NCBI GenBank assembly: GCA_007133065.1 | Contig: SLNJ01000009.1 | Location: forward strand, 1-64,000 | DNA from: Opitutales bacterium | GTDB taxonomy: Bacteria > Verrucomicrobiota > Verrucomicrobiia > Opitutales > Oceanipulchritudinaceae | Length of the DNA stretch: 64,000 nucleotides | Reading direction: 5' to 3' | Shown here: positions 1 to 64,000 of the stretch, piece by piece | Layout of the letters: each line of letters opens with the position of its first letter | Position numbering within the stretch: position 1 is the stretch's first letter | The notes under the pieces: model-generated | What the model was told of the DNA's origin: nothing | The model's input: the letters and a program-made list of their open reading frames with translations, nothing else | Databases searched by the model: none | Program-made: the position numbers and the translations under genes

Positions 1-37
1 GCAAAAATGAAAGAACTGGGTTATCCAGTGGCAAAGT

Positions 38-80
38 GGTTAATCCCGCTTCGCGGGACTCTACCACTGAGCTACCGGGC
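38..80 (-). pseudogene. tRNA-like 5' half (acceptor strand and D-arm only)
   Basis: Read on the minus strand from position 80, the sequence starts like a tRNA: a seven-base acceptor strand GCCCGGT, then AG, and a D-arm of the form GCTC-AGTGGTA-GAGT. After this the tRNA model fails. No five-pair anticodon stem follows in register, a GC hairpin sits there instead, no TTCRA-type T-loop is seen, and no ACCGGGC strand that would close the acceptor stem is present down to position 1. It is therefore a truncated tRNA relic, or a split gene whose 3' part lies beyond the window edge. The D-arm match is convincing; the interpretation is not. Confidence 0.35.
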
Positions 81-215
81 AAAAGTCGAAAGGATCGAAA
101 AGTCTTCGGATAAGACCATAATCTGTCGGTGTGTCAACACCTCGGGCAAGATTTGCTGAAAAATGGGATTGGATTGCACCCTTACAGGGATTTTAAGTAT
201 TGATCACGCGGAGAG

Positions 216-229
216 GCGAGGATCCTCGC
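216..229. other. 14-bp perfect palindrome
   Basis: GCGAGGATCCTCGC is a perfect palindrome lying 30 bases beyond the 3' end of the tRNA-Arg gene. As RNA it could form only a short stem without a useful loop, and no T-run follows on either strand. Its role is unknown; it might be a protein-binding site or chance in GC-rich DNA. Confidence 0.3.
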
Positions 230-258
230 AACACTGAGGCGCGTGACAGGAATATGGC

Positions 259-329
259 GCTCCCGCAGGGATTCGAACCCCGATTTCAGCCTCCGGAGGG
301 CCGCGTGCTATCCATTACACTACGGGAGC
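259..329 (-). tRNA. tRNA-Arg (anticodon CCG)
   Basis: The 71-nt minus-strand sequence folds as a complete cloverleaf. The acceptor stem is GCTCCCG with CGGGAGC, the D-arm contains TGTAATGGATAGCAC, and the anticodon stem is CGGCC/GGCTG around the loop CTCCGGA. The T-arm GGGGTTCGAATCCCT carries the conserved TTCGAAT loop. Anticodon CCG reads the arginine codon CGG, a useful codon in this GC-rich genome. No CCA end is encoded, so it must be added after transcription. Confidence 0.95.
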
Positions 330-473
330 GTTGTCTTGTGCGAAGCGTGAAGATTGATCGGTATCGGGCCAAGGGGTCAACTTCAAAGCGCATGACCGCG
401 CCGGATGTTTCCTGATTTCTTCAGCGAATCGCGTGAGGATCGCAACGGGGGATGCATTCCCCATGAATGTCGC

Positions 474-479
474 TTGACA
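474..479 (+). promoter_or_regulatory. possible -35 element of the metal-uptake operon
   Basis: TTGACA is a perfect sigma-70 -35 hexamer 68 bases before the porin ATG. No good -10 hexamer occurs at 16-18 bases; the best candidate is a weak TAGATC-like stretch near 498. The element is plausible because it sits just upstream of the 19-bp dyad at 511-529, which would then overlap the start of transcription. Only the -35 match is seen directly. Confidence 0.35.
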
Positions 480-510
480 GGCACCGACTCGTCATCATAG
501 ATCAAGCCGA

Positions 511-529
511 TGAATAATTCGAATATTCA
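511..529. promoter_or_regulatory. 19-bp dyad, candidate metalloregulator operator
   Basis: TGAATA and TATTCA form perfect inverted arms separated by seven bases, in an AT-rich island within GC-rich surroundings, 17 bases before the porin start codon. A dyad of about 19 bp is the usual size of Fur- and DtxR/MntR-type operators, and the downstream genes encode a divalent-metal importer. The sequence does not match one textbook consensus (Fur, Zur, MntR), so which regulator binds, if any, is inference. Confidence 0.45.
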
Positions 530-546
530 AAATAGATAATTGGAGT

Positions 547-1797
547 ATGAGAAACACGCTGATTTCTTTGATTGGTTTGTCGATTCTGCTGTGGGGCGGC
601 TGGGTGCTCGTGCGGGTCGAGCTGCAATCCGCCGGTACGGGGGAGGCGTATGCAGGCGGTTTACGGGAGCGGGGATTCCTGCTTGGGGATCCGGGCGGAG
701 TCCGCTCGAAGGTCTCCGGGAAGGGGGTCCGGGTTGAGGGTCAAGTGACCGCAGACTATTCCCGGGTATTCGACGGAGGGGCGGATCCCGGAGGGTCCGT
801 CTTCCGAACTCTTTTTGAGGCGGGCCTGTCGCTCGAGACTGAGCCTTTGGTTGGTTTGAGGGGCGGCATGTTGTTGATCCGCTTCGTCAATCAGAACGGC
901 CGGGATGGATCGGAATCGGTCGGCGATTTCCAGGTGTATTCGAACATCGACGAAGCGAATTTCACCGCGATCTACGAGTGGTTCTATGAGCAGGAGTTGT
1001 TGGATGGCCGGCTGCGGATCAAGGTTGGAAAAGTGGACGCCAACGAAGAATTTGCCTACGTGGAGCATGGCGGCGAGTTCATTCACTCGTCGCCTGGATT
1101 CTCTCCGACGATCCAGAGTTTCCCGAGTTACCCCGATCCGGCGACGAGCGTGAATGTATTCGTTGTTCCGAGCGACACGATGTACGCTGCGTTTGGATTG
1201 TATGACGGGGCGTTGCAGGAGGGAATTGCAACCGGACGGCGCGGTCCGAGCACGTTCTTTGGGGAGCCGGACGACCTCTTCCTGATCGCTGAAGCCGGGA
1301 TGACGTACGGAGAGGATTGGCGTCCGGGTCGCGTCGGAGCGGGCGTCTGGCGGCACACCGGTACATTCGAGCGTTTTGACGGCGGACGGGAAGGGAGTGC
1401 ATCGGGCTATTATATCGTCTTCGATCAGGTGCTTTACCGGCACAATCCGAGCGACCCGGACGACGCGCGGGAGGTGGGGATGTTTGCTCAGTATGGCTGG
1501 GCCGACCCGCGGGTGAGCGAAGTCGAGCACCATGTTGGAATGGGAGCTCAGTGGACCGGTCCGTTTCCCCGGCGTGACGCTGACGTTGCGGGGGTGATGG
1601 CGAGTTACGTGCACTTTTCCGATAAACCGGGATCGGCCTTCATTGAAGCGGGAGAACTCGCGATTGAGGTCTTCTACAAGGCACAGATCACGCCGTGGTT
1701 TGGGTTCAAACCCGACCTGCAGTTTATTGCGAATCCCGGGGGGCAAGAACTTCCCGATGCGTGGGTGGGAACCCTCCGGGCTGAACTGGCGTTTTGA
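547..1797 (+). CDS. OprB-like carbohydrate-selective-type porin
   Basis: This 416-residue outer-membrane protein starts with a hydrophobic signal segment (about residues 5-24, likely cleaved near 36) and ends in Phe in the motif AELAF, as outer-membrane beta-barrels do. The mature start (LRERG, GVRVEGQ, DGGADPGG) and the segment DGRLRIKVGKVDANEEFA follow the OprB family, whose members are 16-stranded passive channels best known for sugars. Here the gene leads an operon with a divalent-metal ABC importer 103 bases downstream, so metal or metal-chelate passage is a reasonable inference. GGAG lies only one base before the ATG, closer than ideal, so the true start could differ slightly. Family assignment is firm; substrate is not. 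Confidence 0.85.
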   Translation: MRNTLISLIGLSILLWGGWVLVRVELQSAGTGEAYAGGLRERGFLLGDPGGVRSKVSGKGVRVEGQVTADYSRVFDGGADPGGSVFRTLFEAGLSLETEPLVGLRGGMLLIRFVNQNGRDGSESVGDFQVYSNIDEANFTAIYEWFYEQELLDGRLRIKVGKVDANEEFAYVEHGGEFIHSSPGFSPTIQSFPSYPDPATSVNVFVVPSDTMYAAFGLYDGALQEGIATGRRGPSTFFGEPDDLFLIAEAGMTYGEDWRPGRVGAGVWRHTGTFERFDGGREGSASGYYIVFDQVLYRHNPSDPDDAREVGMFAQYGWADPRVSEVEHHVGMGAQWTGPFPRRDADVAGVMASYVHFSDKPGSAFIEAGELAIEVFYKAQITPWFGFKPDLQFIANPGGQELPDAWVGTLRAELAF

Positions 1798-1872
1798 AAC
1801 GCCTCGGGGGGAGTTTGAACGGCGCGGGGCAACTCTCGATTTGACAGAATGGTCGCCGAATGCTAATCACAA

Positions 1873-1888
1873 ACCAAAGCTCAAGCTT
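1873..1888. repeat. short inverted repeat before the metal-binding lipoprotein gene
   Basis: CAAAGCT and AGCTTTG are perfect 7-base inverted arms with a two-base centre, 12 bases before the ATG of the TroA-like gene. It is followed by an A-rich stretch, not a T-run, so it is not a standard terminator on the plus strand. It may influence expression between porin and transporter, or be a second binding site; this is inference. Confidence 0.35.
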
Positions 1889-1900
1889 TGAATAGAAAAA

Positions 1901-2947
1901 ATGAAAATAAGTTACTTTCAAAACAAAGAATCCGGAAGATCCGGATTGGGCATGACCCTGATGCTGCTGGGGGTGGCTGCCTTGATGGTCGCCTGTAGCG
2001 GCGATTCGGGTTCGGGTGCGGGGGAATCCGCGTCCGGCGCTGCTTCGGAGGCGCGGGACTACCCCTATCATGCCGTCGCTACGACCGGCATGGTGGGGGA
2101 CATCGTTCGGAACGTAGTCGGTGACAAGGCCGAGGTTTCGGTCATTATGGGTGCCGGTGTGGACCCGCACCTGTACGCGGCAAGCCGCGACGACGTCGCC
2201 CTGATGATGCGGGCCGACATCATCTTTTATTCCGGCCTGCTTCTGGAGGGCAAGATGACGGATGCTCTGGTGCGCGTTGCCGGGCGCAAACCGGTTCTGG
2301 CGGTGACCGAAGCCATTGATGAGCAATTCCTGCTCGAGCCTGAGGAATACGCCGGGCTGTATGATCCACACGTATGGATGGATCCTCGCTCGTGGAGCCG
2401 GTGCGTGGATGCGGTCGTCAATCGGCTGTCGGAGTTCGATCCCTCGAACGCCGGGCTGTACGAACGGAACGCCGCGCAATACAAACAGCGACTCGACGCG
2501 TTGCACACGTACGGCGAGAAGGTTTTGGGGAGCATCCCGGAGGATAGCCGGGTTATGATCACCTCCCATGATGCGTTCAACTACTTCGGGCGCGCGTTCG
2601 ACTTGGAGGTGCACGGGGTTCAGGGTCTATCGACCGATTCCGAGGCTGGATTGGCCCGGGTGAACGAGCTCGTGGACATGCTCGTCGACAAGCGTATCAA
2701 GGCGGTGTTCGGCGAGACCAGCGTGCCGCAGAAGAGCATCGAGTCGCTGGTCAACGGCGCTCGGTCGCGCGGACACGAAGTCCGTATCGGGGGAGAGCTG
2801 TTTTCCGACGCTATGGGTTCGAAAGGCACCTACGAAGGTACTTATATCGGCATGATCGACCACAATATCACGACCGTAGCCCGGGCTCTTGGCGGTGAAG
2901 CCCCCGCGCGCGGGATGCAGGGCAAGCTGAGCCGGCCCCATGAGTAA
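1901..2947 (+). CDS. TroA/ZnuA-type metal-binding lipoprotein of ABC importer
   Basis: The 348-residue protein captures divalent metal in the periplasm for the ABC importer encoded next. A hydrophobic N-terminus ends in LMVAC, giving a lipid-attached Cys32, followed by a Ser/Gly-rich linker. The four ligand positions of the cluster A-I (ZnuA/TroA/PsaA) family are present: His90 in DPHLY, His157 in DPHVW, His223 in TSHDAF and Asp303 in LFSDAM. Their spacing is almost that of TroA, and the His-His-His-Asp set is the TroA set rather than the Mn-specific set with Glu in third position. Zn and Mn are both possible. There is no long His-rich loop of the ZnuA kind. It overlaps the ATPase gene by 8 bases. 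Confidence 0.92.
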   Translation: MKISYFQNKESGRSGLGMTLMLLGVAALMVACSGDSGSGAGESASGAASEARDYPYHAVATTGMVGDIVRNVVGDKAEVSVIMGAGVDPHLYAASRDDVALMMRADIIFYSGLLLEGKMTDALVRVAGRKPVLAVTEAIDEQFLLEPEEYAGLYDPHVWMDPRSWSRCVDAVVNRLSEFDPSNAGLYERNAAQYKQRLDALHTYGEKVLGSIPEDSRVMITSHDAFNYFGRAFDLEVHGVQGLSTDSEAGLARVNELVDMLVDKRIKAVFGETSVPQKSIESLVNGARSRGHEVRIGGELFSDAMGSKGTYEGTYIGMIDHNITTVARALGGEAPARGMQGKLSRPHE

Positions 2948-3788
2948 CCCAACCGCATTGCAGAACGGACCGCGTCAGAGCGCCGTCTCGCCTGCGCATC
3001 ATCCGGCGGGCAAGGAGCACTCGCCGGACGCCCCCCTGTCGATCCACGACATGACCGTCGCTTATCATCGCAAACCGGTTCTCTGGGACGTTGACCTTGA
3101 CCTTCCCGAGAGGAGTCTGATCGGTGTCATCGGACCGAACGGCGCGGGTAAGAGCACGTTGATCAAGGCCGCCATGGACCTTGTGCCGAAAGCCTCGGGC
3201 CGGGTGCGTGTGTACGGTCTGCCGTATCGCAAGAACCGAAAACGCGTTGCGTATGTACCACAACGGGAGAGCGTTGACTGGGACTTTCCGGTCACCGCGC
3301 TGGACGTCGTGGCTATGGGGCGGTACCGGCGGATCGGATGGTGCGTTCCGGTGACGAAGAAGCATCGCGAAGCGGCCCGGGAAGCGCTCGATCGTGTCGG
3401 GATCGCCGATCTGGCCGATCGACAGATCAGCCAGCTTTCCGGAGGGCAGCAGCAGCGTACGTTCCTTGCCCGCGCACTCGTGCAGGACGCCGATCTGTAT
3501 TTGATGGACGAACCGTTCGCCGCGGTCGACGCCGCGACCGAGAAAGCGATTGTCAAAATCCTCAAGGATCTGAAGGCGGATGGCAAGACGGCTCTGGTCA
3601 TCCATCATGACCTCCAGAGCGTTGAGGACTACTTCGACTATGTGGTTCTGATGAACATGCGGATCATTGCGCACGGTCCGACCAGTGCGGTGTTCACGGA
3701 GGACAACCTCCGGAAGACCTACGGCGGCAAACTCACGCTGCTCGCCGATGCCGCCGAAGCCATGAGGCGGGTGCAGGCGCGATCATGA
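2940..3788 (+). CDS. metal ABC transporter ATP-binding protein (TroB/ZnuC type)
   Basis: This 282-residue cytosolic ATPase powers the importer. The Walker A motif GPNGAGKST is at 65-73, the signature LSGGQ at 166-170, Walker B LYLMDE at 186-191, and the switch His pair at 222-223. The stretch YVPQRESVDWDFPVTALDVV is typical of ATPases of Mn/Zn/Fe(II) uptake systems. An N-terminal extension of about 30 residues (Pro/His/Ala-rich) precedes the domain and is unusual; a later start is not obvious. The ATG lies inside the end of the binding-protein gene and the stop overlaps the first permease by four bases, so the three are translationally coupled. Confidence 0.93.
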   Translation: MSNPTALQNGPRQSAVSPAHHPAGKEHSPDAPLSIHDMTVAYHRKPVLWDVDLDLPERSLIGVIGPNGAGKSTLIKAAMDLVPKASGRVRVYGLPYRKNRKRVAYVPQRESVDWDFPVTALDVVAMGRYRRIGWCVPVTKKHREAAREALDRVGIADLADRQISQLSGGQQQRTFLARALVQDADLYLMDEPFAAVDAATEKAIVKILKDLKADGKTALVIHHDLQSVEDYFDYVVLMNMRIIAHGPTSAVFTEDNLRKTYGGKLTLLADAAEAMRRVQARS

Positions 3789-5239
3789 CGGGTGCGCGAT
3801 TCAGCGCCGTTGCGATTGCGGCGGTTGTTCTGCTGGTCCTCGGGGCGCTTTGGACGAGTGGTTCTCTCCACGCACACGGGCCCGAGATCCGGCCCGAGAG
3901 TGCGGACGGGACGCTTTCCGGAAGCGCGGCCGAGTGGCCCTCGCGTGAGCAATGGGTGCGGGCGCTTAGCCTGCGCGACCACAACACGCGCGTCGTGGTT
4001 CTCGGAGTGACGATGCTCGGTCTGGCCTCCGGCGTGATCGGCAGTTTTACGTTGCTTCGCAAGCGCGCGCTCATGGGCGACGCGCTCAGTCACGCCACGC
4101 TTCCCGGCATCGGCCTGGCATTTCTCGTCGCGACCGCAACCGGAATAACGACAAAATCGCTCCTCCTCCTGCTTGTCGGCGCTGCGGCGACTGGTGTCGT
4201 GGGGGTGGCGGTGCTCCTGTTCCTGCGCCGGTACACCCGTCTGAAGGAGGATGCGTGCCTGGGAGTCGTGCTCAGCGTCTTCTTCGGCGCTGGGATCGCC
4301 GTGCTCGGGGTGATCCAGCAGCTTGGTACCGGGTCGGCCGCCGGCCTGGAAACATTTATCTATGGAAAAGCCGCATCGATGGTACCCGGTGATGTGGTAC
4401 TCATCGGAATTGGCGGGATCCTGGTGATCCTGGTCTGCGGGCTTCTCTTTAAGGAGTTTATGCTGCTCTGCTTCGACCCCGCCTATTCCGCGGTACAGGG
4501 ATGGCCCGTGCTCGGGCTGGACATCGTCATGATGGCTCTGGTGGTGGTTGTTACGGTGATCGGCCTGCAGGCGGTCGGACTCGTGCTGATCATCGCGATG
4601 TTGATCATCCCCGCCGCAGCGGCACGGTTCTGGTTCGACCGCATGCTCCCTATGACGCTCCTTGCCGGAGGGTTGGGGGCCGCCAGCGCGATGGTTGGAG
4701 CCGGGATCAGCGCGGTTTTCGCGAAGCTTCCGTCGGGAGCGATTATTGTTATCGTCACTGCCGTGGTTTTCGCATTCAGCATGTTTTTCGGGCCGGCCCG
4801 GGGGTTGCTCCCCCGCTACGTGCGGCGGCGGATTCTGCAGCGAAGAATCGGCCGCCAGCATCTTCTCCGTGCTGCCTACGAATTGCTGGAATCAAAGGGC
4901 GGCCTCGAGGAGCATACGCCCCGTTGGATCGCATTCGATGAGCTTCTGACCAAGCGCTCCTGGAGCCTGCGTCGTGTGCGCAAGCTGGCCAGAGGCGCGC
5001 AGCGGGCCGGACAGGTCGAGCTGAACGACGGAGGCATTGCGCTCACCGACCTGGGCCGAGCCGATGCCGCCAGAATCGTTCGCAATCACAGGATGTGGGA
5101 GATGTACCTGATAACCTACGCCGACATCGCCCCGAGCCACGTCGACCGTGATGCGGACATGATCGAGCACGTGCTCGACGCGGATATGATTGCAGAGCTT
5201 GAAGGCCTGCTCAGCCGCCCCGTTGCCTCGTGCCGTTGA
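3785..5239 (+). CDS. metal ABC permease with C-terminal DtxR/MntR-like domain
   Basis: Residues 1 to about 340 form an ABC-3 family permease: an extra N-terminal membrane segment with a periplasmic stretch, then seven to eight helices with the family segment ALMGDALSHATLPG and the ATPase-contact region FKEFMLLCFDPAYS. From about 350 to 484 the protein continues as a soluble domain resembling a whole DtxR/MntR repressor: a winged-helix part (YELLESKGG, WSLRRVRKLARGAQRAG, LTDLG), then the metal-binding and dimerisation part with RNHRMWEMYL and MIEHVLD. His in RNHR and the Glu-His of IEH match the MntR ligands His77 and Glu102/His103. Known permeases of about 280 residues lack this part. Metal sensing by the transporter itself is inference. 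Confidence 0.9.
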   Translation: MTGARFSAVAIAAVVLLVLGALWTSGSLHAHGPEIRPESADGTLSGSAAEWPSREQWVRALSLRDHNTRVVVLGVTMLGLASGVIGSFTLLRKRALMGDALSHATLPGIGLAFLVATATGITTKSLLLLLVGAAATGVVGVAVLLFLRRYTRLKEDACLGVVLSVFFGAGIAVLGVIQQLGTGSAAGLETFIYGKAASMVPGDVVLIGIGGILVILVCGLLFKEFMLLCFDPAYSAVQGWPVLGLDIVMMALVVVVTVIGLQAVGLVLIIAMLIIPAAAARFWFDRMLPMTLLAGGLGAASAMVGAGISAVFAKLPSGAIIVIVTAVVFAFSMFFGPARGLLPRYVRRRILQRRIGRQHLLRAAYELLESKGGLEEHTPRWIAFDELLTKRSWSLRRVRKLARGAQRAGQVELNDGGIALTDLGRADAARIVRNHRMWEMYLITYADIAPSHVDRDADMIEHVLDADMIAELEGLLSRPVASCR

Positions 5240-5241
5240 CG

Positions 5242-6582
5242 ATGATCGAATCACTACAGAGCTGGGACTGGTATCTGGATGGCTGGATCGTCGGGGTCGG
5301 CATCCTGTGTGCAACGGCTTGTGCGCTGCTGGGCAACTTCCTGGTTCTCCGGAAGATGAGTATGATGGGCGACGCGATCAGCCACGCCGTGCTGCCCGGG
5401 TTGGCTGTGGCGTTTCTGCTGACCGAGAGCCGAACGAGTGTCCCGATGTTCCTTGGCGCGGCAATCGTAGGGGTGTTGACGGCGCTGTTCACCGAGTGGA
5501 TTCGCGGGTTCGGAAAAGTGGACGAGGGGGCGTCGATGGGCGTGGTCTTCACGACACTGTTCGCGATCGGCCTGGTGTTGATTGTTCGGGCGGCCGATTA
5601 TGTCGATCTCGATCCCGGGTGCGTGCTCTACGGGGCGATGGAGTTCACGCCGCTGGACACCGTGGAGGTTGCCGGCTTCGTTGTGCCCCGGGTTGCGGTG
5701 ACGCTCGGGGTCGTGCTCCTGGTGAACATCGCATTTGTGGCGATCTTCTACAAGGAGCTGAAAATCAGTTCGTTCGACCCGGAGCTCGCGACGACGATGG
5801 GAATCAACGCCGGGCTGATGCACTACCTGCTCATGACCCTGGTGGCGGTGACAGCCGTTGCATCATTTGAAGCGGTGGGGAACATCCTCGTTGTTGCCGT
5901 TCTGATCGTACCGCCGGCCGCCGCGTATATGCTTACCGATCGGCTCTCGATCATGATCGCGTTGAGTCTGGTAATCGCAGCAGTGTCCGCGCTGCTGGGC
6001 CATGTGAGCGCCATCGCGGGTCCGGCGCTGTTCGGTTACGGCAGCGTAGGTACCGCCGGGATGATTGCCGTCGCGGCCGGCTTCCTGTTTGTTCTGGCGG
6101 TGCTCCTGGGACCGCGGCACGGCGTCATCAGCAAGCTTGTTCACCATGTCTCTTTGTCGATGCGGATCGCCGCGGAAGATGTGCTCGCGATGCTCTATCG
6201 CATCGAGGAACTCGCCGTCGGGGAACAGCGATCTGTCGTCCCCGCACATCTCGATGCGGCGATGCAACTGGCAACACCGCGCCGCCGATTGCTTGTCGGC
6301 CACCTCGTCCACCGCGGGCTTGTCGACCGGGAGGGAGGCCGGCTGATACTGACCGATCGAGGCAGGGATCGCGCTCGCAATCTGGTTCGTTCACACCGGT
6401 TGTGGGAGACGTATCTGTTGCGCTACACCAGGCTTCGGCCGGACCACGTTCACTTTTCCGCCGAGCGGTTGGAGCATTCCACGGACCACGAACTCCAGGC
6501 CGCTCTCAACGCGCACACGGACTCGCCTCATATCGACCCGCACGGCCGTCCGATACCGCCCCGGATCTCTGAGAGGGATTGA
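5242..6582 (+). CDS. second metal ABC permease with C-terminal DtxR/MntR-like domain
   Basis: This is the partner permease (446 residues from the ATG two bases after the preceding stop; a GTG at 5230 is an alternative start). Residues 1 to about 300 hold the ABC-3 helices with MSMMGDAISHAVLPG and FYKELKISSFDPELA. Residues from about 305 to the end again look like DtxR/MntR: a winged-helix stretch (EDVLAMLYRIEE, RRRLLVGHLVHRGLV, LTDRG), then RSHRLWETYLLRY, AERLEHSTD, and the closing DPHGRPIP typical of that family. It keeps an Asp at the position of MntR Asp8, which the first permease lacks, so the two soluble domains are not equivalent. The pair probably forms a heterodimeric channel with two sensor-like domains on the cytosolic face. 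Confidence 0.9.
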   Translation: MIESLQSWDWYLDGWIVGVGILCATACALLGNFLVLRKMSMMGDAISHAVLPGLAVAFLLTESRTSVPMFLGAAIVGVLTALFTEWIRGFGKVDEGASMGVVFTTLFAIGLVLIVRAADYVDLDPGCVLYGAMEFTPLDTVEVAGFVVPRVAVTLGVVLLVNIAFVAIFYKELKISSFDPELATTMGINAGLMHYLLMTLVAVTAVASFEAVGNILVVAVLIVPPAAAYMLTDRLSIMIALSLVIAAVSALLGHVSAIAGPALFGYGSVGTAGMIAVAAGFLFVLAVLLGPRHGVISKLVHHVSLSMRIAAEDVLAMLYRIEELAVGEQRSVVPAHLDAAMQLATPRRRLLVGHLVHRGLVDREGGRLILTDRGRDRARNLVRSHRLWETYLLRYTRLRPDHVHFSAERLEHSTDHELQAALNAHTDSPHIDPHGRPIPPRISERD

Positions 6583-6637
6583 GGGGGAGCCATTCCTTAA
6601 AGAATTCAGAGCACTCCAATCCAGTTGACAGATCGGT

Positions 6638-6656
6638 CGAGTGATTGGTTCACTCG
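6638..6656. promoter_or_regulatory. inverted repeat upstream of secreted-protein gene
   Basis: CGAGTGA and TCACTCG are perfect 7-base arms with a five-base centre TTGGT. They lie 90 bases before the chosen start of the next gene and eight bases after a TTGACA hexamer (6625-6630), where a -10 element would be expected but is absent. It could be an operator or an RNA hairpin between the metal operon and the next gene. There is no T-run, so it is not a terminator. Confidence 0.4.
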
Positions 6657-6745
6657 CTCTCTTCACTGAATCGGCGGTTTTCCGGACTGTTCCGGCAACG
6701 GCCGTTTCTACTCCGGGCGATCAGCCTTCATTCAACAAGAAAACA

Positions 6746-8326
6746 ATGTCGTGGATCTCACCTCTCCATTCTCAGCATCTTCGGGGTACATCGTGTGGGA
6801 AACGCAGCTCCCGTCTGGCTGCTCTACTCACCGTCGCGCTCATCGTTTCAAGCATGTTGTACGCTGAACCCGAGGATATCTCGAAGGCCTCGTCGATCAC
6901 GCAGCACGGGATCACGTGGGTGTTCGATCGCGAATACCCGGTCGGCCAGTTCGTCAACGGCGACTGGTGGGTCGTCGGGCCTGTGGAGATCGTGGACATC
7001 ACCCCTCGACCGGGGCCCGCACCGGAGGGCGAATCGATCGCCGACCAGATCCGCTTAAACCAGTGGGGCGACACCAGCCTGCGCGATAACAACGACTGGC
7101 GCCACGGATCGATGGTGGTCATGACTCCTGGGTCAGCCCAGGGGTACGATTCGCGCAACAGCAATTTCCGTCGGGAGGGGGCACTGGAGGTGCCGTATTC
7201 CCTGGAGGCGCACCGGTCATTGATCTCCTCGATCAGCCATTCCGACGAGCTTCCGAATCAGGTGATGCATCACGCCTTGATGTGGGAGAGCGAGAAACAG
7301 TCTCCGCGGGTGATGAAGACCGCGGCCGTGCTGACGTGCCTCTCCGAACCGCCCCCCGAGGATGCGTTTCGGCCGACCTATGTCGGCTCCGAGAAGCGCA
7401 TTTTCCGTGCGGGCGATCTGCAGTGGGATCGGCTCCACTCTCTCGATCCCGATCCCAGTGCCGTATCCGTCCCCGATTGGGAGGAATTCGAGCGTTACTT
7501 CGAGCGTCCATGGATCGATCACCTCAACGGATCGTGGCTCGGCCAGCTGCTTTTGCCGACGGAGAACATGCCCTCTTATGGTCGGGAGAACGCCCGAATC
7601 GTCGGTGCGGCATCGCTGATGTTGCACCTCGATGTGCCCCGGGAGCAAAAGCACGATCTGCTGATCCGGATGGTGCAGCTGGGAATCGATCTGCGGGGGA
7701 TCGCCGAGGTCGGTGGAAACTGGAACGAGGGGGGCGGGCACACGAGCGGCCGGAAGTGGCCGATTCTTTTCGCGGGGTTGATGCTCGACGACGCCTACTT
7801 CTTCGAGATGCCGGAGACCGCGATCTTCCATGAGGACACCCAGACGTATTGGGGGGATGGTTGGGCCGGTCAGGAGGCCCTCTGGCAGATGGTGACCCAT
7901 CACGGTTGCCGGGAGCCGTATATGCACCTCGATCCGGATCAATGGCCCGAGCACGATTTCGACGGTTCCCTGGGCGCCCGATCCGGGGCGTCGGTCTCTG
8001 AGAGCTACCGGCTTTGCTGCACTAACGTCGCGTGGCCGGGGCAGGCCCTTGCGGCGTTGCTCATGGAGGCGAAGTCGATCTGGGATCACGATGCATTTTT
8101 CGGAAACGTCGAGGACTGGATGCGCGAGGAGGACATCTATGCCGATGGCCGCGGTGATCGTTCGCGGCCGTCACAGGAAGGTGGACTATTCGACATGCCG
8201 GCGGACCAGTTTGTGGAGCAAATGTGGCGCCAGTTTCGTGCGTCCGTTCCGGAGCAGCCCGGCGGAGCCACCTTCCGCATGTGGCATGCGTGTGAATCCA
8301 AATGGGTGTCCAATCCCAGGCCATGA
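6746..8326 (+). CDS. secreted protein of unknown function
   Basis: I do not recognise this protein. The ATG at 6746 is chosen because it gives a normal export signal (basic GKRSSR, hydrophobic LAALLTVALIVSSML, likely cleavage after LYA near residue 41); an ATG 105 bases upstream in frame would bury it. The mature part begins with a probable beta-rich section (ITWVFDREYPVGQFVNGDWW) and continues as a largely helical region with repeated Trp/Gly-rich loops (GNWNEGGGHTSGRKWP, YWGDGWAGQEALW), reminiscent of alpha/alpha-toroid carbohydrate-active enzymes. Several Cys residues (HHGC, RLCC, WHAC) may form disulfides. It follows the metal operon on the same strand after 163 bases. Confidence 0.75.
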   Translation: MSWISPLHSQHLRGTSCGKRSSRLAALLTVALIVSSMLYAEPEDISKASSITQHGITWVFDREYPVGQFVNGDWWVVGPVEIVDITPRPGPAPEGESIADQIRLNQWGDTSLRDNNDWRHGSMVVMTPGSAQGYDSRNSNFRREGALEVPYSLEAHRSLISSISHSDELPNQVMHHALMWESEKQSPRVMKTAAVLTCLSEPPPEDAFRPTYVGSEKRIFRAGDLQWDRLHSLDPDPSAVSVPDWEEFERYFERPWIDHLNGSWLGQLLLPTENMPSYGRENARIVGAASLMLHLDVPREQKHDLLIRMVQLGIDLRGIAEVGGNWNEGGGHTSGRKWPILFAGLMLDDAYFFEMPETAIFHEDTQTYWGDGWAGQEALWQMVTHHGCREPYMHLDPDQWPEHDFDGSLGARSGASVSESYRLCCTNVAWPGQALAALLMEAKSIWDHDAFFGNVEDWMREEDIYADGRGDRSRPSQEGGLFDMPADQFVEQMWRQFRASVPEQPGGATFRMWHACESKWVSNPRP

Positions 8327-8470
8327 CCAAAACCGGGTTTGAGCCGGCAGCTAGGCATGCATTGTTGGTTTGATCGTATGGGATTTCGGCCTTGCTTCGC
8401 AAATCACCCGCGTCGAGGAGGCCCGTGGTCGGAGCGTGAAATTTGAGCCCTTGTCGCTCGTCGTAATGGA

Positions 8471-9145
8471 ATGGAGCCGACCTCCCATGGAATCAACCTC
8501 AGCGTCGTGGTTCCCATCTGGAACGACGCAGTGTTATTGGCCCGGTTGCTTCCGGTTCTTCTGCAGGACTGGCCGGCCGGTTCGATCTGTGTGGTAGATG
8601 GCGGCAGCAGCGATGAATCGGTCGCGGTCGCCGTCGGCCGCGGGGTGCGGGTGCTGGAGATGAGCCGTCCATCGCGGGCGGCCCAGATGAACGCCGGAGC
8701 GGCGGCATGTGAGGGCGAGGTTATCCTCTTCCTCCACGCCGATACGCAGCTCCCCCCGGGCGCGCGCGAACGCATCATCACCGCGGTGTCCGCCGGAGCG
8801 GTAGGAGGGGCATTCGCCCGCCGGTTCGATCATCCTTCCCGGATCCTACGCGCGACCTGCCGGCTTGCCGATTGGCGGGGACGATGGTTCGGGGTGTTCC
8901 TCGGAGATCAGGCGATCTTTGCGACGCGAAGCGGATTCGAGTGTGCGGGTGGATTCCCGGAGCAGCCGTGCTTTGAAGATTTTGAGTTCAGCCGCCGACT
9001 GTCCCGTGTGGGACGAACCGTGCTTGTGACTCCGCCTGCGATCTCCTCCGGACGGCGTTTTGCCGAACAAGGCGCCCTCCGGCGTACGCTTTCCGATTGC
9101 ATGTTGACCGTACGGTATCTCGTCTGCGGTCGCACAAGCGATTGA
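8471..9145 (+). CDS. family 2 glycosyltransferase, TIGR04283 type
   Basis: The 224-residue protein is a small GT-A fold glycosyltransferase. Visible are the nucleotide-binding start SVVVPIWNDA, the segment VVDGGSSDES, the Arg/Asn-rich SRAAQMNAGA, and the DxD-like HADTQLPPG that holds the metal and sugar nucleotide. This pattern, with the acidic FEDFEFSRRL near the C-terminus, is that of TIGR04283, a family often labelled for arsenosugar biosynthesis or as a radical-SAM/selenodomain-associated transferase. The next gene encodes the usual companion. No arsenic or radical-SAM gene is in view, so the acceptor is unknown. Confidence 0.85.
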   Translation: MEPTSHGINLSVVVPIWNDAVLLARLLPVLLQDWPAGSICVVDGGSSDESVAVAVGRGVRVLEMSRPSRAAQMNAGAAACEGEVILFLHADTQLPPGARERIITAVSAGAVGGAFARRFDHPSRILRATCRLADWRGRWFGVFLGDQAIFATRSGFECAGGFPEQPCFEDFEFSRRLSRVGRTVLVTPPAISSGRRFAEQGALRRTLSDCMLTVRYLVCGRTSD

Positions 9146-9184
9146 CTCGGATTGATTTTGATCGATGGCCTCGGCTCGCATCTT

Positions 9185-9826
9185 ATGACCCCATCATCGC
9201 AGACACCGGCGGTTCTGGTGTTCCTGAAGGCACCGGTGCCCGGAGTGGTGAAGACTCGGCTTGCGCGGGACGTGGGAGTGGAAGCCGCTTGCAGGGTCTA
9301 CCGTCAACTCGTCGAACGCCAGATCGCGGCGCTGCCTCTGCAGTGGCCGGTTGAAATCCACTTCACTCCGGAGTCCGCCCGGCCTACGTTTGAGGCGTGG
9401 CTTGGATCGGAGTTTGAATATCACACGCAACCGGGAGGGGACCTCGGATTCCGGTTGCACCGGGCGACCGATGGTGCATTTCTCCGCGGCCACCCCGCGG
9501 TTCTCCTGATCGGTGGCGATTGCCCGTCTTTGGATGCTGTGGCTCTCGGGTCTGCCGCCACACTTCTCGACAACGAAGCGGACGTCGTGATCGGTCCCGC
9601 CATGGATGGGGGGTACTATCTGTTGGGGCTGAGAAAACACGTCGACCCGACTCTGGTCTTCGAAGACATACCATGGAGCGGCCCGGAGGTGGCGCGACGC
9701 ACCGCAGGACGGGCGCATGCCGGCGGACACCGCCTTGCCTGGCTCGAGGAACGGGAGGATGTTGACGATCTGGCGGCTTACCGACGGGCCGTCGCGGCGG
9801 GATATGTCGAGGCGATCGATGCTTGA
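9185..9826 (+). CDS. TIGR04282/DUF2064 glycosyltransferase-like protein
   Basis: The 213-residue protein has the nucleotidyl/glycosyltransferase-A fold of DUF2064. Visible are the start LVFLKAPVPGVVKTRLA, the central LLIGGDCPSLDA, and GPAMDGGYYLLGLR, where Asp residues would bind the metal and nucleotide sugar. Members usually pair with TIGR04283 transferases, as here (39 bases apart). The ATG at 9185 fits the family start; a TTG at 9152 in frame is possible. The biochemical role of these pairs is poorly defined outside arsenosugar clusters. Confidence 0.85.
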   Translation: MTPSSQTPAVLVFLKAPVPGVVKTRLARDVGVEAACRVYRQLVERQIAALPLQWPVEIHFTPESARPTFEAWLGSEFEYHTQPGGDLGFRLHRATDGAFLRGHPAVLLIGGDCPSLDAVALGSAATLLDNEADVVIGPAMDGGYYLLGLRKHVDPTLVFEDIPWSGPEVARRTAGRAHAGGHRLAWLEEREDVDDLAAYRRAVAAGYVEAIDA

Positions 9827-9995
9827 AGACAGCGACGTGAGCCATGGATACCGCGGATGCATGAGGAGTTCAGTTGCTGGACCCATTGCCCGCCCGGTGC
9901 ATCTCGGCAACGGCCCATCAGGGACCGGAGAAGGAATGCGGAGCACGGATGCTTACGATCAGAGCGTAGAAGGCGTCGTCGCCGAAACGACTGTG

Positions 9996-10751
9996 TCAAA
10001 TCACCAGTGTTTCGAGTTGTTCCCGCGGCGCGCGGCTCATCAGGACGTACGTGTGCTCGTTGTCACTCCAGCAGTAGGCATTCCAGTCGTCGTGGGTGAG
10101 CCATGTCCGGTCAGCGATCGCGAGCGCGGCACCTGTGGCCTCCTCGGTCACAAAGAGGTGGACGAGTTCACCGTCCTTTTCCAGGCATAGAAGGCTGAAT
10201 GTCGGCCCCGTTTCAGACGAAAATACGCGGCATCCGATTGAATTGAGCGTAGCGAATTGCGCGGGGAGGGATGCGGGCGCCGGTGCGCCGCGCCCGGCCA
10301 GCCAGCCGCGCAATTCCAAGATAGACTCCCCGTAGAAATCGAGCGGCTCCATCGCGTTCGCAAGCGTATGCAACCCGGCGACCCCGATCTCCTCCTGTTG
10401 AAGCACGCTTTCGTATTCGTGCTGTGAAAGGGGAATCGAAAAGAACGCCAACCCGAGCGCGAGCAGGATGCCTGCTGCGATTGCCACCGACCAGGTCGGG
10501 CGGAACGAGCGTTTGTGGCGCGGTTCTACCCGGGCGAGCGCGAGCAGCGATTGCTTTCCATCCCGGGGGACCGGGAGCGACTGGATTGCGCGGGCAAATG
10601 CCGCATCGTGTTCGCGTTCCGCCTTGAACCAGGCGTCCAGTTCCGGATCGCGGCGCGCCTGTTCCAGCGCCTCTCGAAAAATCGGATCTGCGGCGTCGCC
10701 GCCGCCCGGGCGGTAGGCGCTCAGGATCTCTTTGGCTTCGTTATTGTTCAT
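9996..10751 (-). CDS. membrane-anchored anti-sigma factor-like protein
   Basis: This 251-residue protein follows the ECF sigma factor, overlapping it by four bases (ATGA), the usual position of a cognate anti-sigma factor. The N-terminal cytosolic part (ILSAYRPGGGDAADP, ALEQARRDPELDAWF) resembles small helical regulators that accompany ECF factors in Verrucomicrobia, and lacks the zinc-binding HxxxCxxC motif. One membrane helix follows near residues 87-107 (VAIAAGILLALGLAFF). The 140-residue exported part has two or three Cys (GCRV, LLCLEK, AYCW) that could sense redox or damage. Sigma inhibition is inferred from context and topology. Confidence 0.75.
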   Translation of the reverse strand: MNNNEAKEILSAYRPGGGDAADPIFREALEQARRDPELDAWFKAEREHDAAFARAIQSLPVPRDGKQSLLALARVEPRHKRSFRPTWSVAIAAGILLALGLAFFSIPLSQHEYESVLQQEEIGVAGLHTLANAMEPLDFYGESILELRGWLAGRGAPAPASLPAQFATLNSIGCRVFSSETGPTFSLLCLEKDGELVHLFVTEEATGAALAIADRTWLTHDDWNAYCWSDNEHTYVLMSRAPREQLETLVI

Positions 10752-11284
10752 GATTGTGCCTCTTTCCGAGGGAACGGAATCGGTTCGTTGGACTTCGCAT
10801 CTGTTTCGAGTATCGCGCGCAGGCGGTCTTTAGCGCGTCTCAGGCGGGACATGACCGTCCCGATTGGAATGTCGAGGATCTCGGCGATTTCCTGATAGGA
10901 GTGGCTTTCCAGGTAAAACAATACGAGTGGCGCGCGGAAGCGTTTGTCGAGCTGGTCCAGGGCGGCGACCGCGGTTCGGCCATCGATGACGCGCTCGGCG
11001 TCGGCCGAGTCTGTTGCGGGGAGCCGGTCGGCCTCCAGTTCGTCGTCAGAATAGCGCCGGGCCCGCCGGACGTGATCGAGGAATTCGCGGTAGAGCACGG
11101 AAAAGAGCCATGTCTTGGCCTTGCTCCGGTCCCGCAGCGCGTCCCCTTTTCTTGCCCATTTCAGAAACGTTGTCTGCGTGAGGTCCTGTGCATCCTCCGG
11201 ATCTTTCGCGAGGGATATCGCGAACCGGTAGAGCGGGTCGTACCATGCCGACACCAGATCGTTGAATTCGGAATCTGCGGGCAT
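10748..11284 (-). CDS. ECF-type RNA polymerase sigma factor (RpoE-like)
   Basis: The 178-residue protein has the two sigma domains of extracytoplasmic-function factors. Region 2 is YDPLYRFAISLAKDPEDAQD with FLKWARKG and TWLFSVLYREFLDHVRR. Region 4 has LDKRFRAPLVLFYLESHSYQ and the helix-turn-helix EIAEILDIPIGTVMSRLRRA, which reads the -35 element. It lies 26 bases after the thioredoxin-like gene and overlaps the anti-sigma gene by four bases, so the three form one unit. Such units often autoregulate; I could not find a clear ECF promoter upstream. Confidence 0.95.
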   Translation of the reverse strand: MPADSEFNDLVSAWYDPLYRFAISLAKDPEDAQDLTQTTFLKWARKGDALRDRSKAKTWLFSVLYREFLDHVRRARRYSDDELEADRLPATDSADAERVIDGRTAVAALDQLDKRFRAPLVLFYLESHSYQEIAEILDIPIGTVMSRLRRAKDRLRAILETDAKSNEPIPFPRKEAQS

Positions 11285-11310
11285 ATCCGTATGACACTTC
11301 GGCTCGAATT

Positions 11311-11730
11311 CTATTCGGATCGTTTCGCCACGGCCGACCGGAGGGTGGCTTCGATCTCGTCTTCACTCGAATCGCGCGTGATTCGAGTGATTGTTTCGTT
11401 GGTTTTCCGATCGACCAGCAGGACAAATCCGGTGCGGCCTGCATGCGGAGCGTAAACCTCCCGCAGTCCCATGGCATTCACGAGCATCGCCGCCTGGCGG
11501 GAGGTGGCTTCGTCGGTATGGTCCAGGGTGACGAACAGAACCGGTTCGTCGGCTACCGCGGCTTTGGCTTCGTCGAGCTTCGGATCGAGCACCTCGCAGG
11601 AGCCGCACCAGTCCGCGTAGAACAAGAGCGCGACCGCTTTCGGGTCATCCGCTGTCTCCCCCGAGGCGGGCGCCGCAATGAATGCTGTCCCGAGCATCCA
11701 TGTCGCGATGAGTATGTATCGATGAATCAT
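11311..11730 (-). CDS. exported thioredoxin-like protein
   Basis: The 139-residue protein starts with a signal peptide (YILIATWMLGTAFIAAPASG, cleavage near residue 24), then has a thioredoxin fold with VALLFYADWCGSCEVLDPKL, whose CGSC is the redox-active pair. The cis-Pro position is not evident in the usual form: the segment before GFVLLVDRKTN has HAGRTG where many members have a Pro. It leads the sigma/anti-sigma operon, so a role in periplasmic redox signalling toward the Cys-bearing anti-sigma domain is an attractive inference. No ribosome-binding site precedes the ATG; an 8-bp tandem repeat sits there. Confidence 0.85.
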   Translation of the reverse strand: MIHRYILIATWMLGTAFIAAPASGETADDPKAVALLFYADWCGSCEVLDPKLDEAKAAVADEPVLFVTLDHTDEATSRQAAMLVNAMGLREVYAPHAGRTGFVLLVDRKTNETITRITRDSSEDEIEATLRSAVAKRSE

Positions 11731-12119
11731 GATCTTGTGGGTTTGTGGGTTTGTGATCGTTCCTGGCTTGCTTTTCGTCCAGCGCTGCTGTGCATGCCGC
11801 GAACTGCTGCGTCCGGCTCGACATGCAGCGAATCGTCGGTGTATCCAACTTGTATGATGGAGAATGGCCCAAGATATTCCCTCGGATTGCTTAAAACGAT
11901 GCTGTTGCGGGGCGGCTGGCGTCGCTGTTGTTTGATGTCAGCGGAGTGTGGAGGGAATCCGTCCGTCCGGCAGCTTGCTCTGTAGTTCCGTCGCTCTCCG
12001 GCCTCCGTGGCGCCGAAGAAGCCGTTCGCCTTCCGTCCTCAGTCGCGTACCGAACACCGCCGTCCTCCGTTTCGCGGTCTTCTGCCCCCCTGGAAATGCC
12101 GGAGCCGATCCGTTCGCAG
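11731..12119. other. 389-base intergenic region, includes an 8-bp tandem repeat
   Basis: No gene is supported here. At 11735-11755 the plus strand reads TTGTGGGT twice plus a partial third copy, immediately before the start codon of the thioredoxin-like gene and flanked by GATC on both sides. The promoter of the minus-strand thioredoxin/sigma operon should lie in the right-hand part, but no hexamer pair stands out. The remaining 200 bases before the metallohydrolase stop show nothing recognisable. Confidence 0.5.
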
Positions 12120-12953
12120 TCAGGCCTGGCGTTCCAACCCGAGCAGATCGGCCGGGTTGTCGCGCGTCATCTGTTGAATCGCGGCATCCGGAATGCCGCG
12201 ATCGACCAGGTGGGCGATGGTTTTGTCCCACACCACATTCCAGGGTGGATTCTCGACCTGGCCGGCGTCGGAAGCGAGAATGGTCGACTCAGGGCCAAGG
12301 GTTTCGATGGCGCGGATGTTGGCGTCGCGATTGCACTGGTACCGTCCGCCGCCCAGCGGTTGGGCGTAGCATCGCTCGAAGCGAACGGGCCCGATGCCGC
12401 TCAGCTCTTCCTGCTGGGCGAACGTGAGACCCGTGACCCTGTGTTCAGGATGGTTGATAAGGATTCGGCGCACCCCTTCGGCCGCCGCAACATCGACGAC
12501 GCGAAAGATCGCCTTGGGTGCAATGTGTCCGGTTGCGAGGACTGCTTCGGATCTCGCGATGAGGCGGCAGATCCGGCGGAGCAGGCAGCTTGATCCGCGA
12601 TCGTGCGGGATTTCGATTCCTCCGGGTGTTCCTTCCATGGCGCGGTGGTGGGCCGCGTCCAGCGTCGGCATCCACACGATTTTCGCGCCCATGGCGAGCG
12701 CGGTTGCTACCGCATCCGGGTTGAGCCCGCCGACCGTGGAATTGAGCACGATTCCTCCGAATACCGCCACCTCCGGGACCACGCGGCCTGCGAGGTCGGC
12801 GCGGCCCATGGTCGGGAAGTAATGGTGCTTGACGACGACGGCCCGGGCGCGGGCGCGGCGCGCGAGACGGGCGAGGTCGATGTCGTTGTGGCGGCGGGGG
12901 CGCACGTCGGGACTCGTGTGAACGTGCAGGTCAATCAATCCCTCGTGTTTCAT
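12120..12953 (-). CDS. DUF6282-like metal-dependent hydrolase (amidohydrolase type)
   Basis: The 277-residue protein begins with LIDLHVHTSPD, the HxH metal site of amidohydrolase/PHP-type TIM barrels, followed by a KHH motif (VVVKHHYFP), a possible bridging Lys with further ligands. Later motifs are ATGHIAPKA, LINHPEH and the C-terminal Asp-containing ILASDAGQ. This order fits an amidohydrolase-like barrel of the DUF6282 group, which is largely uncharacterised. An AGGAGG ribosome-binding site precedes the ATG and the gene abuts the preceding dehydrogenase stop. It is the last gene of the catabolic island; hydrolysis of a lactone, amide or cyclic intermediate is a guess. Confidence 0.75.
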   Translation of the reverse strand: MKHEGLIDLHVHTSPDVRPRRHNDIDLARLARRARARAVVVKHHYFPTMGRADLAGRVVPEVAVFGGIVLNSTVGGLNPDAVATALAMGAKIVWMPTLDAAHHRAMEGTPGGIEIPHDRGSSCLLRRICRLIARSEAVLATGHIAPKAIFRVVDVAAAEGVRRILINHPEHRVTGLTFAQQEELSGIGPVRFERCYAQPLGGGRYQCNRDANIRAIETLGPESTILASDAGQVENPPWNVVWDKTIAHLVDRGIPDAAIQQMTRDNPADLLGLERQA

Positions 12954-14051
12954 TCAACCTCCTCCTGGCTGGCGCACGCGTTCGGCGATCCCCCGGGCGC
13001 ATTCCATCGTCCCGGCGGGGCCGCCCAGATCGCGCGTGCGCAGCGTCGGTTCAGCCAGCGCAGAGCGGACAGCTTCCTCCACGGCGTCGGCGCGATCCGC
13101 GTGACCGAGGTGGCGCAGCATGAGTGCGCCGGAGAGGATGAGGGCGGCTGGGTTGGCGAGTCCCTTGCCGGCGATGTCGGGGGCGGCGCCGTGGGATGCC
13201 TCGAACACGGCGCATGCGGGTCCGATATTCGCGCCGGGGGCGAGCCCAAGGCTCCCGGCCAAACCGGCGGCCAGGTCGGAGAAGATGTCGCCGTACTGGT
13301 TGGGACAGACCACGACGTCGAAGCGTTCCGGAGATCGGATGATATGAAAGCAGGCGGCGTCGATCATCAGGTCGTCGGCCTCGACGTCGGGAAATTCCGC
13401 CGCGACCTCGTGAAAGCATCGCAGGAAGAGCCCGTCCGTCATGTTCAGGACGTTGGCTTTGTGGAGGCAGGTGACGCGCCGGCGTCCGTTGGCTGCGGCG
13501 TAGTCGAACGCGTAGCGCGCGACCCGCAGCGAGGCTTCGCGGGTGATCCGTTTGACCGCTTCCGCCGCCAGATCCCCGATTTGGTGCTCACGGCCAAAGT
13601 ATATATCCTCGGTAATCTCCCGCATGGTCACCAGGTCCAACGCCTCATATTTTTCCGAGATCCCCGGAAATCCACGGATGGGGCGGGGGTTGACAAAGAG
13701 CGCGAGCTCCCGCCGGATTGCATTGTTCAACGACGGATAGCTCATCTCGCTGCCGTCGGGCTGGCGGCATGTGATGCGCCCTTGGAGTTTGTTGACAATG
13801 AGGGGCGCCTTGAGAGTGACGCGCACCTCCCGGAGCGATGCAACCGATTCAGGGGGCAGGGGATGTTCGTGGCGCTCAAATGCCTCGTCGGCGATCGGGA
13901 TTGGAATCCACTCGATCGGGAGTCCGGTTGCCTCGAGCACGTATTGGGCGGCCTCGGTGATCTCCGGTCCGATTCCATTGCCCCGGATCACGCCGACCTG
14001 TTGCGTTTCCGAGGGCGAGGCGCTTGCGGGGGGGGCGTTTGAACTCGACAT
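12954..14051 (-). CDS. isocitrate/isopropylmalate dehydrogenase family protein
   Basis: This 365-residue protein is a beta-decarboxylating dehydrogenase. It starts with GVIRGNGIGPEI, carries the substrate segment SYPSLNNAIRRELALFVNPR, the Lys of CLHKANVLNMTDG, and the metal-binding YGDIFSDLAAGL. The SLN motif and the paired Arg residues resemble NAD-isocitrate dehydrogenases more than LeuB. Because it sits among catabolic genes, a tartrate-, malate- or isopropylmalate-like 2-hydroxy acid is possible, oxidised and decarboxylated with NAD(P). The real substrate cannot be read from the motifs. Confidence 0.85.
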   Translation of the reverse strand: MSSSNAPPASASPSETQQVGVIRGNGIGPEITEAAQYVLEATGLPIEWIPIPIADEAFERHEHPLPPESVASLREVRVTLKAPLIVNKLQGRITCRQPDGSEMSYPSLNNAIRRELALFVNPRPIRGFPGISEKYEALDLVTMREITEDIYFGREHQIGDLAAEAVKRITREASLRVARYAFDYAAANGRRRVTCLHKANVLNMTDGLFLRCFHEVAAEFPDVEADDLMIDAACFHIIRSPERFDVVVCPNQYGDIFSDLAAGLAGSLGLAPGANIGPACAVFEASHGAAPDIAGKGLANPAALILSGALMLRHLGHADRADAVEEAVRSALAEPTLRTRDLGGPAGTMECARGIAERVRQPGGG

Positions 14052-14063
14052 AGAATTCGTGAT

Positions 14064-14738
14064 TCAGGCGCCGGGGCCGGTTGCTCCGAGTCTTGTGAGA
14101 AGATCCCCGACCGCGGACGACGCGCTCGTCAGGACGGGTGTCGACCCCGGGCAGGCCCGCTCGAGGGCGCGCGCCATCGACACCTGTGCCAGGACCACCA
14201 CGTCGGCTTCCGCGGCGATCGCCTCCAGTTCCCGGACGATCGAGGCATCGTGTTCCTGGGGCCTCCCGGCGCTGAGAGCGGCGAAGGCGCCCGCGACCAC
14301 GCGTGAGTTGACGGTGATGGAGCGATCCGTCTCCCGCGCCGCGGCGACGAGGGCCGCGCGGGTGGTCTCGGCGGCCTTGGGCAGGGTTGCAAGCACGCCG
14401 ATCCTGTCGCCGCGCGCGATCGCCTTCCGCAGCATGGCGCGGTCGATGGGGATCACCGGAATGCCGAGCTCGGACTCAAATCCGGCAGCCATCGGGGTGG
14501 CGATGGAGCAGGTGAGGAGAATCCCGTCCGCACCGTCGGCGCGGGCGCAGCGCAACCATCCGAGAATCCGGGTCTCGATTGCGCGGAGCTCCTCATCGCC
14601 GGTCGCCTCGTGCCCGACCACCGCCCCCTCGTCGAGGTAGTTGCGAACCACCGCGCCGGGAGCCCGCCGCCGGATTTCGTCCAGCACCGGCGCGACGGCG
14701 TTGAGCGTCGCGTGGAATAGAGCCACGTGCGGTTTCAT
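14064..14738 (-). CDS. aspartate/glutamate racemase-superfamily protein lacking one catalytic Cys
   Basis: The 224-residue protein has the two-domain Asp/Glu/hydantoin racemase fold: start KPHVALFHATLNAV, the loop ILLTCSIATPMA with Cys77, GIPVIPIDRAML and GRGDRIGVLAT-like phosphate-loop region. The second half has VVVLAQVSMARA where racemases normally have a second catalytic Cys; here Gln-Val-Ser is found. With one Cys it may be a decarboxylase, isomerase or degenerate member rather than a true racemase. It overlaps the Gfo/Idh/MocA gene by four bases (ATGA), so the two are coupled. Confidence 0.75.
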   Translation of the reverse strand: MKPHVALFHATLNAVAPVLDEIRRRAPGAVVRNYLDEGAVVGHEATGDEELRAIETRILGWLRCARADGADGILLTCSIATPMAAGFESELGIPVIPIDRAMLRKAIARGDRIGVLATLPKAAETTRAALVAAARETDRSITVNSRVVAGAFAALSAGRPQEHDASIVRELEAIAAEADVVVLAQVSMARALERACPGSTPVLTSASSAVGDLLTRLGATGPGA

Positions 14739-15739
14739 GCGGTTTCAGCGGATTCGTACGCGTCGAACACGAGGTCTACGGTGGCGAGGTAGTCGTGTCC
14801 ACTGGTTTCGAATGGCACGCCGGAGCGCAGTGCTTCGATAAAGTGCGATTGGGCGGCGACCACGCTCCCTCCCCTGTACCCGGGTGGGATGGCGTAGTCG
14901 TGGCGGTGCCGCGGGCCGTTGCGTGGCTCGATCTCGATCGCGCCGTCCGATCCGGCATGTAGCACGCCCTCCGAGCCATCGATGTGCATGAAACCGTTGA
15001 ACGGCGATCGCACCTCTGGAAAGGGCGCGGCGCGATTGGCGTCCCAGATCACCGGCACGCCGCTCTCAAAGTTGAGTACGATCAATGCCTGGTCCTCTCC
15101 GGCGATCTCCGGATTCCGCCTGCGAACCGTGCAATACATCGATTGTACCGGCCCGAAGAGATACCGCAGGGTGTCGATGTAGTGGATGCCGGTCTCCAGC
15201 AGGAGGAATCGCTTCATCTCCCGGAAGTACGGTTGCCGCGCGTAGGCATCCGGTCCCCATCCGTCGCCGGTCCGCATTGCGAGGTAGGCGCCGAACGGCC
15301 GGCCGATGCGGCCGGCGTCGAGTATCTGTTTGATTTCCCGATACCAGGCCTGCCAGCGCCAGTTGTCGTTGATCATGAGCGGCACATCGCGGTCCGCGCA
15401 GTACCTGACGAGTGCGTGGGACTCCTCCCGTGTCGGGGCGATCGGTTTCTGGCACAGGATTGGAATCCCGCGGTCCCCGGCGAGCCGCACCATATCGAAG
15501 TGCGTTTCCATCGCCGTGCAGACATCGACAAAGTCGGGCTTCAGGGCATCCATCATCGCTCCGGGGTCCTCGCCGGTGTGAGGAATATCGAACCGCGCGG
15601 CGAGTTCCTCCGCCCTCCCGCGCGTCCGGTTGCAGATTCCGGTGATCGCTGCGCCGGGTACGTCCCGCCACCCTTCGATCTGAATGGCGGCAAACTGTCC
15701 GGCGCCGAGGAAAAGTCCTTGGTACGTTTGTTCTGCCAT
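14735..15739 (-). CDS. Gfo/Idh/MocA-family oxidoreductase
   Basis: From the ATG giving MAEQTYQG the protein has 334 residues. The Rossmann start LFLGAGQFAAIQIEGW leads into the catalytic segment ILCQKPIAPT, where the family usually reads EKP; the Lys is kept and Glu is replaced by Gln. The second domain has ETGIHYIDTLRYLFGP with the expected His-Asp of the active site. Such enzymes oxidise or reduce sugars, inositols or sugar acids with NAD(P). An in-frame start 45 bases upstream would add a tail with no relation to the family. It is the first gene of the right-hand part of the island after the inserted nucleotidyltransferase. Confidence 0.88.
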   Translation of the reverse strand: MAEQTYQGLFLGAGQFAAIQIEGWRDVPGAAITGICNRTRGRAEELAARFDIPHTGEDPGAMMDALKPDFVDVCTAMETHFDMVRLAGDRGIPILCQKPIAPTREESHALVRYCADRDVPLMINDNWRWQAWYREIKQILDAGRIGRPFGAYLAMRTGDGWGPDAYARQPYFREMKRFLLLETGIHYIDTLRYLFGPVQSMYCTVRRRNPEIAGEDQALIVLNFESGVPVIWDANRAAPFPEVRSPFNGFMHIDGSEGVLHAGSDGAIEIEPRNGPRHRHDYAIPPGYRGGSVVAAQSHFIEALRSGVPFETSGHDYLATVDLVFDAYESAETA

Positions 15740-15887
15740 CGAAGATTTCAGTGAAGCGGAATTCCGGGGCAAACCGCAACCCAATTGGCTGGTGGAAGGG
15801 GCGCCGGGTGTGGAATTTTTATTTGGACGGCGGTGCGCGCCTCCGGAAAAGACTTGGAACGGAGATTCGAACGGGTATCGTTGCGCT

Positions 15888-16451
15888 GTGGATTTTCTCC
15901 GGGTTATAGAGACGGTTGCCGGTGAAATGGAGGCGCAGGGGATTCGATATGCCTTGATCGGCGGATTTGCTATGGCACTCCGGGGCGTTCAGCGTGCGAC
16001 GATGGACATGGATTTCATCCTCATGATGGAGGATCTCGATCGTGCTGACAGGATTATCTCCGAAGCTGGATTCCAGCGCGCGTTTTGCAGCGAGAACGCA
16101 TCCTCCTATGTCTCTGAGGATCCCGCACTCGGGCGGCTCGACATCCTGCACGCGTTCCGCGGCCCGACGTTGAGTATGTTGGAGCGCGCGGATCGGATCG
16201 CGGTGTCCGGGACGCTCGACCTTCCGGTGGTGCAGTTGGAGGACATTGTCGGCCTGAAGGTTCAGGCTTCGGTGAACGATCCTGCGCGTGCGACGAGTGA
16301 TTGGGCGGATATTCGATTGCTGATTGAAGACCGCGCGCAACGCGGGGCACCGGTTGACTGGGATCTGATCGCCGATTACCTTGAGATCTTCGGGCTGCAG
16401 TCCGAGTTGAACGATATGCGTGCATGGTATGGCTCGGTTGACCCCAGTTGA
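15888..16451 (+). CDS. AbiEii-like nucleotidyltransferase-fold protein
   Basis: The 187-residue protein (GTG start; an ATG at 15927 is an alternative) has the minimal nucleotidyltransferase core: YALIGGFAMALRGVQRATMD followed by MDFIL, with the GG pair near 25-26 and Asp40/Asp42 as metal ligands. The C-terminal part (LEDIVGLKVQASVNDPAR, DWADIRLL) is the helical region found in AbiEii/AbiGii-like and DUF6036-type proteins. It lies on the plus strand in the middle of an otherwise minus-strand catabolic island and overlaps a small gene by 23 bases. A toxin-antitoxin or defence role is suggested by family, not shown. Confidence 0.8.
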   Translation: MDFLRVIETVAGEMEAQGIRYALIGGFAMALRGVQRATMDMDFILMMEDLDRADRIISEAGFQRAFCSENASSYVSEDPALGRLDILHAFRGPTLSMLERADRIAVSGTLDLPVVQLEDIVGLKVQASVNDPARATSDWADIRLLIEDRAQRGAPVDWDLIADYLEIFGLQSELNDMRAWYGSVDPS

Positions 16452-16635
16452 GAAAGCGGAGATGCGGCGGGTGGCGAATGCGCTGCACTTCCGGTCGACG
16501 CTCCCCCGCAGTCCAATGGTGATGCCGCTCACAACGGAGGCCCGGGAGCGGTATTGCCGGTGGGCGGCGCGTGCAGCGCGATTTTGCAAGGGATCAAAGC
16601 CGATCCGATTCGGCGGTGACAACTGGAGACTGTAG
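16429..16635 (+). CDS. small partner protein of the nucleotidyltransferase, unknown function
   Basis: This 68-residue basic protein (ATG at 16429; GTG at 16420 possible) starts inside the nucleotidyltransferase gene. It has a helical N-terminus (RLTPVEKAEMRRVANAL) and a conserved-looking C-terminus with Trp, Arg and Cys (YCRWAARAARFCKGSKP, GDNWRL). The overlap indicates translational coupling and a functional partnership. There is no HEPN or classic antitoxin motif that I can recognise. Confidence 0.6.
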   Translation: MARLTPVEKAEMRRVANALHFRSTLPRSPMVMPLTTEARERYCRWAARAARFCKGSKPIRFGGDNWRL

Positions 16636-16684
16636 GGAGCGGCTGCGCCGCCCGGGCCGGGAGCCGGGTCCGGTCCGGCCATAG

Positions 16685-16769
16685 GTTGACCGTTTGGCAC
16701 CCGTCGCTCCCGCTGACCCACCAACCAGCACGATCACAACCAGCCCAAAAAACCAAAAACACGGTCAAC
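16685..16769. repeat. separated 9-bp inverted repeat between convergent genes
   Basis: GTTGACCGT at 16685-16693 and ACGGTCAAC at 16761-16769 are perfect inverted copies 67 bases apart, between the end of the small partner gene and the end of the iron alcohol dehydrogenase gene. The stretch between them is A/C-rich with runs of A. It may be a relic boundary of the inserted module or a long-loop hairpin; nothing else supports a mobile element. Confidence 0.35.
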
Positions 16770-16854
16770 TTTTAGCCAGGACTCGACACTCCCTCCGTCT
16801 CCCGATCCGCCTCCTCCGGCCTACTTTACGGCTCACGCCTATTGCCGAAGCACG

Positions 16855-18015
16855 TTACCAGGCATCGCGGTAGATTTGAACGATCTCATCGGCTGTGGGG
16901 ACGCGCGGGTTGTTGGCTGGGCTGCCGGAGGCGAGGGCGTCCTCGGCCATCTTCTGGAGATGTTCTTCGAACCGTTCGGCGTCCACTCCCCGGCATTCCT
17001 GCAGGCGTGGGACGCCGAGAGCCTGGTTGAGCTGCTCCAGCCACGACACGAGCTTACCGGCCGCCGCTGCATCCGTGTCGGTGTTGTCGGCACAGCCGGC
17101 GCACCGGGCGGCTGCGGCGTAGCGTGCGGTGCCCTCGGTGATGGAGAACCGGGTGACAGCCGGAAGGAGGACGGCGTTGGAGAGGCCGTGAGGCAGGTGA
17201 AAGAGGGCGCCGATCGGACGACTCATCCCATGGACCAGGCAGACGCTGCTGTTCGAGAAAGCCATCCCGCCCTGGCAGGCGGCCAGCATCATCCCCTCGC
17301 GTGCCGGGCGGTCGTTCGGGTCCGTCCATGCCCTCAGAAGATGTTTCGAAACCAGCTGGATACAGGAGAGGGCGAGCGGATCGGTCTGTGCGTTCGCTTT
17401 GGCGGAAACATAGGCCTCCAGTCCGTGGGTCAGCGTATCGACTCCCACAGCGGCGGTGAGCGCCTGCGGCATGGTCAGAGTGAGCTCGTAATCGACGACT
17501 GCGGCAGCTGGAAGCAGTGGCCTGCTAAGCATCATCATCTTGACTGCGTGCTCGGTGTCGGTGATCACCGCAACCTTGGTCGCCTCGCTTCCGGTTCCCG
17601 CGGTGGTCGGTACCGCAATAACGGGTACTCCAGGCCGCGTGATCTTGTGGAGCCCCATAAAGTCGGAGAGTTGACCGGGGTTTTCGGGGACGACGGCTAT
17701 GACTTTGGCGGTGTCGATGGGTGAGCCGCCGCCGACCGCCAGGATGAGGTCGGCGCCGGACTTCTCCAGCGCTCTGACACCCGCCGTCACATTGTCGACG
17801 GTCGGATCGGGGTGAACGTCGTCGAAAACGGTGGTTTCCAGGCCTGCCTTGTGCAGAAGGGATTCCATTTCCTTCACGACGCCCAGGGCGACAACACCCG
17901 GATCGGTTACGATCAGGATGTGTTGGGCTCGAAGGAATCCGATCAGCTCGGGGAGGCGCTGTCGTGCGCCACCGCCGTGAAGAATCGTTCCGGGGCAGTC
18001 AAATTGATGTATCAT
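16855..18015 (-). CDS. iron-containing alcohol dehydrogenase
   Basis: The 386-residue protein is a group III alcohol dehydrogenase that interconverts an alcohol and an aldehyde with NAD(P). Visible are the nucleotide motif VGGGSPIDTAK, the phosphate-contact segment PTTAGTGSEATK, and the metal ligands in GVDTLTHGLEA and in VHGMSRPIGALFHLPHG, which provide Asp and three His residues. Length is normal. It starts six bases after the mmsA stop, so the two are one transcript: reduction of the semialdehyde, or its production from an alcohol, could be balanced against oxidation by MmsA. Confidence 0.93.
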   Translation of the reverse strand: MIHQFDCPGTILHGGGARQRLPELIGFLRAQHILIVTDPGVVALGVVKEMESLLHKAGLETTVFDDVHPDPTVDNVTAGVRALEKSGADLILAVGGGSPIDTAKVIAVVPENPGQLSDFMGLHKITRPGVPVIAVPTTAGTGSEATKVAVITDTEHAVKMMMLSRPLLPAAAVVDYELTLTMPQALTAAVGVDTLTHGLEAYVSAKANAQTDPLALSCIQLVSKHLLRAWTDPNDRPAREGMMLAACQGGMAFSNSSVCLVHGMSRPIGALFHLPHGLSNAVLLPAVTRFSITEGTARYAAAARCAGCADNTDTDAAAAGKLVSWLEQLNQALGVPRLQECRGVDAERFEEHLQKMAEDALASGSPANNPRVPTADEIVQIYRDAW

Positions 18016-18021
18016 GTCGGG

Positions 18022-19509
18022 CTACCATCCGAGTTTGCGGGAGTACTGGTCGTCCCACCGGCTGAACACAACCTTTTGGCGGGTATAGAAGAGGAGGCCT
18101 TCGGTGCCCTGCACGTGCAGATCGCCGAGGAAGGAACGGTTCCATCCTGAAAAGGCGAAGACGGACATCGGGGCAGGGACGCCGACATTGATTCCGATCA
18201 TGCCGCACGGCGCCTCGCGCGCGAACGTGCGGGCTGCGCCGCCATCCTGCGTGAATATGACCGCGCCATTGCCGAGGCCGGAACTGTGCATCCAGGCCAT
18301 GGCGTCGTCCAGCTGCTCCGGGCGTCCCATGGAGAGGATCGGACCGAACAGCTCGGTGCGTGCGACGGCCATCTCCGGTTCGACACGATCGAGGAGCGTG
18401 GGGCCCACAAAGAACCCGCGCTCCGGAAGCGCGCGGCGCCGGCCGTCCCGGAGAACCTGCGCGCCCTCACCGGCGGCGTTCTCGATCGCCTGCCGGAGGC
18501 GGTCGCGCGCGGCGCCGTCAATCACCGGTCCCATGTCGCTCTCGGGGTGCCGGTCGGTCGGGAGCACCTTCATCCGGTCGATGGCCTCGGTCAACCGCTG
18601 CGAGAGGGTGTCTCCCGCTTCGCCGACTCCAAGGACAACGGATCCGGCCATGCAGCGTTGTCCGGCGCAGCCGAATCCGGCGCCGATGATGGCTCGTATG
18701 GTCGGGTCGAGGTTCGCATCCGGCATGACGAGCATGACATTTTTGGCGCCGCCGGCTGCCTGGACCCGTTTCCCATGGTGGGTGCCCAGCCTGTACACCT
18801 GTTCCGCCACGGCGGACGATCCGACGAAGCTGACGGCGGCGATGTCCGGATGGGTGCAGAGGCGTTCGACCACCTCGCGTCCCCCGTGAACGAGGTTCAG
18901 CACGCCCTCGGGCAGTCCTGCCTCCATCGCGAGTTCGGCGAGCCGGATCGCGGTGAAGGGAACCTTCTCGCTCGGTTTCAGAATGAAGGTGTTGCCGCAG
19001 ACGATGGCGAGCGGGAACATCCACATCGGAACCATGGCGGGAAAGTTGAACGGGGTGATTCCCGCGCAGACACCGATTGGTTCTCGGGTTGATGAGCCGT
19101 CCATGGCTTCACTGATGAGCGGGAGGGTCTCACCCTTGAGCGTGTGGGAGGCGGCGCAAGCGAACTCGACGACCTCGATCCCGCGCCGCAGGTCTCCCTG
19201 GGCTTCGGAGAGCGTCTTTCCGTTCTCCTGCGTGATGAGTTCGGCGATCTCGTTGAACTTCGCCTCGAGCAGCTCCTTGTAGCGGAAGAAAACCGCCGTC
19301 CGCTTCGGGATGGCAGTGCGGCTCCACGACGCAAAAGCCTCTTTGGCGACGGAGACCGCCGCGTCGACCTCGTCGGCCGGTGACGCGGGCGTACGGGCGA
19401 TAATCTCGCCAGTGGAAGGGTTGTGGACGTCGGTGAATACCGTGGCGCGCGAAGCCCGATTCTCGCCGCCGATCCAGTTTGAAAGAGTGGGGATGGATTC
19501 GTTTATCAT
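18022..19509 (-). CDS. mmsA: methylmalonate-semialdehyde dehydrogenase (CoA-acylating)
   Basis: The 495-residue enzyme converts methylmalonate or malonate semialdehyde, NAD and CoA into propionyl- or acetyl-CoA. It has the segment ITPFNFPAMVPMWMFP, the nucleophile Cys286 in GCAGQRCMA, and the MmsA-specific C-terminal stretch VPAPMSVFAFSGWNRSFLGD and FYTRQKVVFSRW. In place of the general-base Glu of hydrolytic aldehyde dehydrogenases it has the Asn-containing GGAKNVML, as CoA-dependent members do. The same family is IolA in inositol use and MmsA in valine use. Here it probably closes the pathway of the surrounding island. Confidence 0.95.
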   Translation of the reverse strand: MINESIPTLSNWIGGENRASRATVFTDVHNPSTGEIIARTPASPADEVDAAVSVAKEAFASWSRTAIPKRTAVFFRYKELLEAKFNEIAELITQENGKTLSEAQGDLRRGIEVVEFACAASHTLKGETLPLISEAMDGSSTREPIGVCAGITPFNFPAMVPMWMFPLAIVCGNTFILKPSEKVPFTAIRLAELAMEAGLPEGVLNLVHGGREVVERLCTHPDIAAVSFVGSSAVAEQVYRLGTHHGKRVQAAGGAKNVMLVMPDANLDPTIRAIIGAGFGCAGQRCMAGSVVLGVGEAGDTLSQRLTEAIDRMKVLPTDRHPESDMGPVIDGAARDRLRQAIENAAGEGAQVLRDGRRRALPERGFFVGPTLLDRVEPEMAVARTELFGPILSMGRPEQLDDAMAWMHSSGLGNGAVIFTQDGGAARTFAREAPCGMIGINVGVPAPMSVFAFSGWNRSFLGDLHVQGTEGLLFYTRQKVVFSRWDDQYSRKLGW

Positions 19510-19584
19510 GGAATACTCGTTTGTCGGTGGTTTGATACAGGGGTCTTCGCGGGTCGGAGTGAGTCCGGAGCAAACGCTACGGGG

Positions 19585-20646
19585 TCAGAACACGCCGGCG
19601 CGTTGTTCGTAGTGGGTTGGCTTATCGTAGGCGGGGAGGTTATTCCGGATCCAGTGGGCGTTCCAACGGATCATGGTGTCCAGATCGACGCAGGTGGAGC
19701 CGAAGAGGTGGTGTGCCTGGGAGGTGTCGTTGTGCCAGGCGGTCGGTTGTTCCTCGCCTTCAATGACCGGTTCTTTGTCGAATGCCCGGCCAAACGCTGT
19801 CGCAATGTAGCGAACCTGTGCCGGTTCACGCATCCCGATATTGATCGGCGTGGCGGGAACGGTTCCGTGCAGGAGGCAGCGCAGGATGTGGGCGGTCGAT
19901 TCTCCCTGCCAGATGACATTCGCCACGCCGGTCCGGATATCAATCGGTTCCTCGTTCCAGACCTGGAGTCCAATGTCGCGGAGCACGCCGTACCGCAGGT
20001 CGATCGCATAGTTCAGGCGGGCGAGTCGACCGGGGTTGTTGTTGCGTTCGGAGTAGTATTGAAAGACCCGCTCGCGCCCGACGCACGAATTTGCGTATTC
20101 CCCGACCGGGGTGGGAGGCGTGCGTTCGTCGCTCCCCGGCCCGGCGACCTCTGTAAACGGGTAGACGCACAGGGTCGAGAACGCGACGAACCGCGTCTCA
20201 CGGAAGCGCTCTCCGACTATCGTCGGGACGATCGCGTTCATGGCCCAGGTGTACGGCTCCTGACCGGCGGTCCCGAATTTCTTCCCGGCCATGTAAACCA
20301 GGTTCGGTAGGTCGGGAAGCGCCTGTACCGCCTGCCGGTCGAGCAGATCGCAGACGATGGTCTCCACTCCGGCCGATTCGAGGGTATCGCGAACACTCGG
20401 ATCGGAGAAACGGGCCACCCCGATGACCCGTTTCGCTGGTGCGGCGCGCTTCGCCATCATCGCCAGGGTGGGCCCGACCTTGCCGCCGACGCCCAGGATC
20501 ATAATGTCTCCGTCAAGCTTCCGGAAATCCTCGACCAGGCCTCGCGTCGGCGTGGAGAGGAGCCGGTCGAGTTGTTCGACGGACTCGATGGTCTCGGGGA
20601 GTGTCCGGTCCTCGAGGACCGTTTCGGTTTTTGATGGTTCGCTCAT
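19585..20646 (-). CDS. NAD-dependent epimerase/dehydratase family protein
   Basis: Counting from the ATG giving MSEPSKTE, the protein has 353 residues. A Rossmann fold of the extended SDR type begins after about 45 residues (IMILGVGGKVGPTLAMM), an atypical glycine pattern for the family. FVAFSTLCVYPF holds the Ser/Thr before the catalytic YxxxK, and EYANSCVGRERVF stands in the position of that motif but with C-V-G-R instead of the usual YxxxK order, so catalysis may differ. The C-terminal half (NEEPIDIRTG, INIGMREPAQVRYIA) is substrate-binding. It lies between mmsA and a DHDPS-type aldolase gene; a sugar or sugar-acid substrate is likely. Confidence 0.8.
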   Translation of the reverse strand: MSEPSKTETVLEDRTLPETIESVEQLDRLLSTPTRGLVEDFRKLDGDIMILGVGGKVGPTLAMMAKRAAPAKRVIGVARFSDPSVRDTLESAGVETIVCDLLDRQAVQALPDLPNLVYMAGKKFGTAGQEPYTWAMNAIVPTIVGERFRETRFVAFSTLCVYPFTEVAGPGSDERTPPTPVGEYANSCVGRERVFQYYSERNNNPGRLARLNYAIDLRYGVLRDIGLQVWNEEPIDIRTGVANVIWQGESTAHILRCLLHGTVPATPINIGMREPAQVRYIATAFGRAFDKEPVIEGEEQPTAWHNDTSQAHHLFGSTCVDLDTMIRWNAHWIRNNLPAYDKPTHYEQRAGVF

Positions 20647-20681
20647 GTTAGATTGGGGGAAATCGTTCGCACGTAAGCGAC

Positions 20682-21758
20682 TCAATCGTCCAGCCATTGG
20701 TCGAGGTTCTCGCGGACGAAATCATCGTCGGTGAGGTGCGGGTAGGCGGCGCAAACGCGGTCGATATCCTCCAATTGCCCGGGGGAGAGCACCTCTTTCG
20801 GTTTCAGTGTCTCGATTCCGGGGAGCAGGCCCTGGCGGCGCAGCACCTCGTTGACCCCGGGGATACTGCCGTCGAAGTGGTTAATCGCATCGAAAAGAGC
20901 GCCGTTCGCGTCGGTCAACTCGGCGGCTCGTGTCAGCCATTCAGCTGGGATCGGGTCGCCTGTTTCGACGAGCCGGTGGATATCGTCGAGCATCTCCACC
21001 GCGCGGCGTGTCCAGCAGGCCCACTGTCCGAGCAGGCCCCCGCGGATGCGGATGGTTTTGTGTTCGCCGTTGACCTGGAAACGGAAGGGCGTGATCAGAT
21101 CGTGGATAATGCTGTCGTCGTTGCCTGTGTAGAGGGTGATTGCATCCTCCTTGCCGGCCTCGGCGATCGCTCGGCAGACGTCGATCGTGTAGTAGCGGTT
21201 GAACGGGGCGATCTTGATCCCGTGGACGTTGTCCATCTCGGCCAGCTCGCGCCAGAAGGAGAATGTAAGAGGCATGCCGATGTCGGCAAAGATGATGTAG
21301 AATCCGAAGAGCGGGATGACCTGGGAGATCTCGCGCAGGTGATGGAGCATCTGTTGTTCGAGGCATCCCTTGAAGTTGGCGACCGCGACGATCCCGTAAT
21401 CGTATCCGAGGTCCCGCGCGGTTTCGGCCTGAGCGATGGCGTCCGGCGTCGAGCCTGCGATTCCCGCGATCTTGGCAACGGTCCGACCGCGTGCCGATGC
21501 CTGTGCGTCGATCGCCTCGGCCGAGGTTTTCAGGACCGGGTGAAACAGGTCGATTCCGGGGAGTCGAATCTCGAACTGTGTGAAGTGCATCCCCACCGCC
21601 ACGGCGCCGGCGCCGGCGTCGACGTAGTAGCGCATGAGCGCCCGCTGGTACCGCTCGTCGAAGCGCCGGGCGGCGTTCAGTGCCAGCGGTGCGGCCGGAA
21701 TGACGGTTCCGCGGCGGATGATTTCCCGGACGGCTGGTGAGATCGAGGAATCAGGCAT
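20682..21758 (-). CDS. dihydrodipicolinate synthase-family aldolase/dehydratase (1)
   Basis: This 358-residue TIM-barrel protein is longer than the usual 290-300 of the family. The Schiff-base Lys is probably Lys182 in NVHGIKIAPFNRYY, with Tyr154 in FGFYIIFA as the expected catalytic Tyr. The start lacks the common GSTGE glycine motif; VGMHFTQFEI stands there, so the substrate pocket differs from DapA. The role is likely cleavage or dehydration of a 2-keto acid. About 35 bases separate it from the epimerase gene on the same transcript. Confidence 0.85.
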   Translation of the reverse strand: MPDSSISPAVREIIRRGTVIPAAPLALNAARRFDERYQRALMRYYVDAGAGAVAVGMHFTQFEIRLPGIDLFHPVLKTSAEAIDAQASARGRTVAKIAGIAGSTPDAIAQAETARDLGYDYGIVAVANFKGCLEQQMLHHLREISQVIPLFGFYIIFADIGMPLTFSFWRELAEMDNVHGIKIAPFNRYYTIDVCRAIAEAGKEDAITLYTGNDDSIIHDLITPFRFQVNGEHKTIRIRGGLLGQWACWTRRAVEMLDDIHRLVETGDPIPAEWLTRAAELTDANGALFDAINHFDGSIPGVNEVLRRQGLLPGIETLKPKEVLSPGQLEDIDRVCAAYPHLTDDDFVRENLDQWLDD

Positions 21759-21972
21759 GATGAAACGTGATTATACAGGTTGGATAAGACGACGCCGAGA
21801 TTACGAAGGGCAACCTGGAAGCAACCCATAACGTGCTATAGATCGAGGCAAGCACAATGTGAGGATGCGGTGCCTGGCGTGTTTCGGGCATGGTTGCCGA
21901 TTCGATTCCCTGCATCGCCGATCTACGAACGGGAGTGTGTACCGGGATGGACGCTTCGAGTGAAGTGACGGA

Positions 21973-22983
21973 CTAAGCTAAATAGCCCTTTCGCAAGAGG
22001 AGATCGTGGCGTCTCAGAATCGATTCGCAATCCGCTATCACCTCGGTCGGAAGTGGCTCTCCTCCGTGGAAGCGGGGCGGAGGCGCCGTTTGCCATTGCG
22101 TGCCGTAGGCCATGAGGTGGTCCATGCATTTCGCGGAATTGCTGAACATGTTGCCGCGCGGTAGATCCGCCACCACCGCCAATGCGGACTCGATCGCCTC
22201 CGAGAGGCGTTGACTCAGGTCGCGCGCCGAATCCTTGTCCGTTGCGGAGAGCGCGATGACGCATTCGAGCTCGCCGGCCATCCAGTTGGCCGTGCTGAGC
22301 AGCAGCCCGTCGTAGGGACCGCCGTTGTCGGACAACGCTTCGAAGTAGCCGCCTTCCGCGCCGCGCATCGTGAAGACGCCGCCCAGATCCACGCCTGATC
22401 CGCAGACGGCATCCCGTCCGCTGCTGTCTTTGAAAAGGATGAAATTTGAAAATCGTCCGGCCAGAGCGGCGATTGTCTCCGGGGCGATCTCGTTGCGGGT
22501 GACCTGGGGCAATTGGTATATTGCGATCGGATGTCCGGTTTCGAGCAGGCGTACGAGACCGTGTTGGATCGCCTCCTGTGATTGACCGTCGCCTGACGGC
22601 CCGCAGACCGTAAATCCGCGGAATGTGCCGGGGCCGGCGGGTTGGTTGAGGCTCTTCGTCCACTCTTCGATGGCGCGTCGTTCTGCGTCCACGTCGGGCG
22701 CCAGCACGCCGATCAGGAGGTGGACTCCGAGGCTTGCGAACGTCGGGAGGAGCAGCTCGACGGTTTCGCGTTGCTCGCGGGCGCTCATCTCCCATGCGTC
22801 ACCGGTCGACCCCGGAACGAGAAATCCTCTCACCCACTGCGTGAGATGGCGCAGATGTGCCTGAACCCGTTGCCGGTCTATGGAACCGTCAGGGTGGTAG
22901 TGCATGATCGGTGGGCACCACAGACGCGGCGGGCCGCCCTCAAACAACCCGTGAATCCATTCGATTCGTTGCTTCTCATTCAT
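21973..22983 (-). CDS. dihydrodipicolinate synthase-family aldolase/dehydratase (2)
   Basis: The 336-residue protein has GFLVPGSTGDAWEMS, the pyruvate-binding GSTG loop of the family, Tyr156 in IAIYQLPQ, and Lys185 in FILFKDSSGRDAV as the Schiff-base residue. It is a more conventional member than the neighbour at 20682-21758, and the two share little beyond the fold. It starts six bases after the Gfo/Idh/MocA gene ends. Two different Schiff-base aldolases in one cluster suggest two successive keto-acid steps or two related substrates. Confidence 0.88.
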   Translation of the reverse strand: MNEKQRIEWIHGLFEGGPPRLWCPPIMHYHPDGSIDRQRVQAHLRHLTQWVRGFLVPGSTGDAWEMSAREQRETVELLLPTFASLGVHLLIGVLAPDVDAERRAIEEWTKSLNQPAGPGTFRGFTVCGPSGDGQSQEAIQHGLVRLLETGHPIAIYQLPQVTRNEIAPETIAALAGRFSNFILFKDSSGRDAVCGSGVDLGGVFTMRGAEGGYFEALSDNGGPYDGLLLSTANWMAGELECVIALSATDKDSARDLSQRLSEAIESALAVVADLPRGNMFSNSAKCMDHLMAYGTQWQTAPPPRFHGGEPLPTEVIADCESILRRHDLLLRKGYLA

Positions 22984-22989
22984 AACGCT

Positions 22990-24075
22990 TCATCCCTGTG
23001 CCCAGTCCATCGGCGACGGGGAGGGGAAGGAACTCGTGACCTCGACGGCGAGCCCGCTGTCACCGGATTTGAACATCGCCTCGATCACCTCGACGACGTG
23101 AGCGGCCTGAGCTCCGGTGGCACGGTGGGGGCGGTCGTGCAGGATCGCGTCGGCAAGATCCTGAATGCCTCGTCCGAACTCGATTCCTTCGAACGGCTCG
23201 CGGAGGAGCGGCACCTCGCTGAACTTCTTCCCCGGCGTACCCAATGCGCAGTATTCGACTCCGGCGCCGAAACTCTGAAAATCCTTCACCACGAGAGAAC
23301 CTTCGTCGCCGTGGAATTCGATCGCGCCCCCTTGTTTGGATGCGGCGACGTAGAAGTTGGCTGAGAGGCGAACGACCGGGCCTGCTTCGAGTTCGAGAAA
23401 TGCGAGGTAATATGTCGGTTTGCCGGGCGTGAACGTGCTGCCGTCTTTCTTGATGCGTTCGGGCTGGAGCATTGCGGAGTGACAGGTCACCCGGCGCACG
23501 GGTCCGAACATCGTGGTGATGTTCGTCAGGGGATAGACTCCGACATCGAACATCACTCCCACATCGTAGAATGGCTCGGGGTTGGGGTGCCAGGCCTCGA
23601 TCTTGCCGTGGTTGATCTCCGCGTAGATCAGACGCACCTCGCCGCACTTGCCTTCACGGATCTGCTTCCAGGCGGTTTGGACGGTCTCGCCCATGTAGGT
23701 GATGGGTGCGCTGCTCAGGCGCAGATTCTTGCGATCGGCCAGTTCGACGAGTTCGCTCGCCTCGGCGTATCTCAGCGCGATCGGTTTCTCGGTGTGCACG
23801 TGCTTGCCGGCCTCCAGACACTGACTGATGACGTCATAGTGTGCATGGTGGATTGTCAGGTTGACAACGATGTCCACGGTGTCATCGGCCAGGGCATCCT
23901 CCAGCGAGGCGTAGACCGTGCCACCGAATTCGCCGGCGAATGCCTTCGCCCGGTCGATGTCGAGGTCGAATGCACCGGTGATGGTGAGATTGTCGTAGGA
24001 AGCGATGTGCTTGCCGTACTTGTTCGCGATATTGCCGCAACCGATAACGGCTGCTCCGAGAGTTGTATTGGCCAT
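22990..24075 (-). CDS. Gfo/Idh/MocA-family oxidoreductase, first gene of catabolic island
   Basis: The 361-residue enzyme starts with AAVIGCGNIANKYGKHI (NAD site), has HTEKPIALRYAEA with the catalytic Lys of EKP, and the second-domain segment FDVGVYPLTNITTMFGP. It would oxidise a sugar, polyol or sugar acid with NAD(P). It is the promoter-proximal gene of the minus-strand island. A TACAAT hexamer upstream resembles a -10 element but no -35 fits at normal spacing. Its sequence is clearly different from the second family member at 14735-15739, so the two probably act on different intermediates. Confidence 0.9.
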   Translation of the reverse strand: MANTTLGAAVIGCGNIANKYGKHIASYDNLTITGAFDLDIDRAKAFAGEFGGTVYASLEDALADDTVDIVVNLTIHHAHYDVISQCLEAGKHVHTEKPIALRYAEASELVELADRKNLRLSSAPITYMGETVQTAWKQIREGKCGEVRLIYAEINHGKIEAWHPNPEPFYDVGVMFDVGVYPLTNITTMFGPVRRVTCHSAMLQPERIKKDGSTFTPGKPTYYLAFLELEAGPVVRLSANFYVAASKQGGAIEFHGDEGSLVVKDFQSFGAGVEYCALGTPGKKFSEVPLLREPFEGIEFGRGIQDLADAILHDRPHRATGAQAAHVVEVIEAMFKSGDSGLAVEVTSSFPSPSPMDWAQG

Positions 24076-24231
24076 GAGTTCTGGAGTAATGGGTTCGTGG
24101 TGTATCGGATCGCAACGATTGTATGACCGTCCGGCTCAGGCAATCCCAATCATGCATGGATTCGCTCGTAACGTTGACCGGCGGGCAGCGAGTCTGCAGG
24201 TTCGGGTGTCGGACAGGTATTCGAGTCGTGT

Positions 24232-25653
24232 ATGGTGGGTATTGCGCTTGAAAGGCCGGCGTTCAGGGATCATTTTGACACCGTGGAATCCGCCGAGCAG
24301 AACTCGCTCTTCGAGGATCCGCCTGCGCAGGGATCAGGGGAGCGATCCGGTGCGGCCGGCGGGCACCGTCCACTCGCGGTCCGCATGCGTCCGCAGGGGC
24401 TCGGAGGGGTCGTCGGGCAGCAGCACATTCTTGGCGCGGATTGCCTGCTGCCGCGTTTGATCCGTGCCGACTCCTTTGGCAGCCTGTTTTTCTATGGACC
24501 GCCCGGGAGCGGTAAGACCACGCTGGCGGAGGTGATCGCACGGGAGACGGCGAGCCGGTTCGTCCGGGTCAACGCGGTGATGTCGAACGTTGGAGAACTC
24601 CGGGAGATTCTCCGGTTTGCCCGTGCGCGCCCGGAGCTTCGGACGCTTCTGTTTATCGACGAGATTCACCGGTTCAACAAGGCGCAGCAGGACCTGCTGC
24701 TGCCGGACGTGGAGGAGGGGAGCATCCGGTTGATCGGGGCGACCACCCACAATCCCGGATTCTATATCAACGCGCCGCTGCTTTCGCGGAGCCACCTCTT
24801 CCGCTTGGAGCCGGTCGCCGAAAAGGATACGGTGTGTATTCTGGAACGGGCGCTGGAGGATGAGAAGTGCGGGCTTGGTGCGCGCCGTTGCACTGCAGAT
24901 GCCGGTGCGCTCCGTGGGCTGGCCCGGCTCTGCGACGGGGACCTGCGACGCGCGCTCAATGCGCTGGAAACCCTGGTGTTCGGACTGCCGTTGCGGGCAC
25001 ATCTGCGAGAGGAGGACGTGGGAGTCTTCGCCCGGGAGCGACAGATTCGATACGACGCGGATGAAGACGAGCATTACGACACAATATCCGCGTATATCAA
25101 GAGCATGCGTGGGGGCGACCCGGACGCCGCGCTCTATTGGCTGGCAAAGATGCTGGAGGGCGGCGAGGAGCCGCGGTTCATTGCGCGGCGCCTCGTGATC
25201 CTGGCGAGCGAGGACGTCGGTATGGCGGACCCGAGAGCGCTACCGCTGGCAACGGCCGCATTTCAGGCAGTCGAGTTTGTCGGTCTGCCCGAGTGCGAGT
25301 ACGCGCTCGCCCATGCCACGGTTTTTCTGGCAACCTGTCCGAAGAGTAACCGGGCGGGTGCTGCGCTGCACGCGGCGCGCGAAGCGATCCGAAACGAGCC
25401 GGTTCAAGCGGTTCCGATGGCGTTGCGCGATGCATCCACCCGGACGAACAAGGCATTTGGACACGGCAAGGCATACCGGTACAGCCACGACTATCCCGAA
25501 GCCATCTCCGGCGAGGATTACATGGAGCGTCCGAGGGGGTTCTACGAACCGGGCTCGCACGGCGCGGAAGCGGCGGTGGCCGAACGGCTCGCCCGCTGGC
25601 GTGCTCTCAAACACGAGCGCCAGGCGGAAATGCGGGAGCGGGATGTGAAGTGA
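24232..25653 (+). CDS. rarA: replication-associated recombination protein A (RarA/MgsA)
   Basis: The 473-residue AAA+ ATPase acts at stalled replication forks, related to clamp loaders. It has an N-terminal unstructured part, then LAVRMRPQGLGGVVGQQHIL, Walker A GPPGSGKTT, Walker B LLFIDEIHRFNKAQQD, sensor 1 GATTHNP and the arginine-finger region. The C-terminal part has the RarA-specific SEDVGMADPRALPLA and ECEYALAHATVFLA, then KAYRYSHDYPEAI. The first 45 residues are longer and less ordered than in E. coli RarA. It is divergent from the catabolic island. Confidence 0.95.
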   Translation: MVGIALERPAFRDHFDTVESAEQNSLFEDPPAQGSGERSGAAGGHRPLAVRMRPQGLGGVVGQQHILGADCLLPRLIRADSFGSLFFYGPPGSGKTTLAEVIARETASRFVRVNAVMSNVGELREILRFARARPELRTLLFIDEIHRFNKAQQDLLLPDVEEGSIRLIGATTHNPGFYINAPLLSRSHLFRLEPVAEKDTVCILERALEDEKCGLGARRCTADAGALRGLARLCDGDLRRALNALETLVFGLPLRAHLREEDVGVFARERQIRYDADEDEHYDTISAYIKSMRGGDPDAALYWLAKMLEGGEEPRFIARRLVILASEDVGMADPRALPLATAAFQAVEFVGLPECEYALAHATVFLATCPKSNRAGAALHAAREAIRNEPVQAVPMALRDASTRTNKAFGHGKAYRYSHDYPEAISGEDYMERPRGFYEPGSHGAEAAVAERLARWRALKHERQAEMRERDVK

Positions 25654-25857
25654 GGAGAACGGGACACGGTTTGATATAGAAGCGGCGATGATCGCCGGGG
25701 TCTCCGCGAGCAATGGAACCCGCAGACTCCGTGCATGCAATGACGCTCTGGATCGGCGGGAGCGAGGGGGTGCAGGCTCCGTGTGTGTCGTTCCTGCCCC
25801 TCTCCTGAACGCTTTGCTTTGGATTCGACGTTGCCAATTTTCCCAGGCGGTGCCGAA

Positions 25858-26283
25858 ATGAGACGCATGTCAAACCATGAACTGGAAGAAGGGTCGCGCC
25901 TGGCGCTCGACTTCGGGAAACTACGCAAAGTGGCGGAAGGAGCGGCGGATGTCGTGCCGGCGGTCGCCCAGGATGCGGACAGCGGGGCGGTGTTAATCAT
26001 CGGGTACGTCAACGCGAAGGCGCTTGATACTGCGCGGCGAGAGGGCATGGTCACTTTTTGGAGCACCTCTCGTAACGAGCTATGGGTGAAGGGAAAGACC
26101 AGTGGAGATTTCCTCGAGATCGTCGAGATCCGGGTTAATTGCGAACAGAACTCGATTCTCTATCGCTGCCGTCCGAAGGGGAAGGGGGCGTGTCACACGA
26201 AAGATGCAACGGGAAATCCGCGGCGCGGGTGCTTCTACCGCCGCATCCTTTCGGACGGGACGCTGGAGCATACCGAAGGTTGA
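25858..26283 (+). CDS. hisI: phosphoribosyl-AMP cyclohydrolase
   Basis: The 141-residue enzyme opens the purine ring of phosphoribosyl-AMP in histidine synthesis. The ATG at 25858 gives MRRMSNHE and fits the family length; a second ATG at 25867 is possible. Visible are VLIIGYVNAKALDTARREG, VTFWSTSRNELWVKGKTSGD and the zinc ligands Cys in VNCEQN, ACHT and GCFYR. The Mg-binding DCDxD motif is changed to NCEQN, a variant rather than an obvious loss. There is no HisE domain fused. It is not beside other his genes. Confidence 0.92.
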   Translation: MRRMSNHELEEGSRLALDFGKLRKVAEGAADVVPAVAQDADSGAVLIIGYVNAKALDTARREGMVTFWSTSRNELWVKGKTSGDFLEIVEIRVNCEQNSILYRCRPKGKGACHTKDATGNPRRGCFYRRILSDGTLEHTEG

Positions 26284-26385
26284 TTGGAACGGCAGGTCGG
26301 AGGGGCGGTTCTCCTGTCGGTTGGGCGTCCTGAGAACGATCAAGCGGGATTGATTTCAGCCCTGCTCCCGGCATACTTCCTGTTG

Positions 26386-27450
26386 ATGCCGTCGATTTCG
26401 AACAGCCCCTCGAATGAGCGGGAGGATGCGGCCGCGCTCAGCTGGTTTCGCGGCGGTGCCTTTCCGTTGTACCTGGCGCCGATGGCGGGATACACGGACC
26501 TTGTGTTTCGCTCGCTGTGCAAGGCGGAGGGAGCCGACGTCATGGTGACCGAGTTCGTGCTCGCCGACCACCTGCTCCGCGATGAGGCGCGAATCTGGGA
26601 GACGGTCGACTTCACTGAGGCGCAACGTCCCATGGGAGTCCAGATCTTCGGCGCCGAACCGCATGTGATGGCGGAGGCGGCGCGTCGTGTCGAGGCACGC
26701 CTGAGCCCGGATTTCATTGATATCAACTATGGTTGTCCATCACCGCGAATCTGCCGTCAGCACGCAGGGGCATCGCTGTTGCAGGATCTACCCCGGCTCG
26801 GGCGCATCGCAGCGGCCGTGGTACGAGCGGTGCCCGCGACTCCGGTAACCGCAAAGATTCGGATCGGTTGGGACGAGCGGTCCATTGTCGCCGTTGAGGC
26901 GGCTCGCTGCCTTGAAGAGGTGGGGATTCGGGTTCTGACGGTGCATGGGCGCACGAAGGTGCAGGGATACAGCGGTGACGCGGACTGGTCGGTTATCGCG
27001 GAGGTCGCGGAACGGGTTGGAATTCCCGTGGTCGGAAACGGAAACGTACGGAGCAGTGCCGACGTGCTGCGACTGCGCCGGGATACCGGTGTGCGCGGGT
27101 TGATGATCGGCCGTGCGGCCCTTGGATATCCATGGGTTTTCCGCGAGCTCAGCGAGCAACTGAGCGCGGGTTCGCATGCCGGGGCGCCTGGATTGCAGGA
27201 ACGATGGGAGACCATGATCGCCTACGCCGAGGCGCTTCTGGAGCGTCCTCATATCGGTCCGCAGGGGAACCGGCTGCATTGGATGCGGCCGCGGCTGAAG
27301 TTTTTCACCAAACGATTGCCCGGAGGGAGGCGCTTGCGCGAGGCGATTGAGTCGGTCGAGACGGTATCCCAGCTGCGCGACCTTGCCGCCCGGCACTGCA
27401 GCGAATACGGGGATGGGCCTGTGTTGGCCCCGTTCGATATTTGGCGATGA
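26386..27450 (+). CDS. tRNA-dihydrouridine synthase (DusB-like)
   Basis: The 354-residue FMN enzyme reduces uridines in the tRNA D-loop. It has LAPMAGYTDLVFRSLC, the flavin/tRNA contacts MGVQIFGAEP, the catalytic Cys in DINYGCPSPRICRQHAGASLL-type segment (Cys of GCP), VTAKIRIGWD, TVHGRTKVQGYSG and VVGNGNVRS, then RAALGYPWVFRE. This is the DUS order, closest to DusB. The ATG at 26386 gives a normal start; the longer reading from hisI has no family support. The gene follows hisI by 102 bases on the same strand. Confidence 0.92.
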   Translation: MPSISNSPSNEREDAAALSWFRGGAFPLYLAPMAGYTDLVFRSLCKAEGADVMVTEFVLADHLLRDEARIWETVDFTEAQRPMGVQIFGAEPHVMAEAARRVEARLSPDFIDINYGCPSPRICRQHAGASLLQDLPRLGRIAAAVVRAVPATPVTAKIRIGWDERSIVAVEAARCLEEVGIRVLTVHGRTKVQGYSGDADWSVIAEVAERVGIPVVGNGNVRSSADVLRLRRDTGVRGLMIGRAALGYPWVFRELSEQLSAGSHAGAPGLQERWETMIAYAEALLERPHIGPQGNRLHWMRPRLKFFTKRLPGGRRLREAIESVETVSQLRDLAARHCSEYGDGPVLAPFDIWR

Positions 27451-27584
27451 GGTGTTGCGCTCATCGGGTATAGGTGCTTTGCATTCTGCTGAATAGGGTC
27501 TTCCCTTCACATTTATAACCATGTAATTACCAATGTCTTGCATCTTGACAATGAGCAGATTTTCAGGCATTGTTTGCCCCAGAT

Positions 27585-28433
27585 ATGCGCCCATTACCGA
27601 AAGGTCTCGATACGCCGCCCAGAGCGATGGAGTTTCTGGTGCAACTGCTGGATTTGCTCCAGGATGATACCGTGACCCTGGCGACGTTGGCGGATGCGGT
27701 GCATGAATTCCCCCAGGTTGCGCTTCATGTGATGCGCGTGAGCAACACGCCGGTCTTCGAGGCGGGCGGGCCGGTGGAGACGTTGGATGACGCGATCGAG
27801 CGGCTCGGACTTGCCGGGCTCCTTAAGGCTACGTCGGTGTTCGCGGTCCAGGGAATGCGCGTTTCTCCTCTCCCCGGGTATTCCGAGACGGGTGGCCGGT
27901 GGCTGCGCCGTTCTCTGGCCACGGCGGCGATCATGGAGGCGCTTGCGTACGAGATGTCTGAAGATTCTGTGCACGCCTTCCTGGTTGGGCTGTTCCACAA
28001 TATTGGAGAGATCCCGATCTCCCGGCTTCTGTCGCGAATCCGGCCGCGCATCCAATCGCCGGACCCCATCGACTTTCTCGAACTTGCGAAGTTGGAGCGG
28101 GAAGTGGCGCATACCGATCACTCGAAGGCGGGTGGGCAACTCCTGCAGGCATGGGGGGTTCCCGAGGCAATCTCCGGACCGATTGTGTCCCATCTGCACC
28201 CGATGCTCAGCGGGAGGTTTCGGCGGTTTGCCTGCATGCTCCATATCTCCCGGCTCGTATCGCCCTGCCTGGTGTACCCTGAGGAGTGGACGGTGGATTG
28301 CCTGGCGATCCCGGTGCGACTGCTGACAATCTGCGATCTCCGCAAGGCGGATCTCACCGCCTCCCTTCCGGCTGCGGTGGCGCGCTACAAAGGACTTTCC
28401 GGGTTCTATCTGGAAGCGCTGGCAAGCGCCTGA
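27585..28433 (+). CDS. HDOD domain protein
   Basis: The 282-residue protein has the HDOD fold, a degenerate HD domain without the metal-binding pair: ATLADAVHEFPQVALHVMRV, then DDAIERLGLAGLLKATSVFA, AFLVGLFHNIGEIPI and LREVAH-type segment with VAHTDHSKAGGQLLQAWGVP. Although HNIGE and HTDHS look HD-like, the classic catalytic Asp is missing. Such proteins often act in signalling or cell-cycle control. No GGDEF or receiver domain is fused. A TTG at 27570 in frame is an alternative start. Confidence 0.85.
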   Translation: MRPLPKGLDTPPRAMEFLVQLLDLLQDDTVTLATLADAVHEFPQVALHVMRVSNTPVFEAGGPVETLDDAIERLGLAGLLKATSVFAVQGMRVSPLPGYSETGGRWLRRSLATAAIMEALAYEMSEDSVHAFLVGLFHNIGEIPISRLLSRIRPRIQSPDPIDFLELAKLEREVAHTDHSKAGGQLLQAWGVPEAISGPIVSHLHPMLSGRFRRFACMLHISRLVSPCLVYPEEWTVDCLAIPVRLLTICDLRKADLTASLPAAVARYKGLSGFYLEALASA

Positions 28434-28577
28434 ATTCCTGTGTTCCGATCAGGCAGGAATTCTCGTTGAAATTCGATGGAAACTGGGGTACGTACGCTGC
28501 CTCGCGAGTTTTTCCGTTCGGCAGTCCATGGCTTGTTTTTCGAGCCTTGGATTGCATGTCAACCGCGAGTTGAGGTA

Positions 28578-28898
28578 ATGAACGCTCCACTTCGAAGCAA
28601 TCCGCGCGTGCTCGGTGTCACCGCATTTGTCTGTTTCGCCGCGGGAGTGGTTGCGCCGTTCGCCGCCCAAAATCTCTTTGCCGGCACGCTGGTACCGATT
28701 CTTATCGCGTACGTGGGAACCTTTTGCCTCGTAGCGCTTGCGGTGATTCTCGGGATCCTCGGATGGCGTGATCCATGGGCCAAGGCGGCGGTTATCGGGG
28801 TCGGTTTGTTCCTCGTGGCGGTGCTGGGCGGCTACTATGTGTACACCGACTTGATGCACAAAAAGATCCCGCCAGCGGACGAACGGAACGACGCGTAG
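28578..28898 (+). CDS. small membrane protein, unknown function
   Basis: The 106-residue protein has three predicted membrane helices: VLGVTAFVCFAAGVVAPFAA, LVPILIAYVGTFCLVALAVI and AAVIGVGLFLVAVLGGYYVY, ending in a charged cytosolic or periplasmic tail. The ATG at 28578 has GAGG seven bases before it; the longer open frame upstream lacks such a site. DUF4190-type small membrane proteins look similar, but I cannot assign it. It is convergent with pal (5 bases between stops). Confidence 0.7.
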   Translation: MNAPLRSNPRVLGVTAFVCFAAGVVAPFAAQNLFAGTLVPILIAYVGTFCLVALAVILGILGWRDPWAKAAVIGVGLFLVAVLGGYYVYTDLMHKKIPPADERNDA

Positions 28899-28903
28899 TC
28901 GCG

Positions 28904-29470
28904 TCACTCGAACGGCCGGATCGGAATCAACTCAGCCCGCCGGTCGCGCTGCATCTCCGATTCGGAACCCCCGACGATCGCCTCCATGTCCCCCTTGGAC
29001 ACGGTTTCGATCCGATCCCGGGAGAGACCCAACTGAACGAGGTAGTCTTTCGCGCTGGAAGCGCGCCGATCTCCAAGCGCCAGGTTGTACTCCGCAGTAC
29101 CGCGCCAGTCGCAATGTCCTTCGATAAGAAGCTTATGGTTTGGATTCTCGCTCAAATACTGGTATGCTGATTCGAGCTTGGCACGCTCTCCCGGGCGAAT
29201 GGTCGAGCGGTCGAATTCGAAGTATACCGACTCCAGAACGCCGCGCATTTGCCGCGCCTCGGCATCCGTGCCGACGTATGCGGGGTCCCGCATTTCGAGT
29301 CCCGGGATGCCGCCCGCATAAACATCCGAGGAGTCGATCCAGTCGGCCCCCATGCCCTCGTCGGGTCCGAGTTGAGTCATATCAGGTGACGGCGGGGGCC
29401 GGGTCTGGCAGCCGGCCACAATCGCAGCGGCAAGAACGAGCAGAAGGAGCTTGAAGAAAGACTGTTTCAT
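28904..29470 (-). CDS. pal: peptidoglycan-associated lipoprotein (OmpA-like)
   Basis: The 188-residue lipoprotein links the outer membrane to the cell wall. The signal peptide ends in IVAGC (lipid-bearing Cys21). After a Pro/Asp-rich linker the OmpA-like domain begins at VYFEFDRSTIRPGERAKL, with the diaminopimelate-binding LIEGHCDWRGTAEYNLALGD, RRASSAKDYL, and RIETVSKGD near the C-terminus. The GHCDWRGT spelling (Cys-Asp-Trp in place of Thr-Asp-Glu) is a variant of the consensus. No tolB or tolA gene is adjacent. Confidence 0.93.
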   Translation of the reverse strand: MKQSFFKLLLLVLAAAIVAGCQTRPPPSPDMTQLGPDEGMGADWIDSSDVYAGGIPGLEMRDPAYVGTDAEARQMRGVLESVYFEFDRSTIRPGERAKLESAYQYLSENPNHKLLIEGHCDWRGTAEYNLALGDRRASSAKDYLVQLGLSRDRIETVSKGDMEAIVGGSESEMQRDRRAELIPIRPFE

Positions 29471-29542
29471 AAATCCGGTCGGGGGGTGGGTTAACCATTA
29501 CATCAGAAGCGATTGGAGCGGCTAAGCGCAAGCCTCAAATCG

Positions 29543-29558
29543 AAAAACCGCATCGGTT
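29543..29558 (-). terminator. probable intrinsic terminator of the response-regulator gene
   Basis: On the minus strand AACCG-ATG-CGGTT forms a five-pair hairpin with a three-base loop and is followed at once by further T residues (T5 run overlapping the stem). It lies about 70 bases after the response-regulator stop and upstream of pal. The stem is short, so the signal is moderate. Confidence 0.45.
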
Positions 29559-29626
29559 GCCCCGAAACGCCTGCGGGACGATCCGTCGTTCCGAGCGCGG
29601 GGAATCGTCGCTGCGCGCGCCCGGAT

Positions 29627-30283
29627 TCAAACCGGCCGCGTCGGAGTCTCGATGATGCCCTGCTCAATGGCGTAGCGCGTGAGACTGGCGACGTCGTGCA
29701 GGTCGACTTTTTTCATCAGATTCGTGCGGTGATTCTCGGCGGTTTTAATACTGATTTTGAGAATTTTAGCGATCTCCTTGGTGCTGTTGCTCTCCGCGAT
29801 CAACTGGAGGATTTCGCGCTCTCGAGCCGTAAGGTTGGCGGCCGGTACCGAGGATCCGGACGGGGGACTGGTCATTGCCGCACGCAGAATCTCCGCGACC
29901 TCAGGGCCAAAATAACTCCCACCCTCGGCCACAACATGAATCCCTTTTCGCAGCTCGGAGAGCGGTGCGGATTTTCCTACGAACCCATGAGCGCCGTTTT
30001 CGAGAAGGTTTCGGAGCAGAACCGGGTCCTGGTAGCCTGAAAAAGCCAGGACGCGCGTCTCGGGAAGCTGGCGCGAGAAGCGTCGCAGCACCTCCGTCCC
30101 ATTCAGCCCCGGAAGCATCACGTCGAGGATTACCAGGTCCGGTTTTAGATCCAGGCAGAGATCGCACGCATTGTGTCCCTCGCCGCACTCAGCAACCACC
30201 TCAAACCCCGGTTCCATGCGGATGATCTGTGCGATCATCTCCCGGACTGCAGTCTGATCTTCAATTATAACAACTTTTTTCAT
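29627..30283 (-). CDS. NarL/FixJ-type response regulator
   Basis: The 218-residue protein has a receiver domain (residues 1-120) with the acidic pair in IIEDQ, phosphoacceptor Asp54 in [11 protein letters not shown], the Ser/Thr of VLAFSGYQ and Lys of GFVGKSAPL. The C-terminal LuxR-type helix-turn-helix is [20 protein letters not shown] with [20 protein letters not shown]. It should bind DNA as a phosphorylated dimer. No sensor kinase gene is beside it, so its input is unknown. It is divergent from tig, with a 256-base region between them. Confidence 0.95.
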
Positions 30284-30539
30284 AGGATTTAGGCGGAGCG
30301 GCTCCGAGGTGCTGATTCCGCGGCGCGCACAATAGGAAAGAAAGCCAGCATCGAAGCAAATTCAGACGTAAAGGCAAATTCAAATGTTTATCTCCATCCC
30401 GTCTTGGAGCTTTTTGCATAGATTTTACAGAGAGTTGCGCATCTCGCTCGCTTTCGCTTTGGAATTCAGGCATTGACCCGTACCGGATCCGGACTTTTGC
30501 TTGCCTGCTTTTGACCTTGGATCTCAATACTGAAACACC

Positions 30540-31901
30540 GTGAACCTAACCAAAACCGATCTTAGCGAAACCCGGAAAAAACTCACTGTCGAACTCACCG
30601 GCTCGGAAGTGAGTGAAGCGGAGGACCGCATCGTCGCCGGATTTGTGCGCGAGGCGAAACTCCCCGGGTTCCGTCCCGGCAAGGCCCCGGCCTCCCATGT
30701 ACGCAAGCGGTACGCGAAGGAGATTCACGCGGAGCTGCGCCGGGACATCACCGGCCAGGTGGTGCGTCACGCGGTTGAGGAAAGCGGGCTGGAGGTTCAC
30801 CGCATCATCGAGCTTGATCCTGTCGATCCCGCCCCAGGCCAGGATCTGACGGTCAGCGTGACCGCCGATATTGTACCGCCTTTCGAGCTGCCCGCATACA
30901 AGGGGTTGCCCGCCCAAAAGGGATCGGAGGATGTCTCCGAGGCGGAGGTCGACGCGGCTGTCGAGCAATTGCGACGGGCTCGCAGCGACTTCAACGTCGT
31001 GGATCGGCCTGCGCAACCGGGCGACTACGTTCGCGTGACCTATCGCGGCAGCATCGACGGACAACCGATTGCCGACTTCGAATCGGTGAAGGAGAATCCG
31101 ATTTGGGGAACCCAGGAGAACACCTGGGAGGAGGCAGGCGCGGAGGGCGACGCGGCTGTGGGCGTTCCGGAAGTAATCGCGGCCGTGGTTGGAATGGCCG
31201 CCGGCGACAGGAAGGAGGTCGAGGCGACGTTTTCCGATGACCACCCCGTCGCGGAGCTTCGCGGCAGGCAGGCGACCTATGCGATTGAGGTTTCCGAGGT
31301 GCGCGAGCGGGTTCTCCCGGAGCTGAACGAGGAGTTTTTCAAGAGCCTGCAGGTGGAGGGCCCGGAGGCGTTCCGCGATCGTGTGGAGGAGGATTTGCGC
31401 TCACGCAAGTCGCAGGAGAATCAGGAGCGAATTCGGAGCCAGGTGATGGAGGCGCTCGCGGGTCGCGTCGAATTCCCGGTGCCCGAGAGTTCGCTTGAAG
31501 ACGAGACGCAGAACGTGATGCGCGGGATTATGGAGCAGAATATGCAGCGCGGTGTTCCCATGGAGGAGTTTGAGAAACGCAAAGAGGAGCTCTTCGCGCA
31601 ATCGCGCGAGATTGCCGCGCGTCGTGTCAAGATGGACATCCTCTTGAACCGGATCGCGGAAGTGGAGAAAATCGATGCAAGCGAGGAGGATTTCTCGCGT
31701 GCTATTATCAACGAAGCGGTCCGTAACCGAACCCAACCCGAACAGCTTGCCAAGGAGTTGCGCGAGGACCGGGAGCGCCTCCAGTCTTTGCGGCGGACAA
31801 TCGTAATCAACAAGACCCTTGATTTCCTGGTAAATGAAGCTACCATGGAAGAAGGCGACGGTTCAACGGCTGAGGCCGAGCGACCCGGTGCCAATGCGTG
31901 A
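30540..31901 (+). CDS. tig: trigger factor
   Basis: The 453-residue ribosome-bound chaperone meets nascent chains at the exit tunnel. The ribosome-binding signature is [20 protein letters not shown] (about residues 38-57). An FKBP-type domain spans about 150-250 ([18 protein letters not shown]) and has lost most catalytic prolyl-isomerase residues. The long helical arms follow ([18 protein letters not shown]). Translation starts at GTG; no strong ribosome-binding site is visible. The stop overlaps clpP by four bases (GTGA), so chaperone and protease are translationally coupled. Confidence 0.95.
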
Positions 31902-32572
31902 CTTTTCAATCCCGAAGCAACCTTCCAAATACCAATATTCCAGTGAGTTATTACCTTCCATTACCACACGTTGTCGAAAACGATGGCCGCACCGAGCGGC
32001 ATTGGGACATTTATAGCCGTCTGCTGAAGGACCGCATTATCTTCATCGGCACTCCGATCGATGATTACGTCGCCAATTCAGCCATTGCCCAGATGCTCCT
32101 GCTGCAGATGGAGGATCCGAAAAAGGATATTCAGCTCTACATCAATTCACCGGGTGGCAGCGTAACCGACGGCATGGCAATTTACGACACCATGCGTTTT
32201 CTGAGCTGCGACGTGAAGACCTACTGCATGGGGCAGGCGGCGAGCATGGGAACGGTTTTGTTGGCGGCTGGAACACCGGGCAAACGCCACGCGCTGCCGC
32301 ACAGCCGCCTGTTGATCCACCAGCCGAGCGGTGGCGCGACCGGTCAAACCTCGGATATTTCGATCGCCGCGCGGGAAATTCTGCGCTGGAAGCGTACCAT
32401 CAACGAGGTGCTTTCCGAACACACCGGAATGGCCGTGGAGAAGATAGAGAAGGATTCCGACCGCGACTACTTCATGACCGCCGATGAAGCCAAGACCTAT
32501 GGCATCGTCGATCACGTGATCGAATTCCGCAAGGTCGAGCCTAAGAAGGAAACCGCTGCAGCCGCGAGTTGA
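31898..32572 (+). CDS. clpP: ATP-dependent Clp protease proteolytic subunit
   Basis: This is the 224-residue serine peptidase of the ClpXP complex. The triad is Ser116 in GQAASMGTV, His141 in LLIHQPSGG and Asp190 in DSDRDYFM, each offset by 19 from E. coli ClpP, matching a longer N-terminal propeptide-like part. Translation starts at GTG overlapping the tig stop. The stop is five bases before clpX. The gene order tig-clpP-clpX is the classical one. Confidence 0.97.
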
Positions 32573-32577
32573 TTGAC

Positions 32578-33894
32578 ATGGCGAAGCCGACCAAGATGAC
32601 GTTCTGTTCGTTCTGTGGTAAATCGCAGAACGAGGTGCGCAAGATGATCGCCGGTCCGGCCGGGGTCCATATCTGTGATTCGTGCGTGAATGTGTGCAAG
32701 ACGATCATTGATCGGGAATTGCGCGAGTCCGGCGATCAGCAGCAGCAACAATCCAGCGGACAACCGGTGAAACTGGTGAAACCGTCGGAGATCAAGAGCG
32801 GTCTGGATGAGTTCATCGTCGGCCAGGAGCAGGCCAAGCGGGTGCTCGCCGTGGCGGTTTACAACCACTACAAGCGGCTGATGGCTCAGGTCGGGGAGCA
32901 GCGCAGCCGGTTGGAGGGGAGGAGTTTTGACGATGTCGATATCGAGAAGAGCAACATCCTCCTGATCGGTCCGACGGGCAGCGGCAAGACGCTCCTTGCC
33001 CGAACTCTTGCGGACCTGCTAGAGGTCCCGTTCGCGATCGCCGACGCCACAACGCTCACTGAGGCGGGGTATGTAGGCGAGGATGTGGAGAACATCGTCC
33101 TGCGTCTCCTGCAGACCGCCGAGTACGATGTCAAGCGTGCGGAATGCGGGATTATCTATGTGGATGAGATCGATAAGATCGGACGCAAGACGGATAATGT
33201 TTCGATCACAAGGGACGTATCCGGTGAGGGAGTACAGCAGGCCCTTCTGAAGATTCTCGAAGGAACGGTCTGCAACGTTCCGCCGCAGGGCGGCCGCAAA
33301 CATCCGAACCAGGAGTATATCCAGATCAACACGCAGAACATCCTGTTCATCTGCGGGGGAGCGTTCGTCGGATTGGACAATGTGGTCCGCCGGCGCCTGG
33401 GCGCGGGCAGCATCGGTTGGGATCGCGGGCAAGAGACGACTCACCCGGACGGATTGGCCGACCGGGAGGTGTTGCAAAAGGTCGCGCCGGAGGATCTGAT
33501 TCGGTACGGATTGATCCCTGAGTTCATCGGCCGCTTGCCGGTCGTATCGGTGCTGAATGAACTGCGTACTGAAGACCTCGAGTACATCCTGCTGGAGACG
33601 CGCAACGCACTTTTCAAACAGTATGCCAAACTGTTTGCCTTGGAGGGGGTGAAGCTGAATTTCTCGAAGGACGCGGCGCACGCCATTGCCGAATGCGCTA
33701 TCGAGCTCAAGACCGGCGCGCGCGGCCTGCGATCGATCATGGAGCGGTTGATGCTCGATGTGATGTACGATGTTCCGGGACTGGAGAACGTGGACGAGGT
33801 GGTCATAAACCGCGCGGTCGTCGAGGGGCGCACGAAACCCCGCATCAAGAAGCACTCCCGCAAGGTCAAAGACCGCAAGGTCGATGCGGCGTAG
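32578..33894 (+). CDS. clpX: ATP-dependent Clp protease ATP-binding subunit ClpX
   Basis: The 438-residue unfoldase feeds ClpP. The N-terminal zinc domain has Cys10, Cys13, Cys33 and Cys36. The AAA+ module has Walker [12 protein letters not shown], the pore loop GYVGED, Walker [11 protein letters not shown] and the sensor region [12 protein letters not shown]. The ClpP-docking tripeptide, usually IGF, reads IGW at 279-281 ([10 protein letters not shown]). A Gln-rich linker (QQQQQ-like) follows the zinc domain. Start is the ATG at 32578, five bases after clpP. The stop is only three bases from the convergent purL stop. Confidence 0.97.
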
Positions 33895-33897
33895 TTT

Positions 33898-36800
33898 TCA
33901 GCTGAAATACGCGACGCCCGAGTGAAAGATCGGCTGGTTCTTACGGCCCGGAATATTGCGTGCAAGGAGGGGACCGCTTCGTTCGGAGTGTCCCATTTTC
34001 CCGAAGATGCGGCCGTCGGGGCTGCTGATCCCTTCGATCGCGAGCGTGGACCCGTTCGGGTTGTTGTCGATGTCGTATGTGGGTACGCCTGCGTCGTCGA
34101 CGTACTGAGTGGCGACCTGGCCGTTATCGGCAAGCTCTGCGAGCACGGTATCACTTGCGATGAACCGACCCTCGCCATGGGAGACGGGGATGGTGAAACG
34201 ATCGCCCGGTTCGCATGCGCCGAGCCATGGGGATAGAACGGAGGTGACCCGCGTGTGAACGTAGCAGGAAACGTGTCGTCCGATGCGGTTGAAGCTGAGC
34301 GTGGGGGCGTTCGGATTGGGATTAAGAATGGCGCCGCCGGGAAGGAGGCCGAGTTTGACCAATGCCTGGAAGCCGTTACAGATTCCGAGAATCAGGCCGT
34401 CGCGTTCGTTCAGCAGCCGATTGATTGCGTCGCTCAATACTGGATTGCGGAACACGGCGGCAATAAACTTGGCCGAACCCTCGGGCTCGTCACCGGCGCT
34501 GAAGCCGCCCGGGAGCATCAGGATCTGGGCGTTGTCGATGCCGCGGGCAAGGGCCTCGATGGAGGCGTTGACCGCCGGGGTATCGAGATTACGCAGGACG
34601 AGCGTCTCCGGGACAGCCCCGGCGTCGGCGAAGGCACGAGTCGTGTCGTACTCGCAATTCGTGCCTGGGAATACAGGAATGAAGACACGTGGACGTGCGA
34701 CCGTTGCGCGCGGACGCACCCGGCTGCGGTGGGACACGAGAGGAATCGCCGGATCGGGTCCGTCTGTGGCCGTCTGAGTCGGAAATATCGACTCCAACGG
34801 TTCCGTCCAAGCGCGCCTCAAGCGGTCGAGCCGTAAACTGCGGCCCGCTCGCGCGACTTCGGCTTCTGTGCTTGTGTGTCCGAGGATCCGGGTTTGCGGA
34901 AATACCGCCACGAGATCGTTTCGGAGGGTTTCTGCGTAATCGGGGTCGGTCTCGACGAGAAACCCGCCGGTGCCCGGACCGCTCCCGTTGTGGTCCTCCG
35001 AGTGGTCCGGATGAAAAGAAAATCCGATGTCGTTGCCCAGCATCATGTGGGTTAACGCGACGGGGAGTCCGCCGAAGCCCAGCGGTTGGACGGCGCGGGC
35101 TGCGCCTGTTCGGATCGCTTCGTGGACCCGTTCCCAGCCTGACCGCAATGCCTGGAAGGCGGGAAGGGCATCCGGCGTTCGCGGCACCGGCAGCCAGAGG
35201 ACCGGGTCGCCTGCGATTTTGAACTCCGGAGAGACGACATGTCGCGCGCTTCCGACTCCGATCGCGAAGGCGACGAGGGTGGGGGGGACATCGCGGTCGC
35301 GAAAGGTTCCCGACATGCTGTCCTTGCCGCCGATGGCCGGTATTTCCAGACGGATTTGAGCGAGAAACGCCCCGAGCAGAGCGGCGAGCGGGAGTCCCCA
35401 TCGTTCGGGAGCATCGCCGGGTTTTGGAAAGTATTCCTGAAGGGTGAGACGAATCCGCGCCGGATCGGCGCCGGTGGCGACGAGGCGGGAGACCGCTTCG
35501 ACAACGGCGTAGACCGCGCTGTGAAAGGGGCTCCAATGGGCGAGGCGCGGGTCGTACCCGAAGCTCATAAATGTTGCAGTCTCACAGGTCTGCGAATCGG
35601 TGGGGAGCAGCGAGACCATGCTTGCCGGCGGGGTCGCGCGTCGGCTGCCTCCGAAGGGGTGCAGAACGGTTCCGGCGCCGATGGTGCTGTCGAAGCGTTC
35701 GATCAGACCCTTCTGACTGCAGTGGTTGAGTTCCCGAACCGTTGATTCCCAGGCATCGCGCCAGTCCCCATCCGCTCGGGCGATCGGATCCTGGAATGGG
35801 TTTTGGTCCGGGTCCGGCGCGCTGATACGCGCGGACGCGCGCTGTGGCACCCCATTGCTGTCGAGGAAGGGACGGGCGAGATCCACAATGGCGTCGCCCC
35901 GCCAGGTCATCGTGAGCCGGCCAGAATCCGTGACTCGCGCGACCACGGTCGCCTCGACATTCTCAAGGTCCGCCCATTGATGAAACGCCTCGACGTCCTC
36001 CGGTCGCAGAACCACCGCCATGCGCTCCTGGGATTCCGAGATTGCCAGTTCCGTTCCGTCGAGACCTTCGTATTTGCGGGGTACGGCATCGAGATCGATC
36101 TCGAGGGACGGCGCCAGTTCGCCGATCGCGACCGACACGCCGCCGGCGCCGAAGTCGTTGCAGCGGACGATGCGGCGGGAGACCTCGGGATGGCGGAAGA
36201 GGCGCTGCAGTTTGCGTTCGGTTGGAGGGTCGCCTTTCTGAACCTCGGCGCTGTTCTCGAGCGCGCCGTGGTCGTGCTCCTTGGACGACCCGGTGGCTCC
36301 GCCGATCCCGTCCCGTCCCGTGCGGCCGCCCACGAGCAGGACACGGTCCCCGGGCCTTGGGGTGCCCCGGACGACCTGGGAGCGCGGTGCGGCTCCGATG
36401 ACCGCCCCGATTTCCATGCGTTTCGCCACGAACCCCTCATCGTACAGCTCCCGCACCAAGCCGGTGGCGAGTCCGATTTGATTGCCGTAGGAACTGTATC
36501 CGCGGGCGGCTTCACGGGTGATCTTCCGTTGCGGAAGTTTTCCCGGGAGGGTCGCTTCAAACGATGTGCGCGGGTCCCCTGAACCGGTGACGCGCATAGC
36601 CTGGTAGACGTATGCCCTGCCGGAGAGCGGGTCGCGAATCGCTCCGCCGAGGCAGGTTGCGGCGCCACCGAACGGTTCGATTTCGGTCGGGTGGTTGTGG
36701 GTTTCGTTTTTGAACTGAACGAGCCATTCCTCGGTGCGTCCGTCATGTTCGACCGGAACGATGATGCTCGCGGCGTTGATCTCCTCGGATTCCTCGAGAT

Positions 36801-37671
36801 CGTCGAGTCTGCCTGAGCGGCGCAGCGCCTTCATCGCCAGCGTTGCCAGATCCATCAGGCACCTCGGACGTTCACGATCGGTGTGAACCGTTGCGCGGGT
36901 GCGCTCGTATTCCGCCCATGCTTCGTGGATCGGCGCTGTAAACGGGCCATCGGTGATATCGACTTCCTCAAGGCGGGTGAGGAAGGTGGTGTGCCGGCAG
37001 TGATCGGACCAATAGGTGTCGAGCACGCGAATCTCGGTGAGGGTTGGATCGCGCTGTTCCTGGGTGCGAAAATACTCCTGGCAGAACGCGAGGTCCGCCT
37101 CCGACATCGCCAAGCTCAAGGTGCGCCGGAGTTCCGCGAGTTCCGCCGGTTCGCGCTCCCGGAAACCCTCCAGGCGCGGGACCGGAGCACACTCGGGGCT
37201 CTCCCTGTGGAGCGTCTCCGGTTTGCCGAGTTCCACTTCGTGCGAATCCACGGTGTTGATGCAGTAGTCTTTGATGCGCGAAACCTCCGCATTGTTCAGC
37301 TCGCCGGCGAGTACGAGGACGCGTGCGTGAACCACAAGCGGGCGGGTGCGCTGGGTGAGAATCTGAATGCACTGTGCTGCCGAATCGGCGCGCTGGTCGA
37401 ATTGTCCGGGGAGGTAGGCGATGGCAAACGCCCGCTCGCCGTCCGAAAGCACGACTTCCTCATCAACCACGCAATCGAGCGCCGGCACTGAGAGTACCTG
37501 CTCGACGGCGGTTCGAAACTCCTCCGCGCTCAGGCCCTCAACGTCATAGCGTTGCAAAAGCCGGAGTCCGCTCAATCCTGGAAGATCGAGCATTTCCCGG
37601 ATGTCCTGGTACAGTTCCCGGGCCTCTACGTCGAAGCCGGGACGTTTCTCCACAAATACCCGTCGAATCAT
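33898..37671 (-). CDS. purL: phosphoribosylformylglycinamidine synthase, fused PurS-PurL-PurQ type
   Basis: The 1257-residue enzyme makes FGAM from FGAR, glutamine and ATP in purine synthesis. The first 80 residues resemble PurS (RRVFVEKRPGFDVEARELYQ). The synthetase core carries DTYWSDHCRHTTFLT, FKNETHNHPTEIEPFGGAAT, GGRTGRDGIGGATGSS and NDFGAGGVSVAIGELA. The C-terminal glutaminase domain has VFPGTNCEYDTTRA and the nucleophile Cys1098 in GICNGFQALVKLG. This is the long fused form of the TIGR01857 type rather than the separate purS/purL/purQ genes. It starts 47 bases after the beta-helix gene ends. Confidence 0.96.
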   Translation of the reverse strand: MIRRVFVEKRPGFDVEARELYQDIREMLDLPGLSGLRLLQRYDVEGLSAEEFRTAVEQVLSVPALDCVVDEEVVLSDGERAFAIAYLPGQFDQRADSAAQCIQILTQRTRPLVVHARVLVLAGELNNAEVSRIKDYCINTVDSHEVELGKPETLHRESPECAPVPRLEGFREREPAELAELRRTLSLAMSEADLAFCQEYFRTQEQRDPTLTEIRVLDTYWSDHCRHTTFLTRLEEVDITDGPFTAPIHEAWAEYERTRATVHTDRERPRCLMDLATLAMKALRRSGRLDDLEESEEINAASIIVPVEHDGRTEEWLVQFKNETHNHPTEIEPFGGAATCLGGAIRDPLSGRAYVYQAMRVTGSGDPRTSFEATLPGKLPQRKITREAARGYSSYGNQIGLATGLVRELYDEGFVAKRMEIGAVIGAAPRSQVVRGTPRPGDRVLLVGGRTGRDGIGGATGSSKEHDHGALENSAEVQKGDPPTERKLQRLFRHPEVSRRIVRCNDFGAGGVSVAIGELAPSLEIDLDAVPRKYEGLDGTELAISESQERMAVVLRPEDVEAFHQWADLENVEATVVARVTDSGRLTMTWRGDAIVDLARPFLDSNGVPQRASARISAPDPDQNPFQDPIARADGDWRDAWESTVRELNHCSQKGLIERFDSTIGAGTVLHPFGGSRRATPPASMVSLLPTDSQTCETATFMSFGYDPRLAHWSPFHSAVYAVVEAVSRLVATGADPARIRLTLQEYFPKPGDAPERWGLPLAALLGAFLAQIRLEIPAIGGKDSMSGTFRDRDVPPTLVAFAIGVGSARHVVSPEFKIAGDPVLWLPVPRTPDALPAFQALRSGWERVHEAIRTGAARAVQPLGFGGLPVALTHMMLGNDIGFSFHPDHSEDHNGSGPGTGGFLVETDPDYAETLRNDLVAVFPQTRILGHTSTEAEVARAGRSLRLDRLRRAWTEPLESIFPTQTATDGPDPAIPLVSHRSRVRPRATVARPRVFIPVFPGTNCEYDTTRAFADAGAVPETLVLRNLDTPAVNASIEALARGIDNAQILMLPGGFSAGDEPEGSAKFIAAVFRNPVLSDAINRLLNERDGLILGICNGFQALVKLGLLPGGAILNPNPNAPTLSFNRIGRHVSCYVHTRVTSVLSPWLGACEPGDRFTIPVSHGEGRFIASDTVLAELADNGQVATQYVDDAGVPTYDIDNNPNGSTLAIEGISSPDGRIFGKMGHSERSGPLLARNIPGRKNQPIFHSGVAYFS

Positions 37672-37718
37672 TTCAATTGTTTAGATGGGGATGATACGCT
37701 TCACGGACAATGCGGCGA

Positions 37719-39008
37719 TCATCGCGATCCGACCTCTGTTTTGCCGCTGCGCGTGTCGAGAATCGGTTCCCCGGGGTGCGGATCGACCGTGTTTGCGTTG
37801 CACGTTAGATTCGTGACGCCGGGATCGATGATGATAGCGTGCCGCTGCCACCGCTCTTGGTCGGAACGCGTTTCGCGAATGGTATTCCGCTCGAGCACGA
37901 TGCCGTCGGTGATGCCGTTGATATGGATGCCGCAGCTGACCAGCTCATCGGCTGGCAGCCGCCGCACGAATTCGGGCATTCCTTGTGGATCGCGGCCGTT
38001 GTTTTCGATCCGGTTGTTCTCAAAAGTGTTCCGATGGGCGCCGTTGGCTTGGGTCTTCGGGCGGATGCAGATCCCGTATTTGGCGTTGCCATGGATTCGG
38101 TTTCCGGTGATCCGGTTGTCGGTGTCCTTGTGGCCGATGCTGATTCCGCTGCGCCAGATTCCCAACCCATTGTCGTAGATCTCGTTATCGGCAAAGAGGC
38201 TGTGGTGGATTCCCCAGCAGATGTACAGGCCGTCAGATGCATTGTTGTGAATACGGCATTCACGGACGGTGCAATGGGCGCTGTGGCTACCGGGATGAAT
38301 CCCGTAGTTTCCGTTGTGGTGCGTTTCACACGCCTCTATCGTGGTGTGCAACGAGGCCTTGCCGAAGCATATGCCGTCGCCCGGGGCGTTTCGGACGATG
38401 AGATTCCGGAGCGTACACAGGCGGCTGCGATAGAGGTAGAGGCCGTGGGTGGGAATCCGCGGCATATCGGCGGGAGGCGTGACGGCGGCGTCAATCGTCA
38501 GATTCTCGACCAACGCCCGATCCGCTCGGATGCCGAGCACCATCGGAAAGGCGTTCACGGCGATCGCTCCGTTCTCGGCAAGGCGATCGGCGAGATTCAT
38601 CTCGTGGACGAAGGCGCGCCCGTCGACGATGCTCACCACGGTCAATGGATCGCTGGTGTGGCTCCACCCGCGTTCACGGTCGTGAAAGCATACCCCCATT
38701 CCGGGCTCGAAACGGTCCGGGTCGTCCGGGGAGAATCCGAACTCGCCGACGTCCACGTCGCATTTCACGGCCGCGAAAGCGAGGGTCTCCGGTCGCCGGA
38801 GGATGACCTCGCCCGTGCCCGCAAGACGGACGTCCGGGCGCAGACGGATCGTGTCCCACAGGAGGAATTCGCCGGCCTCCAGGAGCACCGTTCCGCCGCC
38901 GCGGCCGGCTACGGCGTCGATCGCCGCCTGAACGTCTGCGTTCCGCGGTGCCGGGCCGCCGGACTCGATCGTGATGCACTCCCGTTTGAACAGAGGATTG
39001 TTGTCCAT
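37719..39008 (-). CDS. right-handed parallel beta-helix repeat protein
   Basis: From the ATG giving MDNNPLFK the protein has 429 residues and no signal peptide. The start DVQAAIDAVAGRGGGTVLLE is typical of pectate-lyase-like folds (glycoside hydrolase 28/PL1-type N-caps). It then shows coils of the kind NLIVRNAPGDGICFGKASLH, CRIHNNASDGLYIC, NEIYDNGLGIWRSGISIGHK and NRIHGNAKYGICIR, each with inward Ile/Leu and Asn ladders. No catalytic triad of a known lyase stands out. It lies 47 bases before purL on the same strand. Activity and location are unknown; the longer open frame upstream gives no better signal. Confidence 0.75.
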   Translation of the reverse strand: MDNNPLFKRECITIESGGPAPRNADVQAAIDAVAGRGGGTVLLEAGEFLLWDTIRLRPDVRLAGTGEVILRRPETLAFAAVKCDVDVGEFGFSPDDPDRFEPGMGVCFHDRERGWSHTSDPLTVVSIVDGRAFVHEMNLADRLAENGAIAVNAFPMVLGIRADRALVENLTIDAAVTPPADMPRIPTHGLYLYRSRLCTLRNLIVRNAPGDGICFGKASLHTTIEACETHHNGNYGIHPGSHSAHCTVRECRIHNNASDGLYICWGIHHSLFADNEIYDNGLGIWRSGISIGHKDTDNRITGNRIHGNAKYGICIRPKTQANGAHRNTFENNRIENNGRDPQGMPEFVRRLPADELVSCGIHINGITDGIVLERNTIRETRSDQERWQRHAIIIDPGVTNLTCNANTVDPHPGEPILDTRSGKTEVGSR

Positions 39009-39133
39009 ACAGGTGTGGATCGTGAGTGAACGATTCGCCTTGTGCGAGCGATTTCTGCAACCGGTCGGGTCGCTCAATTCCCATCTCGCATCGGTGCTTG
39101 ATTTGAGACGAAAAGCGGGCATGATGCCTCACT

Positions 39134-39490
39134 ATGCCGGTCGAATTATATGAGATTCTCCATGTGCTCGGGATATTGCTGCTGTTTACCAGCTACGGTG
39201 CGCTCATCGCGCGGGCTTATTTGGGATCCGATGACGTCCGCCTTCGGAAGCTCGGGGGGGTGACGAGCGGGGTGGGGCTCTTTTTGGTGCTCCTTGGGGG
39301 CTTTGGGTTGCAAGCGAAATACCATATCGGGTTTCCGGCCTGGCTATGGGTCAAAATTGTGATCTGGATCGTGCTCGGGGCAATGCTCGTCTGGATCAAT
39401 CGCAAGCCTCAACTGGCGCTTCCCTTGTTCTGGGCGACGCTGGGCCTCGGGTTTATCGCCGTGCTCATGGTCGTCCTGAAGCCGTTCTAG
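39134..39490 (+). CDS. small four-helix membrane protein, unknown function
   Basis: The 118-residue protein is mostly hydrophobic, with four predicted membrane helices (about 5-25, 42-60, 68-85, 94-115): LHVLGILLLFTSYGALIARA, VGLFLVLLGGFGLQA, LWVKIVIWIVLGAMLVWI and LPLFWATLGLGFIAVLMVVL. Conserved-looking charged residues are few (the first His in LHVLG). It might relate to SirB2-like or small integral proteins common in Verrucomicrobia, but I do not recognise a family with confidence. It is divergent from the beta-helix gene. Confidence 0.7.
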   Translation: MPVELYEILHVLGILLLFTSYGALIARAYLGSDDVRLRKLGGVTSGVGLFLVLLGGFGLQAKYHIGFPAWLWVKIVIWIVLGAMLVWINRKPQLALPLFWATLGLGFIAVLMVVLKPF

Positions 39491-39791
39491 TCCCCTGTCT
39501 TGTGTCAGGCCGATCCTTTTCGAGCGTGCTGCGAACCGGTTTCGCATAGAGGGTGATTCCATCCCGATTGAGGAATGCGCGATCGCTGAACCCCAGCCAT
39601 GGCGGGGCATATCCGGGGCGAGAACGGGAGGCCGGTGTGTTGGGCTCGGTGTAAACGCAGTGTAAAAGGGAATGCCCTAGCGAGGGCCAGGGTATTCACC
39701 CTATTTTTTTTCTTGCGTTTCCTGGGTTTTTCGAAAGAATTGGCTGAAACATTCGGCATGCCCAGCATGTGCGAGGAGGAATTTTAAAGGT
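39491..39791. other. 301-base gap with terminator and start region of the repeat-protein gene
   Basis: No gene is supported. The left 195 bases show nothing recognisable. The intrinsic terminator at 39689-39711 follows, then 80 bases that should contain the promoter of the large repeat-protein gene; no clear -35/-10 pair stands out. A strong GAGGAGGA ribosome-binding sequence lies at 39774-39781, 10 bases before the ATG. Confidence 0.55.
39689..39711 (+). terminator. intrinsic transcription terminator
   Basis: AGGGT-ATTC-ACCCT forms a five-pair hairpin with a four-base loop, followed by A and then eight T residues. It is the only long T-run in the neighbourhood. It lies 199 bases after the small membrane protein gene and insulates the surface-protein gene at 39792 from it. 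Confidence 0.6.
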
Positions 39792-42700
39792 ATGTTAGGC
39801 AGATCGACCCATTCGGCAGCACGGCTCGGGTGCATTTTCGCACTCGCGGGGTTGTTGTTGCCCGTCTCATTCCTCACCGGTGCGGATTTTACGTGGGACG
39901 GTGGGCATCCGGGGCGAAACAGCGATCTCGACCAAAAATTCAACTGGGCGGGGAACGAGGCGCCGCCGGAAGACGGCACCGCGAATATGATCTTCAGTGG
40001 ATCGCAGAAGCTGCAGCCGAACGCGAAAGGAGAATGGAACGTCAACTCGATCCGTTTCAACAACTGGGCCGAGGCGTTCACGCTGATTGGAGACCCGTTT
40101 ACGATCCAGGCCAACAACGTCACGCACGCGATTTCCAACAACAGCGCGTTCCTGCAGACGATCAACAACGATCTGATCCTGGCCAGGAACCAGAGCTGGC
40201 GGGCGAACACCGCGAACCTGCGGTTAAACGGGGCGGTGAATACCGATAGTTTTCAGCTCACCGTGACCGGCGACGAACAGACCGAGATTACCGGTGTGGT
40301 TTCCGGAACCGGCAGCCTCCTGAAATCCGGCTCTGGAAAAGTGATTCTCTCGGGCGCGAACACGTACAGCGGAGGGACCACGGTTTCGAGCGGGCAACTT
40401 CAGGGTACGACCACCAGTCTTCAGGGGAGCATCGCAAACGACGCGTCGCTGATATTTGACCAGAGCACCGACGGCACCTACGGCGACACAATCTCGGGTA
40501 CTGGAACCGTGATCCGGCGCGGGTCGGGAGTGGTGACGTTCTCTGGAAACAGCACCTACACCGGCGAAACCGCGATCGAGGGTGGAACGCTGCGTGTCAA
40601 CGGCGGATCGGCGATTGGCGACAGCTCCCGGGTCGTCCTGTCCAACACCGCCGGAGCTATTTTTGATCTCGCCGGCGGCAGTGAGACCATCGGTTCGCTC
40701 TCTGGCGGCGGCGCCTCGGGCGGGAACGTGACACTCGGATCCGGCACGCTGACGACCGGTGGCGACGGGACGAGCACGACCTACGACGGGGTTATTTCAG
40801 GAACCGACGGGTCGCTGATCTCGGTCGGGGCGGGTACTCTGACCCTGACCGGAGCCAACACGTACAGCGGCGGCACGATGGTTTCCGCGGGCGGACTGCG
40901 GGGGACGACCACCAGCCTGCAGGGGAGCATCGCGAACAACGCCTCCCTGATTTTCGACCAAAGCAGCGACGGCACCTATTCCGGGTCGCTGTCCGGCTCC
41001 GGAACGGTAACCCGCCGCGGCAGCGGCGTTGTCACATTCTCGGGTGGTAACATTCACACCGGCGACACGATCATTGAGAGCGGGACGCTTCGCGTCAGCG
41101 GCGGTTCAGCGATCGGAGACAGCTCGCGGGTGATCCTCTCGAACGCTTCCGGAGCGATGTTTGACCTCGACGGGAGCAGCGAAACCATCGGCTCGCTCTC
41201 CGGTGGCGGTAGTGCCGGGGGCGATGTGACACTCGGAGCCGGCACGCTGACGGTCGGTTCGGATCATACCGACAGCACCTACGGAGGCATCATCTCGGGC
41301 ACCGGAGCCCTGGTTAAAACGGGCGGCGGCACGCTGACGGTGACCGGCGCGCATACGTACAGCGGCGGCACGACGGTTTCGGGCGGTGAACTCCAGGGGA
41401 CTACAACCAGCCTTCAGCAGGCGATCACCAACAACGCGATCGTCTCATTCGACCAGTCCTTCGCCGGCACCTACGCGGGGAGTATCACCGGTTCGGGTGA
41501 TTTGATCAAGCGTGGTTCGGGAACGGTGACGCTGGCGGGGAACGTGAATCTCAGCGGCGGCACGGGAGTCGGGATCAACCGTGGGAGCATCCTCCTCGGC
41601 TCCGACAACGTCATAAGCAGCAGCACAAACCTGTTCGTCGGCGACGGCGCCAGCCTGAATATGGACGGGAAATCGGTTCGGATCAACGAACTGAGCTTCG
41701 ACAATGGGATTGTTGATTTCGGGGCCGGCGACAACTTTTTTCTTTTCAACGACGCCGGAACACATGACGGCGTGTTGACGATGCAGAATTGGCAGGAGGC
41801 GTGGGCGGACAACCTGAACGGAGGGATTGCATTTGAATCCGGGGCTGGAAACGTCGGTTCCGATCTGCTGAACAGCATCTATTTCTCCGGACTCGGGTCC
41901 GGGGTGCTTGGCGATACGAACCAGAGCATCAGCGGCTATTCGGACAGCTGGAATTTCATTGTGGCCAACACGGAGCCCTTCTTCACATGGGACGGCGGCG
42001 GGAATAATAACAATTGGAGCACGGACGCGAACTGGGAAGGCGGTGTCGCGCCACCTTCCGACGACGCAACCACGCGCGTTGCATTTGACGGTGACCAACG
42101 CACGACCCCGTCCTTAAACGAGGATTTCACGATCAACGCACTGCGTTTCAACGAGAGTGCGGATGCGTTCACCCTGGATGCTGCCGGCAACCGCGAACTT
42201 ACCATGGACGGGCCGGTCCCGAGCATTATCCAGATGTCTCCGAACGACCAGGTGATCAACCTCGGTATCATCATGGGCGGTACCACGGTGATCGACACGC
42301 TCGGGGGAGGGACGCTGACCGTCAACGGGGTTGTTTCCGGCGCCGGCGGAATCAGCAAAGTGGGCGAGCACACATTGATTGTGACCGGCGACAACACCTA
42401 CTCCGGGCATACGACCGTCGCCGAGGGGGTTCTCAACATTCGTCACGGCAACGCGCTCGGCGCTGTCACCGCCGGCACCTCGGTCGAAGGGGGAGCACGA
42501 TTGGAACTTCAGGACGGAATTGCCGTGGGCGACGAAGCGCTCAACCTCGAAGGAACGCTACGCAACGTTTCCGGCTCGAACATCTACGGCGGTGCCATCG
42601 CCGGAGATGGGCTGATCGACGTGCAATCGGGGACGCTCACCCTGACAGGTTCCTCGGACAACACGTTCATCGGTGACATCTCGATCGCCGAGGGCATGCT

Positions 42701-45200
42701 GCAGCTCAACAAGAGCGGCGTCGCGCTCGCCGTGTCCGGCGCCGTTTCCGTGGGAACCGGCACCGGGACCAGCACATTGAGTCTCCTCCGCCCGAATCAG
42801 ATTGCGGAAGGGTCGGCGATCACCCTGCATGCGGCGGGATCACCGGTTTTTAACTTCAACGATAACAACGAGCGGATCGGCGCGCTCATCAGTGACAACG
42901 CAGCGGCTCAGGTGAACCTCGGTTCCGCCACGTTGACCGTCGGAGACGGATCCGATCGCACCTACGCAGGCGTCATCTCCGGGTCCGGCGAGCTTGTGAA
43001 AGAGGGCGGCGGTAACTGGACCCTCACCGGCGACAGCGATTACACCGGACACACAACCGTCGCCGATGGAGCCCTACGGATCCGCCACAGCAACGCCCTC
43101 GGAGCGGCCGGCGGTGGTGCGACGGTATCGGGCGACGCCCGTTTGGAGATGAGCGACGGCATCGCCGTCGGCGACGAACCCCTGTCGCTCTCCGGAACGC
43201 TGCGGAATGTATCCGACTCGAACCAATGGGGCGGGGCGATTTCCGGAAACGGGACGATCGATGTGGCGTCCGGTTCTTTGACGCTTTCGGGCGGTTCCGC
43301 GAACACATTTTCCGGGTCCACGCAAATAGGCGCCGGGGCCACCCTCGAGCTGAACAAGAGCGGAGGCGTTCAGGCTCTCGGCGGAGCGATCACGATCGGT
43401 GACGGTTCCGGAACGAGTACCGTGCGTTTGCAGGCTGCAGACCAGATTGCCAACGCCGCCGCACTCACGCTTTCGGAAGGCGGTACGCCGCTGTTCGACC
43501 TGAACAACCACAACGAGCGTATCGGTTCGTTGAGCAGCGCGAACGCCGACGCTTCGGTGACGCTCGGCAGCGGAACGCTGACGGTCGGGGACGGGAACAG
43601 CACTGCGTTCGACGGCGTGATCTCAGGGACCGGTGGATTCACCAAGACCGGGAGCGGCGCCCTGACGTTGAATAATCAGAACAGTTTCACCGGGACAACC
43701 ACCGTGAACCAGGGAACGCTCAGTCTCGGTGTCACCGACGCTCTGAGCAGCTCGAGCAACCTGCATCTGGCTGGGGATTCGGCGCTGAGCCTCGGCGGAA
43801 CGTCCTCATTGCGGGTTAACCAATTCAGCTTTGGGGATTCGACTCTCGAATTCGGTGCGACCGACGCGGACCTCTCGTTCCTCTTCGAGACCGACGGCGC
43901 AGCGAACGGCACGTTCCGGATTCGGGACTGGACCTTCGACGGATCCAACGCCATTGGCGTCAAGGTTGATTCCGTCGACCAGGACTTCCTCAACAACATG
44001 TTCTTTACCGGAATCGGTGTCGGCATCGGGGCGAATATCGCCGAGACCGCAACCACGGTTTCCGGGTACGGCGACTTTTTCCTGATCACCCCGATCGAGA
44101 GTTTTGTTTGGAGCGGCGGGACGAGTCCCCAGGGCGGAGGTCAGTCGAGTACCGTCAACTGGAGCGAGGATTCGAACTGGGAGGGCGGCGTCGGCCCCGG
44201 GACGGGAATGGTTCGACAGGCGATTATCATGGCCGGTTCGTCGAAAACCGAGAACAACATGGACAACGCGTACCGGACGAACAGCCTGGTCTTCCGCGAC
44301 TCGGCGTTCACGATCAACAGCTCCACCCTTGATACGATCACCATCGGCGGAGGCGGGGTGCTGAACGAGGCGGAGGATCGTGATCAGACGATAAACGTGG
44401 CGGTGACGCTCAGCGACAGTCAGATTTGGAATGCCCAGGAGGGAAATATCACCGCTTCGAACACCGTCGACCTGCAGAATTACCATCTCACGCTCGACGG
44501 GGAGAACGATTTCACGTTCAGTGGGACGATCGACGAATCGGGAACCGGCACTCCCGGCCGCGTCACCCAGACCGGATCCGGCACCACCACGCTCAGCGGT
44601 TCCGAGGCCAACACCTACACCGGTCCGACCGTGATCGAGAACGGCGTTTTCCGGTTGGAGAAGGATGCAAACGTCACGGCGGTTGCCGGAAATGTCACGG
44701 TCAACACCGGCGGCACCCTCCTGCTCGCCTCGACCGAACAAATTGTCGATACAGCGAATATCACGCTCGGAGGCGGAACGATTCAGATCGGCGGCAATAT
44801 CACCGAGACGATGAACAATCTGACCCTCACCGCCGATTCCGTGATCGATTTCGGGGGGGGCGATGGAATTTTGGAGTTCAACGATTTCATCTTTTCCGAC
44901 GGGACCGACGACTACACCCTGACCGTGCGCAATTGGACCGGCAACATCGGTGTGAACGGTGGAGGCGGCCCCGATCAGCTCGTCTTCGGAACCGAACTGA
45001 CCGAAAACCAGCTTGCCCAGATCCGGTTCGAAGGATACGACCCGAGTATCCAGCTCGACGACCTGGAGGTGGTTCCGATTCCCGAGCCGGGTGCGGTTGC
45101 CGCCGGAGTCGGATTGCTTGGGTTGCTCGGATGGCGTGAACGCCGGCGCTTGCGGGCTCTTCTGGGCGATAGAGTCCCATTCTTGAGCAGGCAGGAGTAG
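39792..45200 (+). CDS. giant autotransporter-repeat surface protein with PEP-CTERM anchor
   Basis: The 1802-residue protein has a signal peptide (LGCIFALAGLLLPVSFLTGA), then three modules each opened by a Trp-rich motif: FTWDGG near residue 32, FFTWDGGG near 731 and FVWSGG near 1438, each followed by W(E/A)GG and PxxxDG-like stretches. Between them are many autotransporter-associated beta-strand repeats (GTLTLTGANTYSGGT type, TIGR02601). The C-terminus is PIPEPGAVAAGVGLLGLLGW with RERRR, a PEP-CTERM sorting signal (exosortase substrate), followed by about 20 more residues, longer than usual. There is no C-terminal autotransporter barrel. Function: probably an extracellular or surface adhesin/scaffold; no enzyme motif is seen. 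Confidence 0.9.
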   Translation: MLGRSTHSAARLGCIFALAGLLLPVSFLTGADFTWDGGHPGRNSDLDQKFNWAGNEAPPEDGTANMIFSGSQKLQPNAKGEWNVNSIRFNNWAEAFTLIGDPFTIQANNVTHAISNNSAFLQTINNDLILARNQSWRANTANLRLNGAVNTDSFQLTVTGDEQTEITGVVSGTGSLLKSGSGKVILSGANTYSGGTTVSSGQLQGTTTSLQGSIANDASLIFDQSTDGTYGDTISGTGTVIRRGSGVVTFSGNSTYTGETAIEGGTLRVNGGSAIGDSSRVVLSNTAGAIFDLAGGSETIGSLSGGGASGGNVTLGSGTLTTGGDGTSTTYDGVISGTDGSLISVGAGTLTLTGANTYSGGTMVSAGGLRGTTTSLQGSIANNASLIFDQSSDGTYSGSLSGSGTVTRRGSGVVTFSGGNIHTGDTIIESGTLRVSGGSAIGDSSRVILSNASGAMFDLDGSSETIGSLSGGGSAGGDVTLGAGTLTVGSDHTDSTYGGIISGTGALVKTGGGTLTVTGAHTYSGGTTVSGGELQGTTTSLQQAITNNAIVSFDQSFAGTYAGSITGSGDLIKRGSGTVTLAGNVNLSGGTGVGINRGSILLGSDNVISSSTNLFVGDGASLNMDGKSVRINELSFDNGIVDFGAGDNFFLFNDAGTHDGVLTMQNWQEAWADNLNGGIAFESGAGNVGSDLLNSIYFSGLGSGVLGDTNQSISGYSDSWNFIVANTEPFFTWDGGGNNNNWSTDANWEGGVAPPSDDATTRVAFDGDQRTTPSLNEDFTINALRFNESADAFTLDAAGNRELTMDGPVPSIIQMSPNDQVINLGIIMGGTTVIDTLGGGTLTVNGVVSGAGGISKVGEHTLIVTGDNTYSGHTTVAEGVLNIRHGNALGAVTAGTSVEGGARLELQDGIAVGDEALNLEGTLRNVSGSNIYGGAIAGDGLIDVQSGTLTLTGSSDNTFIGDISIAEGMLQLNKSGVALAVSGAVSVGTGTGTSTLSLLRPNQIAEGSAITLHAAGSPVFNFNDNNERIGALISDNAAAQVNLGSATLTVGDGSDRTYAGVISGSGELVKEGGGNWTLTGDSDYTGHTTVADGALRIRHSNALGAAGGGATVSGDARLEMSDGIAVGDEPLSLSGTLRNVSDSNQWGGAISGNGTIDVASGSLTLSGGSANTFSGSTQIGAGATLELNKSGGVQALGGAITIGDGSGTSTVRLQAADQIANAAALTLSEGGTPLFDLNNHNERIGSLSSANADASVTLGSGTLTVGDGNSTAFDGVISGTGGFTKTGSGALTLNNQNSFTGTTTVNQGTLSLGVTDALSSSSNLHLAGDSALSLGGTSSLRVNQFSFGDSTLEFGATDADLSFLFETDGAANGTFRIRDWTFDGSNAIGVKVDSVDQDFLNNMFFTGIGVGIGANIAETATTVSGYGDFFLITPIESFVWSGGTSPQGGGQSSTVNWSEDSNWEGGVGPGTGMVRQAIIMAGSSKTENNMDNAYRTNSLVFRDSAFTINSSTLDTITIGGGGVLNEAEDRDQTINVAVTLSDSQIWNAQEGNITASNTVDLQNYHLTLDGENDFTFSGTIDESGTGTPGRVTQTGSGTTTLSGSEANTYTGPTVIENGVFRLEKDANVTAVAGNVTVNTGGTLLLASTEQIVDTANITLGGGTIQIGGNITETMNNLTLTADSVIDFGGGDGILEFNDFIFSDGTDDYTLTVRNWTGNIGVNGGGGPDQLVFGTELTENQLAQIRFEGYDPSIQLDDLEVVPIPEPGAVAAGVGLLGLLGWRERRRLRALLGDRVPFLSRQE
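40306..41530 (+). repeat. three tandem ~166-residue duplications in the surface protein
   Basis: Corresponding segments (GTTTSLQGSIAN region) recur at 40407, 40905 and 41400, i.e. periods of 498 and 495 bases. The first two copies are near-identical in protein sequence over the whole unit (GTTTSL, ASLIFDQS.DGTY, GSAIGDSSRV, SETIGSLSGGG), while the third diverges after about 60 residues. The period is a multiple of three, so the frame is kept. This points to repeated intragenic duplication. Confidence 0.8.
42405..43688 (+). repeat. two tandem ~214-residue duplications in the surface protein
   Basis: Starting at 42405 and again at 43047 (642 bases apart) the encoded protein repeats the order GHTTVA, RHxNALGA, DGIAVGDE, GTLRNVS, GGAI, NKSG, NNERIG and TLTVGDG. 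Identity is lower than between the 166-residue units upstream, so this duplication looks older. It lies in the second module of the protein. Confidence 0.75.
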
Positions 45201-45405
45201 GACCCGGCACGCGAGGCGCGGGTGTACCCATTGAACGGATTTGTGGCGTCGCCCATCCCGGGGTTCAGAGGGGACATGACAGCGCGCCCCAAGGTTGCAG
45301 ATCCCGCAAAATTTTATTGCTCTTACAGAGAGGCTGGTGCACGTTTCCACAGGTGAATCCACGGAGAATGCCATCGCTTTTCCCGTCCAACCGCCACCGG
45401 TTCGC

Positions 45406-47319
45406 ATGGGAGAGCTAATCAAGCACGAGTGCGGGCTCGCCCTGATCCGCCTGAAGAAGGATCTGCAGTTCTACGAGCAGAAGTATGGATCCGCCCTGTA
45501 CGGCTTCAACAAGCTGTTTCTGCTGATGGAGAAACAGCACAACCGCGGTCAGGACGGGGCGGGGATCGGCTGCGCGAAGCTGAACATGCCGCTCGGCAAA
45601 GCCTACCTGTTCCGCGAGCGAACCCTGGAAGACGACTCGCTCGAGCGGCTGTTCGGGCGCGAAATGGCGCGTTTCGAACGATTGGTCGGCTCCGGCGCAA
45701 TCATGCCGGCCTACGCACCCAGCGTAAAGGAGCATTTCGACTTCGGCGGCGAGGTGCTGATCGGACACCTGCGCTACGGCACGAGCGGTGCATTCGATCG
45801 GAGCAGTTGTCATCCCTACTTCCGCCGCAGCAACTGGCCCACCCGCAATTTGATGATCCTGGGAAATTTCAACATGACCAATACCGCGGAGTTGAACCGC
45901 AGGCTCACCGATCGCGGGCAGCATCCGATTTACGAGACCGATACGCAGACAGTGCTCGAAGAGATCGGGTTTCATCTCGATGAGGCCCACCAGGAACTCT
46001 ATCACCAATACCGGGATGCAGGACTCAGCGGCAAAGAGATTCAGTCGCGCATCAGTGCGAATCTCGACCTGCCCGCGATCCTTCATGAGAGCGCCTCAAT
46101 CTGGGACGGAGGGTACGCCATCGTCGGGCTGGTGGGAAATGGCGACTCGTTTGTGATTCGCGACCCGCGCGGGATCCGTCCCGCCTACTACTTCGAGGAT
46201 GACGAAATCGTCGCGGTCGCCTCGGAACGGGTCGCGCTGATGAGCGTTTTCGATAAGAGCAGGGAGAGCATCCAGGCGGTTCGTCCCGGGCACGTTCTCT
46301 TGGTTTCGCATGATACCACGGTACGCGAGGCGCCTTTCCACGATCCGTTGCCGCCAGCATCCTGTTCGTTTGAGAGGATCTACTTTTCGCGCGGAAACGA
46401 TCCGGAGATCTACGAGGAGCGCATGCGCTTGGGAGGGACGCTGTGCGATCAGATTCTAGAAGCGATCGACAACAACCTTGTCGATACGGTTTTCAGCTTC
46501 GTACCCAATACCGCCGAGATCGCGTATTACGGGTTGCTGCGCCGCTTGCGCGAAATCCGCCGTGACGCGGTCAAGGCCGCCGTTCTCGAGGCACAGAAGA
46601 ACGGTCCGCTCTCCGAGGCGTTGATCGACAATCTGATCATAGGCAACTGGCCCCGCAGCGAGAAAATCGCGCACAAGGACATCAAACTGCGGACCTTTAT
46701 CTCGCAGGAAGTCGGGCGCAGCAAACTGGTCAGTCACGTGTACGACATCACATACGGTGTTCTCGAACCGAAGGATACTCTCGTGGTGCTCGATGATTCC
46801 ATCGTGCGCGGGACGACGATGCGGGAGTCGACCCTCCGGATTTTATCTCGTACCAACCCGAAGAAGATTATCATCGTTTCGACGGCGCCACAGATCCGCT
46901 ACCCGGATTGCTACGGAATCGACATGAGCGAGATTGGGAAATTTGTGGCGTTTCAGGCGGCGGTGGCGCTCCTGAAAGAGTCCGGGCGCGATTACGTTCT
47001 GCGCGATATTTATTCCGCCTGCATCCGGGAAGTGGCAAAGCCTCGCGCGGAGCAAATCAACCTCGTCCGCGGTGTTTACGAGCCCTTCGAGCCGGAGGAG
47101 ATCGCCGCCAGGATCGCCGAACTGGTGCGCCCGCCTGACCTGGAATGGCAAGGTGAGATTGAGATCATCTTCCAGACTATCGAGAACCTTCACCAGGCCA
47201 TTCCTGACCACTCCGGCGATTGGTATTTTACCGGTCACTACCCCACGCCCGGGGGGACCGCCGTCGCCAATCAAGCGTTTATTCATTATCACGAAAAACG
47301 GGATGGCCGTTCGTATTGA
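45406..47319 (+). CDS. purF: amidophosphoribosyltransferase, long form
   Basis: This 637-residue enzyme transfers glutamine nitrogen to PRPP, the first step of purine synthesis. From MGELIKHECGLA the nucleophile is Cys9, preceded by a short propeptide that must be removed to free it, as in Bacillus-type PurF. The glutaminase part has LMEKQHNRGQDGAGIG and GHLRYGTSG. The PRPP-binding loop is VVLDDSIVRGTTMRE. The long form, with extra inserts before the phosphoribosyltransferase domain, resembles Bacteroidetes-type PurF (about 630 residues). The earlier in-frame start at 45295 has no family support. purM follows after 36 bases. Confidence 0.92.
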   Translation: MGELIKHECGLALIRLKKDLQFYEQKYGSALYGFNKLFLLMEKQHNRGQDGAGIGCAKLNMPLGKAYLFRERTLEDDSLERLFGREMARFERLVGSGAIMPAYAPSVKEHFDFGGEVLIGHLRYGTSGAFDRSSCHPYFRRSNWPTRNLMILGNFNMTNTAELNRRLTDRGQHPIYETDTQTVLEEIGFHLDEAHQELYHQYRDAGLSGKEIQSRISANLDLPAILHESASIWDGGYAIVGLVGNGDSFVIRDPRGIRPAYYFEDDEIVAVASERVALMSVFDKSRESIQAVRPGHVLLVSHDTTVREAPFHDPLPPASCSFERIYFSRGNDPEIYEERMRLGGTLCDQILEAIDNNLVDTVFSFVPNTAEIAYYGLLRRLREIRRDAVKAAVLEAQKNGPLSEALIDNLIIGNWPRSEKIAHKDIKLRTFISQEVGRSKLVSHVYDITYGVLEPKDTLVVLDDSIVRGTTMRESTLRILSRTNPKKIIIVSTAPQIRYPDCYGIDMSEIGKFVAFQAAVALLKESGRDYVLRDIYSACIREVAKPRAEQINLVRGVYEPFEPEEIAARIAELVRPPDLEWQGEIEIIFQTIENLHQAIPDHSGDWYFTGHYPTPGGTAVANQAFIHYHEKRDGRSY

Positions 47320-47355
47320 GCGAATCCCAGGCGCGCGGACCGATTCCACACAGTT

Positions 47356-48426
47356 ATGGCACAACAACAGAAAGCATACGTTCGGGCCGGCGTAGATATC
47401 GCCCTCGCCGATCGCCTCCTGAACCGGGCGAAACCGGCACTGAAGCAAGCGACGAGGCCTGAAGTCGTCGGTGGCATCGGGGCATTTGGGGGCCTCTTTG
47501 ATATCTCGCGCCTGAAGCACCGCCATCCCGTCCTGGCCTCGAGCACGGACAGCGTGGGGACGAAGCTCAAGGTCGCCACTTTGGCCGGACGACACGACGG
47601 GGTGGGGCGCGACATCGTGAATCACTGTATGAACGACATCGCCGTGATGGGGGCCGAACCGCTCTACTTCCTCGATTACTTCGCCTGTAACAAGCTCGAT
47701 TCCGCGGTGTACCCCGCGGTGTTGCGAAGCGTCGCGCGGGCCTGCCGCGACGGAAACTGTGCGCTCCTCGGCGGCGAAACCTGCGAGCTTCCCGGTGTCT
47801 ACGCCGAAGGCGAGTACGATCTGGTCGGGACGGTCACCGGATGCGTCGACAAGCCTCGGATCGTTTCAGGGCGGGCTATTCGCGCCGGCGACCTGATCCT
47901 TGGGGTCGCTTCCAATGGACTTCACACAAACGGGTATTCGCTCGCCCGCCGAATTGTATTCGAGACGCTCGCGATGTCCGCCGGAGACCCTGTCCCCGGC
48001 ACGCGGACTGCTGTGGGCGCCGCGCTCCTCAAGCCGCACCTCAATTATGCCACCGCGCTGGTGGACCTCTTCCGGACGTGCAATACCGGGCGGCGTGCGG
48101 ACGTTCGCCGCGGAAACGCGATCTTCGGCGCCGCGCATATTACCGGAGGTGGGCTGACCGGAAACCTGCCGCGGGTTCTCCCCGAAGGCCTTTCTGCGGA
48201 GATTGATACCGGATCCTGGACGGTCCCGCCCCTTTTTCGCTTTCTCGCCCGAGAGGGGAAGGTCGACTTTGAGGAGTGCTATGAAGTTTGGAACATGGGT
48301 ATCGGACTGGCGCTTGTCCTCGATCCCGGTTCGGCGGACTCCGTGATTCGGCGATTGCGACGGCACCGGCACCGGGCTCGGGTGATCGGGATTGTGCGCA
48401 AGGGCGGGGCAGGCGTTGTTCTGTAA
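47356..48426 (+). CDS. purM: phosphoribosylformylglycinamidine cyclo-ligase
   Basis: The 356-residue enzyme closes the imidazole ring of AIR. It has YVRAGVDIALADRLL, the substrate/ATP segment STDSVGTKLKVA, NHCMNDIAVMGAEPLYFLDY, LGGETCELPGVY, LHTNGYSLAR and ITGGGLTGNLPRVLP in family order, and the C-terminal MGIGLALVL with the usual domain. It follows purF by 36 bases, so purF and purM form a transcript. It is of normal length. Confidence 0.96.
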   Translation: MAQQQKAYVRAGVDIALADRLLNRAKPALKQATRPEVVGGIGAFGGLFDISRLKHRHPVLASSTDSVGTKLKVATLAGRHDGVGRDIVNHCMNDIAVMGAEPLYFLDYFACNKLDSAVYPAVLRSVARACRDGNCALLGGETCELPGVYAEGEYDLVGTVTGCVDKPRIVSGRAIRAGDLILGVASNGLHTNGYSLARRIVFETLAMSAGDPVPGTRTAVGAALLKPHLNYATALVDLFRTCNTGRRADVRRGNAIFGAAHITGGGLTGNLPRVLPEGLSAEIDTGSWTVPPLFRFLAREGKVDFEECYEVWNMGIGLALVLDPGSADSVIRRLRRHRHRARVIGIVRKGGAGVVL

Positions 48427-48505
48427 GCTGTTCCGTCCTGGAATCGGTTGAGAGTTTGAAAGGGGACTTGCATCGACATAGGGATCGGTCTTGTGTGTTC
48501 CGCCT

Positions 48506-49738
48506 ATGCGAATTCGAGCATTTCAAGGATTGCGTCCACGCGAGGACGTTGTAGAGCGAGTCGCCTCGTTGCCTTACGATGTGGTGACAACCGAGGAGGC
48601 GAGGGAGCTTGCATCGGCGAATCCACTGTCGATGTTGCATGTCGTGCGGCCTGAGATCGACCTTCCGATCGGTAGCGATCCGTACTCGAACGAGGCGTAT
48701 GCCCGGGCGGTGGAGAACTTTCGCCGTATGCAGGGCGAGGAGGTACTCGTGCGCGAAACCGAGCCGGTGCTCTATCTGTACGAGCAGGTGATGGGGTCGC
48801 ATCGTCAACGTGGAATCGCAGCGCTTTGCTTTGTGGAGGACTACGAAGATGATCGCATCAAGAAACATGAGAAGACCCGTCGCGATAAGGAGGACGATCG
48901 GACACGGCTGACCAGTGACCTTTCCGCGAATCCTGGACCGGTTTTTCTCGCGTACCGTGATCGGCCGGAGATCGATCGGTTGGTCGAGGGCATTGCGCGC
49001 GACGAACCGCTCGTGGATTTCGTGACGCCCGACGCCGTGACTCACCGGGTATGGCGAATTTCCGATCCGGCGCCGTTCGTGGATGCGTTTCAACCGGTCC
49101 CCTCGTTTTATGTTGCTGACGGGCACCACCGCGCCGCGAGCGCGGCGCGCGTCGGGAAGGAGCGCGCAGCTGCGAACCCCCGCCACACGGGAGAGGAAGA
49201 TTACAATGCGTTTCTGTGTGTGCTCTTCCCCGGTTCCCAGCTGAATATCCTGCCGTACAACCGTCTCGTTCTCGATTTAAACGGGTTGACGCCGGAGGCG
49301 CTCCTCGCCCGGGTCCGAACCGTCGCGGAGGTTGAGGCGAACGGGCCGCCACAGCCGCATCGAACCGGGGAGATCAGCATGTACCTCGACGGGGCCTGGT
49401 ACCGGCTGCGCTTTCGTCCGGATGATGGCCTCGATCCGGCCGCCCGCCTCGATGTGAGTCTCCTGCAGGAGAGCATCCTGGCTCCCTTCCTGAATATCGC
49501 CGATCCTCGCACCAGCGAACGCATTACATTTGTCGGTGGAATTCGGGGAGTCGAGGCTCTGACCGGTCCGGTCGACGCGGGCAAAGCCGCGGTGGCGTTC
49601 GCGATGCACCCGGTCGCGATCGACGAGCTGATGAGCATTGCCGATGCCAATCAGATCATGCCGCCGAAGAGCACCTGGTTCGAGCCGAAGCTGCGCTCAG
49701 GTCTGTTTATCCATACATTCGAACCCGCAGCGGAGTAG
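48506..49738 (+). CDS. DUF1015 family protein
   Basis: The 410-residue protein has the DUF1015 features: start MRIRAFQGLRP, SLPYDVVTTEEARELA, NPLSMLHVVRPEIDLP, then YVADGHHRAASAARVG with a His-His-Arg centre, and YNAFLCVLFPGSQLNILPYN. These proteins are widespread, sometimes described as containing an SpoOJ/ParA/ParB-like region, and are of unknown function. The ATG at 48506 is the family start. It follows purM by 79 bases. It may share the transcript, though its role need not be in purine synthesis. Confidence 0.9.
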   Translation: MRIRAFQGLRPREDVVERVASLPYDVVTTEEARELASANPLSMLHVVRPEIDLPIGSDPYSNEAYARAVENFRRMQGEEVLVRETEPVLYLYEQVMGSHRQRGIAALCFVEDYEDDRIKKHEKTRRDKEDDRTRLTSDLSANPGPVFLAYRDRPEIDRLVEGIARDEPLVDFVTPDAVTHRVWRISDPAPFVDAFQPVPSFYVADGHHRAASAARVGKERAAANPRHTGEEDYNAFLCVLFPGSQLNILPYNRLVLDLNGLTPEALLARVRTVAEVEANGPPQPHRTGEISMYLDGAWYRLRFRPDDGLDPAARLDVSLLQESILAPFLNIADPRTSERITFVGGIRGVEALTGPVDAGKAAVAFAMHPVAIDELMSIADANQIMPPKSTWFEPKLRSGLFIHTFEPAAE

Positions 49739-49750
49739 GGAGGGACGACA

Positions 49751-49773
49751 GGAAACCGCTCAACGGCGGTTCC
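49751..49773. terminator. possible bidirectional hairpin between convergent genes
   Basis: GGAAACCGC and GCGGTTCC pair with one bulged A around the loop TCAACG, forming an eight-pair stem. It lies between the stops of the DUF1015 and GNAT/nitrilase genes. There is no long T-run on either side, so efficient intrinsic termination is uncertain; it may protect mRNA ends. Confidence 0.35.
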
Positions 49774-49779
49774 GTTCCG

Positions 49780-51372
49780 TTACCCAGGCAGGTCGAATGG
49801 AGTCGCTTGCTCGACGTCGTCGTCGACAGGTTGGTTTTTCAGCTTGGCCCGGATCTCAAACAGATCGCGACGCCGGTCGAGACGGGGTGTTACGGAGCCC
49901 TCGGATCGCGAGCGATAGAGGTCGTCGATATCGAGGTCGGTGACCAACAGGGTTTCCACGTTCGAGTCGGCCTGCGCCTGGATCCCGTCCCGTGCGAACT
50001 CGAAATCGGACGGAGTGAAAACGGCCGCCTGGCCGTAATGAATGTCCATGGCGGGGACGGAGGGAAGATTTCCAATGATCCCGGTGGTGACAACGTAGAT
50101 TTGATTCTCGATGGCGCGCGCCTGTGCGCAATAACGGACGCGCAGGTATCCCTGGCGGTTGTCGGTGCAGTATGGAACGAAGATGATTTCCGCCCCTTGA
50201 TCGGCGAGGTAACGGGCGGCTTCCGGGAACTCTATGTCGTAGCAGATGAGAACACCGATCTTCGTCTTCGGAGTCTGTAGGAGCATCATTTCGTTGCCCC
50301 CCGAAATACCCCAGTATTTCCGCTCTGCCGGAGTGATGTGAAGCTTTGGCTGGGTGGAGAAACTGCCGTCCGGTTGAAAAATGAAACTGGAGTTGTAGAG
50401 GCGCTGATTCTCCTCCAGCGGATGGCTTCCTGCGACGATGTAGAGTCCATGCTTTCGCGCGAGAGATCCCATAAGCTCGATAAAGGGCTGGGTGAATGCC
50501 GTGAGCTGGCGGATCCCTTCCAGCGGGGCGAGCACGTCAAGGTGGGAGAGCAGCTGGACTGAGAAGAACTCGGGGAAGACCACGAAGTCGGAACGATAGT
50601 CCGCCGCAGTGGTTGTGAAATACTCCACCTGTGCGGCGAACTCGTCGAAGCTGTTGATCTTGCGGACCTGATACTGGACGCAGGAGACCCGTACCTTGGT
50701 GCGCGCCTCCCGTTCCGGAGTGTAGTCCGGGTTGAGCCATTCGAGCAGTGCCGCGTGATTGCGCCCGCGTCGATCGCGCAGGAAATTGCGAAGAATCCCG
50801 CGCAGGCTCAACTGCTCCCGGAAGTGGAACTGCAGCACTTCGTCTCGGATCTCCTCGTTCTCAACCCGCTGCACGTACTCCTCCGGGCTGAGGCGGTCGG
50901 CGTAATCGCAGTAGTTGTACAGGCGGCCCCCTGCGAGAATCCGACGCAGATTGCGCGACCGGCACAGTTTCCGGCGTGCCTGGTAGATCGCTCGCCCCGC
51001 ACCCTGATTGCGGGCGTTGGGATGCACGAAAATATCGGCGGCGTAGAGCGTATCGCCCTGGCGGTCGTGGTTGTGGAAGAAACCGCCGTCGGTGATTCCG
51101 GCGAAGGTGTGGTTGCGCAGCGGGTCGAGTCCCATCGCCACAATCAACGCGGCGGATCCGCCCACCACCGCGCCATCTCTTTCGACAACGATCTGTCCCT
51201 CCGGGAAAACCCGCATGTGGTTGCGCAGTTGTGCTTCACTCCACACCACATTCTCTTCGCCGGACTCCGGGTAACAGAGTCGGTTCAACGCGACCAGATC
51301 CGGAATGTCGCGCATTGTCGCCTCACGAACCAGAAGCGTTCCGTGCTTGCCCTCGTATTCAAAGGGTTCCAT
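49780..51372 (-). CDS. GNAT acetyltransferase-carbon-nitrogen hydrolase fusion
   Basis: The 530-residue protein joins two enzymes. Residues 1 to about 220 form a GNAT acyl-CoA-binding domain (LLVREATMRDIPDLVAL, DIFVHPNARNQGAGRAIYQA). From about 228 a nitrilase-superfamily domain follows with triad Glu268 in DFVVFPEFF, Lys343 in QPKLHITPAE and Cys377 in VLICYDIEFPE. This fusion is known among bacteria, its substrate unknown; cleavage of an amide that is also acylated is one guess. It starts 75 bases after mrdA ends on the same strand. The ATG at 51372 fits the first GNAT strand. Confidence 0.9.
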   Translation of the reverse strand: MEPFEYEGKHGTLLVREATMRDIPDLVALNRLCYPESGEENVVWSEAQLRNHMRVFPEGQIVVERDGAVVGGSAALIVAMGLDPLRNHTFAGITDGGFFHNHDRQGDTLYAADIFVHPNARNQGAGRAIYQARRKLCRSRNLRRILAGGRLYNYCDYADRLSPEEYVQRVENEEIRDEVLQFHFREQLSLRGILRNFLRDRRGRNHAALLEWLNPDYTPEREARTKVRVSCVQYQVRKINSFDEFAAQVEYFTTTAADYRSDFVVFPEFFSVQLLSHLDVLAPLEGIRQLTAFTQPFIELMGSLARKHGLYIVAGSHPLEENQRLYNSSFIFQPDGSFSTQPKLHITPAERKYWGISGGNEMMLLQTPKTKIGVLICYDIEFPEAARYLADQGAEIIFVPYCTDNRQGYLRVRYCAQARAIENQIYVVTTGIIGNLPSVPAMDIHYGQAAVFTPSDFEFARDGIQAQADSNVETLLVTDLDIDDLYRSRSEGSVTPRLDRRRDLFEIRAKLKNQPVDDDVEQATPFDLPG

Positions 51373-51447
51373 GCGAACACAGTGTGATCTGAATCCTGCT
51401 TGTTGCAAGCATGGCTCCAGGCGTATTCGGGATTGCCGGGGAGAGCA

Positions 51448-53343
51448 TTACGGCCCGGCGGTGGTGTGCCGGAGATGGCCGTGCTTGTTGAAATACGCTT
51501 CGAAAACGGCGCGCGCGATCGGTGCTGCCGTGCTGCCTCCGTGATAGTTGTCGTGGGGATCGCTACCCTCGATCATCACCGCGATGGCGATACGCGGATC
51601 ATCCACCGGCGCGAATCCGACGAACCAAGCGAGCGTGAGCGGTTGGCCGCCGGGCCGCACCTGGGCGGTTCCGGTCTTCCCGGCGATTCGGACCCCGGGA
51701 ATCGCAACCGGGCGGCTGGTGCCGTCCATTGTTGAGCGTTCCATTCCGGCGATGATCTGGAATTGATCCTCGGGGGAGAGCGCGATTGCCTCGCCGCGAT
51801 GGTCGATGGAATCAGGATTCCCGACACGGCGCAACGTCGGGACGGTGCGGGTCTCGCCCCGGGCAAGGGAGGCTGTGAAGGAGGCCATCTGCAACGGGGT
51901 CACAAGTAGAAATCCCTGACCGATTGAGAGGTTGGCTGTGTCCCCAGGGAACCAGCGCTCGTTGCGGTTTTGTGACTTCCAGTCCCGGTCAGGAACGTTG
52001 GGGCGTCGGCTTTCGCCCGGGAGTTCAATGCCGGTAGGCGCGTCGAATCCGAAATTCCGGGCTTCCCGGGAGATGGCGTCCACTCCGGCTTCGAGGCCTT
52101 TCTGGTAGAAGAATACGTTGCAGGAGGCGCTGATCGCCTCGACGAGGTCGACCGTGCCGTGTCCCGTGCGGATATGGCACTGAAACCGCCGATTCCCGAC
52201 TACATGGTAGCCGGGACAGTCCACCTCGGTTTCGGGTGTGATGTGACCGAGGCGCTGGCCGGCGATGGCGGTAACGAGTTTGAAGGTCGATCCGGGGGGG
52301 TAGAGCCCCTGAATCGCGCGATTCAGCCACCCTCCGCTCTCGCGGATCTCACGGTCCACCCGGTTTGACAGAAACGGAGAAAGATCGTTCAGATCGAACG
52401 CCGGGCGGCTGGCGATAGCGAGAACCTCACCGGTGCGGATATCGAGGGCGATCACGGTTCCGGTGTATCGATCAAGCCGATCTTCGGCCGCCCATTGCAG
52501 GTCGAGATCGAGGCTGGTGTACAGATCATTCCCTTTGACCGGAGGGCGATGGTCCGTGCGCCGGTACTGAAACCCGCTCGGATCGACGACCCAGATCTCG
52601 CCTCCGGCGGTCCCTTGCAGGTGATCCTCGAACGCCCGTTCCACGCCGCTGCGGCCGGCCTTTCCCTTGAAGCGAAACGTGGTCAGGTCCGCTCCGGGAA
52701 CGCCTTCGTCGGATACATCGTCTGTTGCGGTGACGAATCCCAGCGCATGAGCCGCAGCGTGCCCATGCGGGTAATGCCGAGCGTAGTCGGTGATCACCTG
52801 CACGGGTGAGTCGACCGGAATCTGTTCGATGAGCCGGGCGTATTCCTCCGCCTGGAGATCATGGATCAGGGGAAGCGGGAGCAGGAGGTTCTGTGCGAAG
52901 TGCCGTTCGATACGACGGTTCTCGACGCTTTCCTCCCGTTGAAGGACTGCGTTGACTTGGTCCATATAACCCTGGACGACCCGCTGACGGGCTTTCACCT
53001 GCAACTGGTTGCGGTCGACATTCTCGCCGGAATCGCGGGCCTGGCGTACGAGAGTGAGATACTCCTCGCGAAAAGCCGGGCGCAATTCATTGAGGTAGAC
53101 AACCGCGGAGAAGAGCGGGCGGTTCCCGACGAGGAGGCGTCCGTCGCGGTCGAGGATGTCCCCCCGAGGTCCCGGGATCAGGATGCGCCGGAAATTCTGC
53201 TGCAGTTCCTGCTCGCGATAGGTGTCGCCGAGATGGATCTGGCGATATGCCAACCCGCTTGCCAGGACGATGACCACAAGCGCGACAATGACCATGATCA
53301 GGCGCAATCGAGGATTGCCCGAGCTGTATGTTTCAAACTCCAC
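51448..53343 (-). CDS. mrdA: penicillin-binding protein 2 (elongation transpeptidase)
   Basis: The 631-residue protein cross-links peptidoglycan during cell elongation. A membrane anchor (about residues 14-34, LIMVIVALVVIVLASGLAY) is followed by the PBP dimerisation domain with GPRGDILDRDGRLL. The transpeptidase has the nucleophile Ser352 in PPGSTFKLV, Ser407-Cys-Asn409 (SxN motif SASCN) and Lys556-Thr-Gly in AGKTGTAQV. The family YGHGR... segment and the GQGFLLVTPLQMA run are present. It follows mreD by 66 bases. A partner rodA gene is not in this part of the window. Confidence 0.95.
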   Translation of the reverse strand: MEFETYSSGNPRLRLIMVIVALVVIVLASGLAYRQIHLGDTYREQELQQNFRRILIPGPRGDILDRDGRLLVGNRPLFSAVVYLNELRPAFREEYLTLVRQARDSGENVDRNQLQVKARQRVVQGYMDQVNAVLQREESVENRRIERHFAQNLLLPLPLIHDLQAEEYARLIEQIPVDSPVQVITDYARHYPHGHAAAHALGFVTATDDVSDEGVPGADLTTFRFKGKAGRSGVERAFEDHLQGTAGGEIWVVDPSGFQYRRTDHRPPVKGNDLYTSLDLDLQWAAEDRLDRYTGTVIALDIRTGEVLAIASRPAFDLNDLSPFLSNRVDREIRESGGWLNRAIQGLYPPGSTFKLVTAIAGQRLGHITPETEVDCPGYHVVGNRRFQCHIRTGHGTVDLVEAISASCNVFFYQKGLEAGVDAISREARNFGFDAPTGIELPGESRRPNVPDRDWKSQNRNERWFPGDTANLSIGQGFLLVTPLQMASFTASLARGETRTVPTLRRVGNPDSIDHRGEAIALSPEDQFQIIAGMERSTMDGTSRPVAIPGVRIAGKTGTAQVRPGGQPLTLAWFVGFAPVDDPRIAIAVMIEGSDPHDNYHGGSTAAPIARAVFEAYFNKHGHLRHTTAGP

Positions 53344-53409
53344 TGGTGATAGTGTGTATCATAGTCCGCAACGCAGCCGGATCAAGCCCATCTCCGAATT
53401 CGCTCCGGA

Positions 53410-53952
53410 TCATGTCGAACGGTGCAGTTCGGCGGAGAGATCGATTCCGCATCTCTGAAAATACCACTTCTGGAAGCTGATCCAGAACGGCGTCACCAGA
53501 AGCACCACAAGGAGCGAAACGAGGGCGTCTGTGGCGACGCGCACCCAGACGGTGGCCGTGCCCGTGCTGAGAAGCGTCGGTGCATGGAGGGCGCTGTAGT
53601 AGACCAGGAAAACACAATTGAGTGCGAGTGCCACAAGGCGGATGTGCGAGGTCATTTCGCGGTGCAGCCGATTTCGAAATACCGCAATGAGTCCGGCCGC
53701 CCCGAGGTAGGGTAGGATACCCACCCCGTACGGAACCGGCCGGATCGCATCCGACAACATGCCCAGAAGGATCGCCAGGAGGAGGACGTGCCGCAGCCGC
53801 AGGTAGAAACCGGCGAAGACGATGAACAGGGCGTCGAGAACCAGGTGGAGCCCGTGTGGAGCGATCCACACGTTGCATTGATACAACGCCAGCGCGAGGA
53901 TCGCGTTGAGAAGGAGGACGATGAGCAGGCGGTTTTTGAACAGCGGGGTCAT
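53410..53952 (-). CDS. MreD-like rod-shape-determining membrane protein
   Basis: The 180-residue protein (ATG at 53952; a TTG upstream is possible) has five to six predicted membrane helices (LLIVLLLNAILALAL, HLVLDALFIVFAGFYL, HVLLLAILLGMLSDAI, ILPYLGAAGLIAV, LVALALNCVFLVYY, LVSLLVVLLVTPFW). The pattern and its place directly before mrdA fit MreD, a small poorly conserved part of the elongasome. mreB and mreC, usually just upstream, are absent; the next gene upstream is divergent. Confidence 0.7.
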   Translation of the reverse strand: MTPLFKNRLLIVLLLNAILALALYQCNVWIAPHGLHLVLDALFIVFAGFYLRLRHVLLLAILLGMLSDAIRPVPYGVGILPYLGAAGLIAVFRNRLHREMTSHIRLVALALNCVFLVYYSALHAPTLLSTGTATVWVRVATDALVSLLVVLLVTPFWISFQKWYFQRCGIDLSAELHRST

Positions 53953-54067
53953 GCCTGGGGCATTCTGTGACAACAATGTGTGAACTGCACGAAGGAATCA
54001 TCGTTCATGACCCTGCGGAAAAGCAAACCTATTGACGGAGTTCTCAATACCGGTCATGCGGTAATGC

Positions 54068-55147
54068 GTGGACGCGCGACGGCATCGAAGGGGCGGGCGG
54101 TGGTTTTTCGCCGCGCTTGCCGGGGTTCTTATGACGCTGGCAATAGGATCTCTGCTCTCCGGCAGTGTGGCGATTGGTTCGGCCGATGCATGGCGTCTGA
54201 TGGTATGGCGGCTTGGTTGGGGCGATGCACCTGCGATACCGGGGATGCGCGCAGATGGGGCATGGTCGATTCTCTGGGACCTCCGTATGCCCAGAATTCT
54301 ATTCGCCATCGTCGTTGGCGCTGCCTTGGCGGCGGCGGGAGCGATCATGCAGGGGCTCTTCCGCAATCCCTTGGCCGACCCTTCCCTGCTGGGGGTGTCA
54401 GCAGGCGCTGCGATGGGAGCAGTGACCGTCATGATTCTCAATATTCTTCCGGGAGTCTCGACGATAGTCGGGGCGCTCGGTAGAGCGGCCCTTCCGGTTT
54501 TTTCGTTCGGGGGTGCGTTGGCTGCGACCTGGCTCGTTTACCGGATTGCGTGGAGCGAGGGGCGCACGGTGGTGGCCGCGATGCTGTTGGCTGGAATTGC
54601 GGTTAACGCGCTGGCGATGGCCTATATCGGGGGCGCGGTCTTCATGGCGGATTACGGGCAGATCCGCGAGTTCCACTTCTGGATGCTCGGCAGTCTGAGC
54701 GCCGCGTCCTGGGGTTCTCTGGTCGCGCTGGCTCCGTTCACGATTCTGCCGCTCGTGTTGATTGCGGGGCTGGCGCGCCCCCTTAACGTCCTTCTGCTCG
54801 GCGAGGCGGAAGCAGGGCACCTCGGGTTCAACGTCCAGCGTATCAAGCGCTGGACCGTTTTTCTGGCCGCCGCAATGGCTGGGGGCGCGGTGGCATTCTG
54901 CGGGGTGATCGGATTCGTCGGTCTCGTGGCGCCGCATCTGGTTCGCCTGAGTATCGGACCCGACCACCGCAGCCTCCTTCCCGGCGCGGTGTTGCTGGGA
55001 GCGGCGCTGCTGTTGGCGGCGGACTGGGCTGCCCGGGTCCTCGCCGCGCCGGCGGAGATTCCCGTCGGCATCCTGACGGCGCTGGTCGGGGCGCCGTTCT
55101 TTCTGGTATTGCTGGTCCGCGGCAAGTCGCGCTTGTTTGGCGCGTAA
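54068..55147 (+). CDS. FecCD/BtuC-family ABC permease (haem or siderophore type)
   Basis: The 359-residue protein is an ABC permease for iron compounds or cobalamin. It has RMPRILFAIVVGAALAAAGA, the family QGLFRNPLADPSLLGVSAGA and GFVGLVAPHLVRL, the coupling region toward the ATPase, and about ten membrane helices. The GTG at 54068 is the first possible start after an in-frame TAA. The following ATPase gene is 11 bases downstream. Together they look like HmuU/HmuV; the binding protein is not encoded here. Confidence 0.9.
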   Translation: MDARRHRRGGRWFFAALAGVLMTLAIGSLLSGSVAIGSADAWRLMVWRLGWGDAPAIPGMRADGAWSILWDLRMPRILFAIVVGAALAAAGAIMQGLFRNPLADPSLLGVSAGAAMGAVTVMILNILPGVSTIVGALGRAALPVFSFGGALAATWLVYRIAWSEGRTVVAAMLLAGIAVNALAMAYIGGAVFMADYGQIREFHFWMLGSLSAASWGSLVALAPFTILPLVLIAGLARPLNVLLLGEAEAGHLGFNVQRIKRWTVFLAAAMAGGAVAFCGVIGFVGLVAPHLVRLSIGPDHRSLLPGAVLLGAALLLAADWAARVLAAPAEIPVGILTALVGAPFFLVLLVRGKSRLFGA

Positions 55148-55158
55148 TCGGTGCGACG

Positions 55159-55950
55159 ATGAAGATTGCGATTCATAGCCTGCATTGCCGTCGCGACGCT
55201 TCCGAGCTTCTACGCGGAATCGATCTCACCATCGAACCGGGGTCGTTTACCGTTCTCGTCGGGCCGAATGGGGCGGGAAAGAGCACGTTGCTTCGCCTGC
55301 TCAGCGGGGAGATGACCGGGTACAGCGGCCGGATCCAGTGGGGCGAATGGGTGCTCGAGGCTTGGCCGGTGCGTGATCTGGCCCGGCGACGTGCCGTCCT
55401 GCCCCAGGAGTCCACCCTCCAGTTTCCCTTTACGGTGCGCGAGGTCGTGCTGCTGGGGCGCGCCCCGCACCTGAACGGACGCGAGAGCGCCTATGACGAT
55501 GAGATCGCGCGTCGCGCACTGGTTGCGGCCGATCTGGATGGCTTCGCAGAGCGGATCTATACCACGCTCTCCGGGGGCGAGAAGCAGCGGGCGCAATTCG
55601 CGCGCGTCCTGGCGCAGGCCCTGACGCCACCGAAAGAGGAATCCTCGTGGTTGTTGCTCGATGAACCGGTCTCAAACCTCGATCCGGCCCATGCGTTCGG
55701 ACTCCTCGAAGCGGTTCGCGGTGAAGTGGAGCGCGGGGCGGGAGTGATCGCCGTGCTCCACGATCTGAATCTTGCGGCTCGTTACGCCGACAGGATCATC
55801 TTCCTCAAAGAGGGCCGGGTGTGGTGTGATGGACTACCGGACGAGGTGTTGAGCCCGGAGATTATACGCGATGTGTTCTCGGTTGCGGCAGAAGTTGTTC
55901 GCACGCCGGAAGGAGCGATTGCGGTTCATCTTGCTCCGCTCAAAATGTAA
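55159..55950 (+). CDS. haem/iron ABC transporter ATP-binding protein (HmuV-like)
   Basis: The 263-residue ATPase has Walker A GPNGAGKST near residue 36, LPQESTLQFPFTVREVVLLG (typical of HmuV haem importers), the signature LSGGEKQRAQFA and Walker B WLLLDEPVSNLDPAH, then the switch His in VLHDLNLAA. It pairs with the permease encoded just before. Haem uptake is inferred from the HmuV-like middle segment; a siderophore or vitamin B12 is possible. No receptor or TonB-dependent channel gene is adjacent. Confidence 0.9.
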   Translation: MKIAIHSLHCRRDASELLRGIDLTIEPGSFTVLVGPNGAGKSTLLRLLSGEMTGYSGRIQWGEWVLEAWPVRDLARRRAVLPQESTLQFPFTVREVVLLGRAPHLNGRESAYDDEIARRALVAADLDGFAERIYTTLSGGEKQRAQFARVLAQALTPPKEESSWLLLDEPVSNLDPAHAFGLLEAVRGEVERGAGVIAVLHDLNLAARYADRIIFLKEGRVWCDGLPDEVLSPEIIRDVFSVAAEVVRTPEGAIAVHLAPLKM

Positions 55951-55962
55951 CACCACAATGCC

Positions 55963-55993
55963 TTGACTCGCCGGTGGCCCCTGGGGTTATGAT
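55963..55993 (+). promoter_or_regulatory. possible sigma-70 promoter of cysK
   Basis: TTGACT at 55963-55968 and TATGAT at 55988-55993 resemble -35 and -10 hexamers, with a 19-base spacer, slightly longer than the 17 optimum. They lie about 40 bases before the cysK ATG and after the stop of the preceding gene, so the position is right. Confidence 0.45.
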
Positions 55994-56030
55994 GGGCGCC
56001 TGATGAACGTCAAACCAAAGGAGCATCCCG

Positions 56031-56999
56031 ATGTCCGCTCGCAAATGCGCTAATATGATCGATACCGTGGGCGATACGCCCCTCGTCCGACTCAACCGAA
56101 TCGCCGCCGACGCGCGGGCCGAGGTCTATGTCAAGCTGGAGTTCTTCAACCCGCTGGCAAGTGTGAAGGACCGTATTGGCAAGGCGATGATCGAGGCGGC
56201 GGAAAGCGATGGAAGACTGGGGCCGGAGAGCATCGTGGTCGAGCCGACCTCGGGCAATACCGGAATCGCGCTTGCGTTTGTCTGTGCCTCGAAGGGATAT
56301 CGATGCATCCTCACCATGCCGGAGACCATGTCGGTTGAACGCCGGGTACTGCTGCGGCTTCTCGGGGCGGAGATTGTCTTGACTCCGGGGTCGAAAGGCA
56401 TGCCCGGGGCGATCGAAAAGGCCCGGCAGATCCTCGCTCGGGAGGGAAGTAACGCATTTATGCCGCAGCAGTTTGACAATCCGGCGAACCCCGAGATTCA
56501 CCGCCGCACGACGGCTGAGGAGATTTGGGAAGCGATGGAAGGCGAGATCGACGTGTTTGTGGCCGGAGTGGGCACGGGAGGCACGATTACGGGGGTGTCG
56601 GAAGTTATTAAACAGCGTCGGCCTCTGCATTCGGTTGTAGTCGAGCCGGCGGCGAGCCCGGTGATTTCGGGCGGACAACCGGGCCCGCACAAGATCCAGG
56701 GGATCGGAGCTGGTTTCATCCCGGCGAACCTGAACACCGATATCATCGACGAGGTGGTCACGGTGACAAATGAAGACGCCTTTGCCATGGCTCGTGAGGT
56801 TTCCGTCGTCGAGGGAATTCCGGCGGGGATCTCCTCCGGGGCCACGATTTGGGCGGCGCTGCAATTGGCACGTCGGCAGGAAATGGCGGGGAAACGCATT
56901 GTCGTGGTAGCCGCCAGTCCCTCGGAACGCTACCTGAGCACGCCGTTGGCGGAACAGGTTCGCGGGGAGGTCGCCTCCCTCGTTGCCGATCCGCTTTAA
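56031..56999 (+). CDS. cysK: cysteine synthase A (O-acetylserine sulfhydrylase)
   Basis: The 322-residue PLP enzyme makes cysteine from O-acetylserine and sulfide. The Schiff-base Lys is Lys46 in [11 protein letters not shown]. The substrate loop [10 protein letters not shown], the PLP-phosphate loop [21 protein letters not shown] and the C-terminal SSGATIWA fit CysK rather than CBS or CysM. A clear AAAGGAG ribosome-binding site precedes the ATG with normal spacing, and a possible promoter lies upstream. Confidence 0.96.
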
Positions 57000-57026
57000 C
57001 GGCACGTCCTTGAACGGCCGGCTGGC

Positions 57027-57989
57027 ATGCGACAATGTGGTTGGGAGGGGAAGACGTTGACTTCCGGGAACACCAATCATGGCACTGTTCTGATGAGCGG
57101 TGGGACGGGGACGATCGGGACGGCTGTGACCGCCGAGTTACGTTCCCGGGGGATGACGGTACGCATCCTGACCCGGAGGCCCCGGGAAGCCCATCATGTT
57201 GCATGGAACCCCGATGAGGGGATGTTGGATCCGCGGGAGCTGAATGGTTCCGATGCGGTGATTAACCTGCCGGGAGCGCCGATCGACGGGCGTTGGACCT
57301 CCGCGCGGCGGGCGCGGATCCGTGACAGCCGGGTGCGTTCGACCGAACTGCTTGCTCGAACCGTGCTGCGGCTCGATACGCCGCCCCGGGTGTTTATATC
57401 GGCGTCGGCGATCAACTTCTACCCGATCGATACGGGATCGGAATACGACGAATCCGGTCCGAGCGGCGAAGGATTCCTCGCGTCGGTCTGCCGCGATTGG
57501 GAGGGAGCCGCTCGGGTTCTCGAGGATTCGCCGGTGCGTCTTGCCGTGTTGCGGATCGGGGTGGTCCTCAGTGCTGCCGGCGGGGTCGTCGCAAAACTCC
57601 GTCCCATATTTCGGAAGGGGGCGGGCGGTCCGGTTGGTTCGGGAAGACAGCGCATGAGTTGGATCGTGGACTCGGATCTGGCTGCAATCTGCGCCACAGC
57701 GCTTGCGGACGAGCGCTACACGGGTCCGATCAATGCTGTTGCGCCGCGGCCGATCACCAATGCGGCGTTCGCCCGAGCTTTCGGGCGGGTGCTGAAGCGG
57801 CCGGCCGTGCTCCCCGCGCCGGCGTTCGCCTTGCGTCTCATCTACGGTCAGATGGCGGAGGAGACGGTTCTGGCTGACAACGCGGTGGTGCCGGGCAAGC
57901 TGCTCGCATGGGATTTTCCGTATCGTTATCCGGAATTGGAGCCGGCGCTGCGGCGCATTCTGTCGGAGGATCGCGGGAATTCCACATGA
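57027..57989 (+). CDS. TIGR01777 family NAD-dependent epimerase-like protein
   Basis: The 320-residue SDR protein has the Rossmann start VLMSGGTGTIGTAV, LTRRPREAHHVAWNPDEG, NLPGAPIDGRWTSARRARI, SASAINFYPIDTG, GFLASVCRDWEGAARV and RIGVVLSAAGGVVAKL, the full TIGR01777 (YfcH/SulA-like) order. Biochemical function is not established. The start could be the TTG about 30 bases further in. It overlaps dtd by four bases (ATGA). It begins 27 bases after cysK. Confidence 0.92.
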   Translation: MRQCGWEGKTLTSGNTNHGTVLMSGGTGTIGTAVTAELRSRGMTVRILTRRPREAHHVAWNPDEGMLDPRELNGSDAVINLPGAPIDGRWTSARRARIRDSRVRSTELLARTVLRLDTPPRVFISASAINFYPIDTGSEYDESGPSGEGFLASVCRDWEGAARVLEDSPVRLAVLRIGVVLSAAGGVVAKLRPIFRKGAGGPVGSGRQRMSWIVDSDLAAICATALADERYTGPINAVAPRPITNAAFARAFGRVLKRPAVLPAPAFALRLIYGQMAEETVLADNAVVPGKLLAWDFPYRYPELEPALRRILSEDRGNST

Positions 57990-58453
57990 GGCTGGTCCTG
58001 CAGCGCGTTCACCGTGCGAAGGTGGAAGCCGACGGGGTTGTGACGGGATCGATTGGACGGGGACTGTTGATTCTTCTCGGTATCCGTCCGTCCGATGGTC
58101 CGGGCGATGTGACATGGCTCTGCGACAAGGTTCCGCGGATCCGCGTTTTCGAAGACGATACGGGGCGTATGAACCGTTCGCTGTCGGACATTGCGGGGGA
58201 CGTTATGGTTATCAGCCAGTTCACTTTGTATGGCAACCTGCGCAAAGGTACCCGTCCCTCCTTTAATGATGCCGCGCCGCCGGAGGTGGCCGAGCCGCTC
58301 TACCGGTCCTTTCTGCTTGAGTTGGAGGCGTCTGTTGGCCGGCCGGTGGCGGCTGGATCGTTCGGCGCCTGCATGCGGATCGAATCGGAACTGGACGGGC
58401 CGGTGACGCTCATCCTCGATTCAGGCCGAAAGGATCCACCCCGGCGCGGATGA
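57986..58453 (+). CDS. dtd: D-aminoacyl-tRNA deacylase
   Basis: The 155-residue enzyme removes D-amino acids from tRNA. It starts MRLVLQRVHRAKVEADG, with LLILLGIRPSDG, the active-site SQFTLYGNLRKGTRPSF and the C-terminal GACMRIESELDGPVTLILDS, where the Gly-cisPro motif region sits. The ATG overlaps the TIGR01777 stop, so an upstream in-frame start is not needed. trpA follows 46 bases later. Confidence 0.95.
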   Translation: MRLVLQRVHRAKVEADGVVTGSIGRGLLILLGIRPSDGPGDVTWLCDKVPRIRVFEDDTGRMNRSLSDIAGDVMVISQFTLYGNLRKGTRPSFNDAAPPEVAEPLYRSFLLELEASVGRPVAAGSFGACMRIESELDGPVTLILDSGRKDPPRRG

Positions 58454-58499
58454 TTGGGGATTGTGTCCGGCTGCGGGAACGGTTTTGTTCTTCGCTGAG

Positions 58500-59297
58500 A
58501 TGGATCGTATTGCCGAAACTTTTACACGGGTTCGAGGGGAGAATCGCGCCGCATTCATAGCATATATCTGTGCCGGGGATCCCGATTTTGAAACCTCGGT
58601 GGCGGCCGCGGATGCCCTGTTCGAAAGCGGTGTCGATATTCTGGAACTGGGGGCTCCGTTCTCGGATCCTCTGGCGGACGGACCGACGAACCAGCTCGCC
58701 GCACAGCGCGCGCTCTCAGCCGGCATGCGCTCCGCCGATGTCTTTGCCCTGGTTCGCCGGATCCGGGAGCGATGGCAGAAGCCGATCGTAATCTATACAT
58801 ATTACAACCTCGTTTTTGCGCGCGGGGTTGAGGATTACGTCCGGGAGGCACGGGAGGCGGGGGTGGACGGGCTGCTGACCCTCGATCTGCCTCCCGAGGA
58901 AGCCGGAGAGCTGTGTGCGGCTTCCCGCGCGGCGAACCTGCACAATATCTTCATCATGGCTCCGACGACTCCGGAGGAGCGCATGCCTCGGATCGCCGAC
59001 GCCGCGAGCGGATTCATTTATTACGTCTCCCGGGAAGGTGTGACGGGAGAACAGGAGTCGCTCTCCTCCGATATTGGAGATGCGATGCAGCGAATCCGTC
59101 GTCACAGCGGACTGCCGGTGGTGGTCGGGTTCGGCGTTTCCCGGGCAGAGCATGTCCGGGCCGTGGCACAGGTCGCCGACGGGGTGGTTGTCGGAAGCGC
59201 GCTGGTCAACTGCGTCGCGGAAGAACCACGCGATGCTTCTTCGATCGCGAACCGCCTGCGCGCACGTATGCGTGATCTGATTGTTGGATTGCGGTGA
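58500..59297 (+). CDS. trpA: tryptophan synthase alpha subunit
   Basis: The 265-residue protein cleaves indole-3-glycerol phosphate to indole and glyceraldehyde 3-phosphate. Catalytic Glu49 and Asp60 in DILELGAPFSDPLADGP have the same numbers as in the Salmonella enzyme. It also has LDLPPEEAGELC, GFIYYVSREGVTGEQ and VVVGFGVSRAEHV (phosphate site). The ATG at 58500 is chosen; the longer reading lacks family support. trpB is not adjacent, so the trp genes are scattered in this genome. Confidence 0.95.
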   Translation: MDRIAETFTRVRGENRAAFIAYICAGDPDFETSVAAADALFESGVDILELGAPFSDPLADGPTNQLAAQRALSAGMRSADVFALVRRIRERWQKPIVIYTYYNLVFARGVEDYVREAREAGVDGLLTLDLPPEEAGELCAASRAANLHNIFIMAPTTPEERMPRIADAASGFIYYVSREGVTGEQESLSSDIGDAMQRIRRHSGLPVVVGFGVSRAEHVRAVAQVADGVVVGSALVNCVAEEPRDASSIANRLRARMRDLIVGLR

Positions 59298-59313
59298 CCT
59301 GCTCGCGATTCCG

Positions 59314-59766
59314 CTAATCCCAGTTTCCGATATTGCGGTCGCTATCCGTCCCATCGGGGCCGAGCGACCAAAGATCGTAACCATTCGGATTCTTCTGCCC
59401 TGGATAGCGGTACTGATACGGGTTGCCCCATGGGTCCTTCGGGATTTCACGATCGCGGATATAGGGTCCGCGCCAGCGCGATCCGACTCCGGCCGGCGCT
59501 TCGATCAGGGCCTTGAGACCCTGCTCCGTGGTCGGGTAACTGCCGGTATGAATCCGGAATTGAAGAAGCGGCGCCTCCAGCCCGGTATCAACGAAATTCT
59601 TGGCAGTCTCCTCCTGGGCGCCGCCGAAGACGCCTCCGAAATTCGTAACCGTGAACCCGACGATCAAGGCGATGATCCCGAGAACGATGAGCATCTCCAC
59701 GAGCGTAAAACCGCGAGCGGGGTGCCGGGCGAACGGCACGTCGCGTTGTGAAATCGTTCTTTTCAT
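59314..59766 (-). CDS. gspG: type II secretion major pseudopilin GspG-like
   Basis: The 150-residue protein has a prepilin leader ending in RG before FTLVEMLIVLGIIALIVG, with Glu at position 5 of the mature form, and the GspG-type C-terminus with PKDPWGNPYQYRYPG, GYDLWSLGPDG and a calcium-site-like Asp cluster. The only other secretion-related gene nearby is none: it lies at the end of the TonB/TPR operon, without other gsp genes. It may serve a T2SS or pseudopilus made elsewhere. Confidence 0.9.
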   Translation of the reverse strand: MKRTISQRDVPFARHPARGFTLVEMLIVLGIIALIVGFTVTNFGGVFGGAQEETAKNFVDTGLEAPLLQFRIHTGSYPTTEQGLKALIEAPAGVGSRWRGPYIRDREIPKDPWGNPYQYRYPGQKNPNGYDLWSLGPDGTDSDRNIGNWD

Positions 59767-59851
59767 GTCGACCATGGGCGGGCCCTTATTCCTGCAGCCG
59801 CATTATGAATATGAAACAGCGAAAAGCCCGCGAAGGTTTCAAGATATTCGA

Positions 59852-61246
59852 TCAATCGCGCTCGGCCGTGCGAACGGCGCTGCGCGCCTCTTCGACCTGG
59901 TCGGCGTAGCGGCGCAGCCGATCGTCCGCCAGGGTGTCCACCGCGTAGCGAATAAACTCAACGGCATCGTCCCAGCGCTTGCGCTCGATCATTAACTCGC
60001 CGTGGAGCAGATAGGCCCGCCCTCGAAAACGATCGAGGTCGCGCGCTCGCTCGAACATGAAGTCGGCCATCTGGAAATCGCCTTGTTCGCCGTAATGGAT
60101 TCCGAGGGCCAGCAAGGCCCGGCCGTTGAGCGGATCCATCGCGATGATCTCCCGCAACTCCGACTCCACTTCGTTGCCGCGTCCTTCCATAACGGCGATG
60201 TAACCGAGGATCGCACGGAGCTCGGTGTCGGTCATCCGGGGAATTCGGTCCGACCCGTAGGAGGAGCGGATTTTCTCAACCATCCCGCGGGCCTCGCTGA
60301 AGGCAAGATCATCGACGAAATCCTCCGTGGCTGCCACGATCTGGGGCAGGGATGGTCGCGGTGATTGATCCATAGCCGCGATGAAGGCCTGGTAAGCCAG
60401 GTCCGTAACACCCCTCTCGGCATAGACGCGACCGCTCACAATCAGCGATTCCGAGTCCCGGCGGCCGAGCAGCGAGACCATTTCAATCGCGGTCGCGGCT
60501 TGGTTGAGGTCGTCCTTCCCGATATAAACGTGACTGAGCGCGAGCCAGATATCGGAGTCTTCCGGGTCCTCCACGAGCAGGCGATCCATGAGACTTTCAG
60601 CGTCCCCCCAGCGTTCCTGCTCAAGGTAGTTCCTCGCCAGGAGCCAGCGCCACGTGCGGTTGTCGGGGTCGGTGAGCAGCGCGGTGAGCAGGGCGGTTTC
60701 GCCGGCGATCAGCTTGCCTTCCTTCATGTACAGCTCACCAAGAGTCCCGTGGAGGAAACTGTCGGTATCCCCGAGCGTAGTGGCCCGGATCGCGTGCGTG
60801 CGAGCCAGCTCTTCATCTTCACGGAGCACCGCCACAAAGGTCAGGTTTCGATGTGCCCGAAGAAAATTGGGGAAGAGTTCGATGGCGCGTTCGTAGTAGC
60901 GTTGGGCGTTTGCGAGGTCGTTTCGTTCAAAGTAGAGGTTGCCCAGAGTGAAAGCAACGCCCGCGTGCGGTCGTTCTCCCGCGTCGCGCTCGCGCAACAA
61001 CCGAATCGCCTCCTCGATGTTGTCCGGCAAGTGCTGGCGGACGCGCTCGCTGAAAAAGTCACGCGTTGCTTCGTCAATCGGCGGTTCCCGTTCCGAGAGC
61101 ACACCATAGCTTCCGGCAAAGCTCTCCTGGAAGTTACGGTCGGTCCAGACTCCCTGGAGCGCCTGGAATTGCCCCTGCAGTCCGGAGACGGCAGCGAGCA
61201 GGGTGCAGATGGAAAACAGAAAGGTTCCTTTTTTGCGTGTCATCAT
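59852..61246 (-). CDS. secreted tetratricopeptide-repeat protein (2)
   Basis: The 464-residue protein has a signal peptide (KGTFLFSICTLLAAVSGLQG) and many degenerate TPR helices: AGVAFTLGNLYFERNDLANA, RYYERAIELFPNFLRAH, SDIWLALSHVYIGKDDLNQA, and NGRALLALGIHYGEQGDFQM. Such exported TPR proteins bind partners or peptidoglycan and often accompany TonB/ExbBD in Verrucomicrobia. It starts 29 bases after the first TPR gene. No catalytic domain is visible. The ATG could be either of two adjacent ones at 61246 and 61243. Confidence 0.8.
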   Translation of the reverse strand: MMTRKKGTFLFSICTLLAAVSGLQGQFQALQGVWTDRNFQESFAGSYGVLSEREPPIDEATRDFFSERVRQHLPDNIEEAIRLLRERDAGERPHAGVAFTLGNLYFERNDLANAQRYYERAIELFPNFLRAHRNLTFVAVLREDEELARTHAIRATTLGDTDSFLHGTLGELYMKEGKLIAGETALLTALLTDPDNRTWRWLLARNYLEQERWGDAESLMDRLLVEDPEDSDIWLALSHVYIGKDDLNQAATAIEMVSLLGRRDSESLIVSGRVYAERGVTDLAYQAFIAAMDQSPRPSLPQIVAATEDFVDDLAFSEARGMVEKIRSSYGSDRIPRMTDTELRAILGYIAVMEGRGNEVESELREIIAMDPLNGRALLALGIHYGEQGDFQMADFMFERARDLDRFRGRAYLLHGELMIERKRWDDAVEFIRYAVDTLADDRLRRYADQVEEARSAVRTAERD

Positions 61247-61275
61247 GGTCGTTTCAAATGCTTGTGCGGCGCGGT

Positions 61276-62727
61276 CTATCGTCCCGTGGCTTCGTAGACG
61301 CGCACCCGCTGTTCGATCTGTTCGAAGTACCGTTCGACGTGGGGATCCTCGCGCATTTCGAGCGCTGTGGCGAGCAGGTCGCGCGCTTCGATCCAGTTCT
61401 GGAGACGCACGTGAAGCTGGGCGAGACGGATACGGGCGTCCACCTCGTGGTCCTCCAGCTCCATCGCCGCCCTATAGAGTTCCTTGGCCCGTTCGGCGTG
61501 GGCCCGATTCTCCCGCGCGTCGCGCTCGTAATGGCGGGCGAGGGTCATTAGGGCGCGAGCGTTGTCGGGTTCGCGTTCGAGAATCCCTTCGAGGGGCTCG
61601 ACGGCTTCCTCGCCTCGGCCTTGCGCGATCATAATCTCGGCCTCGGTGGTCAGAAGTCGGACCTCCTGCTCGCGTGTGAGTTCGCGTTCGATGTGTTCGC
61701 GTATGTCGGCGATCAGCCTGAGCGCCTGCTCGAAGGCGCCGAAATTGCTGAAGCTGCGGAGCGCGTCGAGCAGCTCGCGCGCGTTTTGATCGGGCTGCAG
61801 GAGCAGGGCCTCTCTGTGGGCGTTGTAGGCCAGCTCGACGTTCTCGTTGTTGATGTGAATGCGTCCGAGCAGGTGGAGGCTCTCCACAGTGGCTTTGCCC
61901 ATACGCAGGAGCATCTCGTAGATCTGAGCCGCTTCGTCGATCCGTTCGCGGCCGAGATAATTGTTCGCGAGCAGGAGCCAGAGCTCCTGGCTTTCCGGTT
62001 GGGATCGGAGAATCAGCTGCACCATGGCGCTGGAGGCTTCGAGTTTATCCTGCGCCCGGAGCGCGTCGGCCAGGGGCGTGTTCCAGACCTCCTGGTCGGG
62101 ATTGAGCAGAGTCGCGTGGCGGAAGGCAAACTCCGCAGGTAGGTGAAACTCGCGCCGGTAGTGCGTGTAGCCGAGAAACCCGACAACATCGGGTATCAGC
62201 CGCGGGTTTTCCATAGCCTTGGTGAAGTACTCGCGCGAGCGAACGCGCTTCTCTTCATCGTCGTGACGCATATAGGAGCGTGCGAGAAAGGCATAGATTC
62301 CGGGATTGGGACGGAGGTCGGGATGCCGGCGAACGGCCTCTTCGAACGTGTCGCGAGCGTCGTCCATCTTGTCGGCGCGCGAGAAATACTCGGCGGCCCG
62401 AAAAAGCAGCATGCTGAATCCCGGGTTTTCGCGGACTTGCTCAACGATCATCCGGGCTCCTTCGGTGTAGCTTTCGGTCGTCTCCTCGCTGGTGATCGGT
62501 CGCACCTCCTGGACATACCAGGCGCGCGCTTCGGTAGGTGGATCAAAGTCCCGGTTGAAGATCCACTCACGGCTGCCGATGCGTTCGCGCAACAGCTCCT
62601 GATCCCGGAGCAAGTCGGTGCCGGAAGGGATCGTCCTGGTTGCGTCGGTTGTCGGAGGCGAGAGCAGCGCGACCAGGGCCGCGATGGCGCAGATTGTGAT
62701 TCGGCTGGTCAGAAAATACGATTTCAT
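61276..62727 (-). CDS. secreted tetratricopeptide-repeat protein (1)
   Basis: The 483-residue protein (ATG giving MKSYFLTSR; a GTG at 62745 overlapping the TonB stop is an alternative) has an export signal and many TPR units: DARDTFEEAVRRHPDLRPNP, IDEAAQIYEMLLRMGKATVE, EAVEPLEGILEREPDNARAL and MTLARHYERDARENRAHAER. It probably works in the periplasm with TonB or outer-membrane partners. It is paralogous in layout to the following gene. Confidence 0.8.
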   Translation of the reverse strand: MKSYFLTSRITICAIAALVALLSPPTTDATRTIPSGTDLLRDQELLRERIGSREWIFNRDFDPPTEARAWYVQEVRPITSEETTESYTEGARMIVEQVRENPGFSMLLFRAAEYFSRADKMDDARDTFEEAVRRHPDLRPNPGIYAFLARSYMRHDDEEKRVRSREYFTKAMENPRLIPDVVGFLGYTHYRREFHLPAEFAFRHATLLNPDQEVWNTPLADALRAQDKLEASSAMVQLILRSQPESQELWLLLANNYLGRERIDEAAQIYEMLLRMGKATVESLHLLGRIHINNENVELAYNAHREALLLQPDQNARELLDALRSFSNFGAFEQALRLIADIREHIERELTREQEVRLLTTEAEIMIAQGRGEEAVEPLEGILEREPDNARALMTLARHYERDARENRAHAERAKELYRAAMELEDHEVDARIRLAQLHVRLQNWIEARDLLATALEMREDPHVERYFEQIEQRVRVYEATGR

Positions 62728-62741
62728 GCGTTCGGAAAGGA

Positions 62742-63395
62742 TCACGGTCTGACATTAAAGGGCTGACGCACACGTGTGCGCACAGCCTCCCCGTCTACTC
62801 TGCCGGGCTCGAAACGCCAACGCTCGACGGCGCGAACAACATACTCGTCGAGTGCCGGGGCGTCCGAGCGCTCCACGCGCGGCCGAAGCACGCGGCCCTG
62901 TTCGTCGACGATGAACACGAGCGAGAACGTCACGGCCCGGCGCGGCCGCTGGTGCGGCGGAATGTCCGGGCCGACCTGGTAGATCGGTGTCGGCGGCTCG
63001 TCGAGATCCTCGACCTCGAAGATGATGTCGCGCAGGCTGCCACCGACGTCGAACGAGGGAAGCGTATACCCGGTCCCCGCCCCGTCTCCGATGTCGGTGG
63101 AGAGTGCGAGCTCGAGCATGTCAAGCGGCGGCGGTTCCCGTTGTTCCTCCATATCCTCAATATCTTCCCGTTGCTCTTCCTCCTCGGGTGGCGGCGGTTC
63201 GGGTGGAGGAGGGGGCGGCGGTTGGAGCTCCACCGAATCGATGTCGATGATGGTGCGCTCGGCGATGGAGGTGATGAACTGTGCGAACGGCAACAGCAGA
63301 AAGAGTAACGCGCTGATCGCGATCGCCAGACCGAATGCAGACCCAGGATTCCCTCCGAGTTTTGGAGGAGATTTCTGGTTTTGTGGCTTTTTCAT
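62742..63395 (-). CDS. TonB-family energy transducer
   Basis: The 217-residue protein has a membrane segment near residues 21-42 (FGLAIAISALLFLLLPFAQF), a Pro/Glu-rich spacer (PPPPPPPEPPPPEEEE), and a C-terminal TonB domain with RAVTFSLVFIVDEQGRV, VVRAVERWRFEPGRVDG and VRTRVRQPF. It couples the proton motive force from ExbB/ExbD to outer-membrane receptors. It follows ExbD by 42 bases. The C-terminus fits the shorter TonB-like type that pairs with dedicated ExbBD sets. Confidence 0.88.
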   Translation of the reverse strand: MKKPQNQKSPPKLGGNPGSAFGLAIAISALLFLLLPFAQFITSIAERTIIDIDSVELQPPPPPPPEPPPPEEEEQREDIEDMEEQREPPPLDMLELALSTDIGDGAGTGYTLPSFDVGGSLRDIIFEVEDLDEPPTPIYQVGPDIPPHQRPRRAVTFSLVFIVDEQGRVLRPRVERSDAPALDEYVVRAVERWRFEPGRVDGEAVRTRVRQPFNVRP

Positions 63396-63437
63396 GGTTC
63401 CCGGGAGCGGTAAAGATTTTGAGATTTCAAATTTGGG

Positions 63438-63845
63438 TTATGGTGTCTCCGTAGATATACTGACACGCTTTGCGCCCCCGAGTTTCGCTTCATCAATGGC
63501 CCGAACGACCACTCCCGCTGAAGATCCGCGGTCCACCTGGAGGATGACCGGCATATCGTCGCCTTCCAGAAGGCGGGTTACAACAGCCCGGATTCCTCCG
63601 ATCCCGATATTGTCGCCGCCATAGACGATGTTGTCTGCCGCCGTGACCGCGATCAGAATGCTGTTGCGTTCGAGGTCAAATGCGCTGACGGCCCGTTCGC
63701 GTTCGACATCGACGCCCGGTTCCTCGACGAAGACCGTGGTGACGATGAAGAAGATCAACAGAATAAAGACCATGTCGATCAACGGGGAGATGTTGATCTC
63801 GCTGATATCGCGATCGTCGGATTGGAGAGTGCCTCGTTTGCTCAT
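63438..63845 (-). CDS. ExbD/TolR-family biopolymer transporter
   Basis: The 135-residue protein has a short cytosolic part, then one membrane helix containing the proton-carrying Asp in INISPLIDMVFILLIFF, and a periplasmic domain (ILIAVTAADNIVYGG, VILQVDRGSSAGVVVRAIDE). It forms the motor with ExbB. Its start overlaps the ExbB stop by three to four bases (ATGA), so the two are coupled. Length is normal. Confidence 0.93.
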   Translation of the reverse strand: MSKRGTLQSDDRDISEINISPLIDMVFILLIFFIVTTVFVEEPGVDVERERAVSAFDLERNSILIAVTAADNIVYGGDNIGIGGIRAVVTRLLEGDDMPVILQVDRGSSAGVVVRAIDEAKLGGAKRVSISTETP

Positions 63846-64000
63846 GGATTGTTCTGGGAGGTCTCATCTGCGGGTTCCTTGCCATTGGCCCGCGATTTAC
63901 TCAGCTGGGAGCACTTCTGGATCGCCTTGTTTTCGACGTGGGCCAGGAACGCGAGGTATTCGTTGCGGCGCTTGAGGATCGCCGCGATGAACAGGTACCC
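63842..64000 (-). CDS. MotA/TolQ/ExbB proton channel, C-terminus only
   Basis: The last 52 codons before the stop at 63842-63844 are visible: the end of a membrane helix (GYLFIAAILKRRNEYLAF) and a basic cytosolic tail (NKAIQKCSQLSKSRANGKEP). Position directly before exbD, with an ATGA overlap, identifies it as the ExbB-like subunit whose start lies beyond the window. The family cannot be proved from this fragment alone. Confidence 0.65.
   Translation of the reverse strand, partial: GYLFIAAILKRRNEYLAFLAHVENKAIQKCSQLSKSRANGKEPADETSQNNP

Follow-up and report, generated by a model that had tools for sequence, protein, structure and literature searches.

The DNA analysed here, a 64-kb window that forms the start of contig C95, opens with a metal-uptake operon headed by a porin gene (Table 1), and the question raised by this locus is through which site, and by which regulator, the operon is switched. 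The initial annotation had pointed to a perfect TGAATA-N7-TATTCA dyad as the operator, possibly read by DtxR-like domains attached to the two permeases, and that dyad is indeed present (TGAATAATTCGAATATTCA, positions 511-529), downstream of the TTGACA at 474-479 and ahead of the porin ATG at 547, as described. The AT-rich pocket that separates TTGACA from the porin start does seem to harbour an operator of the metal-uptake operon, but in a different register: the real operator is likely an overlapping 18-bp box of a known kind at 516-533, whose centre is 4.5 bp downstream of that of the dyad. On sequence grounds, we consider it very probable that this box serves the stand-alone MntR/TroR-like repressor of the same genome as its operator for the metal-uptake operon.

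Table 1. Sequence features of the metal-uptake operon and its upstream region (positions in the window)
Feature	Position	Strand	Remarks
TTGACA hexamer, possible -35	474..479	+	without good -10 at usual spacing
TCGTCA-18-AATAAT promoter pair	489..518	+	9/12; shuffles average 0.3
Candidate TroR/MntR-type operator AATTCGAATATTCAAAAT	516..533	.	matrix score and Treponema operator match
OprB-family porin, first gene of the operon	547..1797	+	ATG at 547
ZnuA/TroA-type metal-binding protein	1901..2947	+	
ABC transporter ATPase	2940..3788	+	
ABC-3 permease with C-terminal Fe_dep_repr_C domain	3785..5239	+	fused part tested 4817-5236
ABC-3 permease with C-terminal Fe_dep_repr_C domain	5230..6582	+	fused part tested 6130-6579

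The box was recognized by its conservation before related operons. Among 55 genomes searched, none of them of the same genus, 35 (the genome of the window included) match the metal-binding protein, and 4 to 11 kb were fetched around the match, giving 25 loci from 24 other genomes for scanning, with the fetched locus L070 and weaker binding-protein matches left aside. At 18 of these 25 loci, an exact TTTGA-N4-TCAAA core (type A) lies in the 450 bp that precede the binding-protein match, and three further loci carry an exact TGTAGC-N4-GCTACA box (type B) in the same stretch. A fourth type-B locus, L041, has its exact box before a porin gene that heads the operon, as in the window. Neither type was found in the searched stretch of L042, L046 and L064, though an exact type-A box lies ca. 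770 bp upstream in L042. We extended the comparison to 80 named loci, of which the 74 with at least 250 bp of upstream sequence include six with exact type A and three with exact type B (nine with type A at up to one mismatch and 11 with type B at up to two); 1480 composition shuffles held no exact copy of either. The other named loci among the 74, many of them titled as alphaproteobacteria, have neither box. At L043, L044 and L045, from three genomes of one genus, the type-A box is kept at the binding-protein gene, but no ATPase or permease relative turned up in the 10 to 11 kb fetched. Among the titles and abstract openings found by searching an open-licence library, none dealt with a type-A box in Verrucomicrobiota or Planctomycetota.

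The conserved box has the 18-bp consensus A(T/C)TTTGA-N4-TCAAAAT, from which the box of the window departs by an A at 517 and a C at 520, leaving one mismatch in its core (518-531). With a matrix built from 24 foreign sites, all with an exact core, positions 516-533 are the top match of the whole window at 21.1 bits, a score expected by chance in the intergenic region with P 0.0014, yet they score below every one of the 24 training sites (24.8 to 36.1 bits), which had been picked for an exact core. The initial annotation had found no consensus to match, whereas the box at 516-533 does correspond to published TroR operators of Treponema: the operators of T. denticola (ATTTTGATATATCAAAAT) and T. 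pallidum (ACTTTGATGCATCAAAAT), contained in oligonucleotides of PMC2628430, have a core identical to type A, which makes type A a TroR-type box, and the box of the window agrees with either operator at 12 of 14 positions (P 0.001). The 18 bp of these operators were placed by the mutated operator of that study and the 15/18 identity that it gives. As in the Treponema tro systems described there, the box precedes a metal operon for a substrate-binding protein, an ATPase and two permeases, and the regulator is a long member of the DtxR family, which in T. denticola carries an SH3-like domain (PMC2628430). The window differs from these systems in the two departures of its box, in the porin at the start of the operon, in a regulator gene located outside the operon, and in the DtxR-like domains fused to both permeases. 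For Deinococcus DR2539 and P. gingivalis MntR, passages in the papers on them gave no box sequence.

Apart from the two fused permeases, the 94% complete assembly contains a single detected gene of the DtxR family, a presumably cognate long regulator of 218 aa (C95:88432-89085, minus strand) that lies outside the window, ca. 88 kb from the box on the same contig. It comprises a winged helix (PF01325), a metal-binding and dimerisation domain (PF02742) and a FeoA domain (PF04023); its best NCBIfam model is NF047407, an MntR, below the model cut-off, and among solved structures its best relative is 5zr4. Across relatives, the type of operator goes with the class of the stand-alone regulator. A long regulator is present in all 18 type-A genomes (E 1.1e-56 or better), and in the four type-B genomes nothing matches it comparably (best E 1.3e-6) and a short E. 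coli-like MntR is present instead (E 5.8e-27 or better, the G043 protein being the query itself), so that class and type agree in all 22 genomes having an operator. The same holds for the 32 stand-alone regulators in the fetched loci: type A accompanies 14 of the 19 long ones (own included) and no short one, type B accompanies seven of the 13 short ones and no long one, and the loci of five long and six short regulators lack the respective box, giving agreement in 21 of 21 regulator loci that have an operator. The odds of such agreement, 1 in 7315 for genomes and 1 in 116280 for loci, are only indicative because the two sets overlap and the relatives are not independent. The protein of short-regulator locus L048 matches NF008273 above its cut-off; a size filter kept L116, a regulator-like match within a longer open frame that is accompanied by type B with one mismatch, out of the 32.

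Type B, which we take to resemble the E. coli MntR box, stands at the corresponding site of this operon in four relatives, but it differs in sequence and in its other, shorter class of regulator, and it was not found before the operon of the window. One genome, G006, has both regulators, with type A before the transporter operon and type B before a ZnuD-like receptor that lies beside the short MntR, each regulator adjoining its own operator and target gene (L249 and L056). An operator type that is exchanged along with the regulator class at one operon, with both pairs present in a single genome, seems well suited to the study of how metal repressors change their DNA specificity.

Further boxes in the assembly point in the same direction. 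Forty genome sites deviate from the core at no more than one position (the reversed control pattern gives 26), and the three of these 40 that score best with the matrix precede a ZnuD-like TonB receptor, the porin operon and the stand-alone regulator. The receptor gene (L245; G000:C66:12001-13524, minus strand, cut at 12001) has the best type-A box of the genome directly upstream and matches the ZnuD model NF038289 (E 1.4e-78, below the cut-off for this part-length frame) and structure 4rdr (E 5.8e-48). Among the ZnuD-like orthologues of at least 50% identity that were scanned, five of six (own included, with G013, G001, G009 and G004) have an exact type-A box, and the sixth, beside the short MntR of G006, has an exact type-B box. 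The 19 loci scanned, with the 51% fragment L270 left out, also include 13 TonB receptors below 50% identity; none of these has an exact type-A box, and L252 has one with a single mismatch. At the regulator gene, TTTGATTGACCAAA lies 30 bp before the ATG with one mismatch, in a stretch also spanned by a 944-nt open frame. We rejected type-A autoregulation as a general rule, since 13 of 19 foreign regulator loci have no type-A box at up to one mismatch; five have an exact one, each beside a transporter operon, and L178 has one with a single mismatch (at L168 and L176, the flank is cut and the scanned stretch misplaced). Two other sites with an exact core, one upstream of a secreted-looking CHRD/laminin-G protein (C111:100327) and one within an open frame (C21:142), were judged to be chance. 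Shared by the regulator's own gene, the ZnuD-like receptor and the operon for the porin and ABC importer, the box predicts a small metal-uptake regulon.

The most likely arrangement is an ordinary switch in which the stand-alone repressor shuts the metal-uptake genes when metal is plentiful. A metal-loaded repressor dimer, probably with Mn(II) as the signal as judged from its TroR and MntR relatives, would bind the box, which lies between the promoter and the start of the porin gene, and thereby block either the promoter or the first transcribed bases of the operon from porin to second permease; when metal is short, it would leave the box and uptake would resume. The promoter itself is uncertain, since no good -10 accompanies the TTGACA at 474, and the sole consensus promoter pair found, TCGTCA-18-AATAAT, has a -10 (513-518) that overlaps the box. 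The putative operator is moved to 18 bp that can be tested, with the regulator most likely to bind them named.

The alternative closest to the initial annotation takes the 19-bp dyad as the actual operator, with Fur or some other regulator binding it, and a perfect dyad near a start codon in a genome with four Fur-family matches does invite it. Conservation, the criterion set by the initial annotation, speaks against it: in 25 related upstream regions, the exact dyad was found nowhere and L061 alone has it with one mismatch, so that the conservation expected of an operator before orthologous operons is lacking for the dyad but evident for the overlapping box. The proposed genome-wide search for the dyad fared no better, with one exact copy in the 3.68-Mb assembly, at 511-529, and one second site at up to one mismatch (40237-40255) within an 1802-aa open frame, and we rejected the dyad as a genome-wide motif on these grounds. 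(This open frame, 39792-45200, has autotransporter-like repeats and a C-terminal part reminiscent, by eye, of a PEP-CTERM anchor.) Such dyads also arise readily: perfect 6-bp arms with spacers of 3 to 10 occur 213 times in the window, and 39% of 5000 Markov sequences matched to 330-546 contain at least one (18% for 490-546). At 480-546, the consensuses for Zur, PerR, Fur (GATAATGATAATCATTATC; 10/19, P 0.85), DtxR/IdeR (TTAGGTTAGGCTAACCTAA; 9/19, P 0.80) and E. coli-type MntR (AACATAGC-N4-GCTATGTT; 8/16, P 0.83) all match at chance level (P 0.43 to 0.86). We therefore regard the dyad as a highly improbable operator, probably placed about 5 bases out of register with the one that it overlaps. 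The ease with which AT-rich pockets form dyads, the imperfect box of the window and the 26 sites of the reversed pattern could suggest that both elements are chance and the operon is regulated in some other way. This reading is the least probable of all, as the matrix score is rare for the intergenic region and falls at the place where relatives carry the box, and as the genome encodes the fitting regulator and has metal genes preceded by two further boxes of high score. An RNA element found no favour either, as Rfam at gathering threshold yields tRNA only; separately, the minus strand of positions ca. 30-81 reads by eye like the 5' part of a tRNA gene, and ARAGORN and Rfam list no tRNA at 1-81.

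A somewhat less improbable alternative is a role of the permease-fused DtxR-like domains as readers of the site, perhaps cleaved in the manner of YtgC/YtgR, alone or together with the stand-alone regulator. In Chlamydia, YtgR is such a fused domain of an ABC-3 permease in a metal operon that is released by cleavage and represses its own operon (PMC5599777, PMC6504234), and both permeases of the window similarly carry PF02742 at their C-termini, with the profile of the stand-alone regulators aligning over part of their helix-turn-helix region. Unlike the chlamydial case as published there, the genome of the window has a separate regulator, and the helix-turn-helix of its fused domains is poorly conserved. 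Where loci hold the long regulator, their stand-alone regulators (n=19) reach a mean pairwise identity of 0.45 in the helix-turn-helix and 0.61 in the dimer region; the first fused group (n=15) reaches 0.23 and 0.62, and the second (n=14) 0.18 and 0.47. These groups were set by similarity to the two domains of the window, with some assignments uncertain, and do not include YtgR itself. Neither domain of the window gives a PF01325 match at E up to 1, and fused permeases occur alongside type A and type B alike, whereas operator type changes with the stand-alone regulator. The suggestion that permease-attached domains read the site thus finds little favour: their poorly conserved helix-turn-helix makes them unlikely readers of the box, and we hold this reading to be improbable, although YtgR is a published counter-example.

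The dimer half of the fused domains is conserved, and its consensus retains a His/Glu/Asp-rich stretch that, going by DtxR and MntR structures, is presumably the metal site; together with the unconserved helix-turn-helix, this makes DNA binding unlikely and a role in metal sensing plausible. One tentative possibility, which we would not yet favour, is that the fused domains gave up DNA binding and work as cytosolic metal sensors built into the transporter, gating it directly by feedback inhibition. There would then be two metal checks, one on transcription by the stand-alone repressor at 516-533 and one on transport by the fused domains, and among such fusions chlamydial YtgR would represent an exception and not the general pattern. 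The role of these domains is to us a more interesting question than the operator, and their conserved sensor half next to an unconserved DNA-binding half invites a test of direct gating.

At the far end of the window, the second-best type-A box (63416-63433, ATTTTGAGATTTCAAATT, 18.3 bits) sits in a gap of 42 bp that separates two minus-strand genes, one ExbD-like (63438-63845) and one TonB-like (62742-63395), where it may be chance or may mark a metal-controlled internal promoter for tonB.

Follow-up and report, generated by a model that had tools for sequence, protein, structure and literature searches.

The ten genes between positions 12120 and 24075 of the window (the whole 64,000-nucleotide stretch of DNA that was analysed) form, with a probability of about one half, a mosaic of independent catabolic blocks. 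These are core A (DHDPS2-SDR-MmsA-FeADH, 21758-16855), a conserved four-gene operon; module B (Gfo2, a racemase-like protein, an IDH-type dehydrogenase and a DUF6282 protein, 15784-12120), an operon separate from core A; and a Gfo1-DHDPS1 block, a local addition that is private to this genome in our sample. Judged from its sequences, core A probably converts a sugar acid into acetyl-CoA via a known end-module consisting of FeADH and MmsA. The SDR-DHDPS2 pair is the one truly uncharacterised part of the stretch, the stretch being otherwise best seen as a variant of described catabolic modules. A puzzling run of ten genes is now split into units that can be tested.

Gene content and spacing

The source genome is a 3.68-Mb metagenome-assembled genome (MAG) of 162 contigs. 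All ten open reading frames are intact and lie on the minus strand, and the families to which an earlier note on this DNA had assigned them hold: two unlike DHDPS-type aldolases, two Gfo/Idh/MocA enzymes, an SDR with an altered catalytic motif, MmsA, an iron alcohol dehydrogenase, an IDH-type dehydrogenase, a racemase-like protein with a single catalytic cysteine and a metallohydrolase. Within core A, DHDPS2 and SDR overlap or are separated by a short gap, while 75 bp lie between SDR and MmsA and 6 bp between MmsA and FeADH. Neighbouring genes of module B overlap or are at most 12 bp apart, and Gfo1 is separated from DHDPS1 by 6 bp. The two DHDPS genes are 214 bp apart (21758-21973), and between FeADH and Gfo2 there is a break of 1.07 kb, which contains a gene on the opposite strand (15927..16451, plus strand). 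This gene encodes an AbiEii-like nucleotidyltransferase (Pfam AbiEii, 28.0 bits) and is a member of neither core A nor module B. Owing to the opposite-strand gene in the 1.07-kb break and to the 214-bp gap, the ten genes probably belong to two or three transcription units rather than to one. Scans of the region for consensus promoters and terminators gave nothing above chance, and operon borders were therefore judged from spacing and comparison; the GC content (0.59-0.69) is fairly even, so that composition marks no clear border. Neither the opposite-strand gene nor the 214-bp gap appears in the earlier description of the region.

Core A and the SDR-DHDPS2 pair

The first gene of core A (20682..21758, minus strand) encodes DHDPS2, a DHDPS-fold lyase of 358 aa, in which the Schiff-base Lys182 and the active-site Tyr154 are kept, both being invariant in the aligned sequences (n=16). 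The Pfam DHDPS (PF00701) scores of the two lyases of the stretch are weak (23.4 bits, and 33.0 bits for DHDPS1, vs a cut-off of 22.1). Gene 2 (19585..20697, minus strand; the start may be 20646) encodes an extended-SDR-like protein, for which the Pfam scan returned zero matches; in a profile comparison the closest solved structure is TerB (6d2v/6nd7, 56.9 bits). Alignment places Y-x-x-S-C at the position expected for YxxxK, and the catalytic lysine is missing in 22 of the 22 aligned family members, mostly with the same Y-x-x-S-C motif; on this alignment the missing lysine is a trait of the whole family. A single-sequence structure model of the SDR was set aside (pLDDT 33). Gene 3 (18022..19509, minus strand) encodes MmsA, a CoA-acylating (methyl)malonate-semialdehyde dehydrogenase, which passes the curated cut-off of TIGR01722 (MMSDH; 607.5 bits, cut-off 448.5) and carries the active-site motif GQRC at 283, with an arginine before the catalytic cysteine, as well as RRGIE at 108. 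The arginine residues of both motifs have roles in MMSDH. Finally, gene 4 (16855..18015, minus strand) encodes FeADH, an iron-containing alcohol dehydrogenase of the Fe-ADH family in which the metal-ligand Asp and His motifs are present.

Among 177 genomes of the order, five besides the window's own carry MmsA orthologues with 59-67% identity, the next copies being about 55% identical or lower. The four genes of core A stand in identical order, with 61-70% identity, at loci L218 (genome G496) and L219 (G489), in genomes of a different family of the same order as the window. A rearranged core A is found at L015 (G018), where the order is SDR-MmsA-FeADH, a classical SDR, a TIM barrel, a heparinase-like protein and DHDPS2. 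At L016 (G016), in the window's own family, SDR is followed by MmsA residues 1-50 fused into an FeADH-like end and then by a classical SDR, and the genome has no FeADH match at E<=1e-30; from its sequence, this remnant is read as an ancestral core A arrangement that has either suffered a deletion or been misassembled. Further, MmsA-FeADH adjoins an FGGY-like kinase and a class I-type aldolase (both names read from sequence) at L221 (G421), MmsA stands alone at L220 (G480), and L089 (G251) has DHDPS2-SDR only. Genes 1 and 2 of core A form a supported subclade of the wide SDR-DHDPS2 family: the SDRs of the window, G016, G018, G251, G489 and G496 are one clade (support 1.0), and so are the DHDPS2 proteins of the same loci, where present (support 1.0).

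Several of these loci carry additional genes near core A, namely LacI-like genes next to the SDR or at most a few kb away from core A (L015, L016, L218, L219), relatives of TIM-barrel isomerases (L015, L218, L219) and SSS-like symporters, so named from sequence (L218, L219). None of the three is found near the copy of core A in the window, and close relatives of the TIM-barrel and symporter partners were not found elsewhere in the window's genome (best 28% and 25%). The heparinase-like protein of L015 (592 aa) has no match in the window's genome and no Pfam hit, and its name is therefore a sequence reading only.

Beyond core A, the SDR-DHDPS2 pair is old and widespread. The SDR was found in 96 of 388 Verrucomicrobiota genomes, both genes are present at 48 of the 59 loci examined, and an additional pair of the ordinary kind lies on a different contig of the window's genome (L017). 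Bacillota, Actinomycetota, Planctomycetota and Alphaproteobacteria have the pair as well; annotated examples come from Paenibacillus, Mesobacillus, Streptomyces, Aquisphaera, Tistrella and Nitratireductor and are frequently accompanied by genes for carbohydrate ABC or tripartite transporters, Gfo enzymes and sugar isomerases. Neighbours of the wide pair are more often TetR, M20, aminotransferase or dehydratase-like genes, whereas core A adds MmsA and FeADH. A search of open-licence papers retrieved no publication on the pair and no name for it. With its SDR in about a quarter of the sampled Verrucomicrobiota genomes, and with the pair present in no fewer than four further major groups of bacteria, SDR-DHDPS2 is the real unknown of the stretch; core A gives it a readable end product, and a coupled assay could reveal the substrate.

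Module B and the Gfo1-DHDPS1 block

Module B begins with Gfo2 (14735..15784, minus strand; the start may be 15739), a Gfo/Idh/MocA dehydrogenase that is closest to the structures 5uhw/5ui9 (197 bits, the next at 61), whose source organism is Agrobacterium radiobacter (PMC7535918). Gene 2 (14064..14738, minus strand) encodes an Asp/Glu-racemase-fold protein (Pfam Asp_Glu_race, 55.7 bits) with the first catalytic cysteine only: in the alignment Cys76 is kept and the second cysteine is replaced (AQVSMA), likewise in its relative. The third gene (12954..14051, minus strand) encodes an IDH-type beta-decarboxylating dehydrogenase of 365 aa (Iso_dh, 305 bits), for which the best solved structures are NAD-isocitrate dehydrogenases. 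Gene 4 (12120..12953, minus strand), the metallohydrolase of the earlier note, encodes a DUF6282 metal-dependent hydrolase with an amidohydrolase-type barrel (PF19799, 207.2 bits vs 26.8). Its motifs HVH or HIH, GH, NH and SD are invariant and follow the pattern HxH, GH, NH and D, and its structure model (pLDDT 78) has lactonases as top PDB matches (TM 0.6-0.7, 12-14% identity). DUF6282 is present in 19 of 388 genomes, in a search that took in G018 and left out G489 and G496; a literature search on this domain among open-licence papers found nothing.

An Opitutaceae MAG (L051/L086) contains a run of five genes, an operon made up of relatives of Gfo2 (55%), of the racemase-like protein (36%), of the IDH-type enzyme (68%) and of DUF6282 (45%) and of an IolO-like TIM barrel; an Opp-type ABC transporter and a divergent GntR gene accompany it. 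The TIM-barrel gene lies between the racemase and IDH genes in L086 and is missing from the four-gene module B of the window. A second MAG (L088) has the IDH-DUF6282-transporter part, and in Fusobacterium DUF6282 and IDH share their locus with GntR and with a dicarboxylate carrier of the MatC type. The earlier note had remarked on the lack of any transporter or regulator, which is true among the ten genes but is a local feature: LacI-like and SSS-like genes lie close to relatives of core A, and relatives of module B are accompanied by GntR and by either an ABC transporter of the Opp type or a MatC carrier.

Gfo2 resembles the ApsD-type Gfo of D-apiose clusters in being related to the A. radiobacter oxidoreductase 5uhw/5ui9, which we take to be a D-apiose dehydrogenase. 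However, a Gfo2 relative in Paracoccus (36.5%) occurs with a phosphogluconate-dehydrogenase-C-terminal protein, a four-carbon acid sugar kinase and a ribose-type ABC transporter, and module B has none of these partner genes. In the route that we propose, Gfo2 would oxidise a sugar to a lactone, the DUF6282 protein may open the lactone (a suggestion from the fold match at 12-14% identity), and the IDH-type enzyme would oxidatively decarboxylate a hydroxy-dicarboxylate.

The remaining block starts with Gfo1 (22990..24075, minus strand), a Gfo/Idh/MocA dehydrogenase of 361 aa (Pfam 90.7 bits) with the EKP lysine present, followed by DHDPS1 (21973..22983, minus strand), a DHDPS-fold lyase of 336 aa with Schiff-base Lys185 and Tyr156. 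No relative of DHDPS1 was found at E<=1e-15 in the 387 other Verrucomicrobiota genomes, and a single plasmid relative, with 42% identity, is present in Methylobacterium nodulans. The relatives of Gfo1 in the plasmid collection are distant (about 36% identical).

A proposed route through core A and its alternatives

FeADH adjoins MmsA at L015, L218, L219, L221, L232 and L233, and the two genes also form a unit of their own, which in Acinetobacter is accompanied by a GntP permease and IclR and in Rhodococcus by LysR. Similarly, DMSP clusters link DddB (an alcohol dehydrogenase) with DddC (a methylmalonate-semialdehyde dehydrogenase), with 3-hydroxypropionate being processed via malonate semialdehyde (PMC9327192, PMC4994080, PMC8163506), and a role of the DddB-DddC linkage in the use of 3-hydroxypropionate has been described (PMC9327192). 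The MmsA enzymes of Cupriavidus take both malonate and methylmalonate semialdehyde (PMC6572756). The likeness of core A to DddB-DddC lies in the gene pair, an alcohol dehydrogenase gene beside an MMSDH gene (16855-18015 and 18022-19509, 6 bp apart), and in a probable like role at the acyl-CoA end. As FeADH-MmsA recurs in other phyla as a two-gene unit, like DddB-DddC, core A would, by analogy, most likely end in the conversion of a hydroxy-acid via a semialdehyde to acetyl- or propionyl-CoA. The catabolic role, the sugar-acid-type enzymes and, through MmsA and FeADH, the acyl-CoA end that had been proposed earlier are supported.

With IolA (inositol) and MmsA (pyrimidine, valine, beta-alanine) the window's enzyme shares the MmsA family and the likely reaction, but no iol, val or pyrimidine genes lie beside it, which agrees with the earlier statement that the other iol and val genes are absent. 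Indeed, IolB/C/D/E/J are lacking among the ten genes, and the two Gfo proteins score far below the cut-off of the IolG model (94.5 and 60.6 bits, cut-off 355). The MmsA copies of the order that stand in seemingly pyrimidine (L222, L223, L225) or inositol (L224) settings, their neighbours being read from sequence, have only about 53% identity. An exact match to a described pathway was not found, in keeping with the earlier note, and a literature search of open-licence papers retrieved no Verrucomicrobia pathway combining Gfo, DHDPS and MMSDH.

Every substrate named in this paper is proposed from gene content, families, conserved gene order and active-site residues. In core A, the lysine-less SDR and the DHDPS-fold lyase would transform a sugar acid and cleave or dehydrate it. 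The C3 or C4 product, a hydroxy-acid or an aldehyde, would be the substrate that FeADH oxidises to the semialdehyde of malonate or methylmalonate, from which MmsA would make acetyl-CoA or propionyl-CoA and CO2; the FeADH and MmsA steps are proposed because of family membership and the recurrent FeADH-MmsA pair. We tentatively suggest, at clearly less than even odds, that core A is an undescribed pathway, in which the SDR and the divergent lyase lead from a sugar acid to a C3 hydroxy-acid and FeADH-MmsA onwards to acetyl-CoA, with no kinases or phosphorylated intermediates, and of which the wide SDR-DHDPS2 pair is the general form across phyla. Polysaccharide lyases may be the source of the sugar acid in such a pathway, since some relatives have heparinase-like genes in their vicinity.

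Alternatively, FeADH could be a reductase, with DHDPS2 giving pyruvate and an aldehyde (e.g. lactaldehyde), FeADH disposing of electrons by reducing the latter to a diol, and MmsA oxidising another part. Relatives of FeADH include lactaldehyde reductase and 1,3-propanediol dehydrogenase, and verrucomicrobial methyl-pentose routes yield lactaldehyde (PMC8857213), but we consider a reductase unlikely, given that MmsA passes the MMSDH cut-off and is tied to carboxylated semialdehydes, that FeADH-MmsA is a pair of its own in Rhodococcus, and that the ten genes comprise no microcompartment shell genes.

The earlier note had instead proposed a single route for all ten genes; in such a route the Gfo enzymes and the hydrolase would start, the aldolases cleave, and MmsA and FeADH finish. 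Contiguity, common orientation and compatible chemistry speak for it, and the gene on the opposite strand may have been inserted late; nevertheless, we regard a single route as improbable, because core A and module B are found apart from each other in other genomes, are divided in the window by the 1.07-kb gap with its opposite-strand gene, and are accompanied by a private Gfo1-DHDPS1 block. For example, G018 has core A and no DUF6282 match, G369 has module B and FeADH homologues of at most 35% identity, and no genome with both was found in our limited sample. The scattered distribution without co-occurrence that the earlier note had named as evidence against its proposal applies to the full set of ten genes but fails for core A and module B taken singly, and any link between these two would be inferred. 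Least probable is that core A degrades an osmolyte yielding 3-hydroxypropionate (e.g. DMSP) instead of a sugar acid, for although FeADH-MmsA resembles DddB-DddC, core A differs from dddBCDRT clusters in being without DMSP lyase, DddR and DddT and in having the SDR and the DHDPS lyase as constant partners. In addition, no domains of a DMSP lyase, a DddD or class III CoA-transferase or a DddT or BCCT carrier were found among the ten genes (Pfam), and the wide SDR-DHDPS2 pair has Gfo genes and transporters of the carbohydrate ABC type as neighbours.

Returning to the mosaic reading, a cytoplasmic sulfatase was considered as a link between core A and module B and rejected: the sulfatases beside core A (L016) and module B (L051) are 60% identical, but their subfamily, found in 53 of 388 genomes and in settings of various kinds, is too widespread for the link to be specific. 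The source MAG is of the sulfatase-rich, Opitutales type, and it contains a clear orthologue of the cytoplasmic sulfatase, beside a Gfo and a lactonase-like gene.

Surroundings of core A and module B

Between core A (the DHDPS2-SDR-MmsA-FeADH operon) and module B (the Gfo2-racemase-like-IDH-DUF6282 operon), the window carries a lone AbiEii-like nucleotidyltransferase gene on the plus strand (15927-16451). In the core A remnant of G016, a genome of the window's own family, an FeADH-like end directly continues the start of MmsA (L016, G016:C155, about 13370-13540), as if the middle had been lost by deletion; alternatively, this junction could be an assembly error. The ordinary SDR-DHDPS2 pair, which is widespread without MmsA and FeADH, is repeatedly adjoined by an SSS-like symporter, a heparinase-like protein of about 666 aa and a class III aminotransferase-like gene (L019, L020 and L101).

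Sulfatases of the window's genome

Elsewhere in this genome (G000), a Gfo gene, a lactonase-like gene and a sulfatase form a single run (L108/L109, G000:C66:31166-34955). The latter shares 54.5% identity with the sulfatase adjoining module B in an Opitutaceae MAG (L051) and, as read from its sequence, appears to lack a signal peptide. The genome is sulfatase-rich, since one sulfatase query matched 46 stretches on many contigs.

The Fusobacterium record

The Fusobacterium locus (L046) lies on NZ_CP084075.1, which bears a single annotated feature and, though classed as a plasmid, measures 2.1 Mb, a size that suggests a chromosome.
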